A stretch of 64,000 nucleotides of DNA. Origin: Pseudomonas sp. S06B 330 (GTDB lineage Bacteria; Pseudomonadota; Gammaproteobacteria; Pseudomonadales; Pseudomonadaceae). Positions 1-64,000 of this stretch are shown one piece after another. Where the stretch lies: the NCBI RefSeq assembly GCF_002845275.2, contig NZ_CP088149.1:473501-537500 (forward strand). Reading direction: 5' to 3'. A program made the position numbers and the translations under genes. Positions within the stretch are counted from its first letter, which is position 1. Every line of letters starts with the position of its first letter. The notes beneath the pieces are model-generated. The model was not told the origin of the DNA, searched no databases, and worked only from the letters and a program-made list of their open reading frames with translations.

Positions 1-20
1 GCCTGGCGGCAGCGGCTACA
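1..20. repeat. Right end of a REP/BIME-type palindrome
   Basis: The first bases end in GCAGCGGCTACA. This matches the right-hand arm of the two complete copies at 7562-7667 and 18853-18946. The rest of the element lies outside the window, so only one arm is seen. Confidence 0.55.
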
Positions 21-333
21 GCGTGATGAATAATATAATTTACGAACCTTTCTGCAGCCTTTAAGGGCTTTCACCTAAATACGGGCTGAAAGACGCGAAA
101 TTTAATTAGTCATTTTCTATCGATTTGACTTTTACGATGCCTTGAGTTAATTTGTTGTTCATTATGTTGAACACTAAAGCGTACCTGCTCCCCACCTCTC
201 GTTTGGTCTCCCGTGAAAATCACTGGACCGGCGGTCTGTAGCGCCTCCCCCGACAATCAGCTTTTTTCTCTGTTTTTGTCTGTAGCCGTCGCCGATTACG
301 TGCCCGGTTTTGTGTCGCCCGTGGGAGGGCATC
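21..333. other. Noncoding leader before mdtJ
   Basis: This stretch holds no gene I can support. It is AT-richer than the rest of the window. TTGACT at 125-130, followed about 16-17 bp later by a TTAATTT stretch, is a weak sigma-70-like promoter candidate for mdtJI. A run of T around 260-270 follows a GC-rich patch. I looked for the paired ACGR loops of a guanidine-II riboswitch because small multidrug pumps are often under such control, but saw no convincing pair. Confidence 0.35.
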
Positions 334-693
334 ATGCGTTCCTGGATCTATTTGTTTATCGCCATCACCGCTGAGGTGATCGGTACGGCGTCGATGAAAT
401 TCGCCGCCACTCACTCCCCACTCCTCGGACATGGCTTGATGTACGCCATGATCGGTCTGTCGTACTTCTTCCTGGCGCTGGCAGTAAAGCGTGTGCCGGT
501 AGGCGTGGCCTACGCGCTGTGGGAAGGCATTGGCATCGTGCTGATCACCCTGATCAGTGTCACCTGGTTGGGTGAAAGCCTGGGGCTGCTCAAGGCTGCC
601 GGCCTGGGTGTGATGATCGCCGGTATTCTGCTGATCAAGGCCGGCACTCGCCCAGCACCTGCCGAGCGCAACATGGAGGCCTTGCCATGCTAA
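334..693 (+). CDS. mdtJ: Small multidrug resistance subunit MdtJ (spermidine/drug export)
   Basis: This 119-residue protein of the SMR family has four predicted membrane helices. The invariant membrane glutamate is at position 14 (AEVIGT), where SMR pumps bind cations and protons. MdtJ works as a heterodimer with MdtI in the inner membrane, exporting spermidine in E. coli. I chose the ATG at 334 because GGGAGGG lies just upstream; a TTG 24 bases earlier would add an unneeded extension. The gene overlaps mdtI by 7 bases, so the two are translationally coupled. Family assignment is firm; substrate is inferred from the E. coli pair. Confidence 0.87.
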
Positions 694-1016
694 GCATGAA
701 CTGGATTCCATTTGCCTGGCTGGGCCTGGCTATCGTGCTGGAAGTCATCGCCAACTTGCTGCTCAAGTACTCCGATGGTTTTCGCAAACGTGGCCTGGGC
801 GTTATCTCGATTCTCTGTGTGCTGGCGGCCTTTACCGCCCTGGCCCAAGCTGTTCGCGATATTGAACTGTCGCTGGCGTACGCCATCTGGGGTGGCTTCG
901 GCATCCTCGCTACAGTGGCTATGGGGTGGGCGCTATTTGGCCAGCGATTGGCCGGGCGGGGCTGGCTGGGCCTGGTGCTGTTGCTGGTAGGCATGAGCTT
1001 GCTGAAACTGGCCTGA
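687..1016 (+). CDS. mdtI: Small multidrug resistance subunit MdtI
   Basis: This 109-residue SMR protein is the partner of MdtJ. It has the usual four helices, the conserved glutamate at position 19 ([17 protein letters not shown]) and the ALWGGFG-like motif seen here as AIWGGFGI. Length and glutamate position match my recollection of E. coli MdtI, which supports the ATG at 687; GGAGG lies in the end of mdtJ about 9 bases upstream. It should form the obligate inner-membrane heterodimer that exports spermidine and some cationic drugs. A GC-rich hairpin lies 70 bases after the stop. Confidence 0.87.
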
Positions 1017-1047
1017 TATACCTGCTTAGAACATTTTGCTGAAAAGC

Positions 1048-1233
1048 TTATGCACAAGGCGCGTGCCAGCCGTGTGGTGCGCACATCGGACCAACGCTCG
1101 CCGTTGGTCTTTGCGCAAATGGCTGTTTTTGTTGGCGATAAACCGCTGAGCAAAAAACCATCAATCGTTGAAAGCGCTTGGATCCAAGGTTTTTGAGGGT
1201 TTTTTCAAAAGGTTTCCCACAGACTTATCCACA
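1048..1233. other. Intergenic DnaA-box-like sites
   Basis: Between mdtI and the convergent methyltransferase gene there is a perfect TTATCCACA at 1225-1233, preceded by the one-mismatch form TTATGCACA at 1048-1056, both in plus orientation. Runs of T and A flank them. The bases are seen directly; a role in DnaA binding is inference. Confidence 0.35.
1089..1109 (+). terminator. Hairpin after mdtJI, possible terminator
   Basis: GACCAACG (1089-1096) pairs perfectly with CGTTGGTC (1102-1109) around a five-base loop and is followed by only TTTG. The stem fits a terminator for mdtJI, but the T tract is short. Confidence 0.4.
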
Positions 1234-1257
1234 GGCTGCACACATGTCAGCGAATGA

Positions 1258-2475
1258 CTATCGCTCGGCCAGCAGCATGAGGTTGCGCGGCGTCAGCGGT
1301 TGCTGACAAAACACCCCTAGCTGTACCCGGTAGCCTTGCTCTTGCAGGTACAAGGCGCGGTCCAGCACCAGCCACAACTCCAGCGGGCGCCGGAACAGGT
1401 TACGCAGCAGCTCCAGGTTGCGCACCTGGCCCAGCCGTTGCCAGCCTGCGGTCTGCAACGCGTCCCAGTCGGGAGTCTGGTCAATCTGCAGACCCTTGAG
1501 GGCAGCCAGTTCCCGACAGTAGTCGGCAAACGGCTTGTGCAGCCAGCTGACCGGCAGTGACGGTGTGGGCAAATAGTCATCCTTGCCGCGCAAATGACGC
1601 TGCAGCAGATCGAAGCCAAGGCGTCTGGCCATCGACTCGTCACGCTGGCGACGAACCCGAGCACCTGCGGTGACGGTTTCACTGAGCGGCAGCCCCAGAT
1701 CATCAATGGACAATTGCAGTCCGGAGACCCTAGCGGCAGTGGATAACGGTTGATACTCCTGAGCCTGAATGCGGTTGTAGCAGCACGGGGCTATGGCCAA
1801 TTGCCGGCAGCCCTGACGGCTGGCCAGTTGCATCAAGCGCACATGCAGGTCGCCGCAGGCATGCAGGGCCACTGCGGTATGTTCGCTAGCCAGGTGTCGA
1901 CCGGCGTCTTCGGCCAGTACGTCCTGCAGTAGGTGCTCGGCGTTCAGTCCATGGTGTTGGCTGAGCGTATGACCTGCTTCGACCAACACCCGGTCATATT
2001 CCAGGCAGGTCAGCTGTTGTTTTTCGGCGTGCAGCAGGCGACGGCCCAGGTGGCCTTTGCCCGAGCACCAGTCGAGCCAGTGTCGCGGCGGCTGGGCAAA
2101 ATCCAGGTGACTGGCGAATGCCTCGATCTGCTGCCACTTGCGCCCAGGTACATCGACATTCAGACGGTGACTGGCCGGGGGCAGGTCAATTGTGGATAAC
2201 TCGCCTATCTCGGAAAGCTGACTGGCCAGCGTCGCCAGCTGTGGAAAAGGCGCAGGTGCAGGCAGGTGCTCGGGATGGTTGTGGGCCGCTTCCGCCTCGC
2301 TCAGCGAGCGTTGCCGCAGCCAAGTGGCCAGCGCCTCGTGCTCTGCCTCCCAGGGCAAATGCAGGTGGGTGAAGGGGCGTGGTCGCCAGAGTGCCTGGTG
2401 CTCGCGCAGAAAGCCGTCCAGAGCCTGGAAGCGGCTCAGCAGTTGGTTATCTTCAAGTGGACGGGAAGTGGTCAT
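1258..2475 (-). CDS. Class I SAM-dependent methyltransferase, METTL25/TRMT13-like
   Basis: This 405-residue protein carries a Rossmann-type methyltransferase domain in its middle: DWCSGKGHLG at 135-144 (SAM-binding motif I), LHACGDLH around 204-211, and APCCYN at 229-234. The CGDLH and PCCYN motifs are typical of a methyltransferase family that includes METTL25-like and tRNA Xm4-type enzymes; the substrate in Pseudomonas is unknown to me. The N-terminal 110 residues and the C-terminal third have no motif I recognise. I take the ATG at 2475; a TTG at 2487 would overlap the terminator of the upstream transport operon. No Shine-Dalgarno sequence is visible, so translation may be weak or depend on read-through. 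Confidence 0.75.
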   Translation of the reverse strand: MTTSRPLEDNQLLSRFQALDGFLREHQALWRPRPFTHLHLPWEAEHEALATWLRQRSLSEAEAAHNHPEHLPAPAPFPQLATLASQLSEIGELSTIDLPPASHRLNVDVPGRKWQQIEAFASHLDFAQPPRHWLDWCSGKGHLGRRLLHAEKQQLTCLEYDRVLVEAGHTLSQHHGLNAEHLLQDVLAEDAGRHLASEHTAVALHACGDLHVRLMQLASRQGCRQLAIAPCCYNRIQAQEYQPLSTAARVSGLQLSIDDLGLPLSETVTAGARVRRQRDESMARRLGFDLLQRHLRGKDDYLPTPSLPVSWLHKPFADYCRELAALKGLQIDQTPDWDALQTAGWQRLGQVRNLELLRNLFRRPLELWLVLDRALYLQEQGYRVQLGVFCQQPLTPRNLMLLAER

Positions 2476-2485
2476 GGGTAGATAC

Positions 2486-2510
2486 AAAAACGGGGCTGTG
2501 ATCAGCCCCG
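2486..2510 (-). terminator. Rho-independent terminator of the art operon
   Basis: On the minus strand CGGGGCTG, a four-base loop and CAGCCCCG are followed by TTTTTG. It lies 10 bases after the artM stop and 10 bases before the methyltransferase ATG, so it should end the transporter transcript and limit read-through into the methyltransferase. Confidence 0.85.
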
Positions 2511-2520
2511 TTATACAGGT

Positions 2521-3210
2521 TCAACGACCCTGGCAGGCGTCGACGCGCAGCCAGCGTTCGAGTTGCTTGAACGCTTGCACCAGTACGAAGGAGATCACCA
2601 AGTACAGCATCCCGGCGGCGAAGAAAATCTCAATCGGCATGTAAGTCCGGGCAATGACGGTCCGGGCCATACCGATGATGTCCAGCAAGGTCACTGTGCT
2701 GGCCAAGGCACTGGCCTTGAGCATCAAGATCACTTCGTTGCTGTAGGCCGGCAGACCGATGCGCGCCGCACGTGGCAGCATGATGAAGATCATCGCCTTG
2801 GTCCGCGACATGCCCAGGGCGCGGGCTGCTTCAATCTCACCGCGAGGAATGGCTTGCAGGGCGCCACGCAGGATCTCGGCGATATAGGCCGCCGTGTGCA
2901 GGGTCATGGTCAGTACCGTGCACCAGAACGGATCACTCAGGTACGGCCAAAAGGCGCTGTTTTTCACCGCATCGAACTGCGCCAGGCCGTAGTACACCAG
3001 GAACAGTTGCACCAGCAGTGGGGTGCCACGGAAGAAGAAGATGTAGCCAAATGGCAATGCGCGTACGTACCAGTGCCGCGACGAGCGAGCGATACCCAGC
3101 GGAATGGCCAGGATCAAGCCGACAATCACCGCAATAGCCAGCAACTCCAGGGTCAGTGTGGCGCCCTGAACGAGCTTTGGCAGCCACTTGATAATGACTT
3201 CCCAGTTCAT
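2521..3210 (-). CDS. artM: Basic amino acid ABC transporter, permease ArtM/HisM/AotM type
   Basis: This 229-residue inner-membrane permease belongs to the His/Glu/Gln/Arg (HisM/GlnP) family, with about five helices. The EAA loop that docks the ATPase is visible as EIEAARALGMSRTKA near residue 135. It pairs with ArtQ, whose gene overlaps its start by 4 bases, to form the channel of an arginine/ornithine or histidine importer. The gene is last in the minus-strand order artP-artJ-artQ-artM and is followed by a strong terminator. The family is certain. Arginine over histidine or lysine is inferred from the binding protein and from gene order. Confidence 0.85.
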   Translation of the reverse strand: MNWEVIIKWLPKLVQGATLTLELLAIAVIVGLILAIPLGIARSSRHWYVRALPFGYIFFFRGTPLLVQLFLVYYGLAQFDAVKNSAFWPYLSDPFWCTVLTMTLHTAAYIAEILRGALQAIPRGEIEAARALGMSRTKAMIFIMLPRAARIGLPAYSNEVILMLKASALASTVTLLDIIGMARTVIARTYMPIEIFFAAGMLYLVISFVLVQAFKQLERWLRVDACQGR

Positions 3211-3863
3211 TGGTTAGGCCTCGCGAAACCGCGCGCGGCGCGTTTTTCCAGAAAGTGCATGACGGTCATGGCGACAATGGTCAGGCACAGGTAGATACAG
3301 GCTGCGGCCATGTAGAAGGTGAACGGCAACTTGGTGTTGGTTACGCCGTTCTGCGCCTGGCGCATGATTTCTTCCAGACCGATTACCGACACCAGGGCGG
3401 TGTCTTTCATCAGAATCATGAACAGATTGCCCAGGCCTGGCAGGGCCATGCGCCACATTTGCGGCAGGATCAGTTTAGAGAAGATCCGGGTCTTGGACAG
3501 CCCTAGGGCCAGGCCAGCTTCCCGGTGACCTTTGGGGATGGCCAGGATCGCGCCACGGAAAACTTCGGTGGCATACGCCCCGAAGCACAGGCCCAGGGCG
3601 ATGACACCAGCCACGAAGGGCTTGTCCATCATCGTCGCGAAGCTGAAGTAGATAAATAGTACCCAGAGCAATTCCGGCACGCCGCGAACCAGCGTCGAGT
3701 AGGTGCCACCAATCCATTGCAGGGGTTTGAAGGGCGAGGTCTTGGCCAGGGCGCCAAGCAGCCCCAGCAGCAGCCCCACGCAGAGGGCCGACAACGCCAG
3801 TTTGACGGTCATCAGTGTCCCGGCCGCGAGGGCCGGACCGAATCCGTATAGATCAATATTCAT
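3207..3863 (-). CDS. artQ: Basic amino acid ABC transporter, permease ArtQ/HisQ/AotQ type
   Basis: This 218-residue inner-membrane protein is the second permease of the importer. The coupling loop reads HREAGLALGLSKTRIFSK. It starts at the ATG at 3863 and its last bases overlap the artM start (ATGA), the usual arrangement for heterodimeric amino acid permeases. A perfect hairpin sits between artJ and this gene and may lower expression of the permeases relative to the periplasmic binding protein. Confidence 0.85.
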   Translation of the reverse strand: MNIDLYGFGPALAAGTLMTVKLALSALCVGLLLGLLGALAKTSPFKPLQWIGGTYSTLVRGVPELLWVLFIYFSFATMMDKPFVAGVIALGLCFGAYATEVFRGAILAIPKGHREAGLALGLSKTRIFSKLILPQMWRMALPGLGNLFMILMKDTALVSVIGLEEIMRQAQNGVTNTKLPFTFYMAAACIYLCLTIVAMTVMHFLEKRAARGFARPNQ

Positions 3864-3886
3864 GGGCAGGTGTGTTCAAGGGACGG

Positions 3887-3908
3887 GCACCGCCGCAAAC
3901 GGCGGTGC
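3887..3908 (-). other. Intercistronic hairpin between artJ and artQ
   Basis: GCACCGCCG and CGGCGGTGC form a perfect nine-base stem with a four-base loop, 13 bases after the artJ stop. There is no T tract on the minus strand. Such stem-loops after binding-protein genes often protect the upstream mRNA or attenuate the permease genes; that role is inferred. Confidence 0.55.
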
Positions 3909-3921
3909 TGGTCGGGGCGAA

Positions 3922-4698
3922 TCAATAGATGCTGAACGGGAAGTACTTGTCGTTGATCTTTTTGTAGGTGCCGTCAGCAACGATTTCTTTCAGCGCAGTG
4001 TTTAGCTTCTCGCGCAGTGGGTCGCCTTTGCGTACGGCGATACCGATTTCGTCGCTCTCAACCACAGGCTCGCCTTTGAACTCATAGTTCTTGCCCGCTT
4101 CGGACTTGAGCCAGTCGACGTTGACCAACTTGTCAGCCAACAGCGCATCGACGCGACCGGAGGTCAGGTCGAGGTAGGCGTTTTCCTGGGTGTCGTAGAG
4201 CTTGATGGCTTTGACTTCGTCGCTGAAGTTGTCTTCAAGCCAGGTGCCGGACAGGGTGGCGCGCTGGGTGCCGATGGTCTTGCCCTTGAGTGCAGTCTTG
4301 AGCGAGTCCATATCGGTTTTTTCGATCTTGAAGTCGCTGTTCTTTGGAGCGATGAACTGTAGCTTGTTGGAGTAGTAGCGGTCGGTGAAATCGACGGCTT
4401 GCTTGCGCTCATCAGTGATCGACAGCGACGAGACGATGAAGTCGAACTTCTTGGCCAGCAGCGACGGGATGATGCCGTCCCAATCGGAGGTGACCACTTC
4501 GCACTCGACTTTCATCTTGGCGCACAGTGCATCACCGATATCTTTATCAAAGCCGACAACCTGGCCACTGGCATCCTTGCTGTTGAACGGCGGGTAAGCC
4601 GCTTCGATGCCCATCTTGAGTTTTTCGGCAGCCATTGCATTGGCCGAGAACACCAGCGTGGCGGCAGCGGCCAGGAGGAATTTCTTATAGGTCTGCAT
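3922..4698 (-). CDS. artJ: Periplasmic basic amino acid-binding protein ArtJ/AotJ/HisJ type
   Basis: This 258-residue protein has a clear Sec signal peptide (MQTYKKFLLAAAATLVFSANAMA) cut near residue 23, followed by a type II solute-binding fold (SBP_bac_3). Landmarks are KMGIEAAYPPFNSKDASG, VSSLSITDERKQAVDFT and the ligand-loop sequence TQRATLSG typical of Arg/Lys/His-binding members. It delivers substrate to ArtQM. I chose the ATG at 4698, which has GGAG in front and gives a normal signal peptide; the open frame extends 22 codons upstream but lacks these features. Arginine or ornithine is the likely ligand, with histidine possible. Confidence 0.87.
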   Translation of the reverse strand: MQTYKKFLLAAAATLVFSANAMAAEKLKMGIEAAYPPFNSKDASGQVVGFDKDIGDALCAKMKVECEVVTSDWDGIIPSLLAKKFDFIVSSLSITDERKQAVDFTDRYYSNKLQFIAPKNSDFKIEKTDMDSLKTALKGKTIGTQRATLSGTWLEDNFSDEVKAIKLYDTQENAYLDLTSGRVDALLADKLVNVDWLKSEAGKNYEFKGEPVVESDEIGIAVRKGDPLREKLNTALKEIVADGTYKKINDKYFPFSIY

Positions 4699-4711
4699 GC
4701 GTATTGCTCCG

Positions 4712-5485
4712 TTAGCGGTTGCTGGACATGAATTGTTTACAACGCGCCGAGTTCGGGTTTTCAAAAACCTGCTGCGGCGTTCCCTGCTCTTCGACCAGCC
4801 CTTGGTGCAGGAAGATAACTTCGCTGGACACTTGGCGGGCGAAGCCCATTTCGTGCGTAACCAGTAGCATGGTACGGCCTTCTTCGGCGAGGGCGCGGAT
4901 AACGTTAAGCACTTCCTGGACCATTTCCGGATCCAGGGCCGAGGTCGGCTCGTCGAACAGTATGACCTTGGGTCTCATCGCCAGGGTGCGGGCAATGGCC
5001 GCACGCTGTTGCTGGCCACCGGACAATTCGGCCGGATAGCTGTGGCGCTTGTTGTGGATGCCGACCTTGTTGAGCAGCGCTTCGGCATGCTCGATGGCTT
5101 CGGCCTTGCTCTGACCCAGCACGCGGCGAGGGGCCTCGATGATGTTGTCGAGGATGCTCATGTGTGGCCACAGATTGAAATTCTGGAACACAAAGCCGAT
5201 CTCGCTGCGCAAGCGATTGATCTGCTTATTATCGGCAGCTACCAGCTCGCCGTTTTTCGCAGCCTTGAGCCGGAGTTCTTCACCGGCCACCAGGATCTGG
5301 CCCTGGTGCGGGTTTTCCAGCAGGTTGATGCAGCGCAGCAGGGTGGACTTGCCGGAGCCGGAGGATCCCAGGATCGAGATCACATCGCCATCGCGTGCGG
5401 TCAGCGAGATGCCCTTGAGGATCTCCTGGTCGCCGTAGCGTTTGTGCAGGTTGCGGATTTCCAGCGCGGGCGTGGCCTCAGCCAT
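4712..5485 (-). CDS. artP: Basic amino acid ABC transporter ATPase ArtP/HisP/AotP type
   Basis: This 257-residue ATPase has Walker [10 protein letters not shown] at 40-48, the ABC signature [16 protein letters not shown], Walker [16 protein letters not shown] and the H-loop TH. It powers the ArtQM permease from the cytoplasmic face. It is the first gene of the minus-strand operon and the binding-protein gene follows after 13 bases. Unlike my recollection of the P. aeruginosa aot operon, there is no argR-type regulator or aotO-like gene at the end. The promoter must lie in the 5486-5680 region. Confidence 0.87.
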
Positions 5486-5988
5486 GTGCGGTCCTCATGT
5501 GTTCTGGTGCGCTCCTGCTTGTAGGCGGCCTTCCTGGCGAGCGCCAAGCTAGCATAGCGGCCGAATGACAGCCAACAAGGTAGGGAGGGGCAAGTGGTTG
5601 CCGAGAGGGCCAGTGTCGCATCGCTGCAGTGGACTGTCGCGCGGATGTCCGCCTGCCCTCGTTTCCAGGGCCGGAGCCTTGATGAAAAAAGGCGCGATGG
5701 TGCCAGTTTTGGCCGGAGCTGGGAAGTCGTTTCTGACCTTGCGTACAGCTTCGGGCTGTGAATTGCGGCTTTGGTGGTACCTGGGGGTTGCGCCTTTTTG
5801 TTTCTTCGATGTGCCTGAGGTGTTACCGCTGAATGATTTTGGTGCACCTGGGGCATTTGTAAGTGGGTATTTCAGTAATCGTGGTTTTCCGAGCGTTTTT
5901 GAGGGTCTTTCGGTCACCTTCTGGCAGAAAGGCCTGTAAGCCTTGTTAGACGGGGGTGTGAGATATCTCGAACGAACGGTCATCGTGC
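5486..5988. other. Divergent intergenic region between artP and gabP
   Basis: About 500 bases separate artP from the gabP promoter. The artP-proximal 190 bases should hold the artP promoter and any regulator site, but no clear hexamers stand out. The right half contains a small plus-strand reading frame of doubtful status, listed separately. Confidence 0.4.
5682..5939 (+). CDS. Doubtful 85-residue reading frame upstream of gabP
   Basis: An ATG at 5682 preceded by GGAG (5673-5676) opens an 85-codon frame ending at 5939. The translation is rich in Phe, Trp, Gly and Leu, has no recognisable domain, and its third-position GC is about 50 percent, well below the neighbouring genes. The frame stays open upstream to 5565 and the opposite strand is also open, which is common in noncoding GC-rich DNA. 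I do not recognise the product. It may be an untranslated leader or a conserved noncoding segment. Confidence 0.2.
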   Translation: MKKGAMVPVLAGAGKSFLTLRTASGCELRLWWYLGVAPFCFFDVPEVLPLNDFGAPGAFVSGYFSNRGFPSVFEGLSVTFWQKGL

Positions 5989-6003
5989 TGGCGCGGATAT
6001 TGC
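5989..6003 (+). promoter_or_regulatory. Sigma-54 (-24/-12) promoter candidate for gabP
   Basis: TGGCGC-N5-TTGC differs from the TGGCAC-N5-TTGC consensus at one base and has exact spacing. It lies 93 bases before the gabP ATG in the right orientation. If used, gabP would depend on RpoN with an activator such as NtrC or CbrB. Confidence 0.5.
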
Positions 6004-6095
6004 CTTATGCATCGGCAACAGGATGTAGCAATCTTTTTATCCAAGGCGCGCCTCAGGTCGCAGGATCAGAACGCAATTCTTGCAAAGGTAGTTTT

Positions 6096-7490
6096 ATGAG
6101 CGGTACGCACAATTCCAATGACCTCGCTCAGGGGCTCAAACAACGGCATGTCACCATGCTGTCCATTGCTGGTGTTATCGGTGCCGGCCTGTTCGTAGGC
6201 TCTGGCCACGCCATTGCCGCCGCCGGTCCGGCCGTTCTGCTGGCCTATGCCGCCGCCGGTACCCTGGTGGTGCTGGTGATGCGCATGCTCGGAGAGATGG
6301 CGGTTGCCTCACCGGATACGGGCTCCTTCTCTACTTATGCCGACAAGGCCATCGGCCACTGGGCCGGTTTTACCATTGGCTGGCTGTACTGGTGGTTCTG
6401 GGTGCTGGTGATTCCGCTGGAAGCCAACGCCGCAGCGGCCATCCTGCATGCCTGGTTCCCTGATGTCGGTATCTGGGTCTTTAGTCTGGTTATTACCCTG
6501 CTGCTGACCGCGACCAACCTGTTCAGCGTGAAGAACTACGGCGAGTTCGAGTTCTGGTTTGCCCTGCTCAAGGTTATTGCCATCATCGGCTTCATTGTTC
6601 TTGGTCTGGCGGCAGTCTTTGGTTTCCTGCCTAACAGCCAGGTCAGCGGCGTCAGCCATCTGTTCGACACCCAGGGCTTCATGCCTAACGGGTTGGGCGC
6701 AGTGCTGGCAGCCATGCTGACCACCATGTTCTCGTTCATGGGTACCGAAATCGTTACGATTGCGGCAGCCGAATCCAAGGATCCGGGCAAGCAGATTTCC
6801 AAGGCCACCAACTCGGTGATCTGGCGGATCTTCCTGTTCTACCTCGTATCGATCTTCCTTGTAGTGGCGCTGGTGCCGTGGAACAGCAGCGAGCTGGCAG
6901 AAGTCGGCTCCTACCAGACCGTGCTGAACCTGATGGGCATCCCTAACGCCAAGCTGATCGTCGACATCGTTGTGTTGATCGCGGTAACCAGTTGCCTGAA
7001 CTCGGCGCTGTACACCTCCTCGCGCATGCTCTTTTCCCTGAGCAAGCGTGGCGATGCGCCGGCCGTGGCCCAGCGCACCACCTCCAGCGGTACCCCGTAC
7101 GTTGCGGTGGTGCTGTCGACGGCGGCGGCGTTCCTGACTGTGGCTGCCAACTACGTGGCACCTGCCGCGGTGTTCGAGTTCTTGCTGGCCAGCTCCGGCG
7201 CCATTGCCTTGCTGGTGTATCTGGTGATTGCCATTTCGCAACTGCGCATGCGCCGCCAGCGTATGGCGCGAGGTGAGAAGATCGCCTTCAAGATGTGGCT
7301 GTTCCCAGGCCTGACCTGGGCGGCCATCGTGTTTATCGTCGGCATTCTTACCGTGATGCTGATCCGTCCGGATCACCGCATCGAGATCGTTGCGACTGGC
7401 TTGTTGTCGATTGCCGTGGTCGCGGCGGGGCTGCTGGTGGCACGCAAGCGCAAGGCCGAAGCGGCTGGGCGAGTGGTGTTGAACAACTGA
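6096..7490 (+). CDS. gabP: APC-family amino acid permease, GABA permease GabP type
   Basis: This 464-residue inner-membrane carrier has twelve predicted helices. The N-terminal LKQRHVTMLSIAGVIGAGLFVGSG is the signature of the amino acid transporter (AAT) group that includes GabP, AroP and ProY. AAAESKDPGKQISKATNSVIWRI and the late helix sequence are also family-typical. GABA is the most likely substrate, but related carriers differ little in sequence. The ATG at 6096 follows GCAAAGGTAG and gives the expected length; the frame extends 51 codons upstream without start signals. A -24/-12 promoter precedes it and a strong terminator follows. Confidence 0.8.
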   Translation: MSGTHNSNDLAQGLKQRHVTMLSIAGVIGAGLFVGSGHAIAAAGPAVLLAYAAAGTLVVLVMRMLGEMAVASPDTGSFSTYADKAIGHWAGFTIGWLYWWFWVLVIPLEANAAAAILHAWFPDVGIWVFSLVITLLLTATNLFSVKNYGEFEFWFALLKVIAIIGFIVLGLAAVFGFLPNSQVSGVSHLFDTQGFMPNGLGAVLAAMLTTMFSFMGTEIVTIAAAESKDPGKQISKATNSVIWRIFLFYLVSIFLVVALVPWNSSELAEVGSYQTVLNLMGIPNAKLIVDIVVLIAVTSCLNSALYTSSRMLFSLSKRGDAPAVAQRTTSSGTPYVAVVLSTAAAFLTVAANYVAPAAVFEFLLASSGAIALLVYLVIAISQLRMRRQRMARGEKIAFKMWLFPGLTWAAIVFIVGILTVMLIRPDHRIEIVATGLLSIAVVAAGLLVARKRKAEAAGRVVLNN

Positions 7491-7510
7491 TGGGTTGTTG
7501 AAATGAATAA

Positions 7511-7545
7511 GGCCGCGATCTGTGAGGATCGCGGCCTTTTTGTTT
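7511..7545 (+). terminator. Rho-independent terminator after gabP
   Basis: GGCCGCGATC (7511-7520) and GATCGCGGCC (7527-7536) form a perfect ten-base stem with a six-base loop, followed by TTTTTGTTTT. It starts 20 bases after the gabP stop. Confidence 0.93.
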
Positions 7546-7561
7546 TGCCAACTGCCAATCG

Positions 7562-7667
7562 CTGTAGCCGCTGCGGTCAGGCTGCGATTGGGCGCGAAGC
7601 GGCCATGCTTCCCGGTTGCGACTGCTTTGCAGCCGATCGCAGTCTCGTACCTCGGCAGCGGCTACGG
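7562..7667. repeat. REP/BIME-type imperfect palindrome
   Basis: TGTAGCCGCTGC at the left is the reverse complement of GCAGCGGCTAC at the right, with partly paired inner segments (GGCTGCGATTGGGCGCGAAGC against GCAGCCGATCGCAG). The copy at 18853-18946 is built the same way. Such elements are dispersed between genes in P. putida. Confidence 0.8.
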
Positions 7668-7677
7668 CAGGTGAGAC

Positions 7678-8118
7678 TCAACCAAACATTTTCTGTTGCG
7701 TCTTGGCCACCGCCTCGGAGGCCGAGATGTAGGCTTCCTGGAACTCGTCGCTCTCAAGCCAGGCCATGGTGGTGTCTTCATCGGCACCATCGAGCCATTT
7801 GCGGTAGGCGGTGAAGACCATGACGATGTAGTCGGTAGCGTGCTCTTCCTTGTGGCCTTTGAGTACCAGGGCCAGTAGCGGGTCAACCAGGAACACCGAG
7901 ATCAACGGCACCAAGCCGCCTTCCTGGGCTTGTTTCATCTTGTCGAACAGGGCGGTATAGCTGCCCGAGTCCATGGCCTTGTTGAACACCTGCTCGACGC
8001 TGGCGCTGGAGCTCTCGCCGCTGCTCTTGACCGCCTGGCCGCTACGCACCATGCGATTCTCACGGGCCTTGTTGGCGGCGCGCTTGGCGCGTTTCTGTTG
8101 TTTGCTGCTGGAGGCCAT
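7678..8118 (-). CDS. Conserved hypothetical protein, basic N-terminus
   Basis: This 146-residue protein has a strongly basic N-terminal 30 residues (KQQKRAKRAANKARENR), then a soluble, mostly helical segment. VPLISVFLVDPLLALVLKGH around residues 68-87 is hydrophobic, and an acidic tail follows (LDGADEDTTMAWLESDEFQEA). I recognise no named domain. The ATG at 8118 is preferred because the frame upstream overlaps the end of ppk2. It lies 77 bases after ppk2 on the same strand, so the two may be cotranscribed. A REP element follows its stop. Confidence 0.65.
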   Translation of the reverse strand: MASSSKQQKRAKRAANKARENRMVRSGQAVKSSGESSSASVEQVFNKAMDSGSYTALFDKMKQAQEGGLVPLISVFLVDPLLALVLKGHKEEHATDYIVMVFTAYRKWLDGADEDTTMAWLESDEFQEAYISASEAVAKTQQKMFG

Positions 8119-8194
8119 CGGTGCACCCTTGTGCTGACTCGGACAAATTGCGCGTATTGAATCGCAGTTGGCCGCTAAACCCAAGTGCCACTGC

Positions 8195-9235
8195 TCAGGC
8201 CGACTGAGGCAGCTCGCCACGGTCTTCCTCCTCAAGCACCCGCGCAGCACGGTCAACCAGCAGTGGATCAGGCTGGTAGGCCACGCTCAGGTCCTTGCCC
8301 GGATAATCCAGCGAATGCAGGAAATGACGAATGCAGTTGATTCGCGCGCGCTTCTTATCGTCGGACTTGATCACCGTCCACGGCGCATCGGCGGTATCGG
8401 TATGGAAGAACATCGCCTCTTTGGCGGCGGTGTATTCATCCCACTTGTCCAGCGACTTGATGTCGATCGGCGACAGCTTCCAGTGTTTGAGCGGGTCGTC
8501 ACGACGCGAGATGAAGCGGCGCAGTTGCTCTTCGCGGTTGACCGAGAACCAGTATTTGAACATCAGCGTGCCGCTGTTGCAGAGCATGCGCTCCAGGTCA
8601 GGTGCCTGGCGCATGAATTCCAGGTATTGCAGCGGCGTGCAAAAGTCCATGACGCGCTCGACACCGGCACGGTTGTACCAGGAGCGGTCGAAGAAGACCA
8701 TTTCACCGGCGGTGGGCAGGTGCTGGATATAGCGCTGGAAATACCACTGGCCCTTCTCCTGCTCGGAAGGCTTCTCCAGGGCGACGATACGTGCGCCACG
8801 TGGGTTCAGGTGCTCCATGAAGCGCTTGATGGTACCGCCCTTACCAGCTGCGTCACGGCCTTCAAAGAGGACGACGATGCGCTGGCCGGTTTCCTTGACC
8901 CAGCTTTGCACCTTGAGCAGTTCGATCTGCAGAGCGTGCTTGGCCTTTTCGTACTCCGCGCGGCGCATGCGGGTGCGATAGGGGTAGCTGGCGGGCAGTT
9001 TTGCCGTGGGGCTGTCTTCGTTCGAGCCACGTGGTGCCGAGGCGACCTTCAGTGCAGCCGGTTGCTGGCTGATGGTACTGATTTCACCGTCGACGGTAAC
9101 TGTAGTCGTCTTGCGGGTGGCGCGTGGCCGCCGTGTGCGTGGGGTAGCGGGCTTGGGTAGCGGGGGCTGGCTGGCGTTCGCTGGCGTTTCTGGGGCGGGC
9201 AAGGGCAGTGGCAGGGCAGTGGATTCTTCGCTCAT
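8195..9235 (-). CDS. ppk2: Polyphosphate kinase 2
   Basis: This 346-residue protein carries the PPK2 domain from about residue 85 to the end: Walker A FEGRDAAGKGGT at 125-135, Walker B-type VFFDRSWYNRAGVERV, and the lid with SRRDDPLKHWKLSPID. PPK2 enzymes phosphorylate nucleoside di- or monophosphates with polyphosphate or run the reverse reaction. The single-domain layout is that of class I (ADP/GDP to ATP/GTP). The first 80 residues are Pro, Thr, Ala and Arg rich, low in complexity and likely disordered. The gene appears to share a transcript with the downstream hypothetical gene. Confidence 0.9.
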   Translation of the reverse strand: MSEESTALPLPLPAPETPANASQPPLPKPATPRTRRPRATRKTTTVTVDGEISTISQQPAALKVASAPRGSNEDSPTAKLPASYPYRTRMRRAEYEKAKHALQIELLKVQSWVKETGQRIVVLFEGRDAAGKGGTIKRFMEHLNPRGARIVALEKPSEQEKGQWYFQRYIQHLPTAGEMVFFDRSWYNRAGVERVMDFCTPLQYLEFMRQAPDLERMLCNSGTLMFKYWFSVNREEQLRRFISRRDDPLKHWKLSPIDIKSLDKWDEYTAAKEAMFFHTDTADAPWTVIKSDDKKRARINCIRHFLHSLDYPGKDLSVAYQPDPLLVDRAARVLEEEDRGELPQSA

Positions 9236-9332
9236 GGGGGGCCTGTTAGTTTTTTCTAATATCCTCGGGACATTTTACGGCTGCACCCCAAGGGCATACT
9301 GACTGTGGTCAACAGTCTTCGGCTTGTTTCGG

Positions 9333-9749
9333 TCAGCCGTCGCTCCAGGGCAGGCTACCGCAGAACGCATTGCCTTCGTAGCGGCTGGCTATCGACCCGA
9401 GGATCATGATTGGCCCGCAGGCGTAGAGTGTTGGCCTGATGCGCTGCTTGGTATTGAACAGGATCACCTGTTCGCCGTTTGCGTCAGCGCCGTATGCCAC
9501 TTCGCTGTAGCTCTCGCACACCGGCAGTTGCAGTGGAATCGGCACAATCAGTGCCCACACGGTGATGCCGCACCATTGGCGGGTAACGTCGGATTTTTGT
9601 GTTTTACGGATAACTGGGGGGCTAGCGTTCAGGCGCAGTGGTTGATCGGCCTGGCTGGGGTAGGTCTGTTTGTACGGCAGGGCCACTGTCGCGCCGACAC
9701 AGCCGGTCAGGCACAGCATCATGGTGAGGGCGACGACGGTTAGTCTCAT
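9333..9749 (-). CDS. Putative outer-membrane lipoprotein of unknown function
   Basis: This 138-residue protein has a lipoprotein signal peptide with the lipobox LTGC and the acylated cysteine at position 17. The residue after the cysteine is valine, so export to the outer membrane is expected. The mature part has several cysteines (QWCGITVW, PVCESY, YACGPI, AFCGSL) that could form disulfides in the periplasm, and two short hydrophobic stretches. I do not recognise the family. It stands alone between ppk2 and the tRNA-Phe terminator. Confidence 0.7.
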   Translation of the reverse strand: MRLTVVALTMMLCLTGCVGATVALPYKQTYPSQADQPLRLNASPPVIRKTQKSDVTRQWCGITVWALIVPIPLQLPVCESYSEVAYGADANGEQVILFNTKQRIRPTLYACGPIMILGSIASRYEGNAFCGSLPWSDG

Positions 9750-9822
9750 CCTTGGCTCCGGCTACCCTGCAGCGTTCCTGTGTGCAGGCAGGCCCGTGAT
9801 CAGTAGAGAAATCGCGGGCATT

Positions 9823-9857
9823 AAAAAAGCCCCAAGGAATCACTTCACTTGGGGCTT
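9823..9857 (-). terminator. Rho-independent terminator of tRNA-Phe
   Basis: GCCCCAAG and CTTGGGGC form an eight-base stem at 9829-9857. On the minus strand a run of six T follows, 12 bases after the tRNA 3' end. A shorter TTTT on the plus strand may make it weakly bidirectional. Confidence 0.88.
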
Positions 9858-9868
9858 TTCGGTATTAG

Positions 9869-9944
9869 TGGTGCCCAGAGACGGAATCGAACCGCCGACA
9901 CGGGGATTTTCAATCCCCTGCTCTACCGACTGAGCTATCTGGGC
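9869..9944 (-). tRNA. tRNA-Phe (GAA)
   Basis: The reverse complement folds as a 76-base tRNA: acceptor GCCCAGA pairing with TCTGGGC, anticodon stem GGGGA/TCCCC with loop TTGAAAA (anticodon GAA), T loop GGTTCGAATCC, and an encoded CCA end at 9869-9871. A near-consensus promoter lies just upstream and a terminator just downstream. No integrated element is seen next to it. Confidence 0.98.
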
Positions 9945-9954
9945 AACGGGGCGC

Positions 9955-9983
9955 ATTAAAAGGCTTTTTCAGGTTTGCGTCAA
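9955..9983 (-). promoter_or_regulatory. Sigma-70 promoter of tRNA-Phe
   Basis: On the minus strand TTGACG (9983-9978) and TTTAAT (9960-9955) are separated by exactly 17 bases, placing the start about 5 bases before the mature tRNA 5' end. A GC-rich discriminator (GCGCCCCG) follows, typical of stringently controlled stable RNA promoters. Confidence 0.8.
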
Positions 9984-10035
9984 CGACTTTTTGAAAATTT
10001 TTTTAATTAATACCGTCGCTTACGGTTTTTGGGGG

Positions 10036-10308
10036 TTATTCGGCTGGTGGAACGTAGCCTTCGGCCTTCTCGAATTCCTGGCCGGAGAAGAATTTGTCCA
10101 TCTCGCCCTGGAGGAATTTGCGGTCCTCGGCGTTCATCATGTTCAGGCGCTTCTCGTTGATCAGCATGGTCTGCTCTTTCTGCCAGTCGGCCCAGGCCTT
10201 CTGCGAGATGTGCTCGAAGATGTCCTGGCCCTTTGCGCCTGGGTAAGGTGGGCGTTCCAGGCCCGGTAGTTCTTCTTTGTACTTGCGGCACATTACGGTG
10301 CGGGTCAT
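10036..10308 (-). CDS. yggX: Probable Fe(2+)-trafficking protein YggX
   Basis: This 90-residue cytosolic protein has the family hallmarks [21 protein letters not shown] with the single conserved cysteine at position 7, and the middle [27 protein letters not shown]. YggX protects iron-sulfur proteins from oxidation and helps DNA repair by MutY, itself a 4Fe-4S enzyme. The gene overlaps the mutY stop by 4 bases (ATGA), so the two are coupled; mutY-yggX pairing is common in gammaproteobacteria. Confidence 0.95.
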
Positions 10309-11372
10309 CGCGACTCTCCTGTAAGCAATACGTCGGCCGCGCGTTTGAGCAGTTTTTTCACTGGGGCGGCAAGGCCCAGGCGCGGCGGGGTGGCGAGGTT
10401 ATACCAGAGCCAGTCGGCCTCGGCCACGTGGTCTGTGGCCGCCTCGACCCGGACCAGCCAGGGTTCGATGGCTAGCTGAAAATGGCTGAAGGTGTGGGTC
10501 AGGCTGTCTAGCGCCTGGCTGCTGGCCAGGTTCAGGCCGTGCTGGTAGGCCAGATCTTCAAGCTGTTCGAGGTTATCCAGCTCCGGCAGGCTCCACAGAC
10601 CTCCCCAGAGGCCGCTGGACGGGCGCCGATAAAGCAGAATGGCGCCATCGCGGTTGGCCAGTAACGGCATCAGCGTGCGCTTCTGTGGCAACTCCTTGCG
10701 CGGCTTGGGCACTGGGAAGCGGATTTCTTCGCCAAGCATGTGCGCCTCACAGCTGATCTTCAGCGGGCACAGCAGGCAACTGGGCTTACTACGGGTACAC
10801 AAGGTGGCGCCAAGGTCCATCATCGCCTGGGTGTAATGGTTGACCCGGCTGTGCGGTGTATAGCGCTCGGCGTTGGCCCACAGCGCCTTGGCTACCTTTG
10901 GTTCGCCTGGATAACCTTGCTGGGCGGTGTAGCGCGCCAGCACGCGTTTGACGTTGCCATCGAGGATTGGTGCGCGCAGGCCCATGCTGATACTGGCGAT
11001 GGCGCCGGCGGTGGACAGGCCGATGCCTGGCAAATCGGTCAGTTTCTCCACGTCACGGGGAAACTCACCGCCGTACTGTTCGACGACGATCTTCGCGGTC
11101 TTTTGCAGATTGCGAGCCCGGGTGTAGTAACCCAGGCCCGTCCACAGGTGCAGCACTTCATCCTCGGGGGCTTCAGCCAGGGCCTGCACGGTCGGCAGCG
11201 CCTCCATGAACCGGCTGAAGTAATTGAGCACGGTGCTCACCTGGGTCTGCTGCAGCATGATCTCCGAAACCCACACTCGATAAGGAGTGATGCCCTGTTG
11301 CCAGGGCAGGTCATGACGGCCGTTACGGTCGTACCACTCCAGCACGGCGCTGGAAAACTGCTCGGGACTCAT
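10305..11372 (-). CDS. mutY: Adenine DNA glycosylase MutY
   Basis: This 355-residue enzyme removes adenine mispaired with 8-oxoguanine. Visible features are the catalytic glutamate at 37 ([10 protein letters not shown]), the helix-hairpin-helix [14 protein letters not shown] with the following [11 protein letters not shown] aspartate, and the 4Fe-4S loop [17 protein letters not shown] (C-x6-C-x2-C-x5-C). The C-terminal third is the NUDIX-like 8-oxoG recognition domain ([24 protein letters not shown]). Start and stop overlap both neighbours by 4 bases in the operon asmA-mutY-yggX. Confidence 0.96.
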
Positions 11373-13621
11373 TTTTTGAACAACCCCTTGAGTGCATCCT
11401 TGAGCTCCGGGCTGACCTTGTCACCGAGCTTCTCGTCGATCTTGTCGCTGAGTTTTTCGCTGACTTTGTCACCGGCAAGCTTGGCGGCGACTTTACCCAG
11501 GCCGTCCTTGTCCAGACGGCAGGCCTTAGCGCCCAGCTCAAGCGGGCCACGGCAACGCAAGGGCAGTTCGAGGCCGACATAACGCTCACCGACCTGACAG
11601 GCCGGGTCCGGCATGTCGCGCTTGTCGCCTTCGACGATGACACCGACCCGGTAGTCCATGCCCAGCACGCGCAGGTCAAGGTCACCATGGCCATTGACCG
11701 TCAGGCCGGGAATACGCACCTTCAGGTCAGGGTTGCTGGCTAGGCCATTACGCATTACCAGGCTGCCTTTGAGCTCCTGGAACGGCGTGTCCTTGCCACG
11801 CGGCTCGCCGCTCAGGTCCTTGCGGTTGAGGGTGGCGATGGCCTGGCAAAGCTGCTGCTCAAGGTTGGCGTTGACCAGGATGCCGTCGTTGATGACGAAG
11901 TTGGCGTTACCGTTGAGGGTATCGATCAGCGCCTTCTGGCTGTTGCCGGTGGCGGTCAGATCGCTGTTCAGCGTCAGTAAGCCTTTGACCGGTGGTGTTT
12001 CGGTATGGCTCTTGATGAAGTGCTCGACCGGTACTCGGTTGATCTTGGTGTTCAGACCGATCTGCGGGACTGCTGGGCGTACATCGAGGGTACCTTTGCT
12101 TTCGAAACTACCGTCGTAGAGGCCGCCGCGCAGGGTTTCCAAGGTGATCAAGCCGCCTTGGCCCTGGGTTTTGAGGTTGGCGTTCTCGATGGGTAGCTTG
12201 TCCAGGGTCAACAGGCCGAAGTTCAGGTCAGCTTGCAAGTCGAGCTGGCGCAGGCGATCGACCGGCAACAGCTTGTCGTTGCTCCAGGCGACTTGGGTTG
12301 GCGCGTCCGGCAGTGGCGTGTTACCGGCACTGGCCAGTGCGCTTTGCTCTTTGCTCTTGACCTCGGCCTGGCGCGCCGCTTTGCTGCTGGCAGCCGCTTC
12401 GCTCTTGGCTAGCATGTAGCGATCGGCGTCGAACTTGTCGGCTTTGAGCTGGATACGCAAAGCTTGTTTGGCGAAATCCTCGACGGCCAGGCGACCGCTG
12501 AAGGTGCTGTCGTCGAGTTTGATTGCCAGGTCTTCCAAGGCCAGGCTGTTAGGGCTGCCTTGCAGGCGGCTGACCATCTCGAACTTGCTCAATGCGTTGG
12601 CGTCAGCCGTGGCAGGCAGCGGGTGGCCGATGCTGTCGAGGAAGGTGCGCAGGTTGACCTGGGCAATGGACAGGCCACCGGTCAACTGCGGGGTTTTATC
12701 CAGTTCACGCAGGTTCAGTTCGCCAAGGGCGCGCAGCTGGTTGGCCGAGAGTTTCAGGCCATTCCACTCAGCGACGTTGGCTGCCAGGTCGACCAGCAAC
12801 TGACCCTGGGCGGCGAAGGTCAGGGTCTTGCCCTGCAGAGGCTCGCCGGAGGCTTCGCCGCTGAGCTTCATGTCTTCGAACTGATAGCGCTTGAGGCGGC
12901 GGTCGAAGCGCAGTTCGCCGTTTAGCTCGGTGCGCGCCTTGAGTACCGGTTGACCGCTACTGATGAAGGCGGTCATTTTCAGTGGAATATTCACACCTTC
13001 GTGTACAGCACCCGTGCTCAACTGGATGCTTTCAGCGCCGAAGATCTGCCCGCTGCGGGCATCGGTGTACTGCACCCGAGCGTTGTTCACGGTCAGGCTA
13101 TCGATGTCCAGTTTGACAGGACGCTCGTTAGCGTCGCTCTTGCTGTCGGCTTTGGCGGTGGCATCGCCAGCGGGAGCTGGGGTTGCAGGGTCGGTGGGGG
13201 CGGTAGTCGCCGCGGGCAAGGGCTTGCCGATGTCTTCCCAGTTGCCATGGCCATTCTCGTCGCGGCTCAGGGTCAGGTTAAGACCTTCTACGCGCACGTC
13301 GCTCATCTGCACTTCACGGCGCAGCAAGGGCAGCACACGTACGGACAGCCCAAGCATCTGCAGGTCGGCAAACGGCGCTTTGGGGTTGTTCAGGGTCGCG
13401 ATGCTGGCTTCATGCAGCTCCAGACCCAGCCAGGGGAACAGGCTCCAGCCAATGTCGCCATTGAGCGTCAGCTCGACGTGGGCTTTATCGCGTGCCAGCT
13501 GGCGAATCTCGTCTTTGTAGTCGTTGGGATCGAAGAGGTGGGTCAAGGCAAAGCCTAGAGCCACAATGATCAGCAACAGTCCGAGAAGCACTAGCCCCAG
13601 GATTTTGCCGAACGCTTTCAT
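11369..13621 (-). CDS. AsmA family protein
   Basis: This 750-residue protein has one N-terminal membrane anchor (residues 8-28) followed by a long periplasmic AsmA region. The N-terminal AsmA sequence (FDPNDYKDEIRQLARDKAHVELTLNGDIGWSLFPWLGLELHEAS) and the C-terminal part (LEQQLCQAIATLNR, DLRVLGMDYRVGV) are characteristic. AsmA-like proteins are bridge-type proteins linked to lipid transport between membranes. A low-complexity Ala/Pro/Thr linker lies near 145-170. The C-terminal tail is Lys/Asp rich with heptad-like repeats (KLAGDKVSEKLSDKIDEKLGDKV). It leads the asmA-mutY-yggX operon with a 4-base overlap. Confidence 0.87.
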   Translation of the reverse strand: MKAFGKILGLVLLGLLLIIVALGFALTHLFDPNDYKDEIRQLARDKAHVELTLNGDIGWSLFPWLGLELHEASIATLNNPKAPFADLQMLGLSVRVLPLLRREVQMSDVRVEGLNLTLSRDENGHGNWEDIGKPLPAATTAPTDPATPAPAGDATAKADSKSDANERPVKLDIDSLTVNNARVQYTDARSGQIFGAESIQLSTGAVHEGVNIPLKMTAFISSGQPVLKARTELNGELRFDRRLKRYQFEDMKLSGEASGEPLQGKTLTFAAQGQLLVDLAANVAEWNGLKLSANQLRALGELNLRELDKTPQLTGGLSIAQVNLRTFLDSIGHPLPATADANALSKFEMVSRLQGSPNSLALEDLAIKLDDSTFSGRLAVEDFAKQALRIQLKADKFDADRYMLAKSEAAASSKAARQAEVKSKEQSALASAGNTPLPDAPTQVAWSNDKLLPVDRLRQLDLQADLNFGLLTLDKLPIENANLKTQGQGGLITLETLRGGLYDGSFESKGTLDVRPAVPQIGLNTKINRVPVEHFIKSHTETPPVKGLLTLNSDLTATGNSQKALIDTLNGNANFVINDGILVNANLEQQLCQAIATLNRKDLSGEPRGKDTPFQELKGSLVMRNGLASNPDLKVRIPGLTVNGHGDLDLRVLGMDYRVGVIVEGDKRDMPDPACQVGERYVGLELPLRCRGPLELGAKACRLDKDGLGKVAAKLAGDKVSEKLSDKIDEKLGDKVSPELKDALKGLFKK

Positions 13622-13995
13622 GGGCGAGTCCTTGTAGTCCGATTCTAAAATTTAGCCGCAGAGTATAGCGCTGCATGTGGCGTCACTGGGCGTGACAGGG
13701 GATTACTAAGGAATTCTCCTACAGCACCTGACGAGGCCCTACTGACGTGGCTTGGTCTGGAGTTCGACAATGACGGGCAGGACAGTTCCTTGCCGACGTG
13801 TATCAGTTGTTGAGCAAAAGGCAGGGTCAGCTGGCTTTCAAAGGGGGACGCTAATGCTACTCTTGCGCCGCTCACAAGCCCCTGTTGCGGCGATTTGTCG
13901 CGTTTATAAGGGCAATAGTGCCAAAAAACGATCAGTTGCCGATGGGCCCAAGGTCGTGAGCCGTGAGCTGACCATTTCTGCGAGGGAACACAATA
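13622..13995. other. Divergent intergenic region between asmA and the MFS gene
   Basis: These 374 bases contain no gene I can support. Both promoters must lie here, but neither shows clear hexamers. Short plus-strand frames inside it have no ribosome-binding site and no recognisable translation. GAGGGA at 13982-13987 is the Shine-Dalgarno sequence of the MFS gene. Confidence 0.4.
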
Positions 13996-15657
13996 ATGAA
14001 TAGCAGTATCACGGCAGGCGCTATCACCAGCAGCCCTGGTTTCCTGTCCAAGGAACGAATTATTGCCGCCCCCGGCTTCAACCGCTGGTTGGTGCCACCG
14101 GCGGCACTGGCCATCCATCTGTGCATCGGCATGGCCTATGGTTTTTCGGTGTTCTGGTTGCCTTTGTCGCAAGCAATCGGTATTAGCGCGCCAGTCGCTT
14201 GTGCGCCGGACATGAGTTTTTTCGCCCGTCTGTTCAGTGCCGAGTGTGACTGGCAGATTTCGATGTTGAGCTGGATCTACACGCTGTTCTTCGTTTTCCT
14301 CGGTTGTTCGGCAGCCATCTGGGGTGGCTGGCTTGAGCACGCCGGGCCGCGCAAGGCCGGGGTGGTGTCGGCGCTGTGCTGGTGTGGTGGCCTGCTGATC
14401 TCGGCGTTTGGCATCTATACCCACCAACTCTGGTTGATGTGGTTGGGCTCGGGCGTCATCGGCGGTATCGGTCTGGGCTTGGGCTACATCTCGCCGGTTT
14501 CGACCCTGATCAAGTGGTTCCCGGACAAGCGCGGCATGGCGACCGGCATGGCGATCATGGGTTTTGGCGGTGGCGCCATGGTCGGTGCGCCGTTGGCGGC
14601 AGCGCTGATGAACCACTTCGCCAGCCCTGAAGGTGTCGGCGTATGGCAGAGCTTCGTGGTGATGGCGGTGATTTACTTCGTGTTCATGATCGGCGGCGCT
14701 TTGGCCTATCGCGTACCGCCCACTGGCTGGAAGCCCGAGGGCTGGACCGCACCGCTGAAGAAAACCAGCAATGCGATGATCACTCACCGCCATGTACACG
14801 TCAGTGTGGCGTGGAAAACCCCGCAGTTCGCCTTGATCTGGCTGGTATTGTGCCTGAACGTATCGGCGGGTATTGGCATTTTGGGCATGGCCTCGCCATT
14901 GCTGCAGGAGGTTTTCGCCGGCAAGTTGTTGGGCAACGACCTGAGTTTCAGTGAGCTCAATACCGCGCAATTGGCGCAGATAGCTGCCATTGCTGCCGGG
15001 TTCACCGGGCTGTTGAGCCTGTTCAACATCGGTGGGCGGTTTTTCTGGGCCTCGTTCTCCGACTACATCGGCCGCAAGAACACCTATTTTGCTTTCTTTG
15101 CCTTGGGTGTCGCGCTGTATGCACTGGTGCCGAACATGGGGCACCTGGGCAACATCGCCCTGTTCGTGGCAGCGTTCTGCATCATCCTGTCGATGTACGG
15201 TGGTGGCTTTGCCACCGTGCCCGCTTATTTGGCTGACTTGTTTGGCACACAAATGGTTGGCGCCATTCATGGTCGCCTGTTGACCGCCTGGGCTGCTGCC
15301 GGTGTGCTCGGGCCGGTGTTGATCACCTATCTGCGTGAGTACCAATTGGCGCTGGGTGTCGAGCGGGCAGCGGTGTATGACATCACCCTGTATATCCTCG
15401 CCGGCCTGCTGGTGCTGGGTTTTGTCTGTAATGCGCTGGTACGTCCGGTTGCCGACAAGTACTTCATGACGGATGCGCAGCTGGCAGCTGAACAGGCGCT
15501 GAGCCATGACCAGAAAAATGACAATGCCCGGGTGCTGCAATGGCATGCCGCACCGGGCAGTCTGCCGTTGGTGATTGCTGCCTGGCTGGTCGTGGGGATC
15601 CCGCTGGCGTTGGGCATCTGGGTGACGTTGCAGAAGACCGCAGTGCTGTTCAACTGA
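13996..15657 (+). CDS. MFS transporter, OFA (oxalate/formate antiporter-like) family
   Basis: This 553-residue inner-membrane protein starts at an ATG preceded by GAGGGA. It has twelve or more helices; the OFA-type loop WFPDKRGMATGMAIMGFGGGAMVGAPL lies near residues 175-200, and GGRFFWASFSDYIGRKNTYFAFF is the second-half loop. Loop 1-2 is enlarged and carries cysteines (ISAPVACAPDMSFFARLFSAECDW), and the C-terminus adds an extra helix beyond residue 520. The family moves small carboxylates; the substrate here cannot be read from sequence. A 690-codon frame on the opposite strand is its shadow. Confidence 0.85.
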   Translation: MNSSITAGAITSSPGFLSKERIIAAPGFNRWLVPPAALAIHLCIGMAYGFSVFWLPLSQAIGISAPVACAPDMSFFARLFSAECDWQISMLSWIYTLFFVFLGCSAAIWGGWLEHAGPRKAGVVSALCWCGGLLISAFGIYTHQLWLMWLGSGVIGGIGLGLGYISPVSTLIKWFPDKRGMATGMAIMGFGGGAMVGAPLAAALMNHFASPEGVGVWQSFVVMAVIYFVFMIGGALAYRVPPTGWKPEGWTAPLKKTSNAMITHRHVHVSVAWKTPQFALIWLVLCLNVSAGIGILGMASPLLQEVFAGKLLGNDLSFSELNTAQLAQIAAIAAGFTGLLSLFNIGGRFFWASFSDYIGRKNTYFAFFALGVALYALVPNMGHLGNIALFVAAFCIILSMYGGGFATVPAYLADLFGTQMVGAIHGRLLTAWAAAGVLGPVLITYLREYQLALGVERAAVYDITLYILAGLLVLGFVCNALVRPVADKYFMTDAQLAAEQALSHDQKNDNARVLQWHAAPGSLPLVIAAWLVVGIPLALGIWVTLQKTAVLFN

Positions 15658-15688
15658 CAGTCCACCGCACAGAGATTTGTGCGTTTTG

Positions 15689-15711
15689 GGGGATTTACCA
15701 GGTAAATCCCC
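15689..15711. other. Perfect palindrome between the MFS gene and hisB
   Basis: GGGGATTTAC and GTAAATCCCC flank a three-base centre. It lies 31 bases after the MFS stop. There is no T tract after it on the plus strand, so it could be a weak terminator or an operator for the his promoter 20 bases further on. Confidence 0.5.
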
Positions 15712-15729
15712 TGCCACATGTCATCTTCG

Positions 15730-15759
15730 TTTCATGCCAGACGCTTCTAGGCCTATAAT
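15730..15759 (+). promoter_or_regulatory. Sigma-70 promoter candidate for the his operon
   Basis: A perfect TATAAT lies at 15754-15759, with TTTCAT or TTCATG 17-18 bases upstream as a weak -35. It is 38 bases before the hisB start, leaving a short leader without room for a his attenuator. Confidence 0.6.
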
Positions 15760-15797
15760 GATCGCCTTTTTCGCCCAATGATTTTGCGGAGCTGGTG

Positions 15798-16391
15798 ATG
15801 GTCGAACGTAAGGCTTCCGTCGAGCGCAATACTCTGGAAACCCAGATCAAGGCCTCGATCAACCTGGATGGCAGCGGCAAGGCCCGATTTGATATCGGCG
15901 TGCCTTTCCTTGAACACATGCTCGACCAAATCGCCCGACATGGGTTGATTGATCTGGACATCGAGTGCAAGGGTGACCTGCATATCGACGATCACCATAC
16001 CGTCGAAGACGTCGGTATCACCCTTGGCCAGGCGTTCAACCAGGCCATCGGTGACAAGAAAGGCATCCGTCGCTACGGCCACGCTTACGTGCCGCTCGAT
16101 GAAGCCCTGTCGCGTGTGGTCATCGACTTCTCTGGCCGCCCTGGCCTGCAGATGCATGTGCCGTACACCCGCGCCTCGGTAGGCGGTTTTGACGTCGATC
16201 TGTTCCAGGAATTTTTCCAGGGCTTCGTCAACCACGCCAACGTTACCCTGCACATCGACAACCTGCGCGGACACAACACTCACCACCAGATCGAAACAGT
16301 GTTCAAGGCTTTCGGCCGCGCCCTGCGCATGGCCATCGAGCTCGATGAGCGCATGGCTGGGCAGATGCCGTCGACCAAGGGTTGCCTGTAA
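15798..16391 (+). CDS. hisB: Imidazoleglycerol-phosphate dehydratase HisB
   Basis: This 197-residue cytosolic enzyme catalyses step 6 of histidine synthesis. Metal-binding histidine motifs are visible as [21 protein letters not shown] and the late [10 protein letters not shown]. It is the monofunctional form, without the phosphatase domain of E. coli HisB. The ATG at 15798 has GGAG seven bases upstream. It overlaps hisH by one base (TAATG), so translation is coupled. Confidence 0.97.
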
Positions 16392-17029
16392 TGCAGACAG
16401 TTGCCGTTATCGACTATGGCATGGGTAACCTGCACTCGGTAGCCAAGGCCCTGGAGCATGTCGGCGCCGGCAAGGTGCTGATCACCAGCGATGCTGCGGT
16501 GATCCGTGAGGCCGACCGCGTGGTATTCCCTGGTGTTGGCGCGATCCGCGACTGCATGGCCGAAATTCGCCGCCTGGGCTTCGACAGCCTGGTGCGTGAA
16601 GTCAGTCAGGACCGTCCGTTTCTGGGCATTTGTGTCGGCATGCAAGCGCTGCTCGATCACAGTGAAGAGAACGACGGTGTTGACTGCATCGGCCTGTTCC
16701 CCGGCAATGTGAAGTTCTTCGGCAAAGATCTGCATGAAGACGGCGAGCACCTGAAGGTGCCGCACATGGGCTGGAACGAAGTCACCCAGTCCATCGACCA
16801 TCCGTTGTGGCACAACATCCCTGACCTTGCACGCTTCTACTTCGTGCACAGCTACTACATCGCGGCGGCCAAGGCCGTGCAGGTAGTGGGCCGTGGTCAC
16901 TACGGCGTTGATTTTGCCGCGGCGCTGGCCGAAGGTTCGCGTTTTGCCGTGCAGTTCCACCCAGAGAAGAGCCATACCCATGGCCTGCAGCTGCTGCAGA
17001 ACTTCGCGGCCTGGGACGGACGCTGGTAA
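16391..17029 (+). CDS. hisH: Imidazole glycerol phosphate synthase, glutaminase subunit HisH
   Basis: This 212-residue class I glutamine amidotransferase feeds ammonia to HisF. The nucleophile elbow is GICVGMQ (cysteine near 83), and the histidine-glutamate pair is in [10 protein letters not shown] near the C-terminus. Start and stop overlap hisB and the DUF2164 gene by single bases (TAATG at both ends), so the block is translated as a unit. Confidence 0.97.
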
Positions 17030-17289
17030 TGAGCAAGTCCAGGACCAAGGTACCGATCCTCACCCTCGCACCAGAACAGGAACGTGAAGCGCTGGACGTA
17101 CTCAAGCGCTTTCTCGAAGACCGTTTTGAGCTGCAATTGGGCTCATTCGAGGTCGCCGAAGTTTTGGAGCTGTTCACCAAAGAGATTGCCCCGCACTACT
17201 ACAACAGGGCGATTTTCGATGTGCAGAACCACCTGAAAGAACGGTTCGAGAGCATCGAAAGCGACCTGTGGGCGCTCGAGAAGAACTGA
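17029..17289 (+). CDS. DUF2164 family protein within the his operon
   Basis: This 86-residue cytosolic protein matches the DUF2164 pattern (LAPEQEREALDVLKRFLEDRFELQLGSFEVAEVLELFTKEIAPHYYNRAIFD). No function is known to me. It starts on the hisH stop (TAATG) and lies 42 bases before hisA, so it is transcribed with histidine genes. I recall this placement in other Pseudomonas, which suggests conservation but not necessarily a role in histidine synthesis. Confidence 0.87.
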   Translation: MSKSRTKVPILTLAPEQEREALDVLKRFLEDRFELQLGSFEVAEVLELFTKEIAPHYYNRAIFDVQNHLKERFESIESDLWALEKN

Positions 17290-17331
17290 CTTCCCGAGCA
17301 TCACTGTTTACCGAATAGACAGGTTTTGCAG

Positions 17332-18069
17332 ATGCTGATTATCCCCGCTATCGATCTTAAAGACGGTGCCTGCGTACGTCTGCGCCAGGGCCGCATGGAA
17401 GATTCCACGGTATTTTCCGATGACCCGGTGAGCATGGCCGCCAAGTGGGTCGAAGGCGGCTGCCGCCGTCTGCATCTGGTTGACCTCAACGGAGCCTTCG
17501 AAGGCCAGCCGGTCAACGGCGAGGTAGTTACCGCCATTGCCAAGCGCTACCCGAACCTGCCGATCCAGATCGGCGGCGGCATCCGTTCGCTGGAAACTAT
17601 CGAGCACTACGTAAAAGCTGGCGTCAGCTACGTGATCATCGGTACCAAAGCGGTGAAAGAGCCTGAGTTCGTGGCTGAAGCTTGCCGCGCTTTTCCAGGC
17701 AAAGTGATCGTCGGCCTGGATGCCAAAGACGGTTTTGTTGCCACCGACGGCTGGGCTGAAGTCAGCTCGGTACAGGTCATCGACCTGGCCAAGCGCTTCG
17801 AAGCTGACGGCGTCTCGGCCATTGTCTACACCGACATCGCCAAAGACGGCATGATGCAGGGCTGCAACGTACCGTTCACCGCAGCGTTGGCCGCAGCTAC
17901 CAAGATCCCGGTCATTGCCTCTGGTGGTATCCACAACCTGGGTGACATCAAGGCCCTGCTCGACGCCAAAGCGCCGGGCATCATCGGCGCGATCACCGGC
18001 CGCGCCATCTACGAAGGCACCCTGGATGTTGCTGAGGCGCAAGCCTTCTGCGACAGCTATAAAGGCTGA
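17332..18069 (+). CDS. hisA: Phosphoribosyl-formimino-AICAR-phosphate isomerase HisA
   Basis: This 245-residue beta/alpha barrel enzyme catalyses the Amadori rearrangement in step 4 of histidine synthesis. The N-terminal [17 protein letters not shown] with the catalytic aspartate, [16 protein letters not shown], and [13 protein letters not shown] with the second aspartate are all present. I use the ATG at 17332; a TTG two codons earlier is possible but unnecessary. hisF follows after 10 bases. Confidence 0.97.
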
Positions 18070-18079
18070 GGACTCCGAC

Positions 18080-18850
18080 ATGGCACTGGCCAAGCGCATC
18101 ATCCCTTGCCTGGACGTGGACAACGGCCGCGTGGTCAAGGGCGTTAAATTCGAGAACATCCGCGATGCTGGTGACCCGGTAGAAATCGCCCGGCGCTACG
18201 ATGAACAGGGCGCTGACGAAATCACCTTCCTCGATATCACCGCCAGTGTCGATGGCCGCGATACCACCCTGCATACCGTCGAGCGCATGGCCAGCCAGGT
18301 GTTCATCCCGCTGACTGTAGGCGGTGGTGTACGTAGCGTGCAGGACATCCGCAACCTGCTCAATGCTGGTGCAGACAAGGTTTCGATCAACACAGCTGCC
18401 GTGTTCAACCCTGAGTTCGTCGGCGAAGCCGCCGCGCACTTTGGTTCGCAGTGCATCGTGGTTGCCATCGATGCCAAGAAGGTTTCCGGCCCGGGCGAAA
18501 CCCCGCGCTGGGAAATCTTCACCCATGGCGGTCGCAAGCCGACTGGCCTGGACGCGGTGGAGTGGGCGAAGAAGATGGAAGGCCTGGGTGCCGGTGAGAT
18601 CCTGCTGACCAGCATGGATCAGGACGGCATGAAGAACGGCTTTGACCTCGGTGTAACCCGAGCGATCAGCGATGCCTTGGGCATTCCGGTGATTGCTTCA
18701 GGTGGTGTGGGTAATCTGCAGCATCTGGCCGACGGAATCATCGAAGGCCACGCCAGCGCAGTGCTGGCGGCGAGCATCTTCCACTTCGGTGAGTACACCG
18801 TGCCGGAAGCCAAGGCCTTCATGGCCAAGCAAGGTATCGTCGTACGTTGA
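18080..18850 (+). CDS. hisF: Imidazole glycerol phosphate synthase, cyclase subunit HisF
   Basis: This 256-residue beta/alpha barrel is the HisH partner that makes imidazole glycerol phosphate and AICAR. The catalytic aspartates are in [15 protein letters not shown] and [15 protein letters not shown], and phosphate loops are in [10 protein letters not shown] and [10 protein letters not shown]. It is the last gene of the block and is followed at once by a REP palindrome that also lies at the end of the convergent cbc operon. Confidence 0.97.
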
Positions 18851-18852
18851 AG

Positions 18853-18946
18853 CTGTAGCCGCTGCCGGCAGGCTGCGATCGGGCGCGAAGCGGCCGTAGG
18901 TGGCGACTGCCATGCAGTCGATCGCAGCCTGTCGGCAGCGGCTACA
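18853..18946. repeat. REP/BIME-type palindrome
   Basis: TGTAGCCGCTGCCGGCAGGC on the left is matched by GCCTGTCGGCAGCGGCTACA on the right, with the inner GATCGGGCGCGAAGCGGCC segment. It sits in the convergent gap between hisF and cbcV, where it may act as a shared mRNA end structure. Confidence 0.85.
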
Positions 18947-18959
18947 AAGGGCGATGCGT

Positions 18960-20138
18960 TTAGCCGAGATTTTTACCCAGCAGGGCGTGATACAGCTCGC
19001 TGTCACCCAGAATCCCCACCACAGTATTCCCTTCCTGCAGCACTAGCTTGTTTCCGGTCTGGTAACGGATCTGCAGCGCCTCGCGCATGCCGATGCTGGC
19101 ACTGACCAGGGTCGGTTTGCGACCCAACCCTTCTACCGCTTCACCTGGCGCCCAGTTCTGCAGGTCCATGCCATTGGCGCCCTGACGTGCGCCTTTGATG
19201 GTGTTGCCTTCGGCCAGATCCAGCCACGAGTCACCACCTGGATCGATGCACACCGAACCGTTGATCCGCTTGCACTTGTCCAGGGTGCGCATCAGGCTGC
19301 GACCACACAGCACGTTGAGCGGGTTGGTATGGGCGACGAAGGTACGCACGTACTCGTCGGCAGGGTTGAGTACGATCTCTTCAGGCTTGCTGTACTGGAT
19401 GATCTTGCCGTCTTTCATGATCGCGATACGGCTGCCCAGCTTCAGGGCTTCGTCAAGGTCGTGGCTGACGAAGACGATGGTTTTGCTCAGTTTGCGTTGC
19501 AGCTCCAGCAGTTCGTCTTGCAGGCCCTGGCGGATCAGCGGATCGAGGGCGGAGAAAGGCTCGTCCATCAGCAAGATATCGGCGTCCATGGCCAGCGCGC
19601 GCGCCAGGCCAACGCGTTGCTGCATGCCGCCTGAGAGTTCATCAGGCTTCTTGTTGCGCCATTGGGTCAAACCCACCAGTTCAAGCTTTTCGTCGACCAG
19701 CTTGCGCCGCTCTTTTTCCGGGCGCCCCTGCATTTCCAGGCCGAAGCTGATGTTTTCGCGCACCGTCAGCCAAGGCATCAGGGCGAACTTCTGGAACACC
19801 ATGGCGATACGCTTGGTGCGCATCATCTTCAGTTCCGCCGGGGTGCAGTGGGCGATGTCGATATGTGAGCCTTCGTGCTCAACGAACAATTTGCCGCGGC
19901 TAACAGTATTGAGGCCATTGATGCAGCGCAGCAGGCTCGACTTGCCCGATCCGGACAGGCCCATCAGCACGCAGATCTCGCCTTTGTTGATATCCAGGTT
20001 GGCCTTTTCAACGCCGACTACCAACCCGGTTTTCTTCAGGATCTGCTCCCGCGAAAGGCCTTGATCAAGCAGGCTGAGGGCCTCACGCGGTCGGCTGGAG
20101 AAGATAACGTCTACGTCTTCGAAGCGAATAATGCTCAT
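18960..20138 (-). CDS. cbcV: Choline/glycine betaine ABC transporter ATPase CbcV
   Basis: This 392-residue ATPase of the ProV/OpuAA family has an N-terminal extension of about 45 residues (SLLDQGLSREQILKKTG) before the ABC domain. Walker A is GLSGSGKSS, the signature is LSGGMQQRVGLARALA, and Walker B is ILLMDEPFSALDP. The C-terminal 120 residues resemble the CBS-like regulatory region of ProV proteins. It energises CbcW import of choline, betaine or carnitine. The start overlaps the cbcW stop by 4 bases. Confidence 0.9.
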   Translation of the reverse strand: MSIIRFEDVDVIFSSRPREALSLLDQGLSREQILKKTGLVVGVEKANLDINKGEICVLMGLSGSGKSSLLRCINGLNTVSRGKLFVEHEGSHIDIAHCTPAELKMMRTKRIAMVFQKFALMPWLTVRENISFGLEMQGRPEKERRKLVDEKLELVGLTQWRNKKPDELSGGMQQRVGLARALAMDADILLMDEPFSALDPLIRQGLQDELLELQRKLSKTIVFVSHDLDEALKLGSRIAIMKDGKIIQYSKPEEIVLNPADEYVRTFVAHTNPLNVLCGRSLMRTLDKCKRINGSVCIDPGGDSWLDLAEGNTIKGARQGANGMDLQNWAPGEAVEGLGRKPTLVSASIGMREALQIRYQTGNKLVLQEGNTVVGILGDSELYHALLGKNLG

Positions 20139-20980
20139 GCTTCACTCCTTACCGGTGCGTCGGGTTGTTTGCAGATACGGTCGAGCATGATCGCCAGCAG
20201 CACGATTGCCAGTCCCGCTTCAAAGCCCAGGGCAATATCGGCAGTATTGAGTGCGTTGACCACAGGTTTGCCCAGACCGTCGGCACCTACAAGGGCGGCG
20301 ATGACCACCATCGACAGCGACAGCATGATGCACTGGGTGACCCCAGCGGCGATGCTCGGCATGGCGTGAGGCAGTTCGATGCGCGAGAGTAATTGGCGGC
20401 GTGAGCAACCGAACGCCTTGCCCGCGTCGAGCAGTTCCTGAGGCACATCACAGATGCCCAGGTACGTCAGGCGGATCGGTGCGGCGATGGCGAACACCAC
20501 CGTCGAGATCAGCCCAGGGACTACGCCCAGCCCGAACAGGGTCAGGGTCGGGATCAGGTAGACAAAGGTAGGGACCGTCTGCATCAGGTCCAGGACCGGG
20601 CGCATGGCGGTGTAAAACATCGGCTTGTGCGCAGCAAGAATGCCCAAAGGCACGCCGATGGCCACGCAGACCATGGTGGCGAACAGCACCTGGGCCAGGG
20701 TCTCCATGGTTTCTTGCCAGTAACCCAGGTTAAGGATCAGTAGGAAAGACAGCACGCAGAAAGCGGTCAGCGCCCATTTGCGCTGGATCAGGTGTGCGAT
20801 GACTGCGATCAGGCCGATCAGGACGAAAGGGTTGAACCAGGTCAGTGCCCCGGTCACGCCATGAATCATCAATTCCAGTGCTTCAGCGAAGGCATCGAAG
20901 TAGTTGGCGCCGTGTTGCGTCAACCAGTCAACGAAGCCTGCGATGTACTGGCCCAAAGGTATTTTTTCATCGATCAGCAT
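20135..20980 (-). CDS. cbcW: Choline/glycine betaine ABC transporter permease CbcW
   Basis: This 281-residue inner-membrane permease of the ProW/OpuAB family has about six helices. The coupling loop is PQELLDAGKAFGCSRRQLLSRIELPHAMPSI, and PLGILAAHKPMFYTAMRPVLDLMQTVPTFVYLIP is the typical betaine permease signature. It lies between the binding protein gene cbcX (69 bases upstream) and the ATPase gene cbcV (4-base overlap), the cbcXWV order known from P. aeruginosa. Confidence 0.92.
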   Translation of the reverse strand: MLIDEKIPLGQYIAGFVDWLTQHGANYFDAFAEALELMIHGVTGALTWFNPFVLIGLIAVIAHLIQRKWALTAFCVLSFLLILNLGYWQETMETLAQVLFATMVCVAIGVPLGILAAHKPMFYTAMRPVLDLMQTVPTFVYLIPTLTLFGLGVVPGLISTVVFAIAAPIRLTYLGICDVPQELLDAGKAFGCSRRQLLSRIELPHAMPSIAAGVTQCIMLSLSMVVIAALVGADGLGKPVVNALNTADIALGFEAGLAIVLLAIMLDRICKQPDAPVRSEA

Positions 20981-21049
20981 GATAGCGAGCGTCCACCTGC
21001 AAAAGATTGAAGACAGCCTGCGGCGGGACGAACCCGCCGCAGGTGGTGC

Positions 21050-21997
21050 TTACTGCGTCAGTTTGGCCTTGGCCGCCTCCAGGCCCGGTTTGCCGTCAAC
21101 GGTGGTAACCCCTGCCAGCCAGGTTTCGAGTACCTGAGGGTTGTTTTTCAGCCAGGCTTTGGCGGCTGCGTCGGGTTTCATCTTGTCGTCCAGGACGTTG
21201 CCCATCAGGGTGCTTTCCATGTCCAGGGTGAAGGACAGGTTTTTCAGCAACTGACCCACGTTGCTGCATTCCTGCACGTAACCCTTGCGGGTATTGGTGA
21301 GCACGGTGGCCTTGCCGTATTCGGGGCCGAAGAAGTCATCGCCACCGTCGAGGTATTTCATTTTGAAGCGGGTGTTCATCGGGTGCGGTTCCCAGCCCAG
21401 GAACACCACATCGGTACCACGGCGTTGAGCGCGATCGACCTGCGAGAGCATGCCGGCTTCGCTCGATTCGACCACTTTGAATCCAGCGTCCTTAAGGCCG
21501 AAGGCGTTCTTGTCGATCATGCTCTGGATGGTGCGGTTGCCGTCGTTACCCGGCTCGATGCCGTAGATCTTGCCGTCCAGTTCCTTCTTGAACTTGGGGA
21601 TGTCGGCGAAGGTCTTCAGGCCCTTGTTGTAGAGCGCTTCAGGGACAGCCAAGGTGTACTTGGCGTTCTCAAGGTTGGCTCGCACGGTTTCCACCGTGCC
21701 GGCATCACGGTACTGCTTGATGTCGTTTTCCATGGTCGGCATCCAGTTGCCGAGAAACACGTCCATGTTCTTGCCGTCGGCCAGCGACTTGTAGGTCACC
21801 GGTACCGAGATCATGGTGGTTTTGGTCTTGTAGCCCAGCGACTGCAACACCACGCTGGTGACCGCAGTGGTGACGGTGATGTCGGTCCAGCCGACGTCGG
21901 AGAAATTGACGGTGTGACACTGTTCGGGCTCTGCGGCCTGTGCCAGAACCGGCAAACTCAGTAGCGCGGTCAGCAACAGCGAAGGTGAACCTTTCAT
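21050..21997 (-). CDS. cbcX: Choline/betaine periplasmic binding protein CbcX
   Basis: This 315-residue protein has a Sec signal peptide (MKGSPSLLLTALLSLPVLAQA) and an OpuAC-type domain. The opening CHTVNFSDVGWTDITVTTAV, the NWMPTMENDIKQY segment and VVFLGWEPHPMN with aromatic residues are typical of quaternary-amine boxes. It delivers choline and related amines to CbcW. I chose the ATG at 21997 because GGAG lies 8 bases upstream and the signal peptide starts there; the frame runs 43 codons further without these signs. CaiX at 28.4-29.3 kb is a clear paralogue. Confidence 0.92.
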   Translation of the reverse strand: MKGSPSLLLTALLSLPVLAQAAEPEQCHTVNFSDVGWTDITVTTAVTSVVLQSLGYKTKTTMISVPVTYKSLADGKNMDVFLGNWMPTMENDIKQYRDAGTVETVRANLENAKYTLAVPEALYNKGLKTFADIPKFKKELDGKIYGIEPGNDGNRTIQSMIDKNAFGLKDAGFKVVESSEAGMLSQVDRAQRRGTDVVFLGWEPHPMNTRFKMKYLDGGDDFFGPEYGKATVLTNTRKGYVQECSNVGQLLKNLSFTLDMESTLMGNVLDDKMKPDAAAKAWLKNNPQVLETWLAGVTTVDGKPGLEAAKAKLTQ

Positions 21998-22447
21998 TCG
22001 ATGGACTCCTGATGTTTTTTTCGGACGTCCCACGGGACCGCCGTGCTTTATGATTTGCATTCGGTCGGACCTGACTATCGGGCGATAGCGGGACAGGTGC
22101 CGTGCAATCGAGTCGATACCGATCATCTAACAGCGAAAATCAAACGCCTACAGGGCGCGTCGTATCCAGTACAGACAGGGTCGCATCCAGTGTCGATGAG
22201 GTCGTTTACAGATTTATCCCACCTCGTAATCGCTCTTTCGGCGCTTCTGCACCGCAAAAAAACGGCACACAAACGTGGGTGACAGCTGGCGGCGTTGCTG
22301 AGCAAGAACGCGTCGGTTGCAGACGTCAGACGTGCGCTTAAAAGCCTGATGATGCGCGAATTCGGCGGATTGCCGCCTATTTAGCGTAGCAGTTGCACCG
22401 CCCTTGGCTGGGCTTGGGGGTGGCTGCTCAATCAGGAGGTAGGTGGC
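21998..22447. other. Divergent regulatory region between cbcX and sdaA
   Basis: These 450 bases carry the promoters of cbcX (leftward) and sdaA (rightward). Visible structure includes the palindrome CTATCGggCGATAG at 22075-22088 and two direct repeats, TCGTATCCAGT at 22160-22170 and TCGCATCCAGT at 22181-22191, exactly 21 bases apart. AGGAGGT before the sdaA start is a near-perfect Shine-Dalgarno sequence. No gene is supported here. Confidence 0.5.
22160..22191. promoter_or_regulatory. Direct-repeat operator candidate (AraC-type spacing)
   Basis: TCG(T/C)ATCCAGT occurs twice, 21 bases apart, with one mismatch in 11. AraC-family dimers commonly bind direct half-sites two helical turns apart, and GbdR is known to control cbcX in P. 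aeruginosa, so this is a candidate GbdR site for cbcX and perhaps sdaA. The repeat is seen; the binding protein is inferred. Confidence 0.45.
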
Positions 22448-23824
22448 ATGGCCATCAGTGTGTTCGACCTGTTCAAGATCGGCGTCGGCCCTTCCAGCTC
22501 TCATACCGTTGGCCCGATGCGGGCAGCGGCGCTGTTCGTTCAAGGGCTACGTGAACGTGGCGAGCTGGAGCAGGTGCAGCGCATCGAAGTACGCCTGTAC
22601 GGCTCGCTGTCGGCCACCGGTATCGGTCACGGTAGCGACAATGCAGTGATCATGGGCCTGATGGGGGAGTGGCCGGACGCTATCGACCCGTCGCAGATTG
22701 GTCTGCGCATCGCCACGTTGCGCGAAACAGAGACGTTGCTGCTTGATGGCCGACTCGAAGTCGACTTTATCTGGGGCCGTGACATGCGACTGCTCGACGA
22801 AAACCTGCCCTACCATCCCAATGCCATGACCCTGATCGCCGAAGGCGCTAACGGCGAGCTGCACCGCGATACCTATTACTCGGTCGGGGGTGGCTTCGTG
22901 GTTGATGCAGCCCAGGCTGCCAGCGGCGTACTGGACGCTGATAACACCGTGCTCCCTTACGATTTCAATAGCGCGGTAGAGCTACTGGAACTGTGCAAGC
23001 AAAACGACCTGCGTGTGTCGCAATTGATGATGGAGAACGAAAAAGTCTGGCGCAGCGAAGAAGAGATTCGCGCCGGTTTGCTCACGCTCTGGCGCGCCAT
23101 GCAGGACTGTGTTGAAAACGGTCTGAAACATGAAGGCATTCTTCCTGGCGGACTGAATGTGAAACGCCGGGCGGCCAAGCTGCACCGCAGCCTGCAGGAG
23201 CTGAACAAGCCCAATGTGATCGGCTCCACCTTGAGTGCCATGGAGTGGGTCAATCTCTATGCCCTGGCCGTCAATGAGGAGAATGCAGCGGGCGGGCGCA
23301 TGGTCACTGCACCGACCAACGGCGCGGCGGGGATCATTCCGGCGGTACTGCATTACTACATGCGTTTTAGCGATGTAGTCAGCGAAGCCTGTGTGGTCGA
23401 TTTTTTCCTCGGCGCGGCGGCGGTGGGCATTCTGTGCAAGAAGAATGCATCGATTTCCGGTGCCGAGGTCGGTTGCCAGGGTGAGGTCGGGTCGGCCTGC
23501 GCCATGGCGGCTGCAGGCCTTGCCGAAGTACTGGGGGCAACGCCGGGGCAACTGGAGAATGCCGCGGAGATCGGTCTTGAACATAACCTGGGGCTGACCT
23601 GCGACCCGGTCGGCGGTCTGGTCCAGGTGCCGTGTATCGAGCGCAATGCGATTGCCGCCGTGAAGGCGATCAATGCCGCACAGATGGCCCTGCGTGGCGA
23701 CGGTGAGCACTTCATTTCGCTTGATCGGGTGATCCGTACCATGCGCGACACAGGCGCCGACATGCATGACAAGTACAAAGAAACCTCGCGCGGTGGTTTG
23801 GCGGTCAATGCCATCGAGTGCTGA
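22448..23824 (+). CDS. sdaA: L-serine ammonia-lyase (iron-sulfur type)
   Basis: This 458-residue enzyme converts serine to pyruvate and ammonia. It has the single-chain layout: N-terminal beta domain beginning [21 protein letters not shown], then the catalytic alpha domain with [18 protein letters not shown] and the cluster-binding cysteines in [27 protein letters not shown] and [19 protein letters not shown]. Next to the betaine genes it should drain serine made from glycine by GlyA. AGGAGGT lies 8 bases before the ATG. The symbol follows the usual Pseudomonas naming; sdaB is also used at this locus. Confidence 0.93.
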
Positions 23825-24089
23825 ATCGAGCTGCGCCATTTATGCCCGCTAAAGGTAGCTGTGCCACCTTTTAGCGCACGGCTCGACACCCTTTGTTTAA
23901 ACCCCTGTTACCCCAGTGCTTGGCGCCTGGGGTGACACTTGCGCATGTCGTTTCTGGGCATCCTTCCCACAAGTGCTACCGAATTGCTCATGTCGCCCAA
24001 GCACCGGCGCTAGCCCGGCGGTTTGCGTTTATCACTGCGCCTCGCAACAGCGGCAATATAGACGCTGCGCGACGTCGTTTTTGGGTTTT

Positions 24090-24107
24090 ATTGAATGCCC
24101 ATTCAAT
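24090..24107. promoter_or_regulatory. Perfect palindrome upstream of the gbdR promoter
   Basis: ATTGAATG and CATTCAAT flank a two-base centre. It ends 8 bases before the -24 element, close enough that a bound protein would touch sigma-54 polymerase, which suggests repression or direct modulation rather than remote activation. Confidence 0.45.
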
Positions 24108-24115
24108 TTCAGGCA

Positions 24116-24130
24116 TGGCATTTGCGTTGT
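24116..24130 (+). promoter_or_regulatory. Sigma-54 promoter candidate for gbdR
   Basis: TGGCAT-N5-TTGT has the exact -24/-12 spacing and differs from TGGCAC-N5-TTGC at two positions. The start would lie about 83 bases before the gbdR ATG. It fits reports that gbdR in P. aeruginosa responds to NtrC and CbrB. Confidence 0.42.
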
Positions 24131-24168
24131 GATTGGCAAAGCCCCTGCATTCGAATCGGGGCCGTGAC

Positions 24169-24196
24169 AAAAAAAGCCCGCGCCTGCCTGAGGCGC
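24169..24196 (-). terminator. Hairpin with T tract, antisense direction, in the gbdR leader
   Basis: GCGCCT and AGGCGC pair around a five-base loop (24180-24196). Reading the minus strand, GGGC and then seven T follow (24175-24169). On the plus strand the same hairpin lies between the likely transcription start and the ribosome-binding site of gbdR. It could end an antisense transcript or act as a leader structure. Confidence 0.35.
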
Positions 24197-24224
24197 AACC
24201 TGCATTGTGTGAGGAGATACCGCG

Positions 24225-25328
24225 ATGACGTCGTACAACTCCGGGACCCCAACCCAAAACCGCACACCACAATCTATCGGCTTTCTGCTGCTGGATAACT
24301 TCACTCTCATTTCCCTGGCGTCTGCGGTCGAACCGCTGCGCATGGCCAACCAGCTGTCCGGTCGTGAACTGTATCGCTGGAGCACATTGAGTGTGGATGG
24401 CGGTCAGGTCTGGGCCAGCGACGGCTTGCAGATCACCCCGGACGCGGCCATGCACAAGGCACCGGCGATGGATACGGTGATCGTCTGCGGCGGTATCGGT
24501 ATTCAACGCACCGTGACCCGTGAGCACGTAACCTGGCTGCAAAGCCAGGCCCGTCAGTCGCGGCGTCTGGGGGCGGTATGCACCGGCAGTTGGGCGCTGG
24601 CCTGCGCCGGCTTGCTCGACGGCTTTGATTGCAGCGTGCATTGGGAATGCCTGGCGGCGATGCAGGAAGCCTTCCCACGGGTCAGCATGAGTACCCGCTT
24701 GTTCACCCTCGACCGTAACCGCTTTACCAGCTCCGGAGGCACCGCGCCGCTGGACATGATGCTGCACCTGATCAGCCGTGATCATGGCCGCGAACTGTCG
24801 GCGGCGATTTCCGAGATGTTCGTCTACGAACGTATTCGTAACGAGCAGGATCACCAGCGTGTGCCGCTCAAGCACATGCTCGGCACCAACCAGCCGAAGT
24901 TGCAGGAAATCGTCGCGTTGATGGAAGCCAACCTGGAGGAGCCGATCGACCTTGATGAGCTGGCAGTGTATGTGGCGGTGTCGCGTCGCCAGCTTGAGCG
25001 CCTGTTCCAGAAGTACCTGCACTGCTCGCCGTCGCGCTATTACCTGAAGCTGCGCCTGATTCGTGCCCGGCAACTACTCAAGCAGACGCCGATGTCGATT
25101 ATCGAAGTGGCTTCGGTGTGCGGCTTTGTCTCCACGCCGCACTTCTCCAAGTGCTATCGCGAGTACTTTGGCATTCCGCCGCGTGACGAGCGCGTGGGCT
25201 CCAATACCGCCCAGCAGGTGGCAATGATGCCGATTCCGCAGGCCTTGGTGTTGTCGCCGCTGGCGGGGCCAATGTCGGCATTGAGCCAGGCGCGCAATGA
25301 GTCGACATTTGCCAGTGTGCGGTTGTAG
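24225..25328 (+). CDS. gbdR: Glycine betaine/dimethylglycine-responsive regulator GbdR
   Basis: This 367-residue regulator has an N-terminal class I glutamine amidotransferase-like domain (about 18-195; the nucleophile position lies in GAVCTGSWALACAG) and a C-terminal AraC helix-turn-helix domain (about 225-325; ELAVYVAVSRRQLERLFQKYLHCSPSRYYLKLRL and IIEVASVCGFVSTPHFSKCYREYFGIPP). In P. aeruginosa GbdR senses betaine and dimethylglycine and activates cbc, gbc, dgc and related genes. A Ser/Ala-rich 45-residue tail follows the DNA-binding domain. The assignment rests on family and on its position between sdaA and the cdh operon. Confidence 0.92.
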   Translation: MTSYNSGTPTQNRTPQSIGFLLLDNFTLISLASAVEPLRMANQLSGRELYRWSTLSVDGGQVWASDGLQITPDAAMHKAPAMDTVIVCGGIGIQRTVTREHVTWLQSQARQSRRLGAVCTGSWALACAGLLDGFDCSVHWECLAAMQEAFPRVSMSTRLFTLDRNRFTSSGGTAPLDMMLHLISRDHGRELSAAISEMFVYERIRNEQDHQRVPLKHMLGTNQPKLQEIVALMEANLEEPIDLDELAVYVAVSRRQLERLFQKYLHCSPSRYYLKLRLIRARQLLKQTPMSIIEVASVCGFVSTPHFSKCYREYFGIPPRDERVGSNTAQQVAMMPIPQALVLSPLAGPMSALSQARNESTFASVRL

Positions 25329-25348
25329 CTGAAAGCGCGTTGGGCCTT

Positions 25349-25424
25349 ATCGCCGGCGAGACTGGCTCCCACAGGTTTGGGGGTGTGCACAAAACCTGTA
25401 GGAGCTGGCATTGCCAGCGATGGG
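25349..25424. repeat. REP palindrome pair
   Basis: ATCGCCGGCGAGACTGGCTCCCACAGG and CCTGTAGGAGCTGGCATTGCCAGCGAT form an inverted pair of the second REP family of the window. It lies in the convergent gap between gbdR and the 86-residue gene. Confidence 0.82.
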
Positions 25425-25425
25425 G

Positions 25426-25686
25426 TCAGCCGCGAGTACTGTTGAATTGCGCGAGCGCCGGCAGCAGCTGCTTTTCGATGGCCTGGCGCACGGCCGGCAG
25501 GATGGTCGCATTGCTGGTGTATATCTGCTCCACCATGCCCTTCAAGGCCTTGGCCCGCGGTTCACTTAACCCCCGCACCGCACATTCGCAGGCCTGGTCG
25601 GCACTGGCGTCGGCTGGCATCTCGAAACCCAGGGCGCGCAGTTGCCCCAGTAGGTCGTCTTGATCAATCAAATCCGCGTGCATCAT
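25426..25686 (-). CDS. Small conserved hypothetical protein
   Basis: This 86-residue, probably helical cytosolic protein begins MMHADLIDQDDLLGQLRALGFEMPADASADQACECAVRGLSEPRAKALKG. A second ATG one codon later is equally possible; AAGGA lies about 10 bases upstream. There is no signal peptide, no membrane helix and no domain I recognise; two cysteines lie close together (ACEC). The position between gbdR and the carnitine operon matches a small hypothetical gene I recall next to gbdR in P. aeruginosa. Function unknown. Confidence 0.65.
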   Translation of the reverse strand: MMHADLIDQDDLLGQLRALGFEMPADASADQACECAVRGLSEPRAKALKGMVEQIYTSNATILPAVRQAIEKQLLPALAQFNSTRG

Positions 25687-25898
25687 GGCTGTTGTCCTTG
25701 TTTGCAGGTGTGATCGTCAGTCGATTCTGTGGGCACAGGTGCAGGGCGGCAAGAACAGAATGTCGCGATGGCTGCTTTACCTAAGAACAGGTCGTTTTCG
25801 GGCAAACCGAGGTGTGAAGGAGGCGGCAAACTGAGGCCATGCACAGTAACAGGAAGGTTTGGTCACCCTCCGCTTCACGCATGTGGATGCTCACGCTA

Positions 25899-25934
25899 GG
25901 CCCCGGTTGCGTCACGGCTCCGGGGCCATTTTTT
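25899..25934 (+). terminator. Orphan rho-independent terminator, plus strand
   Basis: GGCCCCGG (25899-25906) and CCGGGGCC (25920-25927) form a perfect eight-base stem with a 13-base loop, followed by ATTTTTTG. T follows only on the plus strand, yet no plus-strand gene ends nearby; both flanking genes run on the minus strand. It may end an unannotated small RNA from the 25690-25900 interval. Confidence 0.75.
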
Positions 25935-25951
25935 GCCTGAAAGTCTGCTGA

Positions 25952-26428
25952 TCAATGCGTCGCGGCAAGGCCGATCACGCGTCCAACAAATTCGGCTGCT
26001 GGCAGGTCAACCTGCTCATCAACAATGGCCTGCAGCTGCTCCACCACCTTTGTTGCAAACGGTGCCGAGCGTGGTCCAGCCAAGTCTACATGCAAGAGCA
26101 TCTGCTCACTGGCCGCCAGTGCCTCGTCAAAACCCTCACGGTGCAGGCTGTGATACAGGTGCAGGCGTTTGCGATCAAAGCCGATTACCTGTGTCTGTAC
26201 CCATACCTGGGTGCCGAGCTTTACTTCGTGCAGGTAGTTCAGGTGGCACTCCAGAGTGAACAGCGAGTTGCCGCTGGCGCTTCGGTTGTCGCTATCGAGA
26301 CCTATGCGGTCCATGAAGCCATCAGTGGCATAACTGAAGATCAACAGATAGAAGGCATCGCGCAGATGCCCGTTGTAGTCCACCCAGTCCGCCTGGACTG
26401 GGGTTTGGTAGGTGATCAATGCGGGCAT
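25952..26428 (-). CDS. cdhB: Betainyl-CoA thioesterase CdhB
   Basis: This 158-residue protein has the hot-dog thioesterase fold. The family motif is visible at the N-terminus (VQADWVDYNGHLRDAFYLLIFSYATDGFMDRIG), and FTLECHLNYLHEVKLGTQVWVQTQV follows. It should hydrolyse betainyl-CoA to glycine betaine and CoA at the end of carnitine breakdown. I use the ATG at 26428, with CGGAG upstream; a GTG at 26449 overlaps the cdhA stop. It is the last gene of the minus-strand operon caiX-cdhC-cdhA-cdhB. Confidence 0.88.
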   Translation of the reverse strand: MPALITYQTPVQADWVDYNGHLRDAFYLLIFSYATDGFMDRIGLDSDNRSASGNSLFTLECHLNYLHEVKLGTQVWVQTQVIGFDRKRLHLYHSLHREGFDEALAASEQMLLHVDLAGPRSAPFATKVVEQLQAIVDEQVDLPAAEFVGRVIGLAATH

Positions 26429-26441
26429 CGCTGAACTCCGG

Positions 26442-27407
26442 TCAATCACTGAAGGCCATGCCGTGCTTGGCTTTGGTGGTTTTTACCGCCTCAAGCACTG
26501 CCAGCAGGCAATCATCACGATAGCGCTCCAGCGCGCTGATGCTACGTTCACCCAGCTGTTCACTGGTACCTTCGACCACGGCGTCAATCAGGCCATCCGT
26601 CAGATCCGGTGCTGGCAGGTAGGTCCAGGGCAGTTGTAGCGCTGGGCCGAACTGGGCCATGAAGTGACGCATGCCGGCATCGCCACCGGCCAAGGTGTAA
26701 GTGAGGAACGTGCCCATGAACGACCAACGCAAGCCCGCGCCAAAACGGATGGCGTCGTCGATCTCACCGGTGGTTGCCACACCGTCGTTGACCAGGTGCA
26801 GGGCTTCACGCCACAACGCCTCGAGCAGGCGGTCGGCGATAAAACCAGGGACTTCCTTGCGCACATGCAGCGGGCGCATGCCGAGGTTGGTGTAGACGGT
26901 TTTCGCCGCCTCGATTGCCTCTGGCGCAGTCTTGTTGCTGCCGACGATTTCTACCAGCGGCAGCAGGTACACCGGGTTGAACGGGTGGCCGACCACGCAG
27001 CGCTCGGGGTGAGTCGAGGACTCGTAGAACTCACTGGGCAACAAGCCCGAGGTGCTTGAGCCTATCAGCGCATTCGGCTTGGCTGCGGCGCTGATCTTGC
27101 TGTGCAGGTCGAGCTTGAGGTCGAGGCGTTCGGGGGCGCTTTCCTGAATGAAGTCGGCATCGCGCACGCATTCCTCAATGGTGGCGACAAACCGCAGACG
27201 AGCCTGTGACGCCCCTGGTGCCAGGCCCTGTTGCTCGAGGGCTGGCCAGGCGTTGGCGATGCGCTTGCGCAAGGCCGCTTCGGCGCCGGGTGCTGGGTCC
27301 CAGGCGATGACATCCAGGCCGTGAGCCAGGGCTCGGGCAACCCAGCCACTGCCGATCACGCCGCTGCCCAGGGCAGCAAATGTCTTGATCTCGGTAATAA
27401 AGCTCAT
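26442..27407 (-). CDS. cdhA: L-carnitine dehydrogenase CdhA
   Basis: This 321-residue enzyme belongs to the 3-hydroxyacyl-CoA dehydrogenase family. The NAD-binding loop is [18 protein letters not shown], the catalytic histidine is in [17 protein letters not shown], and the C-terminal helical domain contains [18 protein letters not shown] and [13 protein letters not shown]. It oxidises carnitine to 3-dehydrocarnitine with NAD. The ATG at 27407 has GGAG upstream; the frame extends five codons earlier. cdhC ends 15 bases before it. Confidence 0.92.
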
Positions 27408-27422
27408 TATTGGCTCCAGCAA

Positions 27423-28307
27423 TCAGCGACGGGTGAGGTTCATTTTTACGCGGCCTTCGGCAGGGGTCAGGACCCGTGCGCCAAGGCGACTGAGGATCTC
27501 TGTGGCACGCTCGACTAACTGGCCGTTGCTGGCCAGCACGCCTTTGTCCAGGTACAGGTTGTCTTCCAGACCCACGCGCACGTTGCCGCCGAGCAGTACT
27601 GCTTGCGCGGCCATGGGCATTTGCATGCGACCGATGCCGAAGCCTGCCCAGGTCACCCCGGCGGGCAGGTTGTCGACCATGGCTTTCATCGTGGCGGTGT
27701 CGGCCGGTGCGCCCCAGGGAATACCCAGGCACAGCTGGAATAGCGGATCGTCTAGCAATCCTTCTTTGATCATCTGCTTGGCGAACCAGAGGTGGCCGGT
27801 ATCGAAGATTTCCAGCTCGGCTTTGACCCCAAGCTCGGTAATGCGCTTGGCGCCAGCACGCAGTTGGGCTGGGGTCGATACATATATGCTGTTGCCGTCG
27901 CCGAAATTGAGGGTGCCGCAGTCCAGGGTGCAAATTTCTGGCAGCAGCGCTTCGACATGGGCCAGGCGCTCCAGCGGGCCAATCAGGTCGGTACCGGCGC
28001 CGAATTCCAGCGGTGTTTCGCCCGGGCCAATCTCCAGGTCGCCACCCATGCCCGCGGTGAGGTTGACGATGATGTCCACGTCGGACTCGCGGATGCGCTC
28101 CATCACTTCGCGGTACAGGGCGACATCGCGGCTGAAACGCCCGGTTTGCGGATCGCGGACATGGCAATGAACGACGGTTGCCCCGGCCTTCGCCGCCTCC
28201 ACGGCAGCTTCGGCGATTTGTTTTGGTGTGACCGGTACCAGATGGCTCTTGCTGGCGGTGTCGCCGGCACCGGTCAGTGCACAGGTGATGATGACGTCAT
28301 GGTTCAT
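27423..28307 (-). CDS. cdhC: Dehydrocarnitine cleavage enzyme CdhC (BKACE family)
   Basis: This 294-residue enzyme of the beta-keto acid cleavage family has a TIM barrel with the metal site in [12 protein letters not shown] and catalytic residues in NLTAGMGGD and [13 protein letters not shown]. It transfers acetyl-CoA onto dehydrocarnitine, giving betainyl-CoA and acetoacetate; this route is established for carnitine-degrading pseudomonads. AAGGAAA lies 7 bases before the ATG. It lies between caiX and cdhA in the operon. Confidence 0.92.
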
Positions 28308-28380
28308 GTGCGGTTTCCTTCAGGCGTCGTGGCTCGCTTCGTCGTCACGGCAGGCGACGAAGGCATCAGGTTTGCTGGGT

Positions 28381-29325
28381 TCAGTTGGCAGTCAGTTGCA
28401 GGTTTTCGGCGGCGGGCTTGCCATCGAATGTGGTCACCCCCTCAAGCCAGCGCTTCTGGTCTTCGGGGTGATCCTTGAGCCATTGGCGGGCGGAGGCCAA
28501 GGCGTCTTTATGATCGAGCAGCGGCTGCATCATGCGGCTCTCGTCTTCGGCGGTGAATTTCAGGTTGCTGAGCAGGCGGTTGGCGTTCGGGCAGCGCTCG
28601 GCGTAGTCCGGGGCAGTGACGGTCCACACCGTGGCGCGGCCTTCGTCCGGGCCTAAGGCGTCTTCGCTGCCGCTCAGGTAAGCCATGTCGATGTTGACGT
28701 TCATTGGATGGGGCGCCCAGCCGAAGAACACTACGGCTTCTTTGCGCCGCACAGCACGATCGACGGCGGCGAGCATGCCGGCCTCGCTGGATTCGACCAG
28801 CTGGAACTTGCCCAGACCAAACTGGTTCTTGCTGATCATTGCCTTGATCTGGGTGTTGGCGCCGGAGCCGGGTTCGATGCCGTAGATCTTGCCGCCCAGC
28901 TCCTTCTCGAATTTGGCGATGTCGGCAAAGGTTTTCAGGCCCTTATCCGCCAGGTATTTGGGCACGGCGAGGGTGGCGCGGGCGTCATTGAGGCTCGGTT
29001 GCTCGAGTACTTTGACCTGTTTGGCGGTAATGAACGGCGTGATGGTCTGGGTCATGATCGGATTCCAGTAGCCGAGGAACATGTCCAGGCGGTTATCGCG
29101 GATACCGGCAAAGATGATCTGTTGCGAGGCACTGGTCTGCTTGGTCTTGTAGCCCAGGCCGTCGAGCAGGACCTGGGTCATGGCGCTGGTGGCCATGACA
29201 TCGGTCCAGTTGACCACGCCGAGGCGTACGTTCTTGCAAACGGCCGGCTCTGCGGCCCATACGTTGGTGCTGAGGATTGCGGTACCGACGAGCGTCAGCA
29301 GGCTACGGCTGATCAATCTGTTCAT
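28381..29325 (-). CDS. caiX: Carnitine-binding periplasmic protein CaiX
   Basis: This 314-residue OpuAC-type binding protein has a signal peptide (MNRLISRSLLTLVGTAILSTNVWA) and a quaternary-amine box; key stretches are VVNWTDVMATSAMTQVL, DMFLGYWNPIMTQTI and VVFFGWAPHPMNVNID. It is a diverged paralogue of CbcX and is thought to hand carnitine to the shared CbcWV membrane complex, which fits the absence of permease genes here. GGAGGAG precedes the ATG. It heads the operon transcribed away from cdhR. Confidence 0.92.
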   Translation of the reverse strand: MNRLISRSLLTLVGTAILSTNVWAAEPAVCKNVRLGVVNWTDVMATSAMTQVLLDGLGYKTKQTSASQQIIFAGIRDNRLDMFLGYWNPIMTQTITPFITAKQVKVLEQPSLNDARATLAVPKYLADKGLKTFADIAKFEKELGGKIYGIEPGSGANTQIKAMISKNQFGLGKFQLVESSEAGMLAAVDRAVRRKEAVVFFGWAPHPMNVNIDMAYLSGSEDALGPDEGRATVWTVTAPDYAERCPNANRLLSNLKFTAEDESRMMQPLLDHKDALASARQWLKDHPEDQKRWLEGVTTFDGKPAAENLQLTAN

Positions 29326-29423
29326 GGTGGCTCCTCCAACGGCAGTTCTAATTGTTATAGGGGGCGGCCTCTGCGTGCCGTGCTGATCAAACTACGCGTA
29401 CAGCCATGGGAAAATACGCACCC

Positions 29424-29456
29424 TGGCGACCAGCACTTGCACAGTGGCGACCTGCA
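29424..29456. promoter_or_regulatory. CdhR operator candidate: perfect direct repeat
   Basis: TGGCGACC(A/T)GCA occurs at 29424 and again at 29445, exactly 21 bases apart, in the divergent caiX-cdhR gap. It ends 41 bases before the cdhR ATG and lies about 100 bases upstream of caiX. Two-turn direct repeats are the usual target of AraC-type dimers. Confidence 0.6.
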
Positions 29457-29496
29457 GGGTATTAACCGCAGACCCGTGGCCGTCGAGTCGTTCGCT

Positions 29497-30456
29497 ATGC
29501 CCCAGGATTTTTACTTTCTATTGCTTCCCGGTTTTTCTGCCATCGGCTTCATCTCGGCGATCGAGCCACTGCGGGTGGCTAATCGCTTTCGCGGCGGGTT
29601 ATACCGCTGGCAGGTGTTGAGCATAGAGGGTGGGGCGGTGCAGGCCAGTAATGGTATGTCGGTCAATGTCGATGGCGCGCTGCAACCCTTGGCAAAGGGT
29701 GCAACCTTGCTGGTGGTGGCCGGGTTTGAGCCGTTGGGCAGCTTCAGCCCGGCGCTGCAGCATTGGCTGCGCAAACTCGATCACGAAGGCGTAGTGATCG
29801 GCGGCATCGATACCGGCGCCGTGGTTTTGGCCGAAGCCGGTTTGCTCGAAGGGCACCGGGTAACCCTGCACTGGGAAGCGCTGGAAGCGTTCAAGGAGTC
29901 TTACCCGCAGCTGCTGGCGACTCAGGAGCTGTTCGAAGTGGATCGACGACGTATTACCTCGGCCGGTGGTACGGCATCCATCGACCTGATGCTCGACCTG
30001 ATCGCCCAGGCTCATGGGCCGGCGCTGGCGATCCAAGTGTCCGAGCAGTTTGTGCTCGGGCGCATTCGCCCACGCCAGGACCATCAGCGCATGCAGATCG
30101 CCTCACGCTATGGCATCAGCAACAAGAAGCTGGTGCAGGTCATCGGCGAGATGGAGCGCAACACCGAGCAACCGCTCAACACGCTGGTGCTGGCTGATTC
30201 CGTGCAGATTACCCGGCGCCAATTGGAGCGCCTGTTTCGGTTATACCTGCACGAAACCCCAAGCGGCTTTTACCTGCGTCTGCGGCTGGACAAGGCGCGG
30301 CAACTGCTGCGCCAGACCGACATGAGCGTGCTGGAGGTGAGCATTGCCTGCGGATTCGAGTCGGCGTCGTATTTCACCCGCTGCTACCGGGGACGATTCG
30401 AGCGTTGCCCCCGGGAGGACCGTAAGGCCGGGGCCGCCAGCCTTAGCGGCGCTTGA
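29497..30456 (+). CDS. cdhR: Carnitine-responsive regulator CdhR
   Basis: This protein of about 319 residues has the same two-part design as GbdR: an N-terminal amidotransferase-like domain (FYFLLLPGFSAIGFISAIEPLRVANRF to about 190; IGGIDTGAVVLAEAGLL at the nucleophile turn, where cysteine is replaced by aspartate) and a C-terminal AraC domain (ADSVQITRRQLERLFRLYLHETPSGFYLRL, VLEVSIACGFESASYFTRCYRGRF). It activates the caiX-cdhCAB operon on carnitine. The start is uncertain: the ATG at 29497 and an in-frame GTG at 29476 both lack a good Shine-Dalgarno sequence. It overlaps the convergent DUF3010 gene by 14 bases. Confidence 0.9.
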   Translation: MPQDFYFLLLPGFSAIGFISAIEPLRVANRFRGGLYRWQVLSIEGGAVQASNGMSVNVDGALQPLAKGATLLVVAGFEPLGSFSPALQHWLRKLDHEGVVIGGIDTGAVVLAEAGLLEGHRVTLHWEALEAFKESYPQLLATQELFEVDRRRITSAGGTASIDLMLDLIAQAHGPALAIQVSEQFVLGRIRPRQDHQRMQIASRYGISNKKLVQVIGEMERNTEQPLNTLVLADSVQITRRQLERLFRLYLHETPSGFYLRLRLDKARQLLRQTDMSVLEVSIACGFESASYFTRCYRGRFERCPREDRKAGAASLSGA

Positions 30457-30862
30457 GCAGCAGCGCGCAGGCGCTCTTGTAGGCCTCGTGCTGGTACTTG
30501 TTCAGCGAGCCAGGTAACTCAAGGTTGTGCTTTTTCGCCTGAGCGCTGACGGTCTGTGGTGAAACCAGCTCAACTTCGCAGTTATCCAGCAGCTGCAACA
30601 CGCCCTCGATCTTGAAGGTAGTCGGACCGCCTGCGAAATCGCCTTTTTTACTGCGTTTCTTGATTGCCAGGTGGCTGATGCCGTGTTCAGCAATAAAGTG
30701 CCGGGCTTGACTGGCGAAGGCTTTCACGTTGTCTGCCAGCTCGTCGTCTTCCAGAGCAATTTTTTTCGTTGCCAGGGATAAATGGACCAGGTTCCCGGCG
30801 TCCAGCGTGGCCACGGCCAACAGGGCTTCACTGCCTTTGATTTCGATTCCGCAGACTTTCAT
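30443..30862 (-). CDS. DUF3010 family protein
   Basis: This 139-residue cytosolic protein matches DUF3010: MKVCGIEIKGSEALLAVA at the N-terminus and AIKKRSKKGDFAGGPTTFKIEGVLQL in the middle. The opening resembles the first strand of RNase H-like folds (an acidic residue after a run of hydrophobics), but no catalytic set is clear. The C-terminus is Lys/Tyr rich. GAGGT lies 6 bases before the ATG. Its 3' end overlaps cdhR convergently by 14 bases. No function is known to me. Confidence 0.82.
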   Translation of the reverse strand: MKVCGIEIKGSEALLAVATLDAGNLVHLSLATKKIALEDDELADNVKAFASQARHFIAEHGISHLAIKKRSKKGDFAGGPTTFKIEGVLQLLDNCEVELVSPQTVSAQAKKHNLELPGSLNKYQHEAYKSACALLLKRR

Positions 30863-30880
30863 TCATACCTCGGGATGGGG

Positions 30881-31291
30881 TTATTGCAGGCCGAGCGATT
30901 GTAGGTATTCCGAACGATCGTCGCTGCGTTGGGCCAGGCAGGTGTTCTGCGCGGTTTCAAAGGCGCTGTTACCGGGGGGTTGGCCATAGGTTTCGACCTT
31001 GCAATCGGCATCGCGCAGTTGTTTCCAGATCGCTTCGGCGTCACGCAGGCGCTGGCTGAGTTCGGTGATTTGCGTCGTCTGGCCGCGGTATTGCTCTTTG
31101 ATGCGTTCGAGCTGGTCGTTGAAGGCCGCATCAAGTTCGCGCTCGGCGGTCTGGCGGCTGTACAGTGCACACGCGTAGGTTTGCTGATCGGGTTCAACGT
31201 TGTCGCACGGGGTGTTCTCGTCTTCTTCTGCATGAGCACCGAACGCCAACAACACCAGGACCAAGCCTACCATCGATCTCATCTGCGACAT
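30881..31291 (-). CDS. Periplasmic LprI/DUF1311-like protein
   Basis: This 136-residue protein has an N-terminal signal peptide (MSQMRSMVGLVLVLLAFGAHAEEDEN). The mature part follows the lysozyme-inhibitor LprI pattern: four cysteines (CDN, YACALY, DCKVET, NTCLAQR), a long amphipathic helix (RELDAAFNDQLERIKEQYRGQTTQITELSQRLRDAEAIWKQLRDADC) and a closing RSDDRSEYLQ. Members bind lysozyme in some bacteria, but most are uncharacterised. An internal ATG three codons in could be the true start. It is 18 bases upstream of the DUF3010 gene. Confidence 0.8.
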   Translation of the reverse strand: MSQMRSMVGLVLVLLAFGAHAEEDENTPCDNVEPDQQTYACALYSRQTAERELDAAFNDQLERIKEQYRGQTTQITELSQRLRDAEAIWKQLRDADCKVETYGQPPGNSAFETAQNTCLAQRSDDRSEYLQSLGLQ

Positions 31292-31534
31292 TCTCTAAAA
31301 ACCCGTGGGTATATGGGCGCCGATTCTCGCTCAGCGCTATGGCAAAGAACAGGGTAGCCGCAACGGCTATTGCCCTTCGAATGAAACTTGCCACGGCCCT
31401 TTGTCGCGGTTTGACGCTTTCGGCAATTCCCCTGTCGTTTTTGCATCTGGGCGACCTGGCCCCTAGGCATATGCTGGCCCCAAAGCGCCGGCAGACGATT
31501 CGGCGCAGGTATTACCAATAAAGGGGACAGCCTG
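31292..31534. other. Regulatory gap before the M19-dgcA block
   Basis: This 243-base divergent gap contains a perfect small hairpin TAGCCG-CAA-CGGCTA at 31355-31369 and AAGGGGA at 31521-31527, the ribosome-binding site of the M19-like gene. GTCGCGG at 31403 resembles the repeated core before gbcB, but I saw no second copy at the right distance. No gene is supported. Confidence 0.35.
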
Positions 31535-32512
31535 ATGAGCCCAGCCGAGTTACACGCCGACAGCATCGTTATCGACGGGCTGATCATTGCCAAATGGAAC
31601 CGCGAGCTGTTCGAAGACATGCGCAAGGGTGGCCTGACTGCGGCCAACTGCACGGTGTCGGTCTGGGAGGGTTTCCAGGCCACGGTCAACAACATTGCTG
31701 CCAGCCAGAAACTGATACGCGAGAACGGCGACCTGGTGATGCCGGTGCGCAGCACTGCCGACATCCGCAAGGCCAAGGAATTGGGTAAAACCGGCATCCT
31801 CTTTGGTTTTCAGAATGCTCACGCCTTTGAAGACCAGATCGGCTATGTAGACGTGTTCAAGCAACTGGGCGTAGGCATCGTGCAAATGTGCTACAACACC
31901 CAGAACCTGGTCGGCACCGGCTGCTATGAGCGCGACGGTGGCCTGTCGGGCTTCGGTCGTGAAATCGTTGCCGAGATGAATCGCGTGGGCATCATGTGCG
32001 ACCTGTCCCATGTCGGGTCCAAGACCTCCGAAGAAGTCATCCTCGAATCGAAAAAGCCGGTGTGCTACTCCCACTGCCTGCCCTCCGGGCTTAAAGAGCA
32101 CCCGCGTAACAAGTCCGATGAAGAGCTCAAGTTCATTGCTGACCATGGCGGCTTCGTCGGCGTGACCATGTTTGCGCCATTCCTGGCCAAAGGCATCGAT
32201 TCGACCATCGATGACTACGCCGAGGCCATCGAATACACCATGAACATCGTTGGCGAAGACGCCATCGGCATTGGTACCGACTTCACCCAGGGCCATGGCC
32301 AGGACTTCTTCGAGTACCTGACCCACGACAAGGGCTATGCCCGGCGCCTGACCAACTTCGGCAAGATCATCAACCCACTGGGCATCCGCACCGTGGGCGA
32401 GTTCCCCAACCTCACTGAAACCCTGCTCAAGCGCGGCCATTCCGAGCGCGTGGTGCGCAAGATCATGGGCGAGAACTGGGTCAACGTGCTCAAGGATGTC
32501 TGGGGCGAGTAA
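31535..32512 (+). CDS. Membrane dipeptidase-like (M19) protein of the betaine cluster
   Basis: This 325-residue TIM-barrel protein belongs to the M19 renal dipeptidase family: MCDLSHVGSKTSEEV and CYSHCLPSGLKEHPRNKSDEELK hold the two later histidines, and AIGIGTDFTQGHGQDFF the late aspartate. The first metal motif, normally H-x-D near the N-terminus, reads IDGLIIAKW here, so two of the usual zinc ligands are absent. Ordinary dipeptidase activity is therefore doubtful. It lies 75 bases before the DUF5943 gene and starts the block that contains dgcA; the same gene precedes dgcAB in P. aeruginosa, where the block is under GbdR control. Confidence 0.85.
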   Translation: MSPAELHADSIVIDGLIIAKWNRELFEDMRKGGLTAANCTVSVWEGFQATVNNIAASQKLIRENGDLVMPVRSTADIRKAKELGKTGILFGFQNAHAFEDQIGYVDVFKQLGVGIVQMCYNTQNLVGTGCYERDGGLSGFGREIVAEMNRVGIMCDLSHVGSKTSEEVILESKKPVCYSHCLPSGLKEHPRNKSDEELKFIADHGGFVGVTMFAPFLAKGIDSTIDDYAEAIEYTMNIVGEDAIGIGTDFTQGHGQDFFEYLTHDKGYARRLTNFGKIINPLGIRTVGEFPNLTETLLKRGHSERVVRKIMGENWVNVLKDVWGE

Positions 32513-32587
32513 GCCGCCAGTAACCGTCTTCCAGCCCCGGCCACAGGCGCAGGGGCAGCCAACCTAATTTTCTGGAGTTCAGTTTCC

Positions 32588-33118
32588 ATGGCCAAGATCG
32601 CCCCGCAATTGCCTATCGAAGTCGACAGCGAGACCGGTGTCTGGACCAGTGATGCCCTGCCAATGCTCTATGTGCCACGGCATTTCTTCGTCAACAACCA
32701 CATGGGTATCGAGGAAGTACTGGGCGCTGATGCCTATGCCGAGATCCTCTACAAGGCCGGCTATAAGTCCGCCTGGCACTGGTGCGAGAAGGAGGCCGAA
32801 TGCCACGGCCTGGAAGGCGTTGCAGTGTTCGAGCACTACATGAAACGCCTGTCGCAGCGCGGCTGGGGTCTGTTCAAGATTCAGGATATCGACCTGGAGA
32901 AGGGCACTGCCAGCGTCAAGCTTGAGCACTCGGCATTCGTCTACGTCTACGGCAAGGTCGGACGCAAGGTTGACTACATGTTCACCGGCTGGTTCGCCGG
33001 CGCCATGGACCAGATTCTGGCCGCCCGTGGCAGCACGATTCGCACGGTCGCCGAGCAGGTCTACGGCGGTTCGGAAGAAGGCCACGACGACGGCCTGTTC
33101 ATCGTCAAGCCGTTGTAA
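32588..33118 (+). CDS. DUF5943/V4R-like protein upstream of dgcA
   Basis: This 176-residue cytosolic protein is the gene usually found just before dgcA. The middle (YAEILYKAGYKSAWHWCEKEAECHGLEGVAVFEHYMKRLSQRGWGLFKIQDIDLEKGTASVKLEHSAFVYVYGK) has the order of helices and strands seen in V4R (4-vinyl reductase-type) small-molecule domains, with cysteines at WCEKEAEC. No catalytic function can be assigned. It could be an accessory or ligand-binding factor for the demethylase. dgcA follows after 15 bases. Confidence 0.8.
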   Translation: MAKIAPQLPIEVDSETGVWTSDALPMLYVPRHFFVNNHMGIEEVLGADAYAEILYKAGYKSAWHWCEKEAECHGLEGVAVFEHYMKRLSQRGWGLFKIQDIDLEKGTASVKLEHSAFVYVYGKVGRKVDYMFTGWFAGAMDQILAARGSTIRTVAEQVYGGSEEGHDDGLFIVKPL

Positions 33119-33133
33119 GTCGAGGATCCTGCC

Positions 33134-35194
33134 ATGGCTTTCGAAGCAATGTTCCAGCCGATCCAGATCGGCAAACTGACCATCCGTAACCGGGTATTGA
33201 GCACTGCGCACGCTGAGGTCTACGCCACTGACGGCGGCATGACCACCGCGCGCTACGTCAAATACTACGAAGAGAAAGCCAAGGGCGGATTAGGCCTGGC
33301 CATCTGTGGTGGATCTTCGGTGGTCGCCATCGATAGCCCGCAGGAATGGTGGGCCTCGGTAAACCTGTCTACTGACCGGATCATCCCGCATTTTCAGAAT
33401 CTTGCTGATGCCATGCACAAGCACGGCGCCAAGATCATGATTCAAATTACCCACATGGGCCGTCGCTCGCGTTGGGACGGTTTCAACTGGCCGACCCTGA
33501 TGTCGCCTTCGGGTATTCGTGAACCCGTGCACCGTGCTACCTGCAAGACCATCGAGCCGGAGGAAATCTGGCGGGTGATTGGCAATTACGCGCAAGCAGC
33601 CCGTCGGGCCAAAGAAGGTGGCCTGGACGGCGTCGAACTGTCGGCCGTGCATCAGCACATGATCGACCAATTCTGGAGCCCGCGTGTCAACAAGCGTACG
33701 GACGAATGGGGCGGTAGTTTTGAGGGCCGGATGAAGTTTGGCCTGGAAGTGCTCAAGGCTGTGCGTGCAGAAGTCGGCGCAGACTTCTGCGTGGGCATGC
33801 GTATCTGTGGTGACGAATTCCATCCCGATGGTCTCAGCCACGAGGACATGAAGGAAATCGCCAAGTACTACGACGCCACCGGCATGCTCGACTTTTTCGG
33901 GGTGATTGGCTCAGGTTGCGATACCCACAACACCCTGGCCAACGTTATCCCCAACATGAGTTATCCACCGGAGCCGTTCCTGCACCTGGCGGCCGGGATC
34001 AAGGAAGTGGTCAAAGTTCCAGTGCTGCACGCGCAGAACATCAAAGACCCGAACCAGGCCACGCGCATCCTTGAAGGCGGCTACGTGGACATGGTCGGCA
34101 TGACTCGCGCACATATCGCCGACCCGCACCTGATTGCCAAGATCAAGATGGGCCAGGTCGACCAGATCAAACAATGTGTCGGTGCCAACTACTGCATCGA
34201 CCGCCAGTACCAGGGCCTGGATGTCCTGTGTATCCAGAATGCTGCCACCTCCCGTGAATACATGGGTGTGCCGCACATCATCGAAAAAACCACCGGGCCC
34301 AAGCGCAAGGTGGTGGTGGTTGGTGCAGGCCCTGCCGGAATGGAAGCGGCCCGGGTATCGGCCGAGCGTGGCCACGACGTGACGCTGTTCGAAAAGAAGG
34401 ACGCCATTGGCGGACAGATCAGCATCGCTGCCAAGGCGCCGCAGCGTGATCAGATTGCCGGTATTACCCGTTGGTACCAGTTGGAGCTGGCGCGCCTGAA
34501 GGTCGATCTGCGCCTGGGCACTGCCGCAGACATCGACACGATCAGGGACCTACGCCCTGATGTGATTGTGCTGGCCGTGGGCGGGCATCCGTTCCTGGAG
34601 CAGAACGAGCACTGGGGCGCCGCCGAGGGGCTGGTGGTCAGCAGCTGGGACGTGCTCGACGGCAAGGTCGCACCGGGCAAGAACGTATTGGTCTACGACA
34701 CCATTTGTGAGTTCACCGGAATGTCAGTGGCCGACTATCTCGCCGACAAAGGTAGCCAGGTCGAGATCGTCACCGACGACATCAAGCCGGGTGTGGCCAT
34801 TGGTGGCACTTCGTTCCCGACTTACTACCGCAGCATGTACCCCAAAGAAGTGATCATGACCGGCGACCTGGCACTGGAAAAGGTCTACCGCGAGGGTGAC
34901 AAGCTGGTGGCAGTTCTGGAAAACGAATACACCGGCGCCAAAGAGGAGCGGGTGGTCGACCAGGTAGTGATCGAGAACGGTGTACGGCCGGACGAAGCGC
35001 TCTACTACGGGCTCAAGGAAGGTTCGCGCAACAAAGGCCAAATTGATGTCGAGGCACTGTTCGCGATCCAGCCGCAGCCAATCCTCAGTCAATCGGGCGA
35101 AGGCTACCTGCTGTATCGCATCGGCGACTGCGTAGCGCAGCGCAACACACATGCCGCGATCTATGACGCCTTGCGCCTATGTAAGGATTTCTAG
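33134..35194 (+). CDS. dgcA: Dimethylglycine demethylase subunit DgcA
   Basis: This 686-residue flavoprotein is built like trimethylamine dehydrogenase: an N-terminal Old-Yellow-Enzyme barrel (FEAMFQPIQIGKLTIRNRV; QITHMGRRSRWDGF; DGVELSAVHQHMIDQFWSPRVNKRTDEWGGS), an iron-sulfur loop near 348-366, then FAD/NAD folds (VVVVGAGPAGMEAARVSAERGHDVTLFE near 392). It removes a methyl group from dimethylglycine to give sarcosine and formaldehyde, passing electrons to DgcB and ETF. The cluster loop reads CVGANYC...C, with alanine at 351 where the family usually has the second cysteine. It is 15 bases after the DUF5943 gene. Confidence 0.92.
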   Translation: MAFEAMFQPIQIGKLTIRNRVLSTAHAEVYATDGGMTTARYVKYYEEKAKGGLGLAICGGSSVVAIDSPQEWWASVNLSTDRIIPHFQNLADAMHKHGAKIMIQITHMGRRSRWDGFNWPTLMSPSGIREPVHRATCKTIEPEEIWRVIGNYAQAARRAKEGGLDGVELSAVHQHMIDQFWSPRVNKRTDEWGGSFEGRMKFGLEVLKAVRAEVGADFCVGMRICGDEFHPDGLSHEDMKEIAKYYDATGMLDFFGVIGSGCDTHNTLANVIPNMSYPPEPFLHLAAGIKEVVKVPVLHAQNIKDPNQATRILEGGYVDMVGMTRAHIADPHLIAKIKMGQVDQIKQCVGANYCIDRQYQGLDVLCIQNAATSREYMGVPHIIEKTTGPKRKVVVVGAGPAGMEAARVSAERGHDVTLFEKKDAIGGQISIAAKAPQRDQIAGITRWYQLELARLKVDLRLGTAADIDTIRDLRPDVIVLAVGGHPFLEQNEHWGAAEGLVVSSWDVLDGKVAPGKNVLVYDTICEFTGMSVADYLADKGSQVEIVTDDIKPGVAIGGTSFPTYYRSMYPKEVIMTGDLALEKVYREGDKLVAVLENEYTGAKEERVVDQVVIENGVRPDEALYYGLKEGSRNKGQIDVEALFAIQPQPILSQSGEGYLLYRIGDCVAQRNTHAAIYDALRLCKDF

Positions 35195-35216
35195 GGCAGA
35201 CGGCTTGCTACTACTC

Positions 35217-35305
35217 CTGTGGGAGCCGGCCTTGCCAGCGATGGGATCAGCGCACTATTTGCTGTTGCGCGGTGTTTGCATCGCTGGCAAGGCCAGCTCC
35301 CACAG
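35217..35305. repeat. REP pair inside the dgcA-dgcB gap
   Basis: CTGTGGGAGCCGGCCTTGCCAGCGATG and CATCGCTGGCAAGGCCAGCTCCCACAG are near-perfect inverted copies separated by about 35 bases. It lies within what should be one transcript, so it may set mRNA stability or separate dgcA from dgcB expression. Confidence 0.9.
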
Positions 35306-35348
35306 TGAACCCCTGGCAAGGCACTGAGGTGCCTTTTGGGAGCTTCCC

Positions 35349-37298
35349 ATGTTGAACACCCTGCTTCCCATCCTCCTGTTCGCCGCCTTGGGCCTTGCTG
35401 TCCTCGGCGCCTTGCGGCGCGTGCGGATGTGGCGTCAAGGTCGGCCATCCAAGGTCGACCTGCTTGGCGGCCTGTTGGCCATGCCACGGCGCTATATGGT
35501 CGACCTGCACCACGTGGTCGCCCGTGACAAATACATGGCCAACACTCACGTTGCTACCGCCGGTGGCTTTGTCCTGGCAGCGGTGCTGGCGATCCTGGTG
35601 CACGGTTTCGGCCTGCACAACAAGATCCTCGGCTATGCGTTGTTGTTCGCTACTGTATTGATGTTTGGTGGCGCACTGTTCGTCTACAAGCGTCGACTCA
35701 ACCCACCTTCGCGTCTGTCAAAAGGGCCGTGGATGCGCTTGCCGAAAAGCCTGTTGGTGTTCGCCGCAAGCTTCTTCATCGCGACCTTGCCAGTGGCCGG
35801 AATTCTGCCTGAAGGTTTTGGTGGTTGGCTGCTGGTCGCCTTGCTGGGCCTTGGCGTGCTCTGGGGGGTATCCGAATTGTTCTTCGGCATGACCTGGGGC
35901 GGGCCGATGAAGCACGCCTTTGCCGGTGCTCTGCACCTAGCCTGGCACCGCCGTGCCGAGCGTTTCGGCGGTGGGCGTTCGACTGGCCTCAAACCCATTG
36001 ATCTGGAAGACCCGCAAGCACTGCTGGGCGTGGAGAAACCCAAGGACTTCACCTGGAACCAGTTGCTCGGTTTTGACGCCTGTGTGCAATGCGGCAAGTG
36101 TGAAGCAGCGTGCCCAGCCTTTGCTGCCGGACAACCGCTGAACCCGAAAAAACTCATCCAGGACATGGTCGTTGGCCTGGCTGGCGGCACTGATGCCAAG
36201 TTTGCCGGCAGCCCTTACCCAGGCAAACCCATCGGCGAACATGGCGGCAATCCGCACCAACCGATCGTCAACGGCCTGGTCGATGCCGAAACCCTGTGGT
36301 CGTGCACCACCTGCCGCGCCTGCGTGGAGGAATGCCCGATGATGATCGAGCACGTCGATGCCATCGTCGACATGCGCCGTCACCTGACCCTGGAAAAAGG
36401 CGCCACGCCAAACAAAGGCGCTGAAGTGCTGGATAACCTGATCGCCACCGACAACCCAGGCGGCTTTGCCCCAGGTGGACGGATGAACTGGGCAGCCGAC
36501 CTTAACCTGAATCTGCTCAGCGACCTCAAAACCACCGACGTGCTGTTCTGGGTCGGTGACGGCGCCTTCGATATGCGTAATCAGCGCACCTTGCGCGCTT
36601 TCGTCAAAGTACTGAAAGCGGCCCAAGTGGACTTCGCCGTGCTCGGTCTGGAAGAGCGCGACAGTGGTGATGTGGCTCGTCGTTTGGGCGATGAAGCGAC
36701 CTTCCAGCAATTGGCCAAACGCAATATTCAGAGCATGGCCAAGTACAGCTTCAAGCGCATCGTCACTTGCGATCCGCACAGCTTCCATGTGCTCAAGAAC
36801 GAATACGGCGCCTTTGGCGGCGAGTACTTAGTGCAGCACCACAGCACCTACATCGCCGAATTGATCGCCGCGGGCGCGCTGAATCTTGGCCAGCATAAAG
36901 GTGGCAGCGTCACCTATCACGATCCCTGCTACCTGGGCCGTTACAACGGTGAATACGAAGCACCCCGGGAAGTCCTACGTGCCCTGGGCATTGAAGTGAA
37001 AGAGATGCAGCGTTCGGGCTTTCGCTCTCGCTGCTGCGGCGGTGGCGGCGGTGCGCCGATCACCGACATTCCTGGTAAGCAGCGGATTCCGGACATGCGT
37101 ATGGAGGACATCCGCGAGACTGCCGCCGAGCTGGTTGCAGTCGGTTGTCCGCAGTGCACGGCGATGCTCGAAGGCGTGGTTGAGCCACGGCCATTGATCA
37201 AGGATCTGGCCGAGTTGGTTGCCGATGCCCTGCTTGAAGAGCAGGCCCCAGCGAGCAAACCCGCACCTGCCAAGCGTGAACCTGCGGAGGTGCACTGA
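35349..37298 (+). CDS. dgcB: Dimethylglycine demethylase iron-sulfur subunit DgcB
   Basis: This 649-residue protein has three or four N-terminal membrane helices, two ferredoxin motifs (CVQCGKCEAACP near 245-256 and CTTCRACVEECP near 318-329), and two C-terminal CCG-type domains (HDPCYLGRYNG, RCCGGGGGAP, GCPQCTAML). This is the layout of membrane-bound heterodisulfide-reductase/GlpC-like electron carriers. It should link DgcA or ETF to the quinone pool. The stop overlaps the next start by one base (TGATG). Confidence 0.92.
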   Translation: MLNTLLPILLFAALGLAVLGALRRVRMWRQGRPSKVDLLGGLLAMPRRYMVDLHHVVARDKYMANTHVATAGGFVLAAVLAILVHGFGLHNKILGYALLFATVLMFGGALFVYKRRLNPPSRLSKGPWMRLPKSLLVFAASFFIATLPVAGILPEGFGGWLLVALLGLGVLWGVSELFFGMTWGGPMKHAFAGALHLAWHRRAERFGGGRSTGLKPIDLEDPQALLGVEKPKDFTWNQLLGFDACVQCGKCEAACPAFAAGQPLNPKKLIQDMVVGLAGGTDAKFAGSPYPGKPIGEHGGNPHQPIVNGLVDAETLWSCTTCRACVEECPMMIEHVDAIVDMRRHLTLEKGATPNKGAEVLDNLIATDNPGGFAPGGRMNWAADLNLNLLSDLKTTDVLFWVGDGAFDMRNQRTLRAFVKVLKAAQVDFAVLGLEERDSGDVARRLGDEATFQQLAKRNIQSMAKYSFKRIVTCDPHSFHVLKNEYGAFGGEYLVQHHSTYIAELIAAGALNLGQHKGGSVTYHDPCYLGRYNGEYEAPREVLRALGIEVKEMQRSGFRSRCCGGGGGAPITDIPGKQRIPDMRMEDIRETAAELVAVGCPQCTAMLEGVVEPRPLIKDLAELVADALLEEQAPASKPAPAKREPAEVH

Positions 37299-38521
37299 TG
37301 AGCGACATTATTCGCCGTGACCCACGCGCCGAGTGGATTGCCCGTAACCGCCTGCACCCGCTGCATGCGGCCATGCAGCAAACTCAGCAGCACAGCTGGA
37401 TGGGACCCAACGGCGTTGTGCGCAAGAACCCGCACGGGGTAGGTTTTATCGGCCCTAACGGCATCAAGCGTATTGACCGTAGCGGTGCCCAGCAGGGCAC
37501 CAGCAACAAGCGCAGTGCCGCTGCGGTGGTGGAATTACCGCTGCACCAAGTGCCACAACCGGCGTTCTACATTGCCGTGGTGCCGGACATGGTCGGCGGT
37601 CGCTTGGGCAGCCACGACCGTGATCTGCTGGGCCTGGCTCATAGTCTGGCCGGTAGTGACGGCGCGGTGTTGGCCGTGGTGTTTGGCGAGCACAAGGAAA
37701 ACAACTTTTCCAAAGCCGGTGTTGATCGCTTGCTGGTCATTGAGGGGGATGAGTTTGAAGGTTATGCACCGGAGCAACTGGTGCAGGGGCTGCGTGCTGT
37801 GGATAACCAGTTCAACCCGCGCCACTGGCTGCTGCCCGACAGTCGCACCGGCGGCGGCGAATTGGGGCGGCGTTTTGCTGCGGCGCTCGGCGAGCGTCCA
37901 GCGACCAGGGTATGGCAAGTCAAGGATGGACAATGCAGTGGTCGCGCTGGCGCTGGGCAGCAAGACCTCATTCGTGGCTTGCCACGCTTGATTCTGGCCG
38001 CAGCCGAATGTGCCGAGCCGGTCAGCGAAACCCGCCATGAAGCCTTGCCTGAACAGTTATCCACAAGCGTCGCGCGCAGCCTGCCACGTATTGAAGACCT
38101 CGGTCCGGTCGCTGTCGACCCGGCAGCCATCGCCATGGCCGAAGCTGAATTTATTGTATCTGGCGGTAACGGCGTCAAGGATTGGGACCTGTTCCACCGC
38201 GCCACCCTTGTCCTCGGTGCCACTGAGGGCGCATCGCGGGTGGCTGTGGATGACGGCTTCATGCCGCGCAACCGTCAGGTCGGCGCCACTGGAACCTGGG
38301 TTACGGCTCGGGTCTATCTCGCTGTGGGTATCTCAGGGGCGATCCAGCACCTGCAGGGCATTGGCGCCTGCGACAAAGTGGTGGCGATCAACATGGACCC
38401 GGGCTGCGACATGATCAAACGTGCCGATTTGTCGGTAATCGGTGACAGTGCGGCGATTCTGCAGGCGCTGATCGAGGCTGTGGAAAACTATCGCAACGAC
38501 GCCAAGCGCGATGCGGCATAA
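37298..38521 (+). CDS. Electron transfer flavoprotein alpha-like subunit (FixB family)
   Basis: This 407-residue ETF alpha-type protein is longer than the usual 310 residues, with about 75 extra N-terminal residues (DPRAEWIARNRLHPLHAAMQ and a Gly-rich stretch). The C-terminal FAD domain is clear: VSGGNGVKDWDLF, QVGATGTWVTARVYLAVGISGAIQHLQGIGACDKVVAIN and a closing AdlsViGD-like segment. It carries electrons from the methylamine-type dehydrogenases of this cluster. Two perfect DnaA-box 9-mers lie inside it (37798 and 38057). The beta subunit gene follows after 14 bases. Confidence 0.88.
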   Translation: MSDIIRRDPRAEWIARNRLHPLHAAMQQTQQHSWMGPNGVVRKNPHGVGFIGPNGIKRIDRSGAQQGTSNKRSAAAVVELPLHQVPQPAFYIAVVPDMVGGRLGSHDRDLLGLAHSLAGSDGAVLAVVFGEHKENNFSKAGVDRLLVIEGDEFEGYAPEQLVQGLRAVDNQFNPRHWLLPDSRTGGGELGRRFAAALGERPATRVWQVKDGQCSGRAGAGQQDLIRGLPRLILAAAECAEPVSETRHEALPEQLSTSVARSLPRIEDLGPVAVDPAAIAMAEAEFIVSGGNGVKDWDLFHRATLVLGATEGASRVAVDDGFMPRNRQVGATGTWVTARVYLAVGISGAIQHLQGIGACDKVVAINMDPGCDMIKRADLSVIGDSAAILQALIEAVENYRNDAKRDAA

Positions 38522-38535
38522 GGGCAGGGGCAATT

Positions 38536-39306
38536 ATGAACACCAAGGTCATCAGTCTGGTTTCAATCGGTGCCCATCCTAGCTCTGGCCGCAGCCGGCG
38601 TGCCGAACAGGATGCACGGGCGGTGGAGTTGGGCTTGCAGCTGGCTGGGGATAACTTGCAGGTATTGCATGCTGGCGATCCACAGGAGCCGGCCTTGCGC
38701 GCCTATCTGGGCATGGGCCTGGAGCAGTTGGATGTGCTTGAACAGCCTCAAGGGGCTGATGCCCTGGGCGTGCTTGGTGATTACCTGCGTGAAGCCGGTG
38801 CACAGCTGGTACTGGCGGGAAGCCAGGCCGAAACCGGCGAGGGTTCGGGCATGCTGCCGTTTCTACTGGCCGAACGTCTGGGCTGGCCGCTGGTGGTGGG
38901 GCTGGCGGAAGTGGAATCTATCGACAATGGCGTAGCCCAGGTGCTGCAAGCGTTGCCACGGGGTCAGCGACGTCGGCTCAAGGTGCGCTTGCCGTTACTG
39001 GCGACTGTGGATAACGCGGCGCCCAAGCCGCGGCAAAGCGCTTTCGGTCCTGCGCGCCGCGGTGTCTTGGCCGCGCGCCAGGTAGAGATCGTCGAAGACG
39101 AGTTGTTCACAGGCGCCGAACTGCAGCCAGCCAAGCCTCGGCCCAAGCGTTTGAAGGTGATCAAGGCCAAAAGCGGTGCCGACCGTATGAAAGCAGCCAC
39201 CGCCAAGGCCAGCGGCGGCGGTGGACAAGTGCTCAAGGACGTGAGCCCGCAGGCGGGTGCTGAAGCCATCCTCAAGTTGCTGGTGGAAGAGGGCGTGCTG
39301 CGCTGA
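38536..39306 (+). CDS. Electron transfer flavoprotein beta-like subunit (FixA family)
   Basis: This 256-residue ETF beta-type protein has LVSIGAHPSSGRSRRAEQDARAVELGLQLAGD at its start and the AMP-site-like LVLAGSQAETGEGSGMLPFLLAERLGWPLVVGL. The C-terminal 70 residues are Lys/Pro/Ala rich and may wrap the partner. It should dimerise with the preceding alpha-like subunit as the electron carrier for DgcAB. A perfect DnaA-box 9-mer is at 39006-39014. After its stop comes the DnaA-box repeat region, which shows no obvious terminator. Confidence 0.87.
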   Translation: MNTKVISLVSIGAHPSSGRSRRAEQDARAVELGLQLAGDNLQVLHAGDPQEPALRAYLGMGLEQLDVLEQPQGADALGVLGDYLREAGAQLVLAGSQAETGEGSGMLPFLLAERLGWPLVVGLAEVESIDNGVAQVLQALPRGQRRRLKVRLPLLATVDNAAPKPRQSAFGPARRGVLAARQVEIVEDELFTGAELQPAKPRPKRLKVIKAKSGADRMKAATAKASGGGGQVLKDVSPQAGAEAILKLLVEEGVLR

Positions 39307-39310
39307 ACAG

Positions 39311-39825
39311 TTGCTCACAAAGTCTGTTGGCCGATCTGTGGATAAAGTGTTTGTGTATGGCTGGAGGGCACGCATTGCGTGCCCTTCGGCGTTATGGTTA
39401 AAAAATGACCAGTCTAAGTCACGGATTTTTCGGGGTTTTCTTCTCGGGAAGACGATGACTTTGCCCACAATCGCTGTTGGCGGCTCTGTGGATAATATGT
39501 TCGCCTATGGCTGAGAGGCCCGCACAGCAAGGGCTGCACAGGTTTGATCAAAAAACATCCAATAACTGCTTTTACGTCGGTTACAGCCCGGTTTTTCGGT
39601 CGTTCGAAGCGTTATCCACATTACTTTTGGTGGTCCATGACTTTTGCACACAAAGTCTGTTGGCCTCTCTGTGGATAAGGTGTTCGCCTTCTTCTGTAAG
39701 CCTCGTATTTAAAGGCCTATAGAGATTTGATCAAATAATGATCAATATTTTTGTGTGGCAAAAACAATGACTTGCCCACATTAGCTGTGGGTTGTCCTGT
39801 GGATAAAGTGTTTGCTGTATGGAAG
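39311..39825. repeat. Four-copy direct repeat, each with a perfect DnaA box
   Basis: Each unit begins TTGC(C/T/A)CACA, continues with (T/G)CTGT-rich DNA and, 26 bases from its start, contains the perfect 9-mer TGTGGATAA (39337, 39487, 39670, 39798), then (A/G/T)(A/G/T)TGTT(T/C)G and usually TATGGCTG. A fifth box in the opposite orientation, TTATCCACA, is at 39612. Copies 2-4 are preceded by ATGACTT. TTGCCCACA itself is a two-mismatch DnaA box in inverted orientation to the perfect one, so each unit presents a pair. TTATCCACA is the strong DnaA-binding 9-mer in gammaproteobacteria. Confidence 0.85.
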
Positions 39826-39874
39826 GGGCCAGTGGGGCCGGGGGATTGCGCAGGGTGGCTAAAATTCGTACAGG

Positions 39875-39952
39875 CTGCTGGCAAGGCCCGCTCCCACAAG
39901 GTGCTTGAGGTACACACAGAACCTGTGGGAGCGGGACTTGCCGGCGATAGGC
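39875..39952. repeat. REP palindrome pair
   Basis: GCTGGCAAGGCCCGCTCCCACAAGG and CCTGTGGGAGCGGGACTTGCCGGCGATAGG are inverted copies of the CTGTGGGAGC family. It lies just downstream of the gbcA stop (minus strand) and separates it from the DnaA-box repeats. Confidence 0.85.
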
Positions 39953-39969
39953 CGCGCAGCGGCCCTGCT

Positions 39970-41262
39970 TTACTGCGCTGCGACCCCCTTGAGATAAGGT
40001 GCTGGCGCCGCGCCAAGATTGCTCAACACCCGCTCGCTATACCAATCAACAAAGTTCACTACCCCAAACTCATAGGTTTTGGAGTACGGCCCCGGCTGGT
40101 AAGCAGTAGAGTTGATCCCGCGTTGGTTCTCTTCGGCCAGGCGCCGGTCCTGGTCGTTGGTGGCGTCCCAGACCTGACGCATGCGTGCCGGATCGTAATC
40201 GACCCCTTCAACCGCATCCTTATGCACCAGCCACTTGGTGGTCACCATGGTTTCCTGGGCGCTGATCGGCCACACGGTGAAGACGATGATGTGATCGCCC
40301 ATGCAGTGGTTCCAGGAGTGTGGGAGGTGCAGGATGCGCATCGAGCCCAGGTCCGGGTTCTTGATCCGCCCCATCAGCTTCTGGCAGCCCTGCTTGCCGT
40401 CCAGGGTCATTGACACCGTGCCCTTGAGCAATGGCATGCGCACAATACGGTTACGCAGGCCGAAGCTGGCGTGTGCGTACGGAATCTTCTCGGCGTCCCA
40501 GGCTGCAGCCGAGGCGGCCACATGGTCTTTGAATGCCTGGTCGGCCCGTGGGTCGGTGACGTCATCCCACTCCAGCAGAGTTTTCAACAGCTCCGGGTGT
40601 GAACCGCTGCAGTGGTAGCACTCACGGTTGTTTTCCAGCACCAGTTTCCAGTTGGCCTTTTCCATCAAGGTGGTTTGCACCGCCACCTTGGTGTTTTCCA
40701 TGTCGTAGGGCTCCATGTAGTGCGTCAGGGTAGCCAGGAAGTCATCAATCGCAGGTGGGTTCTCGGCCAGGCTGATGAAGATGTAGCCGCCGGCGGTCTT
40801 GACGTTTACAGGCTTGAGCCCGTACTGCTTCATGTCGAAGTCAGCGCCCATCTCGGTGCCAGCAAACAACAGGCGGCCATCGAGCTCGTAGGTCCATTGG
40901 TGGTAGTGGCAGACCAGCTTGGCGACTTTACCTTTGTCGCTGGTGCACAAGCGTGAGCCACGGTGACGACAGACGTTATGGAAGGCATGCACCTGACCTT
41001 CAGCACCGCGCACTACCAGGATCGGGTTCTTGCCGATCTGCAGGGTGAGAAAGTTGCCCTTGGTCGGGATTTCACAGGTCATCCCAGCGATCAGCCATTC
41101 CTTCTGGAAGATTTCTTCCATGTCGATCTGGAACAGGCGCTCGTCGCAATAGAACGGCTGTGGCAGCGAGAAGGTTCGCTCGCGGCTCTGCAGCATCTCG
41201 GCAGTCGCCTTGCGCGCAGGTTCCAGTGGATCGCCCAGACTCAAAGTTGCGGTGACGTCCAT
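39970..41262 (-). CDS. gbcA: Glycine betaine monooxygenase, oxygenase component GbcA
   Basis: This 430-residue Rieske-type oxygenase has the 2Fe-2S ligands C98, H100, C118 and H121 (CRHRGSRLC...CHYH) and the mononuclear iron site around NNRECYHCSGSH (H217, H222). It oxidises a methyl group of glycine betaine, giving dimethylglycine and formaldehyde, with electrons from GbcB. I prefer the ATG at 41262 because AGGA lies 9 bases upstream and the length fits the P. aeruginosa protein as I recall it; two in-frame ATGs at 41277 and 41283 lack this signal. It is divergent from gbcB. Confidence 0.93.
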   Translation of the reverse strand: MDVTATLSLGDPLEPARKATAEMLQSRERTFSLPQPFYCDERLFQIDMEEIFQKEWLIAGMTCEIPTKGNFLTLQIGKNPILVVRGAEGQVHAFHNVCRHRGSRLCTSDKGKVAKLVCHYHQWTYELDGRLLFAGTEMGADFDMKQYGLKPVNVKTAGGYIFISLAENPPAIDDFLATLTHYMEPYDMENTKVAVQTTLMEKANWKLVLENNRECYHCSGSHPELLKTLLEWDDVTDPRADQAFKDHVAASAAAWDAEKIPYAHASFGLRNRIVRMPLLKGTVSMTLDGKQGCQKLMGRIKNPDLGSMRILHLPHSWNHCMGDHIIVFTVWPISAQETMVTTKWLVHKDAVEGVDYDPARMRQVWDATNDQDRRLAEENQRGINSTAYQPGPYSKTYEFGVVNFVDWYSERVLSNLGAAPAPYLKGVAAQ

Positions 41263-41546
41263 CGTGTAGGTCCTCATGGCCATTGCTATGGCCGGTGAAA
41301 GTGGCTAATCGTTGTTATGGCGACGCAAGGCTAAATACAGCAGGATCATTTGCGATGGAGTGTGCGATTGAAGTGTTCGTGAACCATATCCATGGGCGAC
41401 ATGATCAGATCCGTTTCCGACGCGCCAGCCCTTGTGGCAGGGGGCTGGTCGCGATAAGCACGCCGATGTCGCGGATAGGAAAGTGTTTGCCGTTCAGCTT
41501 GCGCAGAATCGCAGCCATCAGGCCACAGTCGGCCGTGGAGACGAGC
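41263..41546. promoter_or_regulatory. Divergent gbcA-gbcB control region with direct repeats
   Basis: This 284-base region must drive both genes. GTCGCGATAAG at 41448 and GTCGCGGATAGG at 41468 are direct repeats 20 bases apart, sharing the GTCG(C/T)(A/G) core of the cbcX repeats at 22160 and 22181. They start about 100 bases before gbcB. GGAG about 10 bases before 41547 is the gbcB ribosome-binding site. GbdR is the expected activator; the site assignment is inferred. Confidence 0.45.
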
Positions 41547-42644
41547 ATGTCCAACTTCCTCAATCCGGTCAGCACCCAGACCTGGGCCAACGGCCGTCAC
41601 ATCGTCCGTTGCGTCAAGGTGATCCAGGAAACCTGGGATGTGCGCACCTTCTGCTTCATGGCCGATCAGCCGATCATGTTCTTCTTCAAGCCAGGACAGT
41701 TCGTGACCCTGGAGCTGGAGATCGACGGTGTGCCGATCATGCGCTCCTACACCATTTCCAGCTCGCCTTCAGTCCCTTACAGCTTCTCGGTGACGATCAA
41801 GCGGGTGCCAGGTGGCAAGGTCTCCAACTGGCTGCACGACACCCTGCACGAAGGCCAGGAGCTGGCGGTGCACGGGCCGGTCGGGCTGTTCAACGCCATC
41901 GATTTTCCTAGCCCCAAGGTGCTGTACCTCAGTGGCGGTGTCGGCATCACCCCAGTGATGTCCATGGCCCGTTGGTTCTACGACACCAACGCCAATGTCG
42001 ATATGGTCTTCGTGCACAGTGCCCGCTCGCCGAAAGACATCATCTATCACCGCGAGCTGGAGCATATGGCGTCGCGGATCGACAACTTCAGCTTGCACAT
42101 CATTTGTGAGAAACATGGTCTGGGTGAGCCGTGGGCGGGCTATCGCGGCTACTTGAACCAGAAGCTGATGGAGTTGATTGCCCCGGATTACATGGAGCGG
42201 GAAATCTTCTGCTGTGGCCCGACGCCGTATATGCACGCGGTCAAGCGCCTGCTTGAAGGTAGCGGCTATGACATGAGTCGATATCACGAGGAGTCGTTCG
42301 GTGCGACCCCAGCCGAGGTCAAGGCTGACGCCGTGGAGCTTGCCGAACAGGCGGCCGACGCGCCGGAAGTGGACAATGCCGACCTGCATCAGGTGGAGTT
42401 CACCAGCGCCGGCAAGAGTATCCGCGTGGCGCCGGGCGAGACCGTGCACGCCGCGGCGGCCAAGCTTGGCCTGATGATCCCCAAAGCCTGTGGCATGGGC
42501 ATCTGTGGCACCTGCAAGGTGCTCAAGCTCGGTGGTGAGGTGGAGATGGAGCACAACGGCGGCATCACCGATGATGACGTCGCCGAAGGCTATATCCTGT
42601 CGTGCTGCAGCGTGCCCAAGGGCGACGTGCGGATCGAGTATTGA
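41547..42644 (+). CDS. gbcB: Glycine betaine monooxygenase reductase component GbcB
   Basis: This 365-residue reductase has an FAD-binding domain (PIMRSYTISSSPS), an NAD-binding domain (VLYLSGGVGITPVMSMARW; FCCGPTPYM) and a C-terminal plant-type 2Fe-2S domain (CGMGICGTCKV and a later CCSVP). It passes electrons from NADH to the Rieske centre of GbcA. The ATG at 41547 opens the domain directly; the frame upstream runs into the control region. Its stop codon abuts the stop of the convergent chemoreceptor gene with no spacer. Confidence 0.93.
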   Translation: MSNFLNPVSTQTWANGRHIVRCVKVIQETWDVRTFCFMADQPIMFFFKPGQFVTLELEIDGVPIMRSYTISSSPSVPYSFSVTIKRVPGGKVSNWLHDTLHEGQELAVHGPVGLFNAIDFPSPKVLYLSGGVGITPVMSMARWFYDTNANVDMVFVHSARSPKDIIYHRELEHMASRIDNFSLHIICEKHGLGEPWAGYRGYLNQKLMELIAPDYMEREIFCCGPTPYMHAVKRLLEGSGYDMSRYHEESFGATPAEVKADAVELAEQAADAPEVDNADLHQVEFTSAGKSIRVAPGETVHAAAAKLGLMIPKACGMGICGTCKVLKLGGEVEMEHNGGITDDDVAEGYILSCCSVPKGDVRIEY

Positions 42645-44270
42645 TCAGACGCTGAAGCGCGCCACCAGCCCGTTCAGGTCAACCGCCAGACGCGACAGCT
42701 CGGCACTTGCCGCAGTAGTCTGGTGGGCACCGGTGGCCGATTGCACTGACAGGTCGTTGATGTTGACCAGGTTGCGGTCCACTTCGCGGGCTACCTGAGC
42801 CTGCTCTTCGGCGGCGCTGGCGATCACCAGGTTACGCTCGTTGATCTCGGCGACCGCGCCGGTGATGGTGTCCAGCGCCAGGCCTGCACCGCGAGCGATG
42901 TTCAGCGTCGACTCGGCACGTTCAGTGCTGTTGCGCATGGAGTTGACCGCCTGCTCGGTACCGCCCTGGATACTGCCGATCATCCGCTCGATTTCGCTGG
43001 TTGACTGCTGGGTGCGATGGGCCAGGGCGCGGACCTCATCGGCGACCACAGCAAAACCACGGCCAGCTTCACCGGCACGCGCGGCCTCGATGGCGGCGTT
43101 GAGGGCCAGCAGGTTGGTCTGGTCGGCCAAGCCGCGAATCACGTCCAGCACCTTGCCAATATCGCGTGACTCTTCCGCCAGGTTGCCAATCAGATCGGCG
43201 GTGCCCTGAACGTCAACGCTCATGCGCTCGATGGCTGTGACCGTTTCCAGCACCAGATCGCGGCCGTCGCCAGCCGAACGGGTGGCTTCCTTGGATGCTT
43301 CGGAAGTGCTCACGGCATTGCGCGCCACTTCTTCAACGGCGCTGGTCATCTCGGTGACCGCAGTGGCGGCCTGCTCGATTTCATTGTTCTGCTGTTGCAG
43401 GCCACGAGCGCTTTCGTCGGTGACGCTGTTCAATTCCTCAGCGGCGGAAGCCAGTTGGGTGGCAGAACCGGCAATCAGTTGCAGGGTGTCGCGCAGTTTG
43501 TGCTGCATCTTGGCCATGGCTTGCAATAGGCGTGCGGCCTCATCCTGGCCCTGGGTCTCGATGGTGCGGGTGAGGTCGCCTTCAGCAATGCGCTCGGCGG
43601 CCTGCAGGGCGTCGTTGATCGGTTTGACGATACTGCGGGTCAGCAGCAGGGCACAGATCAGGGTCAGCGCCGTGGCGGCCAACAGCAGGCCAATGACCAG
43701 GGTCACGGCGTTGGCGTACTGCTCGGCAGCGGTCTGGTTGATTTCACGGGTTTGCTCGGTGTTGATGCTAACCAACTGGTCCATGACACTGTTGATCTGC
43801 TCGGAGCTGTTGAGCATGTCGCGGTTGATCAGGTTGCGCAGGGTATCCAGGTCGTTGTTCTGCGAAGCCTGGTGCATGCGGCTTTCCAGTTGCCGATACT
43901 GGCTGAGCAACTGCACATATTGGTTGTAGGCCGCCCGCTCCTGAGGGCTGCTGATCAGCGGCTCATAGGCCTTACGCGCTTCATCGATCTGCTGGTTGCG
44001 TTGGCCGATCAGCTTCAGCGTGTTTTGCAGGGTGTCGGCTTCGCGGTTGATCAGCAGGCGATACGACAAGGTACGCAGGCGCAGGGTCAGTTGGTTGAGC
44101 TGATCGAGGTTCGTGATGCTGGGTACAGCGATGTTCTCGATGGTCTCGCCGGCCTGGCGAATCTTGCTCATCTGGTTCAAGGCAAACAGGCCCAGGCCCA
44201 GCATCAGCGCGCCGATCAAGGCAAACCCCAGCAGTGCGCGCGGGGCGATATTCATATTACGTAGGGACAT
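42645..44270 (-). CDS. Methyl-accepting chemotaxis protein, four-helix-bundle sensor
   Basis: This 541-residue chemoreceptor has a first membrane helix at about 9-30 and an all-helical periplasmic sensor (about 31-188) with the pattern of 4HB-MCP domains ([49 protein letters not shown]). A second helix at about 190-213, a HAMP domain, and the conserved signalling tip [39 protein letters not shown] follow. No C-terminal CheR pentapeptide is present. I prefer the ATG at 44270 (GGAAG upstream). By position it corresponds to a P. putida receptor reported for TCA-cycle acids (McpR); the ligand is inferred from synteny only. Confidence 0.87.
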
Positions 44271-44543
44271 GGTGGTCTTCCGGAAAGGGAAAAGGCGCGT
44301 GATACCGGCGCCAGATTCAGGCTTGCCTTCACTATCGGACAACCTTTGGCAGACTTGAGGTGCGGAAGATGAAACTGTGAAATCGTGATCGGTTTTCCTG
44401 ACAGGCGGGCATCTGCAGCGGGAACCGGACCGCTATCAGTGGGTCAATCTGCACCAGGCCGAAGCGTCTAACCCGATATCCCTGGCGACCACGCGGACTT
44501 TTCTTTATCGTGTGCGCCCCCTGAAAATCCCGAGAAGGCAATC

Positions 44544-44774
44544 ATGTTGGAAACTTCCCTTAGTCAATTGGAACAACTCGTCATCGACCTGGTACAAAAG
44601 AATCAGGAATTGAGCGAGCGCAACGAGCAGATCAGCGCTGAGCTGGCTCAAGCCAAAGATGAAAACGAAAGCCTGCAGCTGTCGCTGATGGAGCAGGAAG
44701 AAAAGCACGGCGCTACTGCCGCACGCATCCAGGCGCTGGTTGAGCGCGCCAGCGGCGGTACCGTCAACGCATGA
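44544..44774 (+). CDS. Coiled-coil protein, TIGR02449-like, paired with ZapA-like gene
   Basis: This 76-residue protein is one long predicted coiled coil (LSQLEQLVIDLVQKNQELSERNEQISAELAQAKDENESLQLSLMEQEEKHGATAARIQALVERA). It resembles the small TIGR02449/ZapB-like proteins that sit beside zapA in Pseudomonas. GAGAAGG lies 6 bases before the ATG. Its stop overlaps the next start by 4 bases (ATGA), so the pair is coupled. A role with the ZapA-like partner is inferred from that arrangement. Confidence 0.78.
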   Translation: MLETSLSQLEQLVIDLVQKNQELSERNEQISAELAQAKDENESLQLSLMEQEEKHGATAARIQALVERASGGTVNA

Positions 44775-45073
44775 GAACTTCAGCACAGCCGATCAATGTC
44801 GTGTCGATTCTTGGCAGTGACTATTCGATCAAGGCCCCCGAAGGCCAGGAACAGGCCCTGGCGCAGGCCGTGCAGATGCTCAATGCGTCGCTGGCCGAGA
44901 CCAAGCGCAAATACCCGACCCTGATCGGTGACAAGCTGCTGGTTCTGGCAGCCCTCAACCTGTGCTCGCAGCAGATCGATCTGCAACAGCAGCACCAGCA
45001 GGCCCTCGACCGTTACCAAGAGCAAGTCAGCGCCACGGTCGATGTCATTGCCCGGACTATCGGCAACAACTGA
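44771..45073 (+). CDS. ZapA-like cell division protein (paralogue)
   Basis: This 100-residue protein matches the ZapA fold: an N-terminal beta segment ([62 protein letters not shown]) and a C-terminal coiled coil ([27 protein letters not shown]). ZapA cross-links FtsZ filaments at midcell. The usual Pseudomonas zapA, as I recall it, lies next to the 6S RNA gene and differs in sequence; no 6S RNA-like fold follows here, so this is probably a second, diverged ZapA. Confidence 0.75.
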
Positions 45074-45112
45074 TAGGTCCCCGCTAAACCGTTCTACGTT
45101 CTTTTGCTTGCT

Positions 45113-45131
45113 CACTGCCTTTTCGGCAGTG
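45113..45131 (+). terminator. Hairpin after the ZapA-like gene
   Basis: CACTGCC and GGCAGTG pair perfectly around a five-base TTTTC loop, 40 bases after the stop. There is no T tract after it, so it is a weak terminator or mRNA end structure. Confidence 0.4.
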
Positions 45132-45159
45132 GGCAGCATTGTCGTGGGTCAATGGAATT

Positions 45160-45183
45160 ATTGTATTTCCATCTGTATACAAT
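45160..45183. promoter_or_regulatory. Operator candidate upstream of the second chemoreceptor
   Basis: ATTGTAT and ATACAAT form an inverted repeat with a ten-base centre, and the right arm includes the perfect palindrome TGTATACA (45174-45181). TTGTATACAA-like sites are typical of GntR-family repressors. It is 48 bases before the ATG. Confidence 0.4.
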
Positions 45184-45230
45184 TGGCCTGGCTATTGCAG
45201 CACAAGGTTTATTTACTCAGGGGAAGGTTC

Positions 45231-47168
45231 ATGCAGTTCTGGCGGCGCAGTATCCAGTGGCAACTGATCGCAAGCATGGGCGCAGCCCTGTTGGTGAGCA
45301 TTCTTATCGTCGTGGCGATCTACTCGGTGGCGGTCAATCGCCTGACCGAACGTTACCTGGTCGACACCGCTTTGCCGGCGAGCATTGAGGCAATTCGTAA
45401 CGACATCGAACGGATGTTGAGCCGCCCGCTCACCGCGGCCTCGGATATTGCCAACAACACCTTGCTGCGTGACTGGCTGGCGGCGGGCGAAGATCCAGCC
45501 CAGGCGCCGCAGTTCATCGAGTACCTCGAAGCCTTGCGGCAGAAGAATCAGGCGTTCACCGCACTGTTTGCGGCCACTGAAACTAACCACTATTACAACG
45601 AAAAAGGCCTGGACCGCACCTTGAGTCGCAGCAACCCTGCAGACAAGTGGTTCTACGGCTTTATCGACAGCGGCAATCCGCGCCTGCTCAACATCGATAC
45701 CGATGGCAGTACTGGAGAACTGGCGCTGTTTATCGATTACCGAGTGGAAAAAGCCGGGAAGCTGGTGGGCATTGCCGGGCTCGGCTTGCGCATGACCGAG
45801 TTGTCGGCGTTGATTCACAACTTCAGCTTTGGTGAGCGAGGAAGGGTTTTCCTCGTTCGTAATGACGGGCTCATTCAGGTTCACCCAGAGCAACAGTTCA
45901 GCGGCAAGCGTAAGCTCGCCGAGCAGATTGGCGAAGCGGCGGCAAAGGCGCTGTTGAACCGAGAGCAGGGGGTGAGTAGCAGCCGCTTCGAGCGTGAGGG
46001 CGAAGAGTACCTGGCCTTGAGCCTGCCATTGCGCGACCTCAACTGGACCCTGGTTGCAGAAGTGCCGCAGGCGCAGATCTACGCCCCGGTACGCGAGACG
46101 GTCTGGTTGACCAGCCTGATTGGCGCGGCTGTGGCGCTGGTGTCGTTGCTGCTGGTGGTGCTGTTGGCTCGCGGTATTGTCCGGCCGATTCGGCGGGTCA
46201 CTGGGGCGTTGATGGCAATTGGCAATGGTGGTGGTGACCTGACTCAGCGCCTGGATGAAACGCGTGCCGATGAACTGGGCGACCTGGCGCGGGGCTTCAA
46301 CCGCTTTCTCAACAGCCAGCGTGAGTTGATCGGCGAAGTGCTGCGCACCACTGAGCGCTTGCACAGCTCGGTCACGCAAGTGACCCAGGTAGTGGAGAAC
46401 ACCGCCGAGCGTTCCGGGCGTCAACAGGAAATGACCGAAATGGTCGCCACTGCGGTGCATGAGATGGGCCTGACCGTGCAAGACATCGCCCAGAATGCGG
46501 GCAATGCAGCACAGGCTTCGGAAACGGCTCGCACGGAAGCGCTTGAGGCTCGCGAAGTGGTGCGGCGCTCGATTGCACATATTGAAGGCATGTCCGGTGA
46601 AATTGGTCAGGCCGCCAATGCTGTGGGCGAGTTGGCCAGTGAAGTCGCTTCGATCGACGAAGTCCTGGCGGTGATCCGAAGTATCTCCGAACAGACCAAC
46701 CTGCTGGCGCTCAATGCGGCGATTGAAGCTGCGCGTGCCGGGGAGATGGGGCGTGGTTTTGCTGTGGTTGCTGACGAAGTGCGTACACTGGCCCGGCGTA
46801 CTCAGGTTTCGACCGATGAAGTGCAGCAGATGATTCTGCGCCTTAAGCATGGCGCCGGCAGTGCCGTTGCGTCGATGCAGGCCGGGCAGGCAGCGACGGG
46901 AACGGGTGTGCAGTCCAGTCAGCAGACCGGTGCTTCACTGAGCACCATCACCGATCAGGTCGAGCATATCAGCGACATGAACCATCAGGTGGCCACGGCG
47001 ACCGAGGAGCAGTCGGCGGTAACCGAGGAGATCAATCGTACTGTGCAGGGGATTTCCGACCTCGCCCGGGAGACGGCGGCGGATGTGCAGGGCTGTCGGG
47101 AGGAGTGCCAGGCCTTGCGAGGGTTGGCTGATGACCTGGCGCGTCAGATGGGTGGGTTCCGGCTCTAG
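45231..47168 (+). CDS. Methyl-accepting chemotaxis protein with dCache-type sensor
   Basis: This 645-residue chemoreceptor has a membrane helix at 13-33, a large periplasmic region (about 34-290) of dCache/Cache type ([67 protein letters not shown]), a second helix near 295-315, HAMP ([29 protein letters not shown]), and a signalling domain with [47 protein letters not shown] precedes the ATG. By position it matches the P. putida purine receptor McpH; that ligand is inferred from synteny. Confidence 0.88.
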
Positions 47169-47182
47169 GTGGGTGTGAACTT

Positions 47183-47254
47183 CATCGCCGGCAAGGCAGG
47201 CTCCCACACAGGCTTCAGTTGAGCACTCTGTGGGAGCCGGTCTTGCCGGCGATG
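47183..47254. repeat. REP palindrome pair
   Basis: CATCGCCGGCAAGGCAGGCTCCCACA and CTGTGGGAGCCGGTCTTGCCGGCGATG are inverted copies in the convergent gap between the chemoreceptor and ltaE, with the right end only 6 bases from the ltaE stop. Confidence 0.9.
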
Positions 47255-47260
47255 GCACCG

Positions 47261-48301
47261 TCAGGCGCCCATGGCTTCGCGGATATCCGCCGCCAATTCC
47301 CGCACTCGCGCCTCATCGGTATCCCACGAACACATGAATCGCGCCCCACCGCTACCGATGAAGGTGTAGAAGCGCCAGCCCTTGCTACGCAGGACTTCCA
47401 GTGCCGGTTCCGACATCTGCAAGAACACCCCATTGGCTTGCACCGGGAACATCAGCTCGACACCTGGCACGTCACTGACCAGCTCACTGAGCAAGGTCGC
47501 GCAGCGATTGGCGTGGTGGCCGTACTTGAGCCAGGCGTCGTTTTCCAGCAAACCGACCCAAGGCGCCGACAGAAAGCGCATTTTCGAAGCCAGTTGACCG
47601 GCCTGTTTGCAGCGATAGTCGAAATCTTCGGCCAGCTTGCGGTTGAAGAACAGGATCGCTTCACCTACCGCCATGCCGTTTTTGGTCCCGCCAAAGCACA
47701 AGACATCGACCCCGGCCTTCCAGGTCAGCTCGGCAGGTGTACAGCCGAGGGAGGCACAAGCGTTGCTGAAACGGGCGCCGTCCATGTGCAGGTTCAGACC
47801 TAGCTCCTTACAGGTGGCGCTGATTGCCTTGAGTTCGTCAGGACGGTAGACGGTGCCGACTTCGGTGGCTTGGGTGATGGTCACCACTCGCGGTTTGGGG
47901 TAGTGGATGTCCTGGCGTTTGAGGGCAACTTCGCGGATCGATTCTGGCGTCAGTTTGCCAGCCACGCTGCGGGCGGTGAGCAGCTTTGAGCCGTTGGAGA
48001 AAAACTCCGGTGCGCCGCACTCGTCGGTCTCGACGTGAGCGGTCTCTGAGCAGATGACGCTGTGATAGCTCTGACACAGGGATGACAGTGCCAGGGAGTT
48101 GGCGGCGGTGCCGTTGAAGGCAAAAAACACTTCGCAGTCGGTTTCGAACAGTTTGCGAAAGTACTCGGCGGCCCGGGCGGTCCACTGGTCATCGCCATAG
48201 GAGCGGTCGTGGCCATGGTTGGCTTTTTCCATGGCGGCCCAGGCTTCAGGGCAGATGCCGGAATAGTTGTCGCTGGCAAATTGTTGGCTGTTGTTACTCA
48301 T
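47261..48301 (-). CDS. ltaE: Low-specificity L-threonine aldolase
   Basis: This 346-residue PLP enzyme of fold type I cleaves threonine and allo-threonine to glycine and acetaldehyde. The PLP lysine is in VLCFGGTKNGMAVGEAI, the cofactor aspartate in NLHMDGARFSNACASLG, and the N-terminal FASDNYSGICPEAWAAM is typical. GGGAAACGGTG precedes the ATG at 48301; a GTG one codon earlier is possible. It feeds glycine into the pathway of the neighbouring glyA and sox genes. Confidence 0.92.
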   Translation of the reverse strand: MSNNSQQFASDNYSGICPEAWAAMEKANHGHDRSYGDDQWTARAAEYFRKLFETDCEVFFAFNGTAANSLALSSLCQSYHSVICSETAHVETDECGAPEFFSNGSKLLTARSVAGKLTPESIREVALKRQDIHYPKPRVVTITQATEVGTVYRPDELKAISATCKELGLNLHMDGARFSNACASLGCTPAELTWKAGVDVLCFGGTKNGMAVGEAILFFNRKLAEDFDYRCKQAGQLASKMRFLSAPWVGLLENDAWLKYGHHANRCATLLSELVSDVPGVELMFPVQANGVFLQMSEPALEVLRSKGWRFYTFIGSGGARFMCSWDTDEARVRELAADIREAMGA

Positions 48302-48397
48302 CACCGTTTCCCTGCAAGTGGACAGGTTATGACTCTAGCGAAAGACGCCACCCGGCGTCATGTATTCTTGAGTCAGAAAATGTCACTTTCGGGGTGG

Positions 48398-48421
48398 CGG
48401 CGAGGTGTGGTGGCCTCGCCG
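48398..48421 (-). terminator. Hairpin after the orphan gene
   Basis: CGGCGAGG and CCTCGCCG pair perfectly around an eight-base loop, beginning 9 bases after the stop of the minus-strand orphan gene. No T tract follows on either strand, so its strength as a terminator is unclear. Confidence 0.4.
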
Positions 48422-48430
48422 TAGCAAGAG

Positions 48431-49174
48431 CTATTTGCGTCGTTCAAGGTCAAGTGGGGTGTCCAAGATTTCTGGTATGGAAAGGCCTAGAGGATTTCGT
48501 TTGCTCAACACGTAACTTAAGCAGTCTACGGCGCGGTCAGCGAAGAAGTCCCCGGGGACTGCCTTGGCAATGGCATCGTGTTTGGTTGTTGTCTTGTAAT
48601 AGGTGTTTCCCTTCTCAGTGTTCACGGTGAAGGTAGCGTGTTCATCCAGTTCATGAACGCGCAAAGTCCTATTAAGAATACGGTCAAATTGACCATCTAT
48701 TAATGGGTGACTACCTCGAGACATGAATAGTGCGAAGTCTGCTTCAGTACCCTCTTCGGCCGCACAGGGGGGGATGGGGACTAAATGTAAATCTACGCTG
48801 AGATTGTTGGAGCCTTCCGGGTAGTAGACCACCTTTGCATCTATGGTGGCGTAGTTGCCATTATCTAGAATCAGGTCCAGGTGGTCGCAAGTCATATACG
48901 CCGTTGTGCGGTTAACGGTGGCATAAGTTTCATATCCACTGTCCAGTCGGATAGTGATCTGAGCTTCAGACATGCTAATAGGTTCGATGACTCTTAATAC
49001 GACAAAACCTTCACTTTCTGGGTTTCTATCTTGGCTAACGTAATAGCTGCCAGTGTTGGCATATAAAAGTTTTTCGTCAATGGAGGTATTGGTATCGCTA
49101 GGTTCGACGCGAAATTGAGAACCCACGGTTTTCAAGTAATTATATTTCGGGGGTTCTAAAGGATCGTATTTCAT
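48431..49174 (-). CDS. Orphan accessory gene, 247-residue protein of unknown function
   Basis: This gene encodes a soluble, acidic 247-residue protein without signal peptide or membrane helix. The sequence is rich in Thr, Asn, Tyr and Asp and looks mainly beta (VVLRVIEPISMSEAQITIRLDSGYETYATVNRTTAYMTCDHLDLILDNGNYATIDAKVVYY). I recognise no family. Sampled GC is about 45-48 percent, clearly below its neighbours, which points to recent acquisition. CAGGAGAT lies 7 bases before the ATG, and a hairpin follows the stop. It lies between ltaE and glyA, where I recall no gene in related genomes. Confidence 0.75.
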   Translation of the reverse strand: MKYDPLEPPKYNYLKTVGSQFRVEPSDTNTSIDEKLLYANTGSYYVSQDRNPESEGFVVLRVIEPISMSEAQITIRLDSGYETYATVNRTTAYMTCDHLDLILDNGNYATIDAKVVYYPEGSNNLSVDLHLVPIPPCAAEEGTEADFALFMSRGSHPLIDGQFDRILNRTLRVHELDEHATFTVNTEKGNTYYKTTTKHDAIAKAVPGDFFADRAVDCLSYVLSKRNPLGLSIPEILDTPLDLERRK

Positions 49175-49482
49175 GACCTATCTCCTGCTAATGGAGGTAT
49201 CACCGTATCCGATCGCATTGCTAGCCGTAACTGGCATATCTGTCAGGTTGAAAATGCCCAATTGTCTGCTATTGAAGGGTGAACTTCGCCGTCTACGGCG
49301 CGCTCCTGAAGGGGGCGAAGTGCCTGCTTCAGTCATCCTGGATTGAAAGCGCCCCCCCATGTCGTAAACGCACCATTGCAAGGCGTGCGTAGGCATCTGG
49401 GTACCCCGCGCCGGTCATACCATCGCTGCAAAGGCTCAATGGGCCTATCAGACAAGAAATGATCGCTGCCGGGAGACTCTCA
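49175..49482. other. Divergent region before glyA
   Basis: These 308 bases serve the orphan gene (left) and glyA (right). An inverted repeat CTTCGCC...GGCGAAG (about 49287-49325) encloses the small hairpin GCCGTCTACGGC. I looked for the paired glycine-riboswitch core (GGAGAG and accompanying stems) and did not find it. GGGAG just before 49483 is the glyA ribosome-binding site. A 72-codon frame on the minus strand here has no start signals. Confidence 0.4.
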
Positions 49483-50736
49483 ATGTTCAGCAAGCAAGAC
49501 CAGATCCAGGGTTACGACGACGCACTGCTGGCGGCGATGAATGCCGAAGAACAACGCCAGGAAGATCACATTGAGCTGATCGCCTCGGAGAACTACACCA
49601 GCAAGCGTGTCATGCAGGCCCAAGGCAGCGGCCTGACCAACAAATACGCTGAAGGCTATCCGGGCAAGCGCTACTACGGCGGTTGTGAGCATGTGGATAA
49701 AGTTGAGCAACTGGCCATTGATCGTGCCAAGCAACTGTTCGGCGCCGACTACGCCAACGTCCAGCCGCACTCGGGCTCTTCGGCCAACAGCGCCGTGTAC
49801 CTGGCCCTGCTGCAGGCCGGCGATACCATTCTGGGCATGAGCCTGGCCCATGGCGGTCACTTGACCCACGGCGCTAAGGTGTCGTCCTCGGGCAAGCTGT
49901 ACAACGCGGTGCAGTACGGCATCGACACCAATACCGGGCTGATTGACTACGACGAAGTCGAGCGCCTGGCGGTTGAGTGCAAGCCGAAGATGATCGTCGC
50001 CGGTTTCTCGGCCTATTCAAAAACCCTCGATTTTCCTCGTTTCCGGCAGATTGCCGACAAAGTCGGCGCCTATCTGTTTGTCGACATGGCCCACGTCGCC
50101 GGTCTAGTTGCCGTTGGTCTGTACCCGAACCCGCTGCCTTACGCCGACGTGGTTACCACGACCACCCACAAAACCCTGCGCGGTCCACGTGGCGGCCTGA
50201 TCCTGGCGCGCGGCAATGAAGAAATCGAGAAAAAGCTCAATGCCGCGGTCTTCCCCGGTGCCCAGGGCGGCCCGCTGATGCACGTGATCGCCGGTAAGGC
50301 AGTGTGCTTCAAGGAGGCGCTGGAGCCAGGCTTTAAGACCTACCAACAGCAGGTGATCGATAACGCTCAAGCCATGGCCAAGGTGTTTATCGAGCGTGGT
50401 TTTGATGTGGTCTCCGGCGGTACTGACAACCACCTGTTCCTGGTCAGCCTGATTCGCCAAGGCCTGACCGGCAAGGACGCCGATGCTGCCCTAGGTCGTG
50501 CTCACATCACCGTCAACAAGAACGCTGTGCCCAACGATCCACAATCGCCATTTGTCACCTCGGGCTTGCGGATCGGCACCCCGGCGGTCACCACCCGTGG
50601 CTTCAAGGTTGCCCAGTGCGTGGAGCTGGCCGGCTGGATCTGCGACATCCTCGACAACCTTGGCGATGCCGATGTCGAGGCCGATGTTGCGAAGAACGTA
50701 TCGGCACTGTGTGCAGATTTTCCGGTTTATCGCTGA
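49483..50736 (+). CDS. glyA: Serine hydroxymethyltransferase (betaine-cluster copy)
   Basis: This 417-residue PLP enzyme interconverts glycine and serine using 5,10-methylene-tetrahydrofolate. Visible motifs are [38 protein letters not shown], the PLP lysine in [16 protein letters not shown], and the folate-binding C-terminus. Next to soxBDAG it should use the methylene-THF made by sarcosine oxidase to turn glycine into serine. It is probably one of two or more glyA genes in the genome. soxB follows after 20 bases. A DnaA-box 9-mer is at 49692. Confidence 0.95.
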
Positions 50737-50756
50737 GTGGTTCAGGAGTAGAGACT

Positions 50757-52007
50757 ATGCAACGTTACTCGGGCTTCGGCCTCTTCAAACACTCGCTCAG
50801 CCATCACGAAAACTGGCAGCGCATGTGGCGCACGCCGACCCCGAAAAAGGTCTACGACGTGGTTATTGTTGGTGGCGGCGGGCATGGCCTGGCCACTGCA
50901 TACTACCTGGCCAAGGAGCATGGCATCACCAATGTCGCGGTAGTCGAAAAGGGCTGGTTGGGTGGCGGCAACACCGCGCGCAACACAACGATTGTCCGTT
51001 CCAACTACCTGTGGGACGAGTCGGCGCATCTCTATGAGCACGCGATGAAGCTCTGGGAAGGCCTGTCGCAAGACATTAACTACAACGTGATGTTCTCCCA
51101 ACGCGGGGTTTATAACCTCTGCCACACCCTGCAGGACATGCGCGACTCCGAACGCCGGGTCAGCGCCAACCGCCTCAACGGTGTGGACGGTGAGCTGCTC
51201 AATGCCCAGCAAGTAGCCGAAGAAATCCCTTACCTGGACTGCTCGAAAAACACCCGCTACCCGATCATCGGTGCCACCGTGCAACGACGTGGTGGCGTCG
51301 CCCGTCATGACGCCGTGGCCTGGGGGTTTGCCCGCGCCGCGGACGCGCTGGGCGTGGATCTGATCCAGCAGACTGAAGTGATCGGCTTTCGTAAGGAAAA
51401 TGGCGTGGTCATCGGTGTCGAGACCAACAAAGGCTTTATTGGTGCCAAGCGCGTCGGGGTAGTCACTGCCGGCAACTCCGGGCACATGGCCAAGCTTGCC
51501 GGTTTCCGTCTGCCGATCGAATCGCATCCACTGCAGGCACTGGTGTCCGAACCGCTCAAGCCGATCATCGACAGCGTGATCATGTCCAACGCCGTGCACG
51601 GCTACATCAGCCAATCGGACAAGGGCGACCTGGTAATCGGTGCGGGCATCGACGGCTGGGTCGGCTACGGCCAGCGCGGTTCGTACCCGGTGATTGAGCA
51701 TACCCTGCAAGCCATTGTCGAAATGTTCCCGATTCTTTCCCGGGTACGGATGAACCGTCAGTGGGGCGGCATCGTCGACACCACGCCAGACGCTTGCCCG
51801 ATCATCTCCAAGACCCCGGTGAAGAACATGTTCTTCAACTGCGGCTGGGGTACCGGTGGCTTCAAGGCCACGCCGGGCTCGGGCAACGTGTTTGCCGCCA
51901 GTCTGGCCAAGGGCGAAATGCACCCGCTGGCCAAACCTTTTTCCATCGACCGTTTCCACAACGGCGCCCTGATCGACGAACACGGCGCCGCCGCTGTCGC
52001 CCACTAA
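50757..52007 (+). CDS. soxB: Sarcosine oxidase subunit beta SoxB
   Basis: This 416-residue flavoprotein is the catalytic beta subunit of the heterotetrameric oxidase. The FAD motif is [21 protein letters not shown] near residue 34, and [20 protein letters not shown] and [15 protein letters not shown] are family landmarks. The enzyme demethylates sarcosine to glycine, giving hydrogen peroxide and methylene-THF or formaldehyde. CAGGAG lies about 10 bases before the ATG. The operon continues soxD, soxA, soxG. Confidence 0.95.
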
Positions 52008-52021
52008 CAGGAGAAATCCCC

Positions 52022-52351
52022 ATGTTGCATATCTTCTGTCCCCACTGCGGCGAACTGCGCTCCGAGGAAGAATTCCACGCCGCAGGCCAGGCCCATATTC
52101 CGCGGCCGCTGGACCCTAACGCCTGCTCTGACGAGGAGTGGGGCGACTACATGTTCTTTCGCGACAACCCGCGTGGCCTGCACCACGAACTGTGGATTCA
52201 CGCCGCTGGCTGCCGCCAATACTTCAACGCCACCCGTGACACGTTGACCTACGAAATTCTGGAAACCTATCCGATCGGCGCCAAACCGCAAGTGACCGGT
52301 AAGAGCACCAGCCCGCAGTTGGCAGTCAGTGGTCAGGGAGAAAAGGTATGA
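52022..52351 (+). CDS. soxD: Sarcosine oxidase subunit delta SoxD
   Basis: This 109-residue small subunit has the zinc-binding N-terminus LHIFCPHCGELRSEEEFH with a C-x2-C pair, and later HHELWIHAAGCRQYFNATRDTLT with further ligands. It completes the alpha-beta-gamma-delta oxidase. It starts 14 bases after soxB (AGGAGAAA ahead of the ATG) and overlaps soxA by 4 bases (ATGA). Confidence 0.95.
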   Translation: MLHIFCPHCGELRSEEEFHAAGQAHIPRPLDPNACSDEEWGDYMFFRDNPRGLHHELWIHAAGCRQYFNATRDTLTYEILETYPIGAKPQVTGKSTSPQLAVSGQGEKV

Positions 52352-55300
52352 GCCAGGTCTATCGCCTGTCCAATGGCGGTCGCATTGATCGCAGCAAAGT
52401 CTTGAACTTCACCTTCAATGGCCAGACCTACCAGGGCTATGCCGGTGACACTTTAGCCGCAGCACTGCTGGCCAACGGCGTCGACATCGTTGGGCGCAGC
52501 TTCAAGTACTCGCGCCCACGCGGGATCATCGCTGCAGGCTCCGAAGAGCCGAACGCGATCCTGCAGATCGGCGCCACTGAAGCCACCCAGGTGCCTAACG
52601 TGCGTGCCACGCAGCAGGCACTGTATGCCGGTCTGGTCGCCACCAGCACCAACGGCTGGCCGAGCGTGAACACCGACGTCATGGGGATTCTCGGCAAGGT
52701 CGGCGGCAAGCTGATGCCGCCGGGTTTCTACTACAAGACGTTCATGTACCCGCAGTCGTTCTGGATGACGTACGAGAAGTACATCCGCAAGGCCGCAGGC
52801 CTAGGTCGTGCGCCCCTGGAAAACGATCCGGACAGCTACGACTACATGAACCAGCACTGTGATGTGCTGGTGGTTGGCGCCGGCCCTTCCGGCCTTGCTG
52901 CAGCCTTGGCCGCAGGGCGCAGTGGTGCGCGAGTGATCCTCGCTGACGAACAGGAAGAGTTCGGCGGCAGTCTGCTCGACAGCCGAGAAACCCTCGATGG
53001 CAAGCCTGCTGCTGAATGGGTCGCCGCGGTCGTTGCCGAGCTCAAGACACTGCCTGAAGTCACCCTCTTGCCGCGGTCAACGGTCAACGGCTATCACGAC
53101 CACAACTTCCTCACTATCCACGAGCGCCTGACCGACCACCTCGGCGATCGCGCGCCGATCGGTACTGTGCGCCAGCGCATGCATCGGGTGCGGGCCAAGC
53201 GTGTGGTGCTCGCCACGGGTGCCCATGAGCGTCCGCTGGTGTACGGCAACAACGATGTGCCGGGCAACATGCTCGCTGGGGCGGTGTCGACCTACGTGCG
53301 TCGTTATGGCGTGGCGCCGGGCCGTAACCTGGTGCTGTCGACCAACAACGACCATGCCTATCGTGTGGCCTTGGACTGGCATGACGCTGGTCTGAAAGTA
53401 GTCGCCATCGCTGACGCCCGCCATAACCCACGTGGTTCGCTGGTAGAAGAGGCGCGGGCCAAGGGCATTCGCATCCTGACCTCCAGCGCGGTGATCGAAT
53501 CCCGTGGCAGCAAGCATGTTACCGCTGCCCGTGTCGCTGCTATCGACGTTAAAGCGCATAAAGTTGCCAGCCCCGGCGAGTGGCTGGACTGCGACCTGGT
53601 TGCCACCTCCGGCGGCTACAGTCCGGTGGTGCATCTGGCTTCGCACCTGGGCGGTAAACCAATTTGGCGTGAAGACATTCTTGGCTTCGTACCGGGCGAC
53701 GCCCCGCAGAAACGCGTGTGTGTCGGTGGCATCAACGGCGTGTTCGCGCTGGGCGACAGCCTGGCAGACGGTTTTGAAGGTGGCGTACGCGCTGCCACCG
53801 AAGCAGGCTTCAAGGCAGTGGCAGGCAGCTTGCCAAAGGTGCTGGCACGTCAAGAAGAGGCCACCCTGGCACTGTTCCAGGTGCCCCATGACAAGAACAC
53901 AGCACGTGCACCGAAGCAGTTCGTCGACCAGCAGAATGACGTCACCGCGGCCGCCATCGAGCTGGCTACCCGTGAAGGCTTCGAGTCGGTCGAACACGTT
54001 AAGCGTTACACGGCACTGGGCTTCGGTACCGACCAAGGCAAATTGGGCAACATCAACGGCCTGGCCATTGCTGCACGCTCCATGGGTATTACCATCCCGG
54101 AAATGGGCACCACCATGTTCCGCCCCAACTACACGCCGATCACCTTCGGCGCGGTGGCTGGGCGCCATTGCGGTCATCTGTTCGAGCCGGTGCGCTTTAC
54201 CGCGCTGCACGCCTGGCACCTGAAGAACGGTGCCGAGTTTGAAGACGTCGGCCAGTGGAAGCGGCCTTGGTACTTCCCGCGTAATGGCGAAGACATTCAT
54301 GCCGCGGTGGCCCGTGAATGCAAAGCGGTGCGTGACAGTGTTGGCCTGCTCGATGCCTCGACCCTGGGCAAAATCGACATCCAGGGCCCGGACGCGCGTG
54401 AGTTTCTCAACCGCATCTACACCAACGCCTGGACTAAGCTCGACGTCGGCAAGGCGCGCTACGGCCTGATGTGCAAGGAAGACGGCATGGTCTTCGATGA
54501 CGGCGTAACTGCCTGCGTCGGCGAAAACCATTTCATCATGACCACCACTACTGGCGGCGCGGCCCGCGTGCTGCAGTGGCTGGAGATCTACCAACAGACC
54601 GAATGGCCTGAGCTCAAGGTGTACTTCACCTCGGTTACCGACCATTGGGCGACCCTGACCTTGTCAGGCCCGAACAGCCGCAAGCTGCTCAGCGAAGTGA
54701 CCGATATCGACCTGGACAAGGATGCATTCCCGTTCATGACCTGGAAGGAAGGCCTGGTCGCCGGGGTACCGGCACGGGTGTTCCGTATCTCGTTCACCGG
54801 TGAGCTGTCGTACGAGGTCAATATCCAGGCCAACTACGCCATGGGCGTGCTGGAGAAAATTGCCGAGGCGGGCAAACAGTACAACCTCACCCCGTACGGC
54901 ACCGAAACCATGCACGTCCTGCGGGCCGAGAAGGGCTTCATCATCGTCGGTCAGGACACCGACGGCTCGATGACCCCGGACGACTTGAACATGGGCTGGT
55001 GTGTAGGGCGCACCAAGCCGTTCTCGTGGATCGGTTGGCGCGGGATGAATCGCGAAGATTGCGTGCGTGAAAACCGTAAGCAGTTGGTCGGTCTCAAACC
55101 GGTCGACCCGAACCAATGGTTGCCGGAAGGTGCGCAACTGGTTTTCGACCCGAAACAACCGATCCCGATGGACATGGTCGGTCACGTGACCTCCAGCTAC
55201 GCCAGCAACTCCCTGGGTTATTCCTTCGCCATGGGTGTGGTCAAAGGCGGACTCAAGCGTTTGGGTGAGCGGGTCTACTCGCCTCAGGCCGATGGCAGCG

Positions 55301-55365
55301 TGATCGAAGCGGAAATCTGTTCATCGGTGTTCTTCGATCCGAAGGGTGAGCGGCAGAACGTTTAG
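52348..55365 (+). CDS. soxA: Sarcosine oxidase subunit alpha SoxA
   Basis: This 1005-residue subunit combines an N-terminal 2Fe-2S-like fold without the cluster (VLNFTFNGQTYQGYAGDTLAAALLANG), a dinucleotide-binding oxidoreductase core (CDVLVVGAGPSGLAAALAAGRSGARVILADEQ near 170) that holds NAD, and a C-terminal aminomethyltransferase domain (from about residue 630; DVGKARYGLMCKEDGMVFDDG) that binds folate. It channels the methyl carbon to tetrahydrofolate. A long minus-strand frame inside it is a shadow. Confidence 0.96.
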   Translation: MSQVYRLSNGGRIDRSKVLNFTFNGQTYQGYAGDTLAAALLANGVDIVGRSFKYSRPRGIIAAGSEEPNAILQIGATEATQVPNVRATQQALYAGLVATSTNGWPSVNTDVMGILGKVGGKLMPPGFYYKTFMYPQSFWMTYEKYIRKAAGLGRAPLENDPDSYDYMNQHCDVLVVGAGPSGLAAALAAGRSGARVILADEQEEFGGSLLDSRETLDGKPAAEWVAAVVAELKTLPEVTLLPRSTVNGYHDHNFLTIHERLTDHLGDRAPIGTVRQRMHRVRAKRVVLATGAHERPLVYGNNDVPGNMLAGAVSTYVRRYGVAPGRNLVLSTNNDHAYRVALDWHDAGLKVVAIADARHNPRGSLVEEARAKGIRILTSSAVIESRGSKHVTAARVAAIDVKAHKVASPGEWLDCDLVATSGGYSPVVHLASHLGGKPIWREDILGFVPGDAPQKRVCVGGINGVFALGDSLADGFEGGVRAATEAGFKAVAGSLPKVLARQEEATLALFQVPHDKNTARAPKQFVDQQNDVTAAAIELATREGFESVEHVKRYTALGFGTDQGKLGNINGLAIAARSMGITIPEMGTTMFRPNYTPITFGAVAGRHCGHLFEPVRFTALHAWHLKNGAEFEDVGQWKRPWYFPRNGEDIHAAVARECKAVRDSVGLLDASTLGKIDIQGPDAREFLNRIYTNAWTKLDVGKARYGLMCKEDGMVFDDGVTACVGENHFIMTTTTGGAARVLQWLEIYQQTEWPELKVYFTSVTDHWATLTLSGPNSRKLLSEVTDIDLDKDAFPFMTWKEGLVAGVPARVFRISFTGELSYEVNIQANYAMGVLEKIAEAGKQYNLTPYGTETMHVLRAEKGFIIVGQDTDGSMTPDDLNMGWCVGRTKPFSWIGWRGMNREDCVRENRKQLVGLKPVDPNQWLPEGAQLVFDPKQPIPMDMVGHVTSSYASNSLGYSFAMGVVKGGLKRLGERVYSPQADGSVIEAEICSSVFFDPKGERQNV

Positions 55366-55385
55366 TCAACTTGGCGGCTTGATGA

Positions 55386-55419
55386 CCTGTGGGAGCCCGC
55401 CAAGCTGACTCCCACACGG
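55386..55419. repeat. Short REP palindrome between soxA and soxG
   Basis: CCTGTGGGAG and CTCCCACACGG type arms flank GCCCGCCAAGCTGA. This is a shortened form of the CTGTGGGAGC family, located inside the sox operon 20 bases after the soxA stop. Confidence 0.7.
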
Positions 55420-55458
55420 TAATCGCCCTACAGAACACGAATTCAAGGCAGGTGAGTA

Positions 55459-56091
55459 ATGAGCACAGTCAACGTCTACCAGCAACGCCCCGGCAACGAT
55501 GCCAAGGCCGAGTCGCCACTGCATCACGCCGACCTGCCCAGCCTGATCGGCAAGGGCCGCAAGAACGCCGGAGTCACCCTGCGCGAGCACAAGTTCCTTG
55601 GCCACCTGACCCTGCGCGGCGATGGGCGCGACCCGGCTTTCGCCGGTGGCGTATTCAAGGCCCTGGGTCTGGAATTGCCTGTTGCGCTGACAGTGGTCGC
55701 CAACGGCGACATGTCTCTGCAGTGGCTGGGTCCGGATGAGTGGCTGCTGATTGTCCCCGGTGGTCAGGAGCTCGCTGTCGAGCAGAAACTGCGCGATGCC
55801 CTTGAAGGTCAGCATATCCAGGTGGTCAACGTCAGCGGCGGACAAACCCTGCTAGAACTAAGTGGCCGCAACGTGCGCGAAGTGCTGATGAAATCCACCA
55901 GCTACGATGTACATCCAAACAACTTCCCCGTCGGCAAAGCCGTGGGCACGGTGTTCGCCAAGTCGCAATTGGTGATCCGTCGTACCGGCGAGGAAACCTG
56001 GGAGCTGCTGATCCGTCGCAGCTTCTCCGATTATTGGTGGCTGTGGCTGCAGGACGCGGCAGCCGAATACGGTTTGAGCATCGAGGCCTAA
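55459..56091 (+). CDS. soxG: Sarcosine oxidase subunit gamma SoxG
   Basis: This 210-residue subunit has the family opening (ADLPSLIGKGRKNAGVTLREHKFLGHLTLRGDG) and LQWLGPDEWLLIVPGGQE, with a fold related to the aminomethyltransferase domain. It caps the alpha subunit in the oxidase. CAGGTGAG lies just before the ATG. The gap of 93 bases after soxA contains a REP, unlike the tight soxB-soxD-soxA spacing, so expression may be partly separated. purU follows after 10 bases. Confidence 0.94.
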   Translation: MSTVNVYQQRPGNDAKAESPLHHADLPSLIGKGRKNAGVTLREHKFLGHLTLRGDGRDPAFAGGVFKALGLELPVALTVVANGDMSLQWLGPDEWLLIVPGGQELAVEQKLRDALEGQHIQVVNVSGGQTLLELSGRNVREVLMKSTSYDVHPNNFPVGKAVGTVFAKSQLVIRRTGEETWELLIRRSFSDYWWLWLQDAAAEYGLSIEA

Positions 56092-56101
56092 GGGGAGTCG
56101 T

Positions 56102-56959
56102 ATGAGCCGAGCACCGGACACTTGGATTCTCACCGCTGACTGTCCGAGCCTGCTCGGTACGGTGGACGTGGTGACGCGTTATCTGTACGAGCAACAGTGT
56201 TATGTCACCGAACATCATTCGTTCGATGACCGGCTGTCCGGGCGCTTCTTCATTCGTGTGGAATTCCGTCAGCCGGATGACTTCGACGAAGCCAGCTTTC
56301 GCGCGGGGCTCGCTGAGCGCGGCGAAGCCTTCGGTATGCTGTTCGAACTGACCGCTCCCAAGCATCGGCCGAAAGTGGTGATCATGGTGTCCAAGGCCGA
56401 CCACTGCCTCAACGACCTGCTCTACCGCCAGCGCATCGGGCAATTGAGCATGGACGTTGTGGCGGTGATCTCCAATCACCCGGACCTTGAGCCGCTAGCC
56501 CACTGGCACCGCATTCCCTACTACCACTTTGCCCTTGACCCACATGACAAACCGGCGCAGGAGCGCAAGGTGTTGCAGGTGATCGAAGAGTCTGGTGCGG
56601 AGCTGGTGATCCTTGCCCGCTACATGCAAGTGCTGTCGCCGGAACTGTGCCGCAAGCTTGATGGCTGGGCGATCAACATTCACCACTCGCTGCTGCCTGG
56701 TTTCAAAGGTGCCAAGCCCTACCACCAGGCCTATAACAAGGGCGTGAAGTTGGTGGGCGCTACCGCTCACTACATCAACAACGACCTCGACGAAGGGCCG
56801 ATCATTGCCCAGGGCGTCGAGTCGGTCGACCACAGCCATTACCCGGAAGACCTGATCGCCAAGGGCCGCGACATCGAGTGCCTGACTCTGGCGCGAGCGG
56901 TGGGCTATCACATTGAACGGCGGGTCTTCTTGAACGCCAACAGGACAGTAGTGCTCTGA
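56102..56959 (+). CDS. purU: Formyltetrahydrofolate deformylase PurU
   Basis: This 285-residue enzyme hydrolyses 10-formyl-THF to formate and THF. It has an N-terminal ACT domain (WILTADCPSLLGTVDVVTRYLYEQ, about 8-85) and a C-terminal formyltransferase-type domain with INIHHSLLPGFKGAKPYHQAYNKGVKLVGATAHYINNDLDEGPII containing the catalytic Asn, His and Asp. In this cluster it recycles folate loaded with carbon from sarcosine. GGGGAG precedes the ATG. Confidence 0.95.
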   Translation: MSRAPDTWILTADCPSLLGTVDVVTRYLYEQQCYVTEHHSFDDRLSGRFFIRVEFRQPDDFDEASFRAGLAERGEAFGMLFELTAPKHRPKVVIMVSKADHCLNDLLYRQRIGQLSMDVVAVISNHPDLEPLAHWHRIPYYHFALDPHDKPAQERKVLQVIEESGAELVILARYMQVLSPELCRKLDGWAINIHHSLLPGFKGAKPYHQAYNKGVKLVGATAHYINNDLDEGPIIAQGVESVDHSHYPEDLIAKGRDIECLTLARAVGYHIERRVFLNANRTVVL

Positions 56960-56965
56960 CTGACG

Positions 56966-56982
56966 CCATCGCCGGCAAGGCC
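56966..56982. repeat. Solitary REP arm
   Basis: CCATCGCCGGCAAGGCC is one arm of the second REP family, 6 bases after the purU stop, without its inverted partner. Confidence 0.55.
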
Positions 56983-57040
56983 AGAACAGATTCCAGTAAC
57001 TCAGCGCGGCCCTCGGGCGGCGCACTTTGCACCGCTACAT

Positions 57041-57048
57041 AACAACAA
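57041..57048 (+). promoter_or_regulatory. Crc/Hfq-type catabolite motif candidate before fdhA
   Basis: AACAACAA, followed by AC, lies just before the fdhA Shine-Dalgarno sequence (GAGGT near 57057). A-rich AAnAAnAA motifs near start sites are where Hfq with Crc blocks translation in Pseudomonas. One short motif can arise by chance. Confidence 0.4.
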
Positions 57049-57067
57049 ACTTTAGCGAGGTAAAAGC

Positions 57068-58267
57068 ATGTCTGGTAATCGTGGTGTGGTGTATCTCGGC
57101 GCTGGCAAGGTCGAGGTGCAGAAAATTGACTACCCGAAAATGCAGGATCCGCGTGGCAAGAAGATCGAGCACGGGGTGATCCTCAGGGTGGTCTCCACCA
57201 ACATCTGTGGCTCTGACCAGCATATGGTCCGTGGTCGCACCACCGCTCAAGTCGGCCTGGTGCTGGGCCATGAAATCACCGGTGAGGTGATCGAAAAGGG
57301 CCGCGACGTGGAAAACCTGCAGATCGGCGATCTGGTCTCGGTGCCGTTCAACGTCGCTTGTGGCCGCTGCCGCTCGTGCAAAGAACAACACACTGGCGTC
57401 TGCCTGACCGTTAACCCGGCACGTGCTGGGGGTGCCTATGGCTATGTCGACATGGGCGACTGGACCGGTGGCCAGGCCGAATACGTGCTGGTGCCCTATG
57501 CCGACTTCAACCTGCTGAAACTGCCTAACCGTGACAAGGCCATGGAGAAAATCCGCGACCTGACCTGCCTCTCCGACATCCTGCCGACCGGTTATCACGG
57601 TGCAGTGACAGCGGGCGTTGGCCCTGGCAGTTCGGTGTACATCGCCGGTGCCGGTCCTGTGGGGCTGGCCGCAGCAGCTTCAGCGCGTCTGCTGGGTGCT
57701 GCGGTGGTGATCGTCGGTGACGTCAACCCGGTGCGCCTGGCGCACGCCAAGGCCCAAGGTTTCGAAATCGCCGACTTGTCCCAGGACACCCCGCTGCATG
57801 AGCAAATTGCCAACCTCCTAGGTGAGCCGGAAGTGGATTGCGCGGTCGATGCCGTGGGTTTCGAAGCCCGTGGACATGGTCATGCCGGTGCTAAGCATGA
57901 AGCCCCGGCTACCGTACTCAACTCGCTGATGGGCGTGGTGCGGGTGGCGGGCAAGATTGGTATTCCCGGCTTGTACGTCACCGAAGATCCGGGTGCAGTG
58001 GATGCTGCAGCGAAAATTGGCAGCCTGAGCATCCGCTTTGGCCTGGGCTGGGCCAAGTCGCACAGCTTCCATACCGGGCAAACCCCAGTGATGAAGTACA
58101 ACCGTCAACTGATGCAGGCGATCATGTGGGACCGTATCAACATTGCCGAAGTGGTGGGCGTACAGGTGATCAGCCTGGACCAGGCACCGGAAGGCTACGG
58201 CGAGTTTGATGCAGGGGTTCCAAAGAAATTCGTGATCGATCCGCACAAGCTGTTCAGCGCGGCCTGA
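57068..58267 (+). CDS. fdhA: Glutathione-independent formaldehyde dehydrogenase
   Basis: This 399-residue zinc alcohol dehydrogenase family enzyme oxidises formaldehyde to formate with tightly bound NAD. The catalytic zinc cysteine is in NICGSDQHMVRGR, the GHE motif is LGHEITGEV, the structural zinc cysteines are CGRCRSCKEQHTGVC, and the NAD loop is IAGAGPVGLAAAASARLLGA. It detoxifies formaldehyde from the GbcAB, DgcAB and Sox steps. GAGGT lies about 7 bases before the ATG. Confidence 0.96.
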   Translation: MSGNRGVVYLGAGKVEVQKIDYPKMQDPRGKKIEHGVILRVVSTNICGSDQHMVRGRTTAQVGLVLGHEITGEVIEKGRDVENLQIGDLVSVPFNVACGRCRSCKEQHTGVCLTVNPARAGGAYGYVDMGDWTGGQAEYVLVPYADFNLLKLPNRDKAMEKIRDLTCLSDILPTGYHGAVTAGVGPGSSVYIAGAGPVGLAAAASARLLGAAVVIVGDVNPVRLAHAKAQGFEIADLSQDTPLHEQIANLLGEPEVDCAVDAVGFEARGHGHAGAKHEAPATVLNSLMGVVRVAGKIGIPGLYVTEDPGAVDAAAKIGSLSIRFGLGWAKSHSFHTGQTPVMKYNRQLMQAIMWDRINIAEVVGVQVISLDQAPEGYGEFDAGVPKKFVIDPHKLFSAA

Positions 58268-58313
58268 TAGCCACTAGGCGACCTATCGCGACAAGCCCGG
58301 CTGCCATGGGACA

Positions 58314-58338
58314 CTGTGGGAGTCGGCCTTGCCGGCGA
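58314..58338. repeat. Solitary REP arm after fdhA
   Basis: CTGTGGGAGTCGGCCTTGCCGGCGA matches one arm of the second REP family, about 45 bases after the fdhA stop. No inverted partner is close by. Confidence 0.65.
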
Positions 58339-58426
58339 AAAGGCCATCAGAGAAAACGGAACATTCCCTCGCCTACAAGGTCCAACCCTCGTTTTCCCCT
58401 GCCTTTACGGCTGACGAGGTCTATTC

Positions 58427-58993
58427 ATGAAACGTTTTGCACTGGTCACCCTGATGACTCTGGCTGCCAGCCCGGTATTCGCCTTCAACCTCAGCGATGC
58501 GGCCAACGCCGTTTCCGCCATGCAAGGCAACAAGGACGGTGCTGCGGTGCAGGCGCCAGCCGCTTCGGCGAACTTGCTCAATACCCTCGGCAGTGAGCTG
58601 AAAATCACCCCGGAACAAGCCATCGGTGGCACCGGCGCGTTGCTCGGTCTTGCTCGTAATCAACTGAGCAGCACCGACTACGAACAACTAAGCAAAGCCG
58701 TTCCCGGCCTGGACCTGCTCTCCGGCGAAAACGCCTTGGGCGGATTGAGCGGTTTGGGTGATCTGCTCGGCAAGAGCGGCAATTCGTCGGCCCTGAGCAA
58801 TGCCTTGGGCGATAACGTTAAAAGCACCGATGACCTGAACAACGCCTTTAGCGCCTTGGGCATGGATACCGGCATGATCGGTCAGTTTGCCCCGCTGATC
58901 CTGCAGTACCTCGGTCAGCAGGGCGTTGCCGGTTCGCTGTTGCAGAGCCTGGGCGGCCTCTGGGGCACGCCCGCTGCCGCCCCTTCAGTGTAA
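58427..58993 (+). CDS. DUF2780 family exported protein
   Basis: This 188-residue protein has a Sec signal peptide (MKRFALVTLMTLAASPVFA) and the DUF2780 pattern of helical Gly/Leu-rich segments: LLNTLGSELKITPEQAIGGTGALLGLARNQLSSTDYEQLSKAVPGLDLL and ALGMDTGMIGQFAPLILQYLGQQGVAGSLLQSLGGLW. Members are small periplasmic or secreted proteins of unknown role. It is monocistronic and its 3' end is 6 bases from the convergent permease gene. Confidence 0.85.
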   Translation: MKRFALVTLMTLAASPVFAFNLSDAANAVSAMQGNKDGAAVQAPAASANLLNTLGSELKITPEQAIGGTGALLGLARNQLSSTDYEQLSKAVPGLDLLSGENALGGLSGLGDLLGKSGNSSALSNALGDNVKSTDDLNNAFSALGMDTGMIGQFAPLILQYLGQQGVAGSLLQSLGGLWGTPAAAPSV

Positions 58994-58999
58994 CGACGC

Positions 59000-60364
59000 T
59001 TACGCCGCTTCGGAAAAGTCCACCATGCGCACCGGGCGTCGGAAGCCGCTGGTGAGCACCATCAGGTAGGCCAGGCCCAGACCGAACCAACTCAGGCCAA
59101 TGGTCAGGGTCAAGGTCGACAGGCTGGTCCACAGCCACAGGGTCAGGCTCATGCCCACCAGCGGGACCAGGCCATAACGCAGCAACCCTGTCAGGTTGCG
59201 ATGGCAGGTCTCGTTGATCAAGTGGGTGCGAATCACTGCCAAGTTCACCGCTGAGAACGCCACCAGCGCACCAAAGCTGATGAGTGAAGCGAGGGTGGCA
59301 AGATCGATGACCAAGGCCAGCAGGGAAAATGCCGAGACCACCAGGGTAGCGGTAACCGGTGTGCCGAAGCGCGGCGACAAATTACCGAACCAGCGTTGTG
59401 GCAAGACCCTGTCACGACCCATGGTGTAGAGAATCCGCGATACCGCAGCCTGCGAAGCCAGGGCCGAGCCCAGGCTGCCAGCGACGTAAGCGGCGGTAAA
59501 GAAATTGGCCAGGAACTGCCCGCCCGCCTTGAACATCACCTCGTTGGCCGCCGCGTCGGTATTGGCGAAATGGCTGCCGGGCAGCACCAACTGGCTGATG
59601 TAGGCGAGCAGGGTGAACAGTACGCCGGCGCCCAGTGTGGTGAGGATGATCGCTCGCGGCACGGTACGCTGTGCATCCTTGGTTTCTTCCGCGAGGGTCG
59701 AAACAGCGTCAAAACCGAGGAACGACAGACACAGCACGGCCGCACCTGCCATCAAATGATTGAAGCCCGGCTGGCTGCCATCACCGAGCAGTGGCGCGAG
59801 GAAATCGACCGGCTGACCACCCCCCAACGTTTTGAACGACAGCGCGACGAACACGCCGATGAAGATGATCTGCGCACCGACAATCAGGTTGCTGGCCTTG
59901 GCCACCGAATGTATGCCGACTACGTTGAGCACGGTAACCAGAGCGATCGAAGCGAGGATGATGGTCCACACCGGAATGCTCGGGAAGGCGATGTTCAGGA
60001 ACAGGCCGATGAGCAGGTAATTGATCATCGGGATGAACAGGTAGTCGAGCAGCAGCGACCAGCCGGCAAGAAAGCCGATGCTCGGTCCAAAGGCCAGGTT
60101 GGTGTAGGAGTAGGCGGAGCCGGCGACCGGAAAACGCCGGACCATGAAGCTGTAGGAAGTCGCCGTGAAGAGCATGGCCAGCAGCGTTACCAGATAGGCC
60201 CCGGCAGTACGGCCACCGGTGAGTTCGGTGACGATGCCGTAGGTGGTGAAGATGGTCAGCGGGACCATGTAAACCAGGCCGAAGAACACCAGGGCGGGGA
60301 GGCCGAGGACACGGCGCAGTTGGGCGGAGTCTGCCTGGGCAGTGTTGCTTGGTTGCTTGGCCAT
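59000..60364 (-). CDS. APC-family permease, putrescine importer PuuP-like
   Basis: This 454-residue inner-membrane carrier has twelve predicted helices. LPALVFFGLVYMVPLTIFTTYGIVTELTGG, RRFPVAGSAYSYTNLAFGPSIGFLAGWSLLLDY and LSFLGFDAVSTLAEETKDAQRTVPRAI match the putrescine/aromatic amine branch near PuuP and YeeF-type carriers. Substrate is inferred from family resemblance; amino acids are possible. No catabolic gene lies beside it, so context does not help. The upstream 120 bases are AT-rich and should hold its promoter. Confidence 0.8.
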   Translation of the reverse strand: MAKQPSNTAQADSAQLRRVLGLPALVFFGLVYMVPLTIFTTYGIVTELTGGRTAGAYLVTLLAMLFTATSYSFMVRRFPVAGSAYSYTNLAFGPSIGFLAGWSLLLDYLFIPMINYLLIGLFLNIAFPSIPVWTIILASIALVTVLNVVGIHSVAKASNLIVGAQIIFIGVFVALSFKTLGGGQPVDFLAPLLGDGSQPGFNHLMAGAAVLCLSFLGFDAVSTLAEETKDAQRTVPRAIILTTLGAGVLFTLLAYISQLVLPGSHFANTDAAANEVMFKAGGQFLANFFTAAYVAGSLGSALASQAAVSRILYTMGRDRVLPQRWFGNLSPRFGTPVTATLVVSAFSLLALVIDLATLASLISFGALVAFSAVNLAVIRTHLINETCHRNLTGLLRYGLVPLVGMSLTLWLWTSLSTLTLTIGLSWFGLGLAYLMVLTSGFRRPVRMVDFSEAA

Positions 60365-60488
60365 TGATCGATCCTGGCTTTTTGTAATTGTTTGTTGATC
60401 GATTTTTATCCAGTTAAACCAGCAATAGCAAACAAAGATTCCCTTATCTTAATTATTAATACAGATTTTAATCGGTTAACGTGGTTGT

Positions 60489-61376
60489 TTAGCGTAGCTC
60501 TGTGCGCAAGGTTTCGATCCGCGCATCTTTGTCGTGCCACAACTGGTTGACCCAGTCCTGCACTGCCTGGCGCACAACTGGATCGTTTTCGTAGTCACCG
60601 CTCCACAGCGCCGGGTCCAGCTCGCGGACCTGGATGTCGATGATCACTTTTGGTACCGCACCGCTGAGCAGGTCCCAGAACCCTGGGGCCTTGTCGCCGG
60701 GGTAAACAATGGTGACGTCGAGCAGGGCATCAAGTTGTTCACCCAGTGCTGCCAGCACGAAGGCGACGCCCCCGGCCTTGGGTTTGAGCAAGTGTTGGTA
60801 GGGTGACTGCTGAGCAGTACGCTTGGCTTCGGTGAAGCGCGTGCCTTCCAGGTAGTTGACCACGGTTACCGGCTGGCGCTTGAACAACTCGCAGGCGGCC
60901 TTGGTGATTTCCAGGTCCTGGCCTTTGAGTTCTGGATGCTTTTTGAGGAAGGCCTTGCTGTAGCGCTTCATGAACGGATAATCCAGCGCCCACCAAGCCA
61001 GCCCCAGCAGCGGCACCCAGATCAGTTCTTTTTTCAGGAAGAACTTGAAGAATGGAATGCGCCGGTTGAGCGCCTGGATCAGCGCGGGGATATCCACCCA
61101 ACTCTGATGATTGCTGATGGCCAGATATGAGGTCTCCAGGCGCAGGCCCTCTGCGCCGCGCACCTCCCACACCGTAGGAATGCACAGGCGGAAAATCAGT
61201 TTGTCGATCTCGGCCCAGGTCTCGGCAATCCACATCACTGCCCAAGAGGCATAGTCGCGGTAACGGCCGGGCAGGACCAGTTTGAACAGGGCAAAGACCA
61301 TCAATGGGCCGATCAGGACCAAGGTGTTGAGCAGCAACAGCGTGGTCACAAGAATGCCCGTCAGTAAGCGGCGCAT
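60489..61376 (-). CDS. Acyltransferase, PlsC/YihG type
   Basis: This 295-residue membrane-associated acyltransferase has an N-terminal hydrophobic anchor (residues 8-38), the catalytic H-x4-D motif NHQSWVD (H90, D95) and the substrate motif EGTRFTEAKR near 169. It resembles E. coli YihG, which acylates lysophosphatidic acid at position 2. Only 124 bases separate it from the start of the convergently oriented-in-series permease gene; both are on the minus strand but appear independently transcribed. Confidence 0.83.
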   Translation of the reverse strand: MRRLLTGILVTTLLLLNTLVLIGPLMVFALFKLVLPGRYRDYASWAVMWIAETWAEIDKLIFRLCIPTVWEVRGAEGLRLETSYLAISNHQSWVDIPALIQALNRRIPFFKFFLKKELIWVPLLGLAWWALDYPFMKRYSKAFLKKHPELKGQDLEITKAACELFKRQPVTVVNYLEGTRFTEAKRTAQQSPYQHLLKPKAGGVAFVLAALGEQLDALLDVTIVYPGDKAPGFWDLLSGAVPKVIIDIQVRELDPALWSGDYENDPVVRQAVQDWVNQLWHDKDARIETLRTELR

Positions 61377-61556
61377 AAGAAAACTCTTATATTCAAGTAA
61401 GCGGTCGGCAATGATAAGCAGCCTATCGGCTTACGCCAAATCCTCAGGTCTGCTGGCGCGAGACAAATGTTTCACATTGTGTTGAATAAGCTATTGGCGC
61501 GAACCTATCCTGCCTTCGCAGTCTAAACACTGTCTTATCTCAAGGAAGCGGATCCT

Positions 61557-62060
61557 GTGAAATCTGTACTTGCCCTGTTGTCGCTACTCGCTCTGCCGGT
61601 GATGGCTGCTGAGCCGACCCTGTATGGCCGTTACGAATACATCACGCTGCCCGAGTTTGGTGGTGAAACCCTCAAGGCCAAGATGGACACTGGCGCCCTG
61701 ACCGCGTCATTGTCGGCCAAAGACATCGAGCTGTTCACCCGTGATGGTGAAGAGTGGGTGCGTTTCCGTCTGGCGACCAAGGACTCCAGCGGCAAAGTCT
61801 ACGAGCACAAACTGGCGCGTATCAGCAAAATCAAGAACCGCGCCGATGAAGATGAAGATGGAGAGGGCGCAGAAGTCAGCAAACGTCCGGTAGTGGACCT
61901 TGAGCTGTGCCTTGGTGACGTCAAGCGTACGGTCGAAGTCAACCTGACCGACCGCAGCAGCTTCAACTATCCGTTGCTGATTGGTGCCAAGGCCCTGCGC
62001 GAGTTCAAGGCAGCGGTGAACCCTGCGCGGCGATTCACGGCCGGCAAACCTGAGTGCTAA
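61557..62060 (+). CDS. Retropepsin-like (RimK-linked ATP-dependent zinc protease family) protein
   Basis: This 167-residue exported protein has a signal peptide (MKSVLALLSLLALPVMA) and the retropepsin-like fold with the catalytic DTGA motif at 44-47 (KMDTGALTASLSA). YPLLIGAKALREFKAAVNPARRFT is the closing family segment. A Glu/Asp-rich loop is inserted near 98-106 (ADEDEDGEGAEV). Databases name this family ATP-dependent zinc protease, but the sequence shows an aspartic protease motif and no ATP site. The GTG at 61557 is the start, with AAGGAAG upstream. Confidence 0.83.
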   Translation: MKSVLALLSLLALPVMAAEPTLYGRYEYITLPEFGGETLKAKMDTGALTASLSAKDIELFTRDGEEWVRFRLATKDSSGKVYEHKLARISKIKNRADEDEDGEGAEVSKRPVVDLELCLGDVKRTVEVNLTDRSSFNYPLLIGAKALREFKAAVNPARRFTAGKPEC

Positions 62061-62062
62061 TG

Positions 62063-62169
62063 GCGCAGTTGCAAGTTTCAAGCGCTAAGCTGCAAGAACA
62101 AGCAGTTCAGTGTAACGTCACGCGATCTGCTTCTACTTGAAGCGTGTAGCTTGAGGCTTGCAGCTCCAG
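62063..62169. repeat. Degenerate AGCTTGCAG-type intergenic repeat
   Basis: The gap before creB contains GCAAGTTTCAAGCGCTAAGCTGCAAG and, inverted, CTTGAAGCGTGTAGCTTGAGGCTTGCAGCT, forming a long imperfect palindrome. Such repeats are scattered in Pseudomonas intergenic DNA. It runs right up to the creB start and may affect creB translation. Confidence 0.6.
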
Positions 62170-62853
62170 ATGCCCCACATATTGATTGTCGAAGACGAAG
62201 CGGCTATCGCCGATACCCTGGTTTTTGCCCTGCAAGGTGATGGTCACAGTACCGAGTGGGTGACCTTGGGCAGTGCTGCCCTTGAGCAACATCGTCAGCG
62301 ACCCGCTGACTTGATCATTCTCGACATCGGTCTGCCGGATATCAGCGGCTTTGAAACCTGTCGGCAATTGCGGCGCTTCAGCGAAGTGCCCGTGATGTTC
62401 CTCAGTGCCCGTGATGGTGAAATTGATCGGGTCGTGGGCCTGGAAATCGGCGCCGACGATTATGTGGTCAAGCCCTTCAGCCCACGTGAAGTGGCCGCGC
62501 GGGTACGGGCGATTCTCAAACGTATGACACCGCGTGCAGTACCGCTGAGCAGCACGCCTGAGGTGTTTCAGGTGGATACCCTGCGCATGCAGATCAGCTA
62601 CCACGGTCAACCGCTGAGCCTGACTCGCCACGAATTCCGTTTATTGCAAAGTCTGCTGGAGCAGCCCGAACGCGTGCTCAGCCGTGAGCAGTTGCTTGAT
62701 GCTGTCGGGGTGGCCGCTGATGCCGGTTATGAGCGCAGCATCGACAGCCACATCAAGAGCCTGCGTGCCAAGCTGCGTCAGGTGGCGGCCGAAGCCGAAC
62801 CAATTCAGACGCATCGTGGCCTGGGTTACAGCTACAGCCCGAGCCACAGCTAA
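62170..62853 (+). CDS. creB: Response regulator CreB
   Basis: This 227-residue OmpR-family regulator has a receiver domain (ILIVEDEAAIADTL; phosphorylated aspartate at 52 in LIILDIGLPD; lysine in DDYVVKPFSP) and a winged-helix DNA-binding domain (YHGQPLSLTRHEFRLLQSLLEQPERVLSREQLLDAVG ... SIDSHIKSLRAKLR). The GIGLGYSY-type end is typical. It controls the creD envelope and beta-lactamase-linked regulon. The ATG at 62170 lacks a strong ribosome-binding site. It overlaps creC by one base (TAATG). Confidence 0.92.
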   Translation: MPHILIVEDEAAIADTLVFALQGDGHSTEWVTLGSAALEQHRQRPADLIILDIGLPDISGFETCRQLRRFSEVPVMFLSARDGEIDRVVGLEIGADDYVVKPFSPREVAARVRAILKRMTPRAVPLSSTPEVFQVDTLRMQISYHGQPLSLTRHEFRLLQSLLEQPERVLSREQLLDAVGVAADAGYERSIDSHIKSLRAKLRQVAAEAEPIQTHRGLGYSYSPSHS

Positions 62854-64000
62854 TGCGCCTGGGGATCCGGATTTTCCTGGTCTATTTCCTGTTTGTCGGG
62901 CTGACCGGTTTTTTCATTCTCAGCACTGTGCGTGAACAGATTCGCCCTGGGGTGCGACAGTCCACCGAAGAGACGCTGGTGGACACGGCCAACCTGCTCG
63001 CTGAAATCCTCCACGATGATGTCAAGGCCGGCACCCTGGGCCAGAGCCGTTTGCCTCAACTGTTGCGTGCCTACGGTCAGCGGCAGCCCAAAGCGGATAT
63101 CTGGGGGTTGTCGAAAAATCAGGTCAACCACCGCATCTATGTCACCGATGCCAAGGGCAAGGTTCTGCTCGATTCCAGTGGCGTGGCTGTGGGTGAGGAT
63201 TATTCACGCTGGAACGACGTCTACCTGACCTTACGCGGTGAGTATGGTGCGCGCTCGACTCGCAGTGACGCGGATGACCCGGATTCTTCAGTCATGCACG
63301 TGGCCGCGCCGATTCTCGATGAGGGCAAGATCATTGGTGTGGTCACTGTGGCCAAGCCGAACAAATCGCTGCAGCCCTATATCGACCGCTCCGAGCGGCG
63401 GTTGTTGTACCTGGGTCTGGGCCTGATCGGTCTAGGGTTGTTGGTCGGTGCGGCGCTGTCGTGGTGGCTGGCCCGTTCGCTACGCCGCCTGACCCATTAC
63501 GCCCAGGCGGTCAGCGAAGGTGAGCGCACCGCCCTGCCGCATTATCGCGGTGGCGAGCTGGGGCAACTGGCGGCGGCGGTGGAGCGCATGCGTACCCAGC
63601 TGGAGGGCAAGGACTATGTCGAGCGCTATGTGCATACCCTGACCCATGAGCTCAAGAGCCCTCTGGCGGCTATTCGAGGCGCATCAGAGCTGTTGCAGGG
63701 GCCGATGCCGGAGGCGCAGCGTCAGCGCTTTGCCGACAATATCGAGAGCGAAAGCGCGCGCATGCAGCAACTGATCGAGCGCTTGCTCAACCTGGCCCAG
63801 GTCGAACAACTGCAAGCCCTGGAAGAGCAGCAGCATGTGTCACTGGCGACCTTGGTCGACGAGTTGCTATTGGCCCAGAGCGCGCGAATCGAAAGCAACA
63901 ACTTGCAAGTGCGTCAGCGCGTACCAGCCAATACCCGGTTGCTGTGTGAGCCGTTTCTCATGCGTCAGGCCATTGCCAACCTGCTGGACAATGCCCTGGA
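62853..64000 (+). CDS. creC: Sensor histidine kinase CreC (3' truncated by window end)
   Basis: This frame starts on the creB stop (TAATG) and stays open to the window end, giving 382 codons of an expected 470 or so. It has an N-terminal helix (IRIFLVYFLFVGLTGFFIL), a periplasmic CreC-type sensor (IRPGVRQSTEETLVDTANLLAEIL ... WGLSKNQVNHRIYVTDAKGKVLLDSSG), a second helix (LLYLGLGLIGLGLLVGAALSWWLA), HAMP, the phosphorylated histidine in HTLTHELKSPLAAIRG, and the N box start ANLLDNALE at the very end. Confidence 0.93.
   Translation, partial: MRLGIRIFLVYFLFVGLTGFFILSTVREQIRPGVRQSTEETLVDTANLLAEILHDDVKAGTLGQSRLPQLLRAYGQRQPKADIWGLSKNQVNHRIYVTDAKGKVLLDSSGVAVGEDYSRWNDVYLTLRGEYGARSTRSDADDPDSSVMHVAAPILDEGKIIGVVTVAKPNKSLQPYIDRSERRLLYLGLGLIGLGLLVGAALSWWLARSLRRLTHYAQAVSEGERTALPHYRGGELGQLAAAVERMRTQLEGKDYVERYVHTLTHELKSPLAAIRGASELLQGPMPEAQRQRFADNIESESARMQQLIERLLNLAQVEQLQALEEQQHVSLATLVDELLLAQSARIESNNLQVRQRVPANTRLLCEPFLMRQAIANLLDNAL

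Follow-up and report, generated by a model that had tools for sequence, protein, structure and literature searches.

A DnaA-box array in the etfB-gbcA gap of Pseudomonas is a candidate tandem set of Fis-linked, DARS-type cassettes

Background

The chromosome of Pseudomonas sp. S06B 330 contains a cluster of eight perfect DnaA boxes between positions 37798 and 39806 of the window (the whole 64-kb stretch of DNA analyzed here), which raises the question of what such a cluster does apart from the replication origin. A sequence-only reading of the window took it for a replication-control locus built of paired DnaA sites, possibly an analog of datA of E. coli, and named a second initiation, segregation or gene-control site as further options. 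In E. coli, two other loci, DARS1 and DARS2, turn ADP-DnaA back into ATP-DnaA, and DARS2 needs IHF. Here we analyze the architecture, conservation and chromosomal placement of the cluster and compare it with these loci.

Results and discussion

Genes and perfect DnaA boxes of the locus

The locus comprises three genes, named here by their NCBIfam matches: etfA (37298..38521, forward strand; electron transfer flavoprotein subunit alpha; NF051845, 703 bits), etfB (38536..39306, forward strand; electron transfer flavoprotein subunit beta; NF051844, 421 bits) and gbcA (39970..41283, reverse strand; glycine betaine monooxygenase oxygenase subunit; NF058607, 808 bits). The latter two are convergent, and the 3' ends of both face a noncoding gap of 663 bases (39307..39969, with borders set by the open reading frames) that has a GC content of 50% vs 59% for the window. 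All eight boxes are present at the coordinates originally given, three of them within etfA or etfB and the other five in the gap. Three further perfect boxes, at 1225, 2191 and 49692, bring the total for the window to 11; dinucleotide-preserving shuffles contain on average 0.18 perfect boxes per 64 kb, and none of the 100 shuffles reaches the observed number.

The boxes inside genes were compared across the best 80 of 391 confirmed loci of relatives, the set to which all counts out of 80 refer. The reverse-strand box at 37798..37806 in etfA (codons GCT GTG GAT AAC) is perfect in 75/80 loci, the forward-strand box at 38057..38065 in the same gene (TTA TCC ACA) in 46/80, and the reverse-strand box at 39006..39014 in etfB (ACT GTG GAT AAC) in 54/80. 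The second of these boxes includes the rare leucine codon TTA, which accounts for 2.2% of the Leu codons in these genes.

Four cassettes with a fixed geometry

The five boxes of the gap belong to four cassettes and one solo forward box, TTATCCACA, at 39612..39620, which separates cassette 2 from cassette 3; some of the relatives likewise have a perfect forward box in the gap. The diverged direct repeat that had been noticed in the gap is real and consists of four 44-nt copies, three of which are 77-82% identical to the reference copy. Each unit contains three box-like sites, namely, one forward (box I) followed by two reverse ones at +14 (box II) and +26 (box III). The degenerate inverted box claimed to lie 26 bases from each perfect one, here box I, was found in all four units, as TTGCCCACA in two of them and as TTGCTCACA or TTGCACACA in the others.

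The core of cassette 1 (39311..39345, forward strand; 79.2 bits with R1, a DNA profile of the cassette made in this analysis) consists of box I TTGCTCACA at 39311 (3 mismatches to TTATCCACA), box II TGTTGGCCG at 39325 on the reverse strand (5 mismatches) and the perfect reverse box III TGTGGATAA at 39337. Cassette 2 (39461..39495, forward strand; 78.6 bits) has box I TTGCCCACA at 39461 (2 mismatches), the reverse box II TGTTGGCGG at 39475 (5 mismatches) and the same perfect reverse box III, TGTGGATAA, at 39487. Cassette 3 (39644..39678, forward strand; 87.6 bits), combines box I TTGCACACA at 39644 (3 mismatches) and the reverse box II TGTTGGCCT at 39658 (5 mismatches) with a perfect reverse box III at 39670, and cassette 4 (39772..39806, forward strand; 50.2 bits) combines box I TTGCCCACA at 39772 (2 mismatches) and the reverse box II TGTGGGTTG at 39786 (3 mismatches) with a perfect reverse box III at 39798. 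The strong DnaA box of the gap cassettes is at position III, and the middle box is poor (5, 5, 5 and 3 mismatches of 9).

A Fis consensus at a fixed distance from the core

In all four gap units, a palindrome that perfectly matches the Fis consensus, and is accordingly a predicted site, begins at +59 when counted from the start of box III: GGTTAAAAAATGACC at 39396..39410, GATCAAAAAACATCC at 39546..39560, GATCAAATAATGATC at 39729..39743 and GGCTAAAATTCGTAC at 39857..39871 in cassettes 1 to 4, respectively. The consensus was applied after the sequences had been viewed by eye. Four tests of the Fis site are independent: the four gap units, the units picked by boxes elsewhere in the genome, the count of offsets in relatives, and the distant matches for which only the core was used in the alignment (see below). 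In the genome, a pattern made of boxes alone detects 9 units, four in the gap and five elsewhere (none with the backward control); among the five non-gap units, the Fis consensus at +59 is perfect in four and has one mismatch in the fifth. Across the gaps of the 80 relative loci and the window, 194 of the 221 perfect reverse boxes are in unit form, defined as TT at -26 and TGT at -12 relative to the box. The Fis consensus is present in 190 of these 194 sites, at +59 in 162 and at +60 in 28, compared with a mean of 1.35 per offset.

No conserved IHF consensus was found in either direction, in that no single offset matched in more than 2 of the 194 unit-form sites, and the best match within the etfB-gbcA gap has one mismatch. 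The genome encodes a relative of Fis (62% over 63 aa, truncated where the stretch ends) and, in a 253-aa open frame, a second DnaA-domain protein that, judging by its size, we take to be Hda.

Conservation in Pseudomonas and reach of the profile

Units are located downstream of etfB in 62/80 named loci; 16/80 have no perfect box in the stretch scored, and gbcA was found in 7 of those 16. The boxes and their geometry, including the boxes inside genes, are kept across Pseudomonas, contrary to the possibility, raised at the outset, that they are not conserved. Profile R1 matched 145 of 148 Pseudomonadaceae genomes at E<=0.01. The alignment behind it (A1) included 30 units of relatives preselected for the Fis consensus at +59, so the presence of Fis sites in profile matches is not independent evidence.

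Far outside Pseudomonadaceae, R1 yields weaker matches with the same geometry. Of the 40 distant matches examined, 32 have a perfect box II and 31 a box I with at most one mismatch, with the register set within a few columns so as to minimize box mismatches. When distant matches were aligned by the core alone, with the register set in the same way, a perfect Fis consensus at +59/60 was present in only 3/10. In 6/40 distant profile matches, the reverse IHF consensus has its best match at +50, with 1-2 mismatches. The profile gives only a partial, weak match (E 0.1) to the genome's own oriC. Among the titles listed in searches of the Pseudomonas literature, which left out most subscription journals, none was on such a locus. 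According to one review, sequences resembling DARS are conserved in many proteobacteria (PMC10380432).

Placement around the replication origin

The 5.64-Mb genome, a single contig, contains 127 perfect boxes, compared with 16 occurrences of the same word read backwards. With all 127 placed, no other 2-kb window in the genome is as rich as that of the etfB-gbcA locus; it ranks above oriC (8 vs 5 boxes), where the question had been whether it would come first after oriC or be no denser than other regions. The next richest 2-kb windows, with 5 boxes each, are at 839.9 kb, at 152.3 kb, which is the dnaA-adjacent oriC with its own boxes, and at 147 kb. Within 1 Mb of oriC lie 111 of the 127 perfect boxes (45 expected if uniform).

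The cassettes follow the same trend. The same unit occurs at five places in this genome and is repeated in relatives too; overall, the genome contains about a dozen cassettes, 11 of them at E<=1e-4, on either side of oriC and no more than 0.7 Mb from it. Among 14 single-contig Pseudomonadaceae genomes, which carry from 3 to 27 cassettes each, the origin half holds 154 of the 156 placed cassettes among the matches listed (178 matches in all, 22 not placed). Of the 156, 144 belong to the main set of matches and 12 to a supplementary one, in which 11 copies are inside the origin half and one (position 3375555 of genome G215) is outside. Outside Pseudomonadaceae, the copies are in the origin half in only 1/4 genomes.

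Taken together, the conserved boxes and their geometry, the box that includes a rare leucine codon and the crowding of cassette copies around oriC lend good support to the original proposal that the paired DnaA sites form a replication-control locus.

Comparison with DARS1, DARS2 and datA

By our own reading of the E. coli sequences, the core boxes of DARS1 are at 1108/1122/1134 of the stretch that holds it (L084), and those of DARS2 at 5136/5150/5162 of the respective stretch (L085). A DARS2 core at 5452/5466/5478 of L085 was also considered and dropped because IBS1 and IBS2 must lie between the core and the Fis site, which fits 5229 and 5245. With the E. coli boxes so read, the offsets and orientations in the cassette, 0(+)/14(-)/26(-), are identical to those in DARS1 and DARS2. 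According to one review, the box spacing is common to both DARS loci, with box I opposing II and III (PMC5742627). The I/II pair is termed essential in E. coli (PMC10380432), so the poor box II of the array, with its strong box at position III, counts against the DARS-type reading. The cassette further resembles DARS2, which is located upstream of mutH, in having a Fis site, here a consensus only, on the box III side; DARS2 requires Fis for its activity, and its IBS1 and IBS2, separated by 3 bp, are located between the core and the Fis site (PMC4245941).

The differences from DARS2 are substantial. The only perfect Fis consensus within +20..+160 in E. coli DARS2 is at +119, as opposed to +59 in the cassette; the IHF sites IBS1-2 separate the core from Fis in E. 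coli, whereas none is conserved in the cassettes; the strong box is at position II in DARS2 but at III in the cassette; DARS2 is present in one copy, compared with a four-unit array and 11 copies in this genome at E<=1e-4; and its gene neighbors are unlike those of the array. Because no IHF consensus is conserved between the core and the Fis site, we did not classify the cassettes as DARS2. DARS1, located between bioD and uvrB, differs in having no perfect Fis consensus within +20..+160, in being a single copy and in its neighbors. Orthology to either locus is not supported: the neighbor genes differ, and R1, with default filters, produced no match at E<=1 to the DARS1, DARS2, datA or oriC loci of E. 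coli.

With datA, the locus shares the character of an intergenic DnaA-box cluster in the origin region, apart from oriC. Its distance from the origin, 0.36 Mb, is nearer to that of datA (0.47 Mb) than to those of DARS2 (0.96 Mb) or DARS1 (1.5 Mb); the position taken for datA fits the boxes read there. Unlike datA, the cassettes contain no conserved IHF consensus and do contain a conserved head-to-head box.

Alternative explanations

Several other functions were weighed. If the boxes, as in datA, collected ATP-DnaA and promoted its hydrolysis, initiation would be lowered, and the densest box cluster of the genome, its datA-like distance from oriC and the two head-to-tail reverse boxes in each unit are consistent with such a role. 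The datA locus depends on IHF and involves mainly head-to-tail DnaA contacts (PMC5742627), however, whereas the IHF consensus is nearly absent from any one offset here, and neither a head-to-head box I nor a fixed Fis site is named among datA features in the accessible parts of two articles (PMC10380432, PMC5742627). The head-to-head unit with its fixed Fis site is DARS-like, and the suggested datA analogy is thus a poor fit that we regard as quite unlikely. Passive titration, in which DnaA is simply absorbed by the boxes of this locus and by others near the origin and the arrangement in units serves to hold several DnaA molecules, is in line with the excess of boxes near oriC, similar to that reported in E. 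coli (PMC12371093), and with the conservation of the coding boxes as single sites. Yet titration would work without a precise 14/26 spacing and without a Fis site fixed at +59/60, and the Fis consensus is kept in nearly all unit-form sites and at unrelated loci of the genome; in addition, part of the boxes here, in contrast to the E. coli excess, is in a fixed cassette with a predicted Fis site. As the whole explanation, titration appears unlikely.

A box density above that of oriC could point to a second replication origin or a segregation site, but the recurrence of the unit in the genome and its relatives, along with the presence of the dnaA-adjacent oriC, makes this extremely unlikely. Control of etfAB or gbcA transcription by DnaA appears very unlikely as well, and so does a role of the gap as a structured RNA or as a terminator. 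With two genes converging on the gap and no sigma-70-like promoter match in it, the gene-control option that had been raised is unlikely. In favor of an RNA stem, there is a conserved dyad between the cassette core and the Fis site, which pairs in 64.1% of cells vs 30-44% when slid, with 29 further pair types vs 22.3, above all 500 shuffles. The dyad itself is real, but the stem was rejected given that RNAalifold predicts no pair and that the percentage paired and the covariation score are equaled by shuffles (127 and 60 of 500, respectively). Two terminator-like matches occur in 39200-40100 (shuffles 1.3, sd 1.4), and one of the two is a hairpin of 14 pairs located in unit 1. The gap has no Rfam match at E<=1; the sole match in an Rfam scan of 37200-41300 is a sub-threshold ZTP riboswitch inside etfB (28.5 vs 39 bits, E 0.067), which was rejected as chance.

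A putative mechanism

The explanation that we favor, and consider probable on the strength of the sequence comparisons, is that four Fis-linked, DARS-type cassettes stand in tandem in the etfB-gbcA gap. DnaA would bind head-to-head on box I and boxes II/III, at offsets 0/+14/+26, and the DNA would be bound and bent by Fis at its fixed site, +59 from where box III starts. The resulting complex, if analogous to those on DARS1 and DARS2, would eject ADP from inactive ADP-DnaA, allowing ATP to rebind. Abundant Fis in growing cells would then raise initiation capacity via the cassettes. Lying no more than 0.7 Mb from oriC on either arm, the cassettes would increase in dosage shortly after every initiation event. 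In addition, the perfect boxes may titrate DnaA, a role compatible with the DARS-type reading. Beyond the directly observed geometry, Fis consensus, conservation, origin-proximal placement in the family and fis gene, we infer that DnaA and Fis occupy the cassettes and that nucleotide exchange occurs on them.

Conclusions

The occurrence of the cassettes in nearly all of the Pseudomonas relatives compared, mostly close to the origin where they were placed, suggests that they represent a control layer for the timing of chromosome copying in Pseudomonas. We further propose, tentatively although as a realistic possibility, a two-part scenario: in Pseudomonadaceae, dispersed, multi-copy, Fis-linked cassettes for DnaA reactivation would set initiation instead of two DARS loci, and the compact cassette, with Fis at 59-60 bp, would be the widespread form in Pseudomonadota, of which DARS1, lacking Fis, and DARS2, with IHF inserted and Fis displaced outward, would be derived variants. 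Profile R1 could be used for the annotation of cassettes. If the DARS-type interpretation is correct, this type of control would extend far wider than the relatives of E. coli for which it is documented, Fis, a growth-phase signal, would be wired to the recharging of DnaA at a fixed spacing, and the variables that are tuned may be how many cassettes there are and how far they lie from the origin.

DnaA boxes at the etfB-gbcA locus

The sequence-only reading had placed eight perfect DnaA boxes between window positions 37798 and 39806 and proposed a candidate DnaA-titration or replication-control locus; our scan recovered all eight where they had been placed, and three further perfect boxes elsewhere in the window. 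The genome is a single contig of 5,637,435 bases, in which the window spans 473501-537500; it contains 127 perfect boxes, compared with 16 occurrences of the backward-read control word. All 127 were positioned, 100 from the genome-wide search and the remainder from stretches spanning 4.18 Mb to the end, and in 2-kb windows the etfB-gbcA locus, singled out for its box density, does rank first with eight boxes; the next windows, oriC among them, have five. Within 1 Mb of oriC lie 111 of the 127 boxes (uniform expectation, 45). The DnaA domain of dnaA begins at 153.1 kb, and the boxes preceding it, at 152.3-152.6 kb, mark oriC. The approximately 9 kb around dnaA (144565-153869) contain 15 perfect boxes, including four at oriC, one within dnaA and ten ahead of oriC at 144.5-149.6 kb, along with many one-mismatch boxes.

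The genes at the locus are etfA (37298-38521), etfB (38536-39306) and gbcA (39970-41283, minus strand), so that the gap is bounded by two gene 3' ends; no match to a sigma-70-like promoter was found in it. We scored the stretch following etfB in the best 80 of 391 confirmed named loci, nearly all from Pseudomonas. At least three perfect boxes are present in 58 of the 80 and at least one in 64, and in several loci the boxes are kept despite other genes intervening. Among the 16 loci without a perfect box there, seven have gbcA and nine have no gbcA found nearby, hence at most 700 bases were scored in the latter. Four loci (L027, L042, L043 and L046) have no perfect box in the gap or the ETF genes, as if the role of the locus had been lost at once. 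The three intragenic boxes are preserved as DNA sequence: of the 80 loci, 75, 46 and 54 respectively have a perfect copy, and the second box uses TTA, which accounts for 2.2% of the Leu codons in etfA/etfB genes.

Architecture of the repeated unit

The four repeats of the array consist of TTGCNCACA, 17 bases and TGTGGATAA. When the spacer is allowed to vary from 13 to 21 bases, this pattern occurs at six places in the genome, four in the array and two at 5.095 Mb, with a spacer of 17 in all; a looser pattern (TTNNNCNCA) yields nine matches, adding those at 573 kb, 840 kb and 5.209 Mb, and the backward control of either pattern has no match in the genome. The spacer includes another reverse box-like motif starting 14 bases from the first box, and the unit therefore comprises three sites: I (+) at 0, II (-) at +14 and III (-) at +26. 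In the array, box III is perfect in all four units, box I has two to three mismatches, and box II has 5, 5, 5 and 3.

A second conserved block in the aligned units of relatives fits the Fis consensus, GNNYRNNWNNYRNNC. A passage of PMC8682772 prints this consensus as GnnYAnnnnnTRnnC. The window and 62 of the 80 relatives, 63 loci in all, supply 194 unit-form boxes; the Fis consensus occurs at +59 from the start of box III in 162 of these and at +60 in 28, against a mean of 1.35 per offset over 370 offsets. It is found at +59 in all four array units and also in the five non-array units of this genome picked by boxes alone, perfectly in four and with a single mismatch in the fifth (5095232). A Fis relative is among the proteins that the genome encodes. 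The IHF consensus occurs in at most two of the 194 boxes at any single offset.

Between the core and the Fis site lies a conserved dyad, CTGNAGGCC...GGCNTNCAG (window 39361-39389, with counterparts in the other units; +24 to +52 relative to box III). The dyad stands out against a slid control, yet its covariation score is not above that of shuffles, and it is therefore perhaps a third protein site.

Several individual copies differ in setting or preservation. A lone cassette (840850-840884) overlaps the final bases of a histone-deacetylase-family gene, upstream of a HI0933-like flavoprotein gene. Two more loci, 5209369-5209834 and 573368-573574, have two profile matches apiece, and boxes I and II of the 573368 copy are decayed. 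A weak match on the minus strand at window 1145-1236 (E 0.0008) has reverse boxes TGTGGATAA and TGTGGGAAA at a distance of 12 bases, lacks box I, and has the Fis consensus at +59 with one mismatch.

Phyletic spread and chromosomal position

Across 149 genomes from the genus, 136 have the core pattern, and the backward control turns up once in the whole set. From 38 units we built R1, a profile of the 110-base unit that uses sequence only; at E<=0.01 it matched 145 of 148 family genomes, with all 19 genera represented; the three misses all belong to genus g13, whose sole match is weak (E 0.0096). With the cut-off set at E<=1e-4, the matching genomes in overlapping samples, under strict filters and with rough E-values, number as follows: order, 89 of 194; class, 79 of 274; phylum, 31 of 299, of which 11 fall outside the class. 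Of the distant matches, 40 were read, comprising 20 strong ones, every one of the 11 that lie beyond the class, and nine others. Box II, poor in the query, is perfect in 32 and has at most one mismatch in 36; boxes I and III each have at most one mismatch in 31. That these boxes surpass those of the query is not a feature for which the profile would select. The Fis consensus, partly profile-selected, is at +59 in 20 and at +60 in 13; when only the core served for alignment (10 matches), it is perfect at +59/60 in three and has at most one mismatch in five.

In 14 single-contig Pseudomonadaceae genomes, with 3 to 27 copies each, 143 of 144 cassettes of the first listing lie in the origin-proximal half, and 154 of 156 with 12 further listed cassettes (156 of 178 matches placed, the other 22 not being among the matches listed; genome sizes rounded). 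The two beyond it are G252:C1:5632994 (3.3 Mb from dnaA) and G215:C1:3375555 (2.6 Mb). Cassettes of the window's genome lie about +360, +420, +688, -581 and -695 kb from dnaA. Outside the family, the copies are in the origin half in only one of four genomes, so the origin bias is demonstrated for the family only. A genome of genus g12 carries nine listed cassettes arranged in tandem (G252:C1:2210839-2212570; period about 204 bases), 28-30 kb from dnaA; the three g12 genomes searched singly have 23-27 matches each.

Comparison with E. coli DARS and proposed mechanism

In E. coli, boxes read from the sequence lie at 1108/1122/1134 of the DARS1 locus (L084) and 5136/5150/5162 of the DARS2 locus (L085), the same offsets and orientations as in the array units. 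The available text of PMC5742627 describes a box spacing shared by DARS1 and DARS2, with box I opposite to II and III; the head-to-head pair is termed essential in a section of PMC10380432, a head-to-head interaction is described in part of PMC8682772, and DARS2 requires Fis and IHF according to a portion of PMC4245941. The simplest reading of these likenesses is that the array unit would be a DARS-type cassette. Unlike E. coli DARS, the cassette has its Fis consensus at +59 without an IHF consensus, its copies are tandem and dispersed, and its strong box is III, with box II weak in the array. Because of these differences, and because R1 has no match at E<=1 in the E. coli DARS1, DARS2, datA and oriC loci, we class the cassette as a variant and not as DARS1 or DARS2.

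In the Pseudomonas literature, no title on such a locus appeared among the matches listed, and the accessible part of an oriC review (PMC4285127) treats oriC and box sequence only. Conservation of DARS2 is documented in a passage of PMC8682772 among relatives of E. coli as distant as Vibrio and Shewanella, and one review extends DARS conservation, in the section available, to many proteobacteria (PMC10380432).

Titration of DnaA by the cassette boxes is compatible with the DARS-type reading and may be acting too. Under the DARS-type reading, ADP-DnaA would assemble head-to-head on boxes I and II with box III assisting, Fis would bend the DNA nearby, and DnaA would let go of ADP and rebind ATP.
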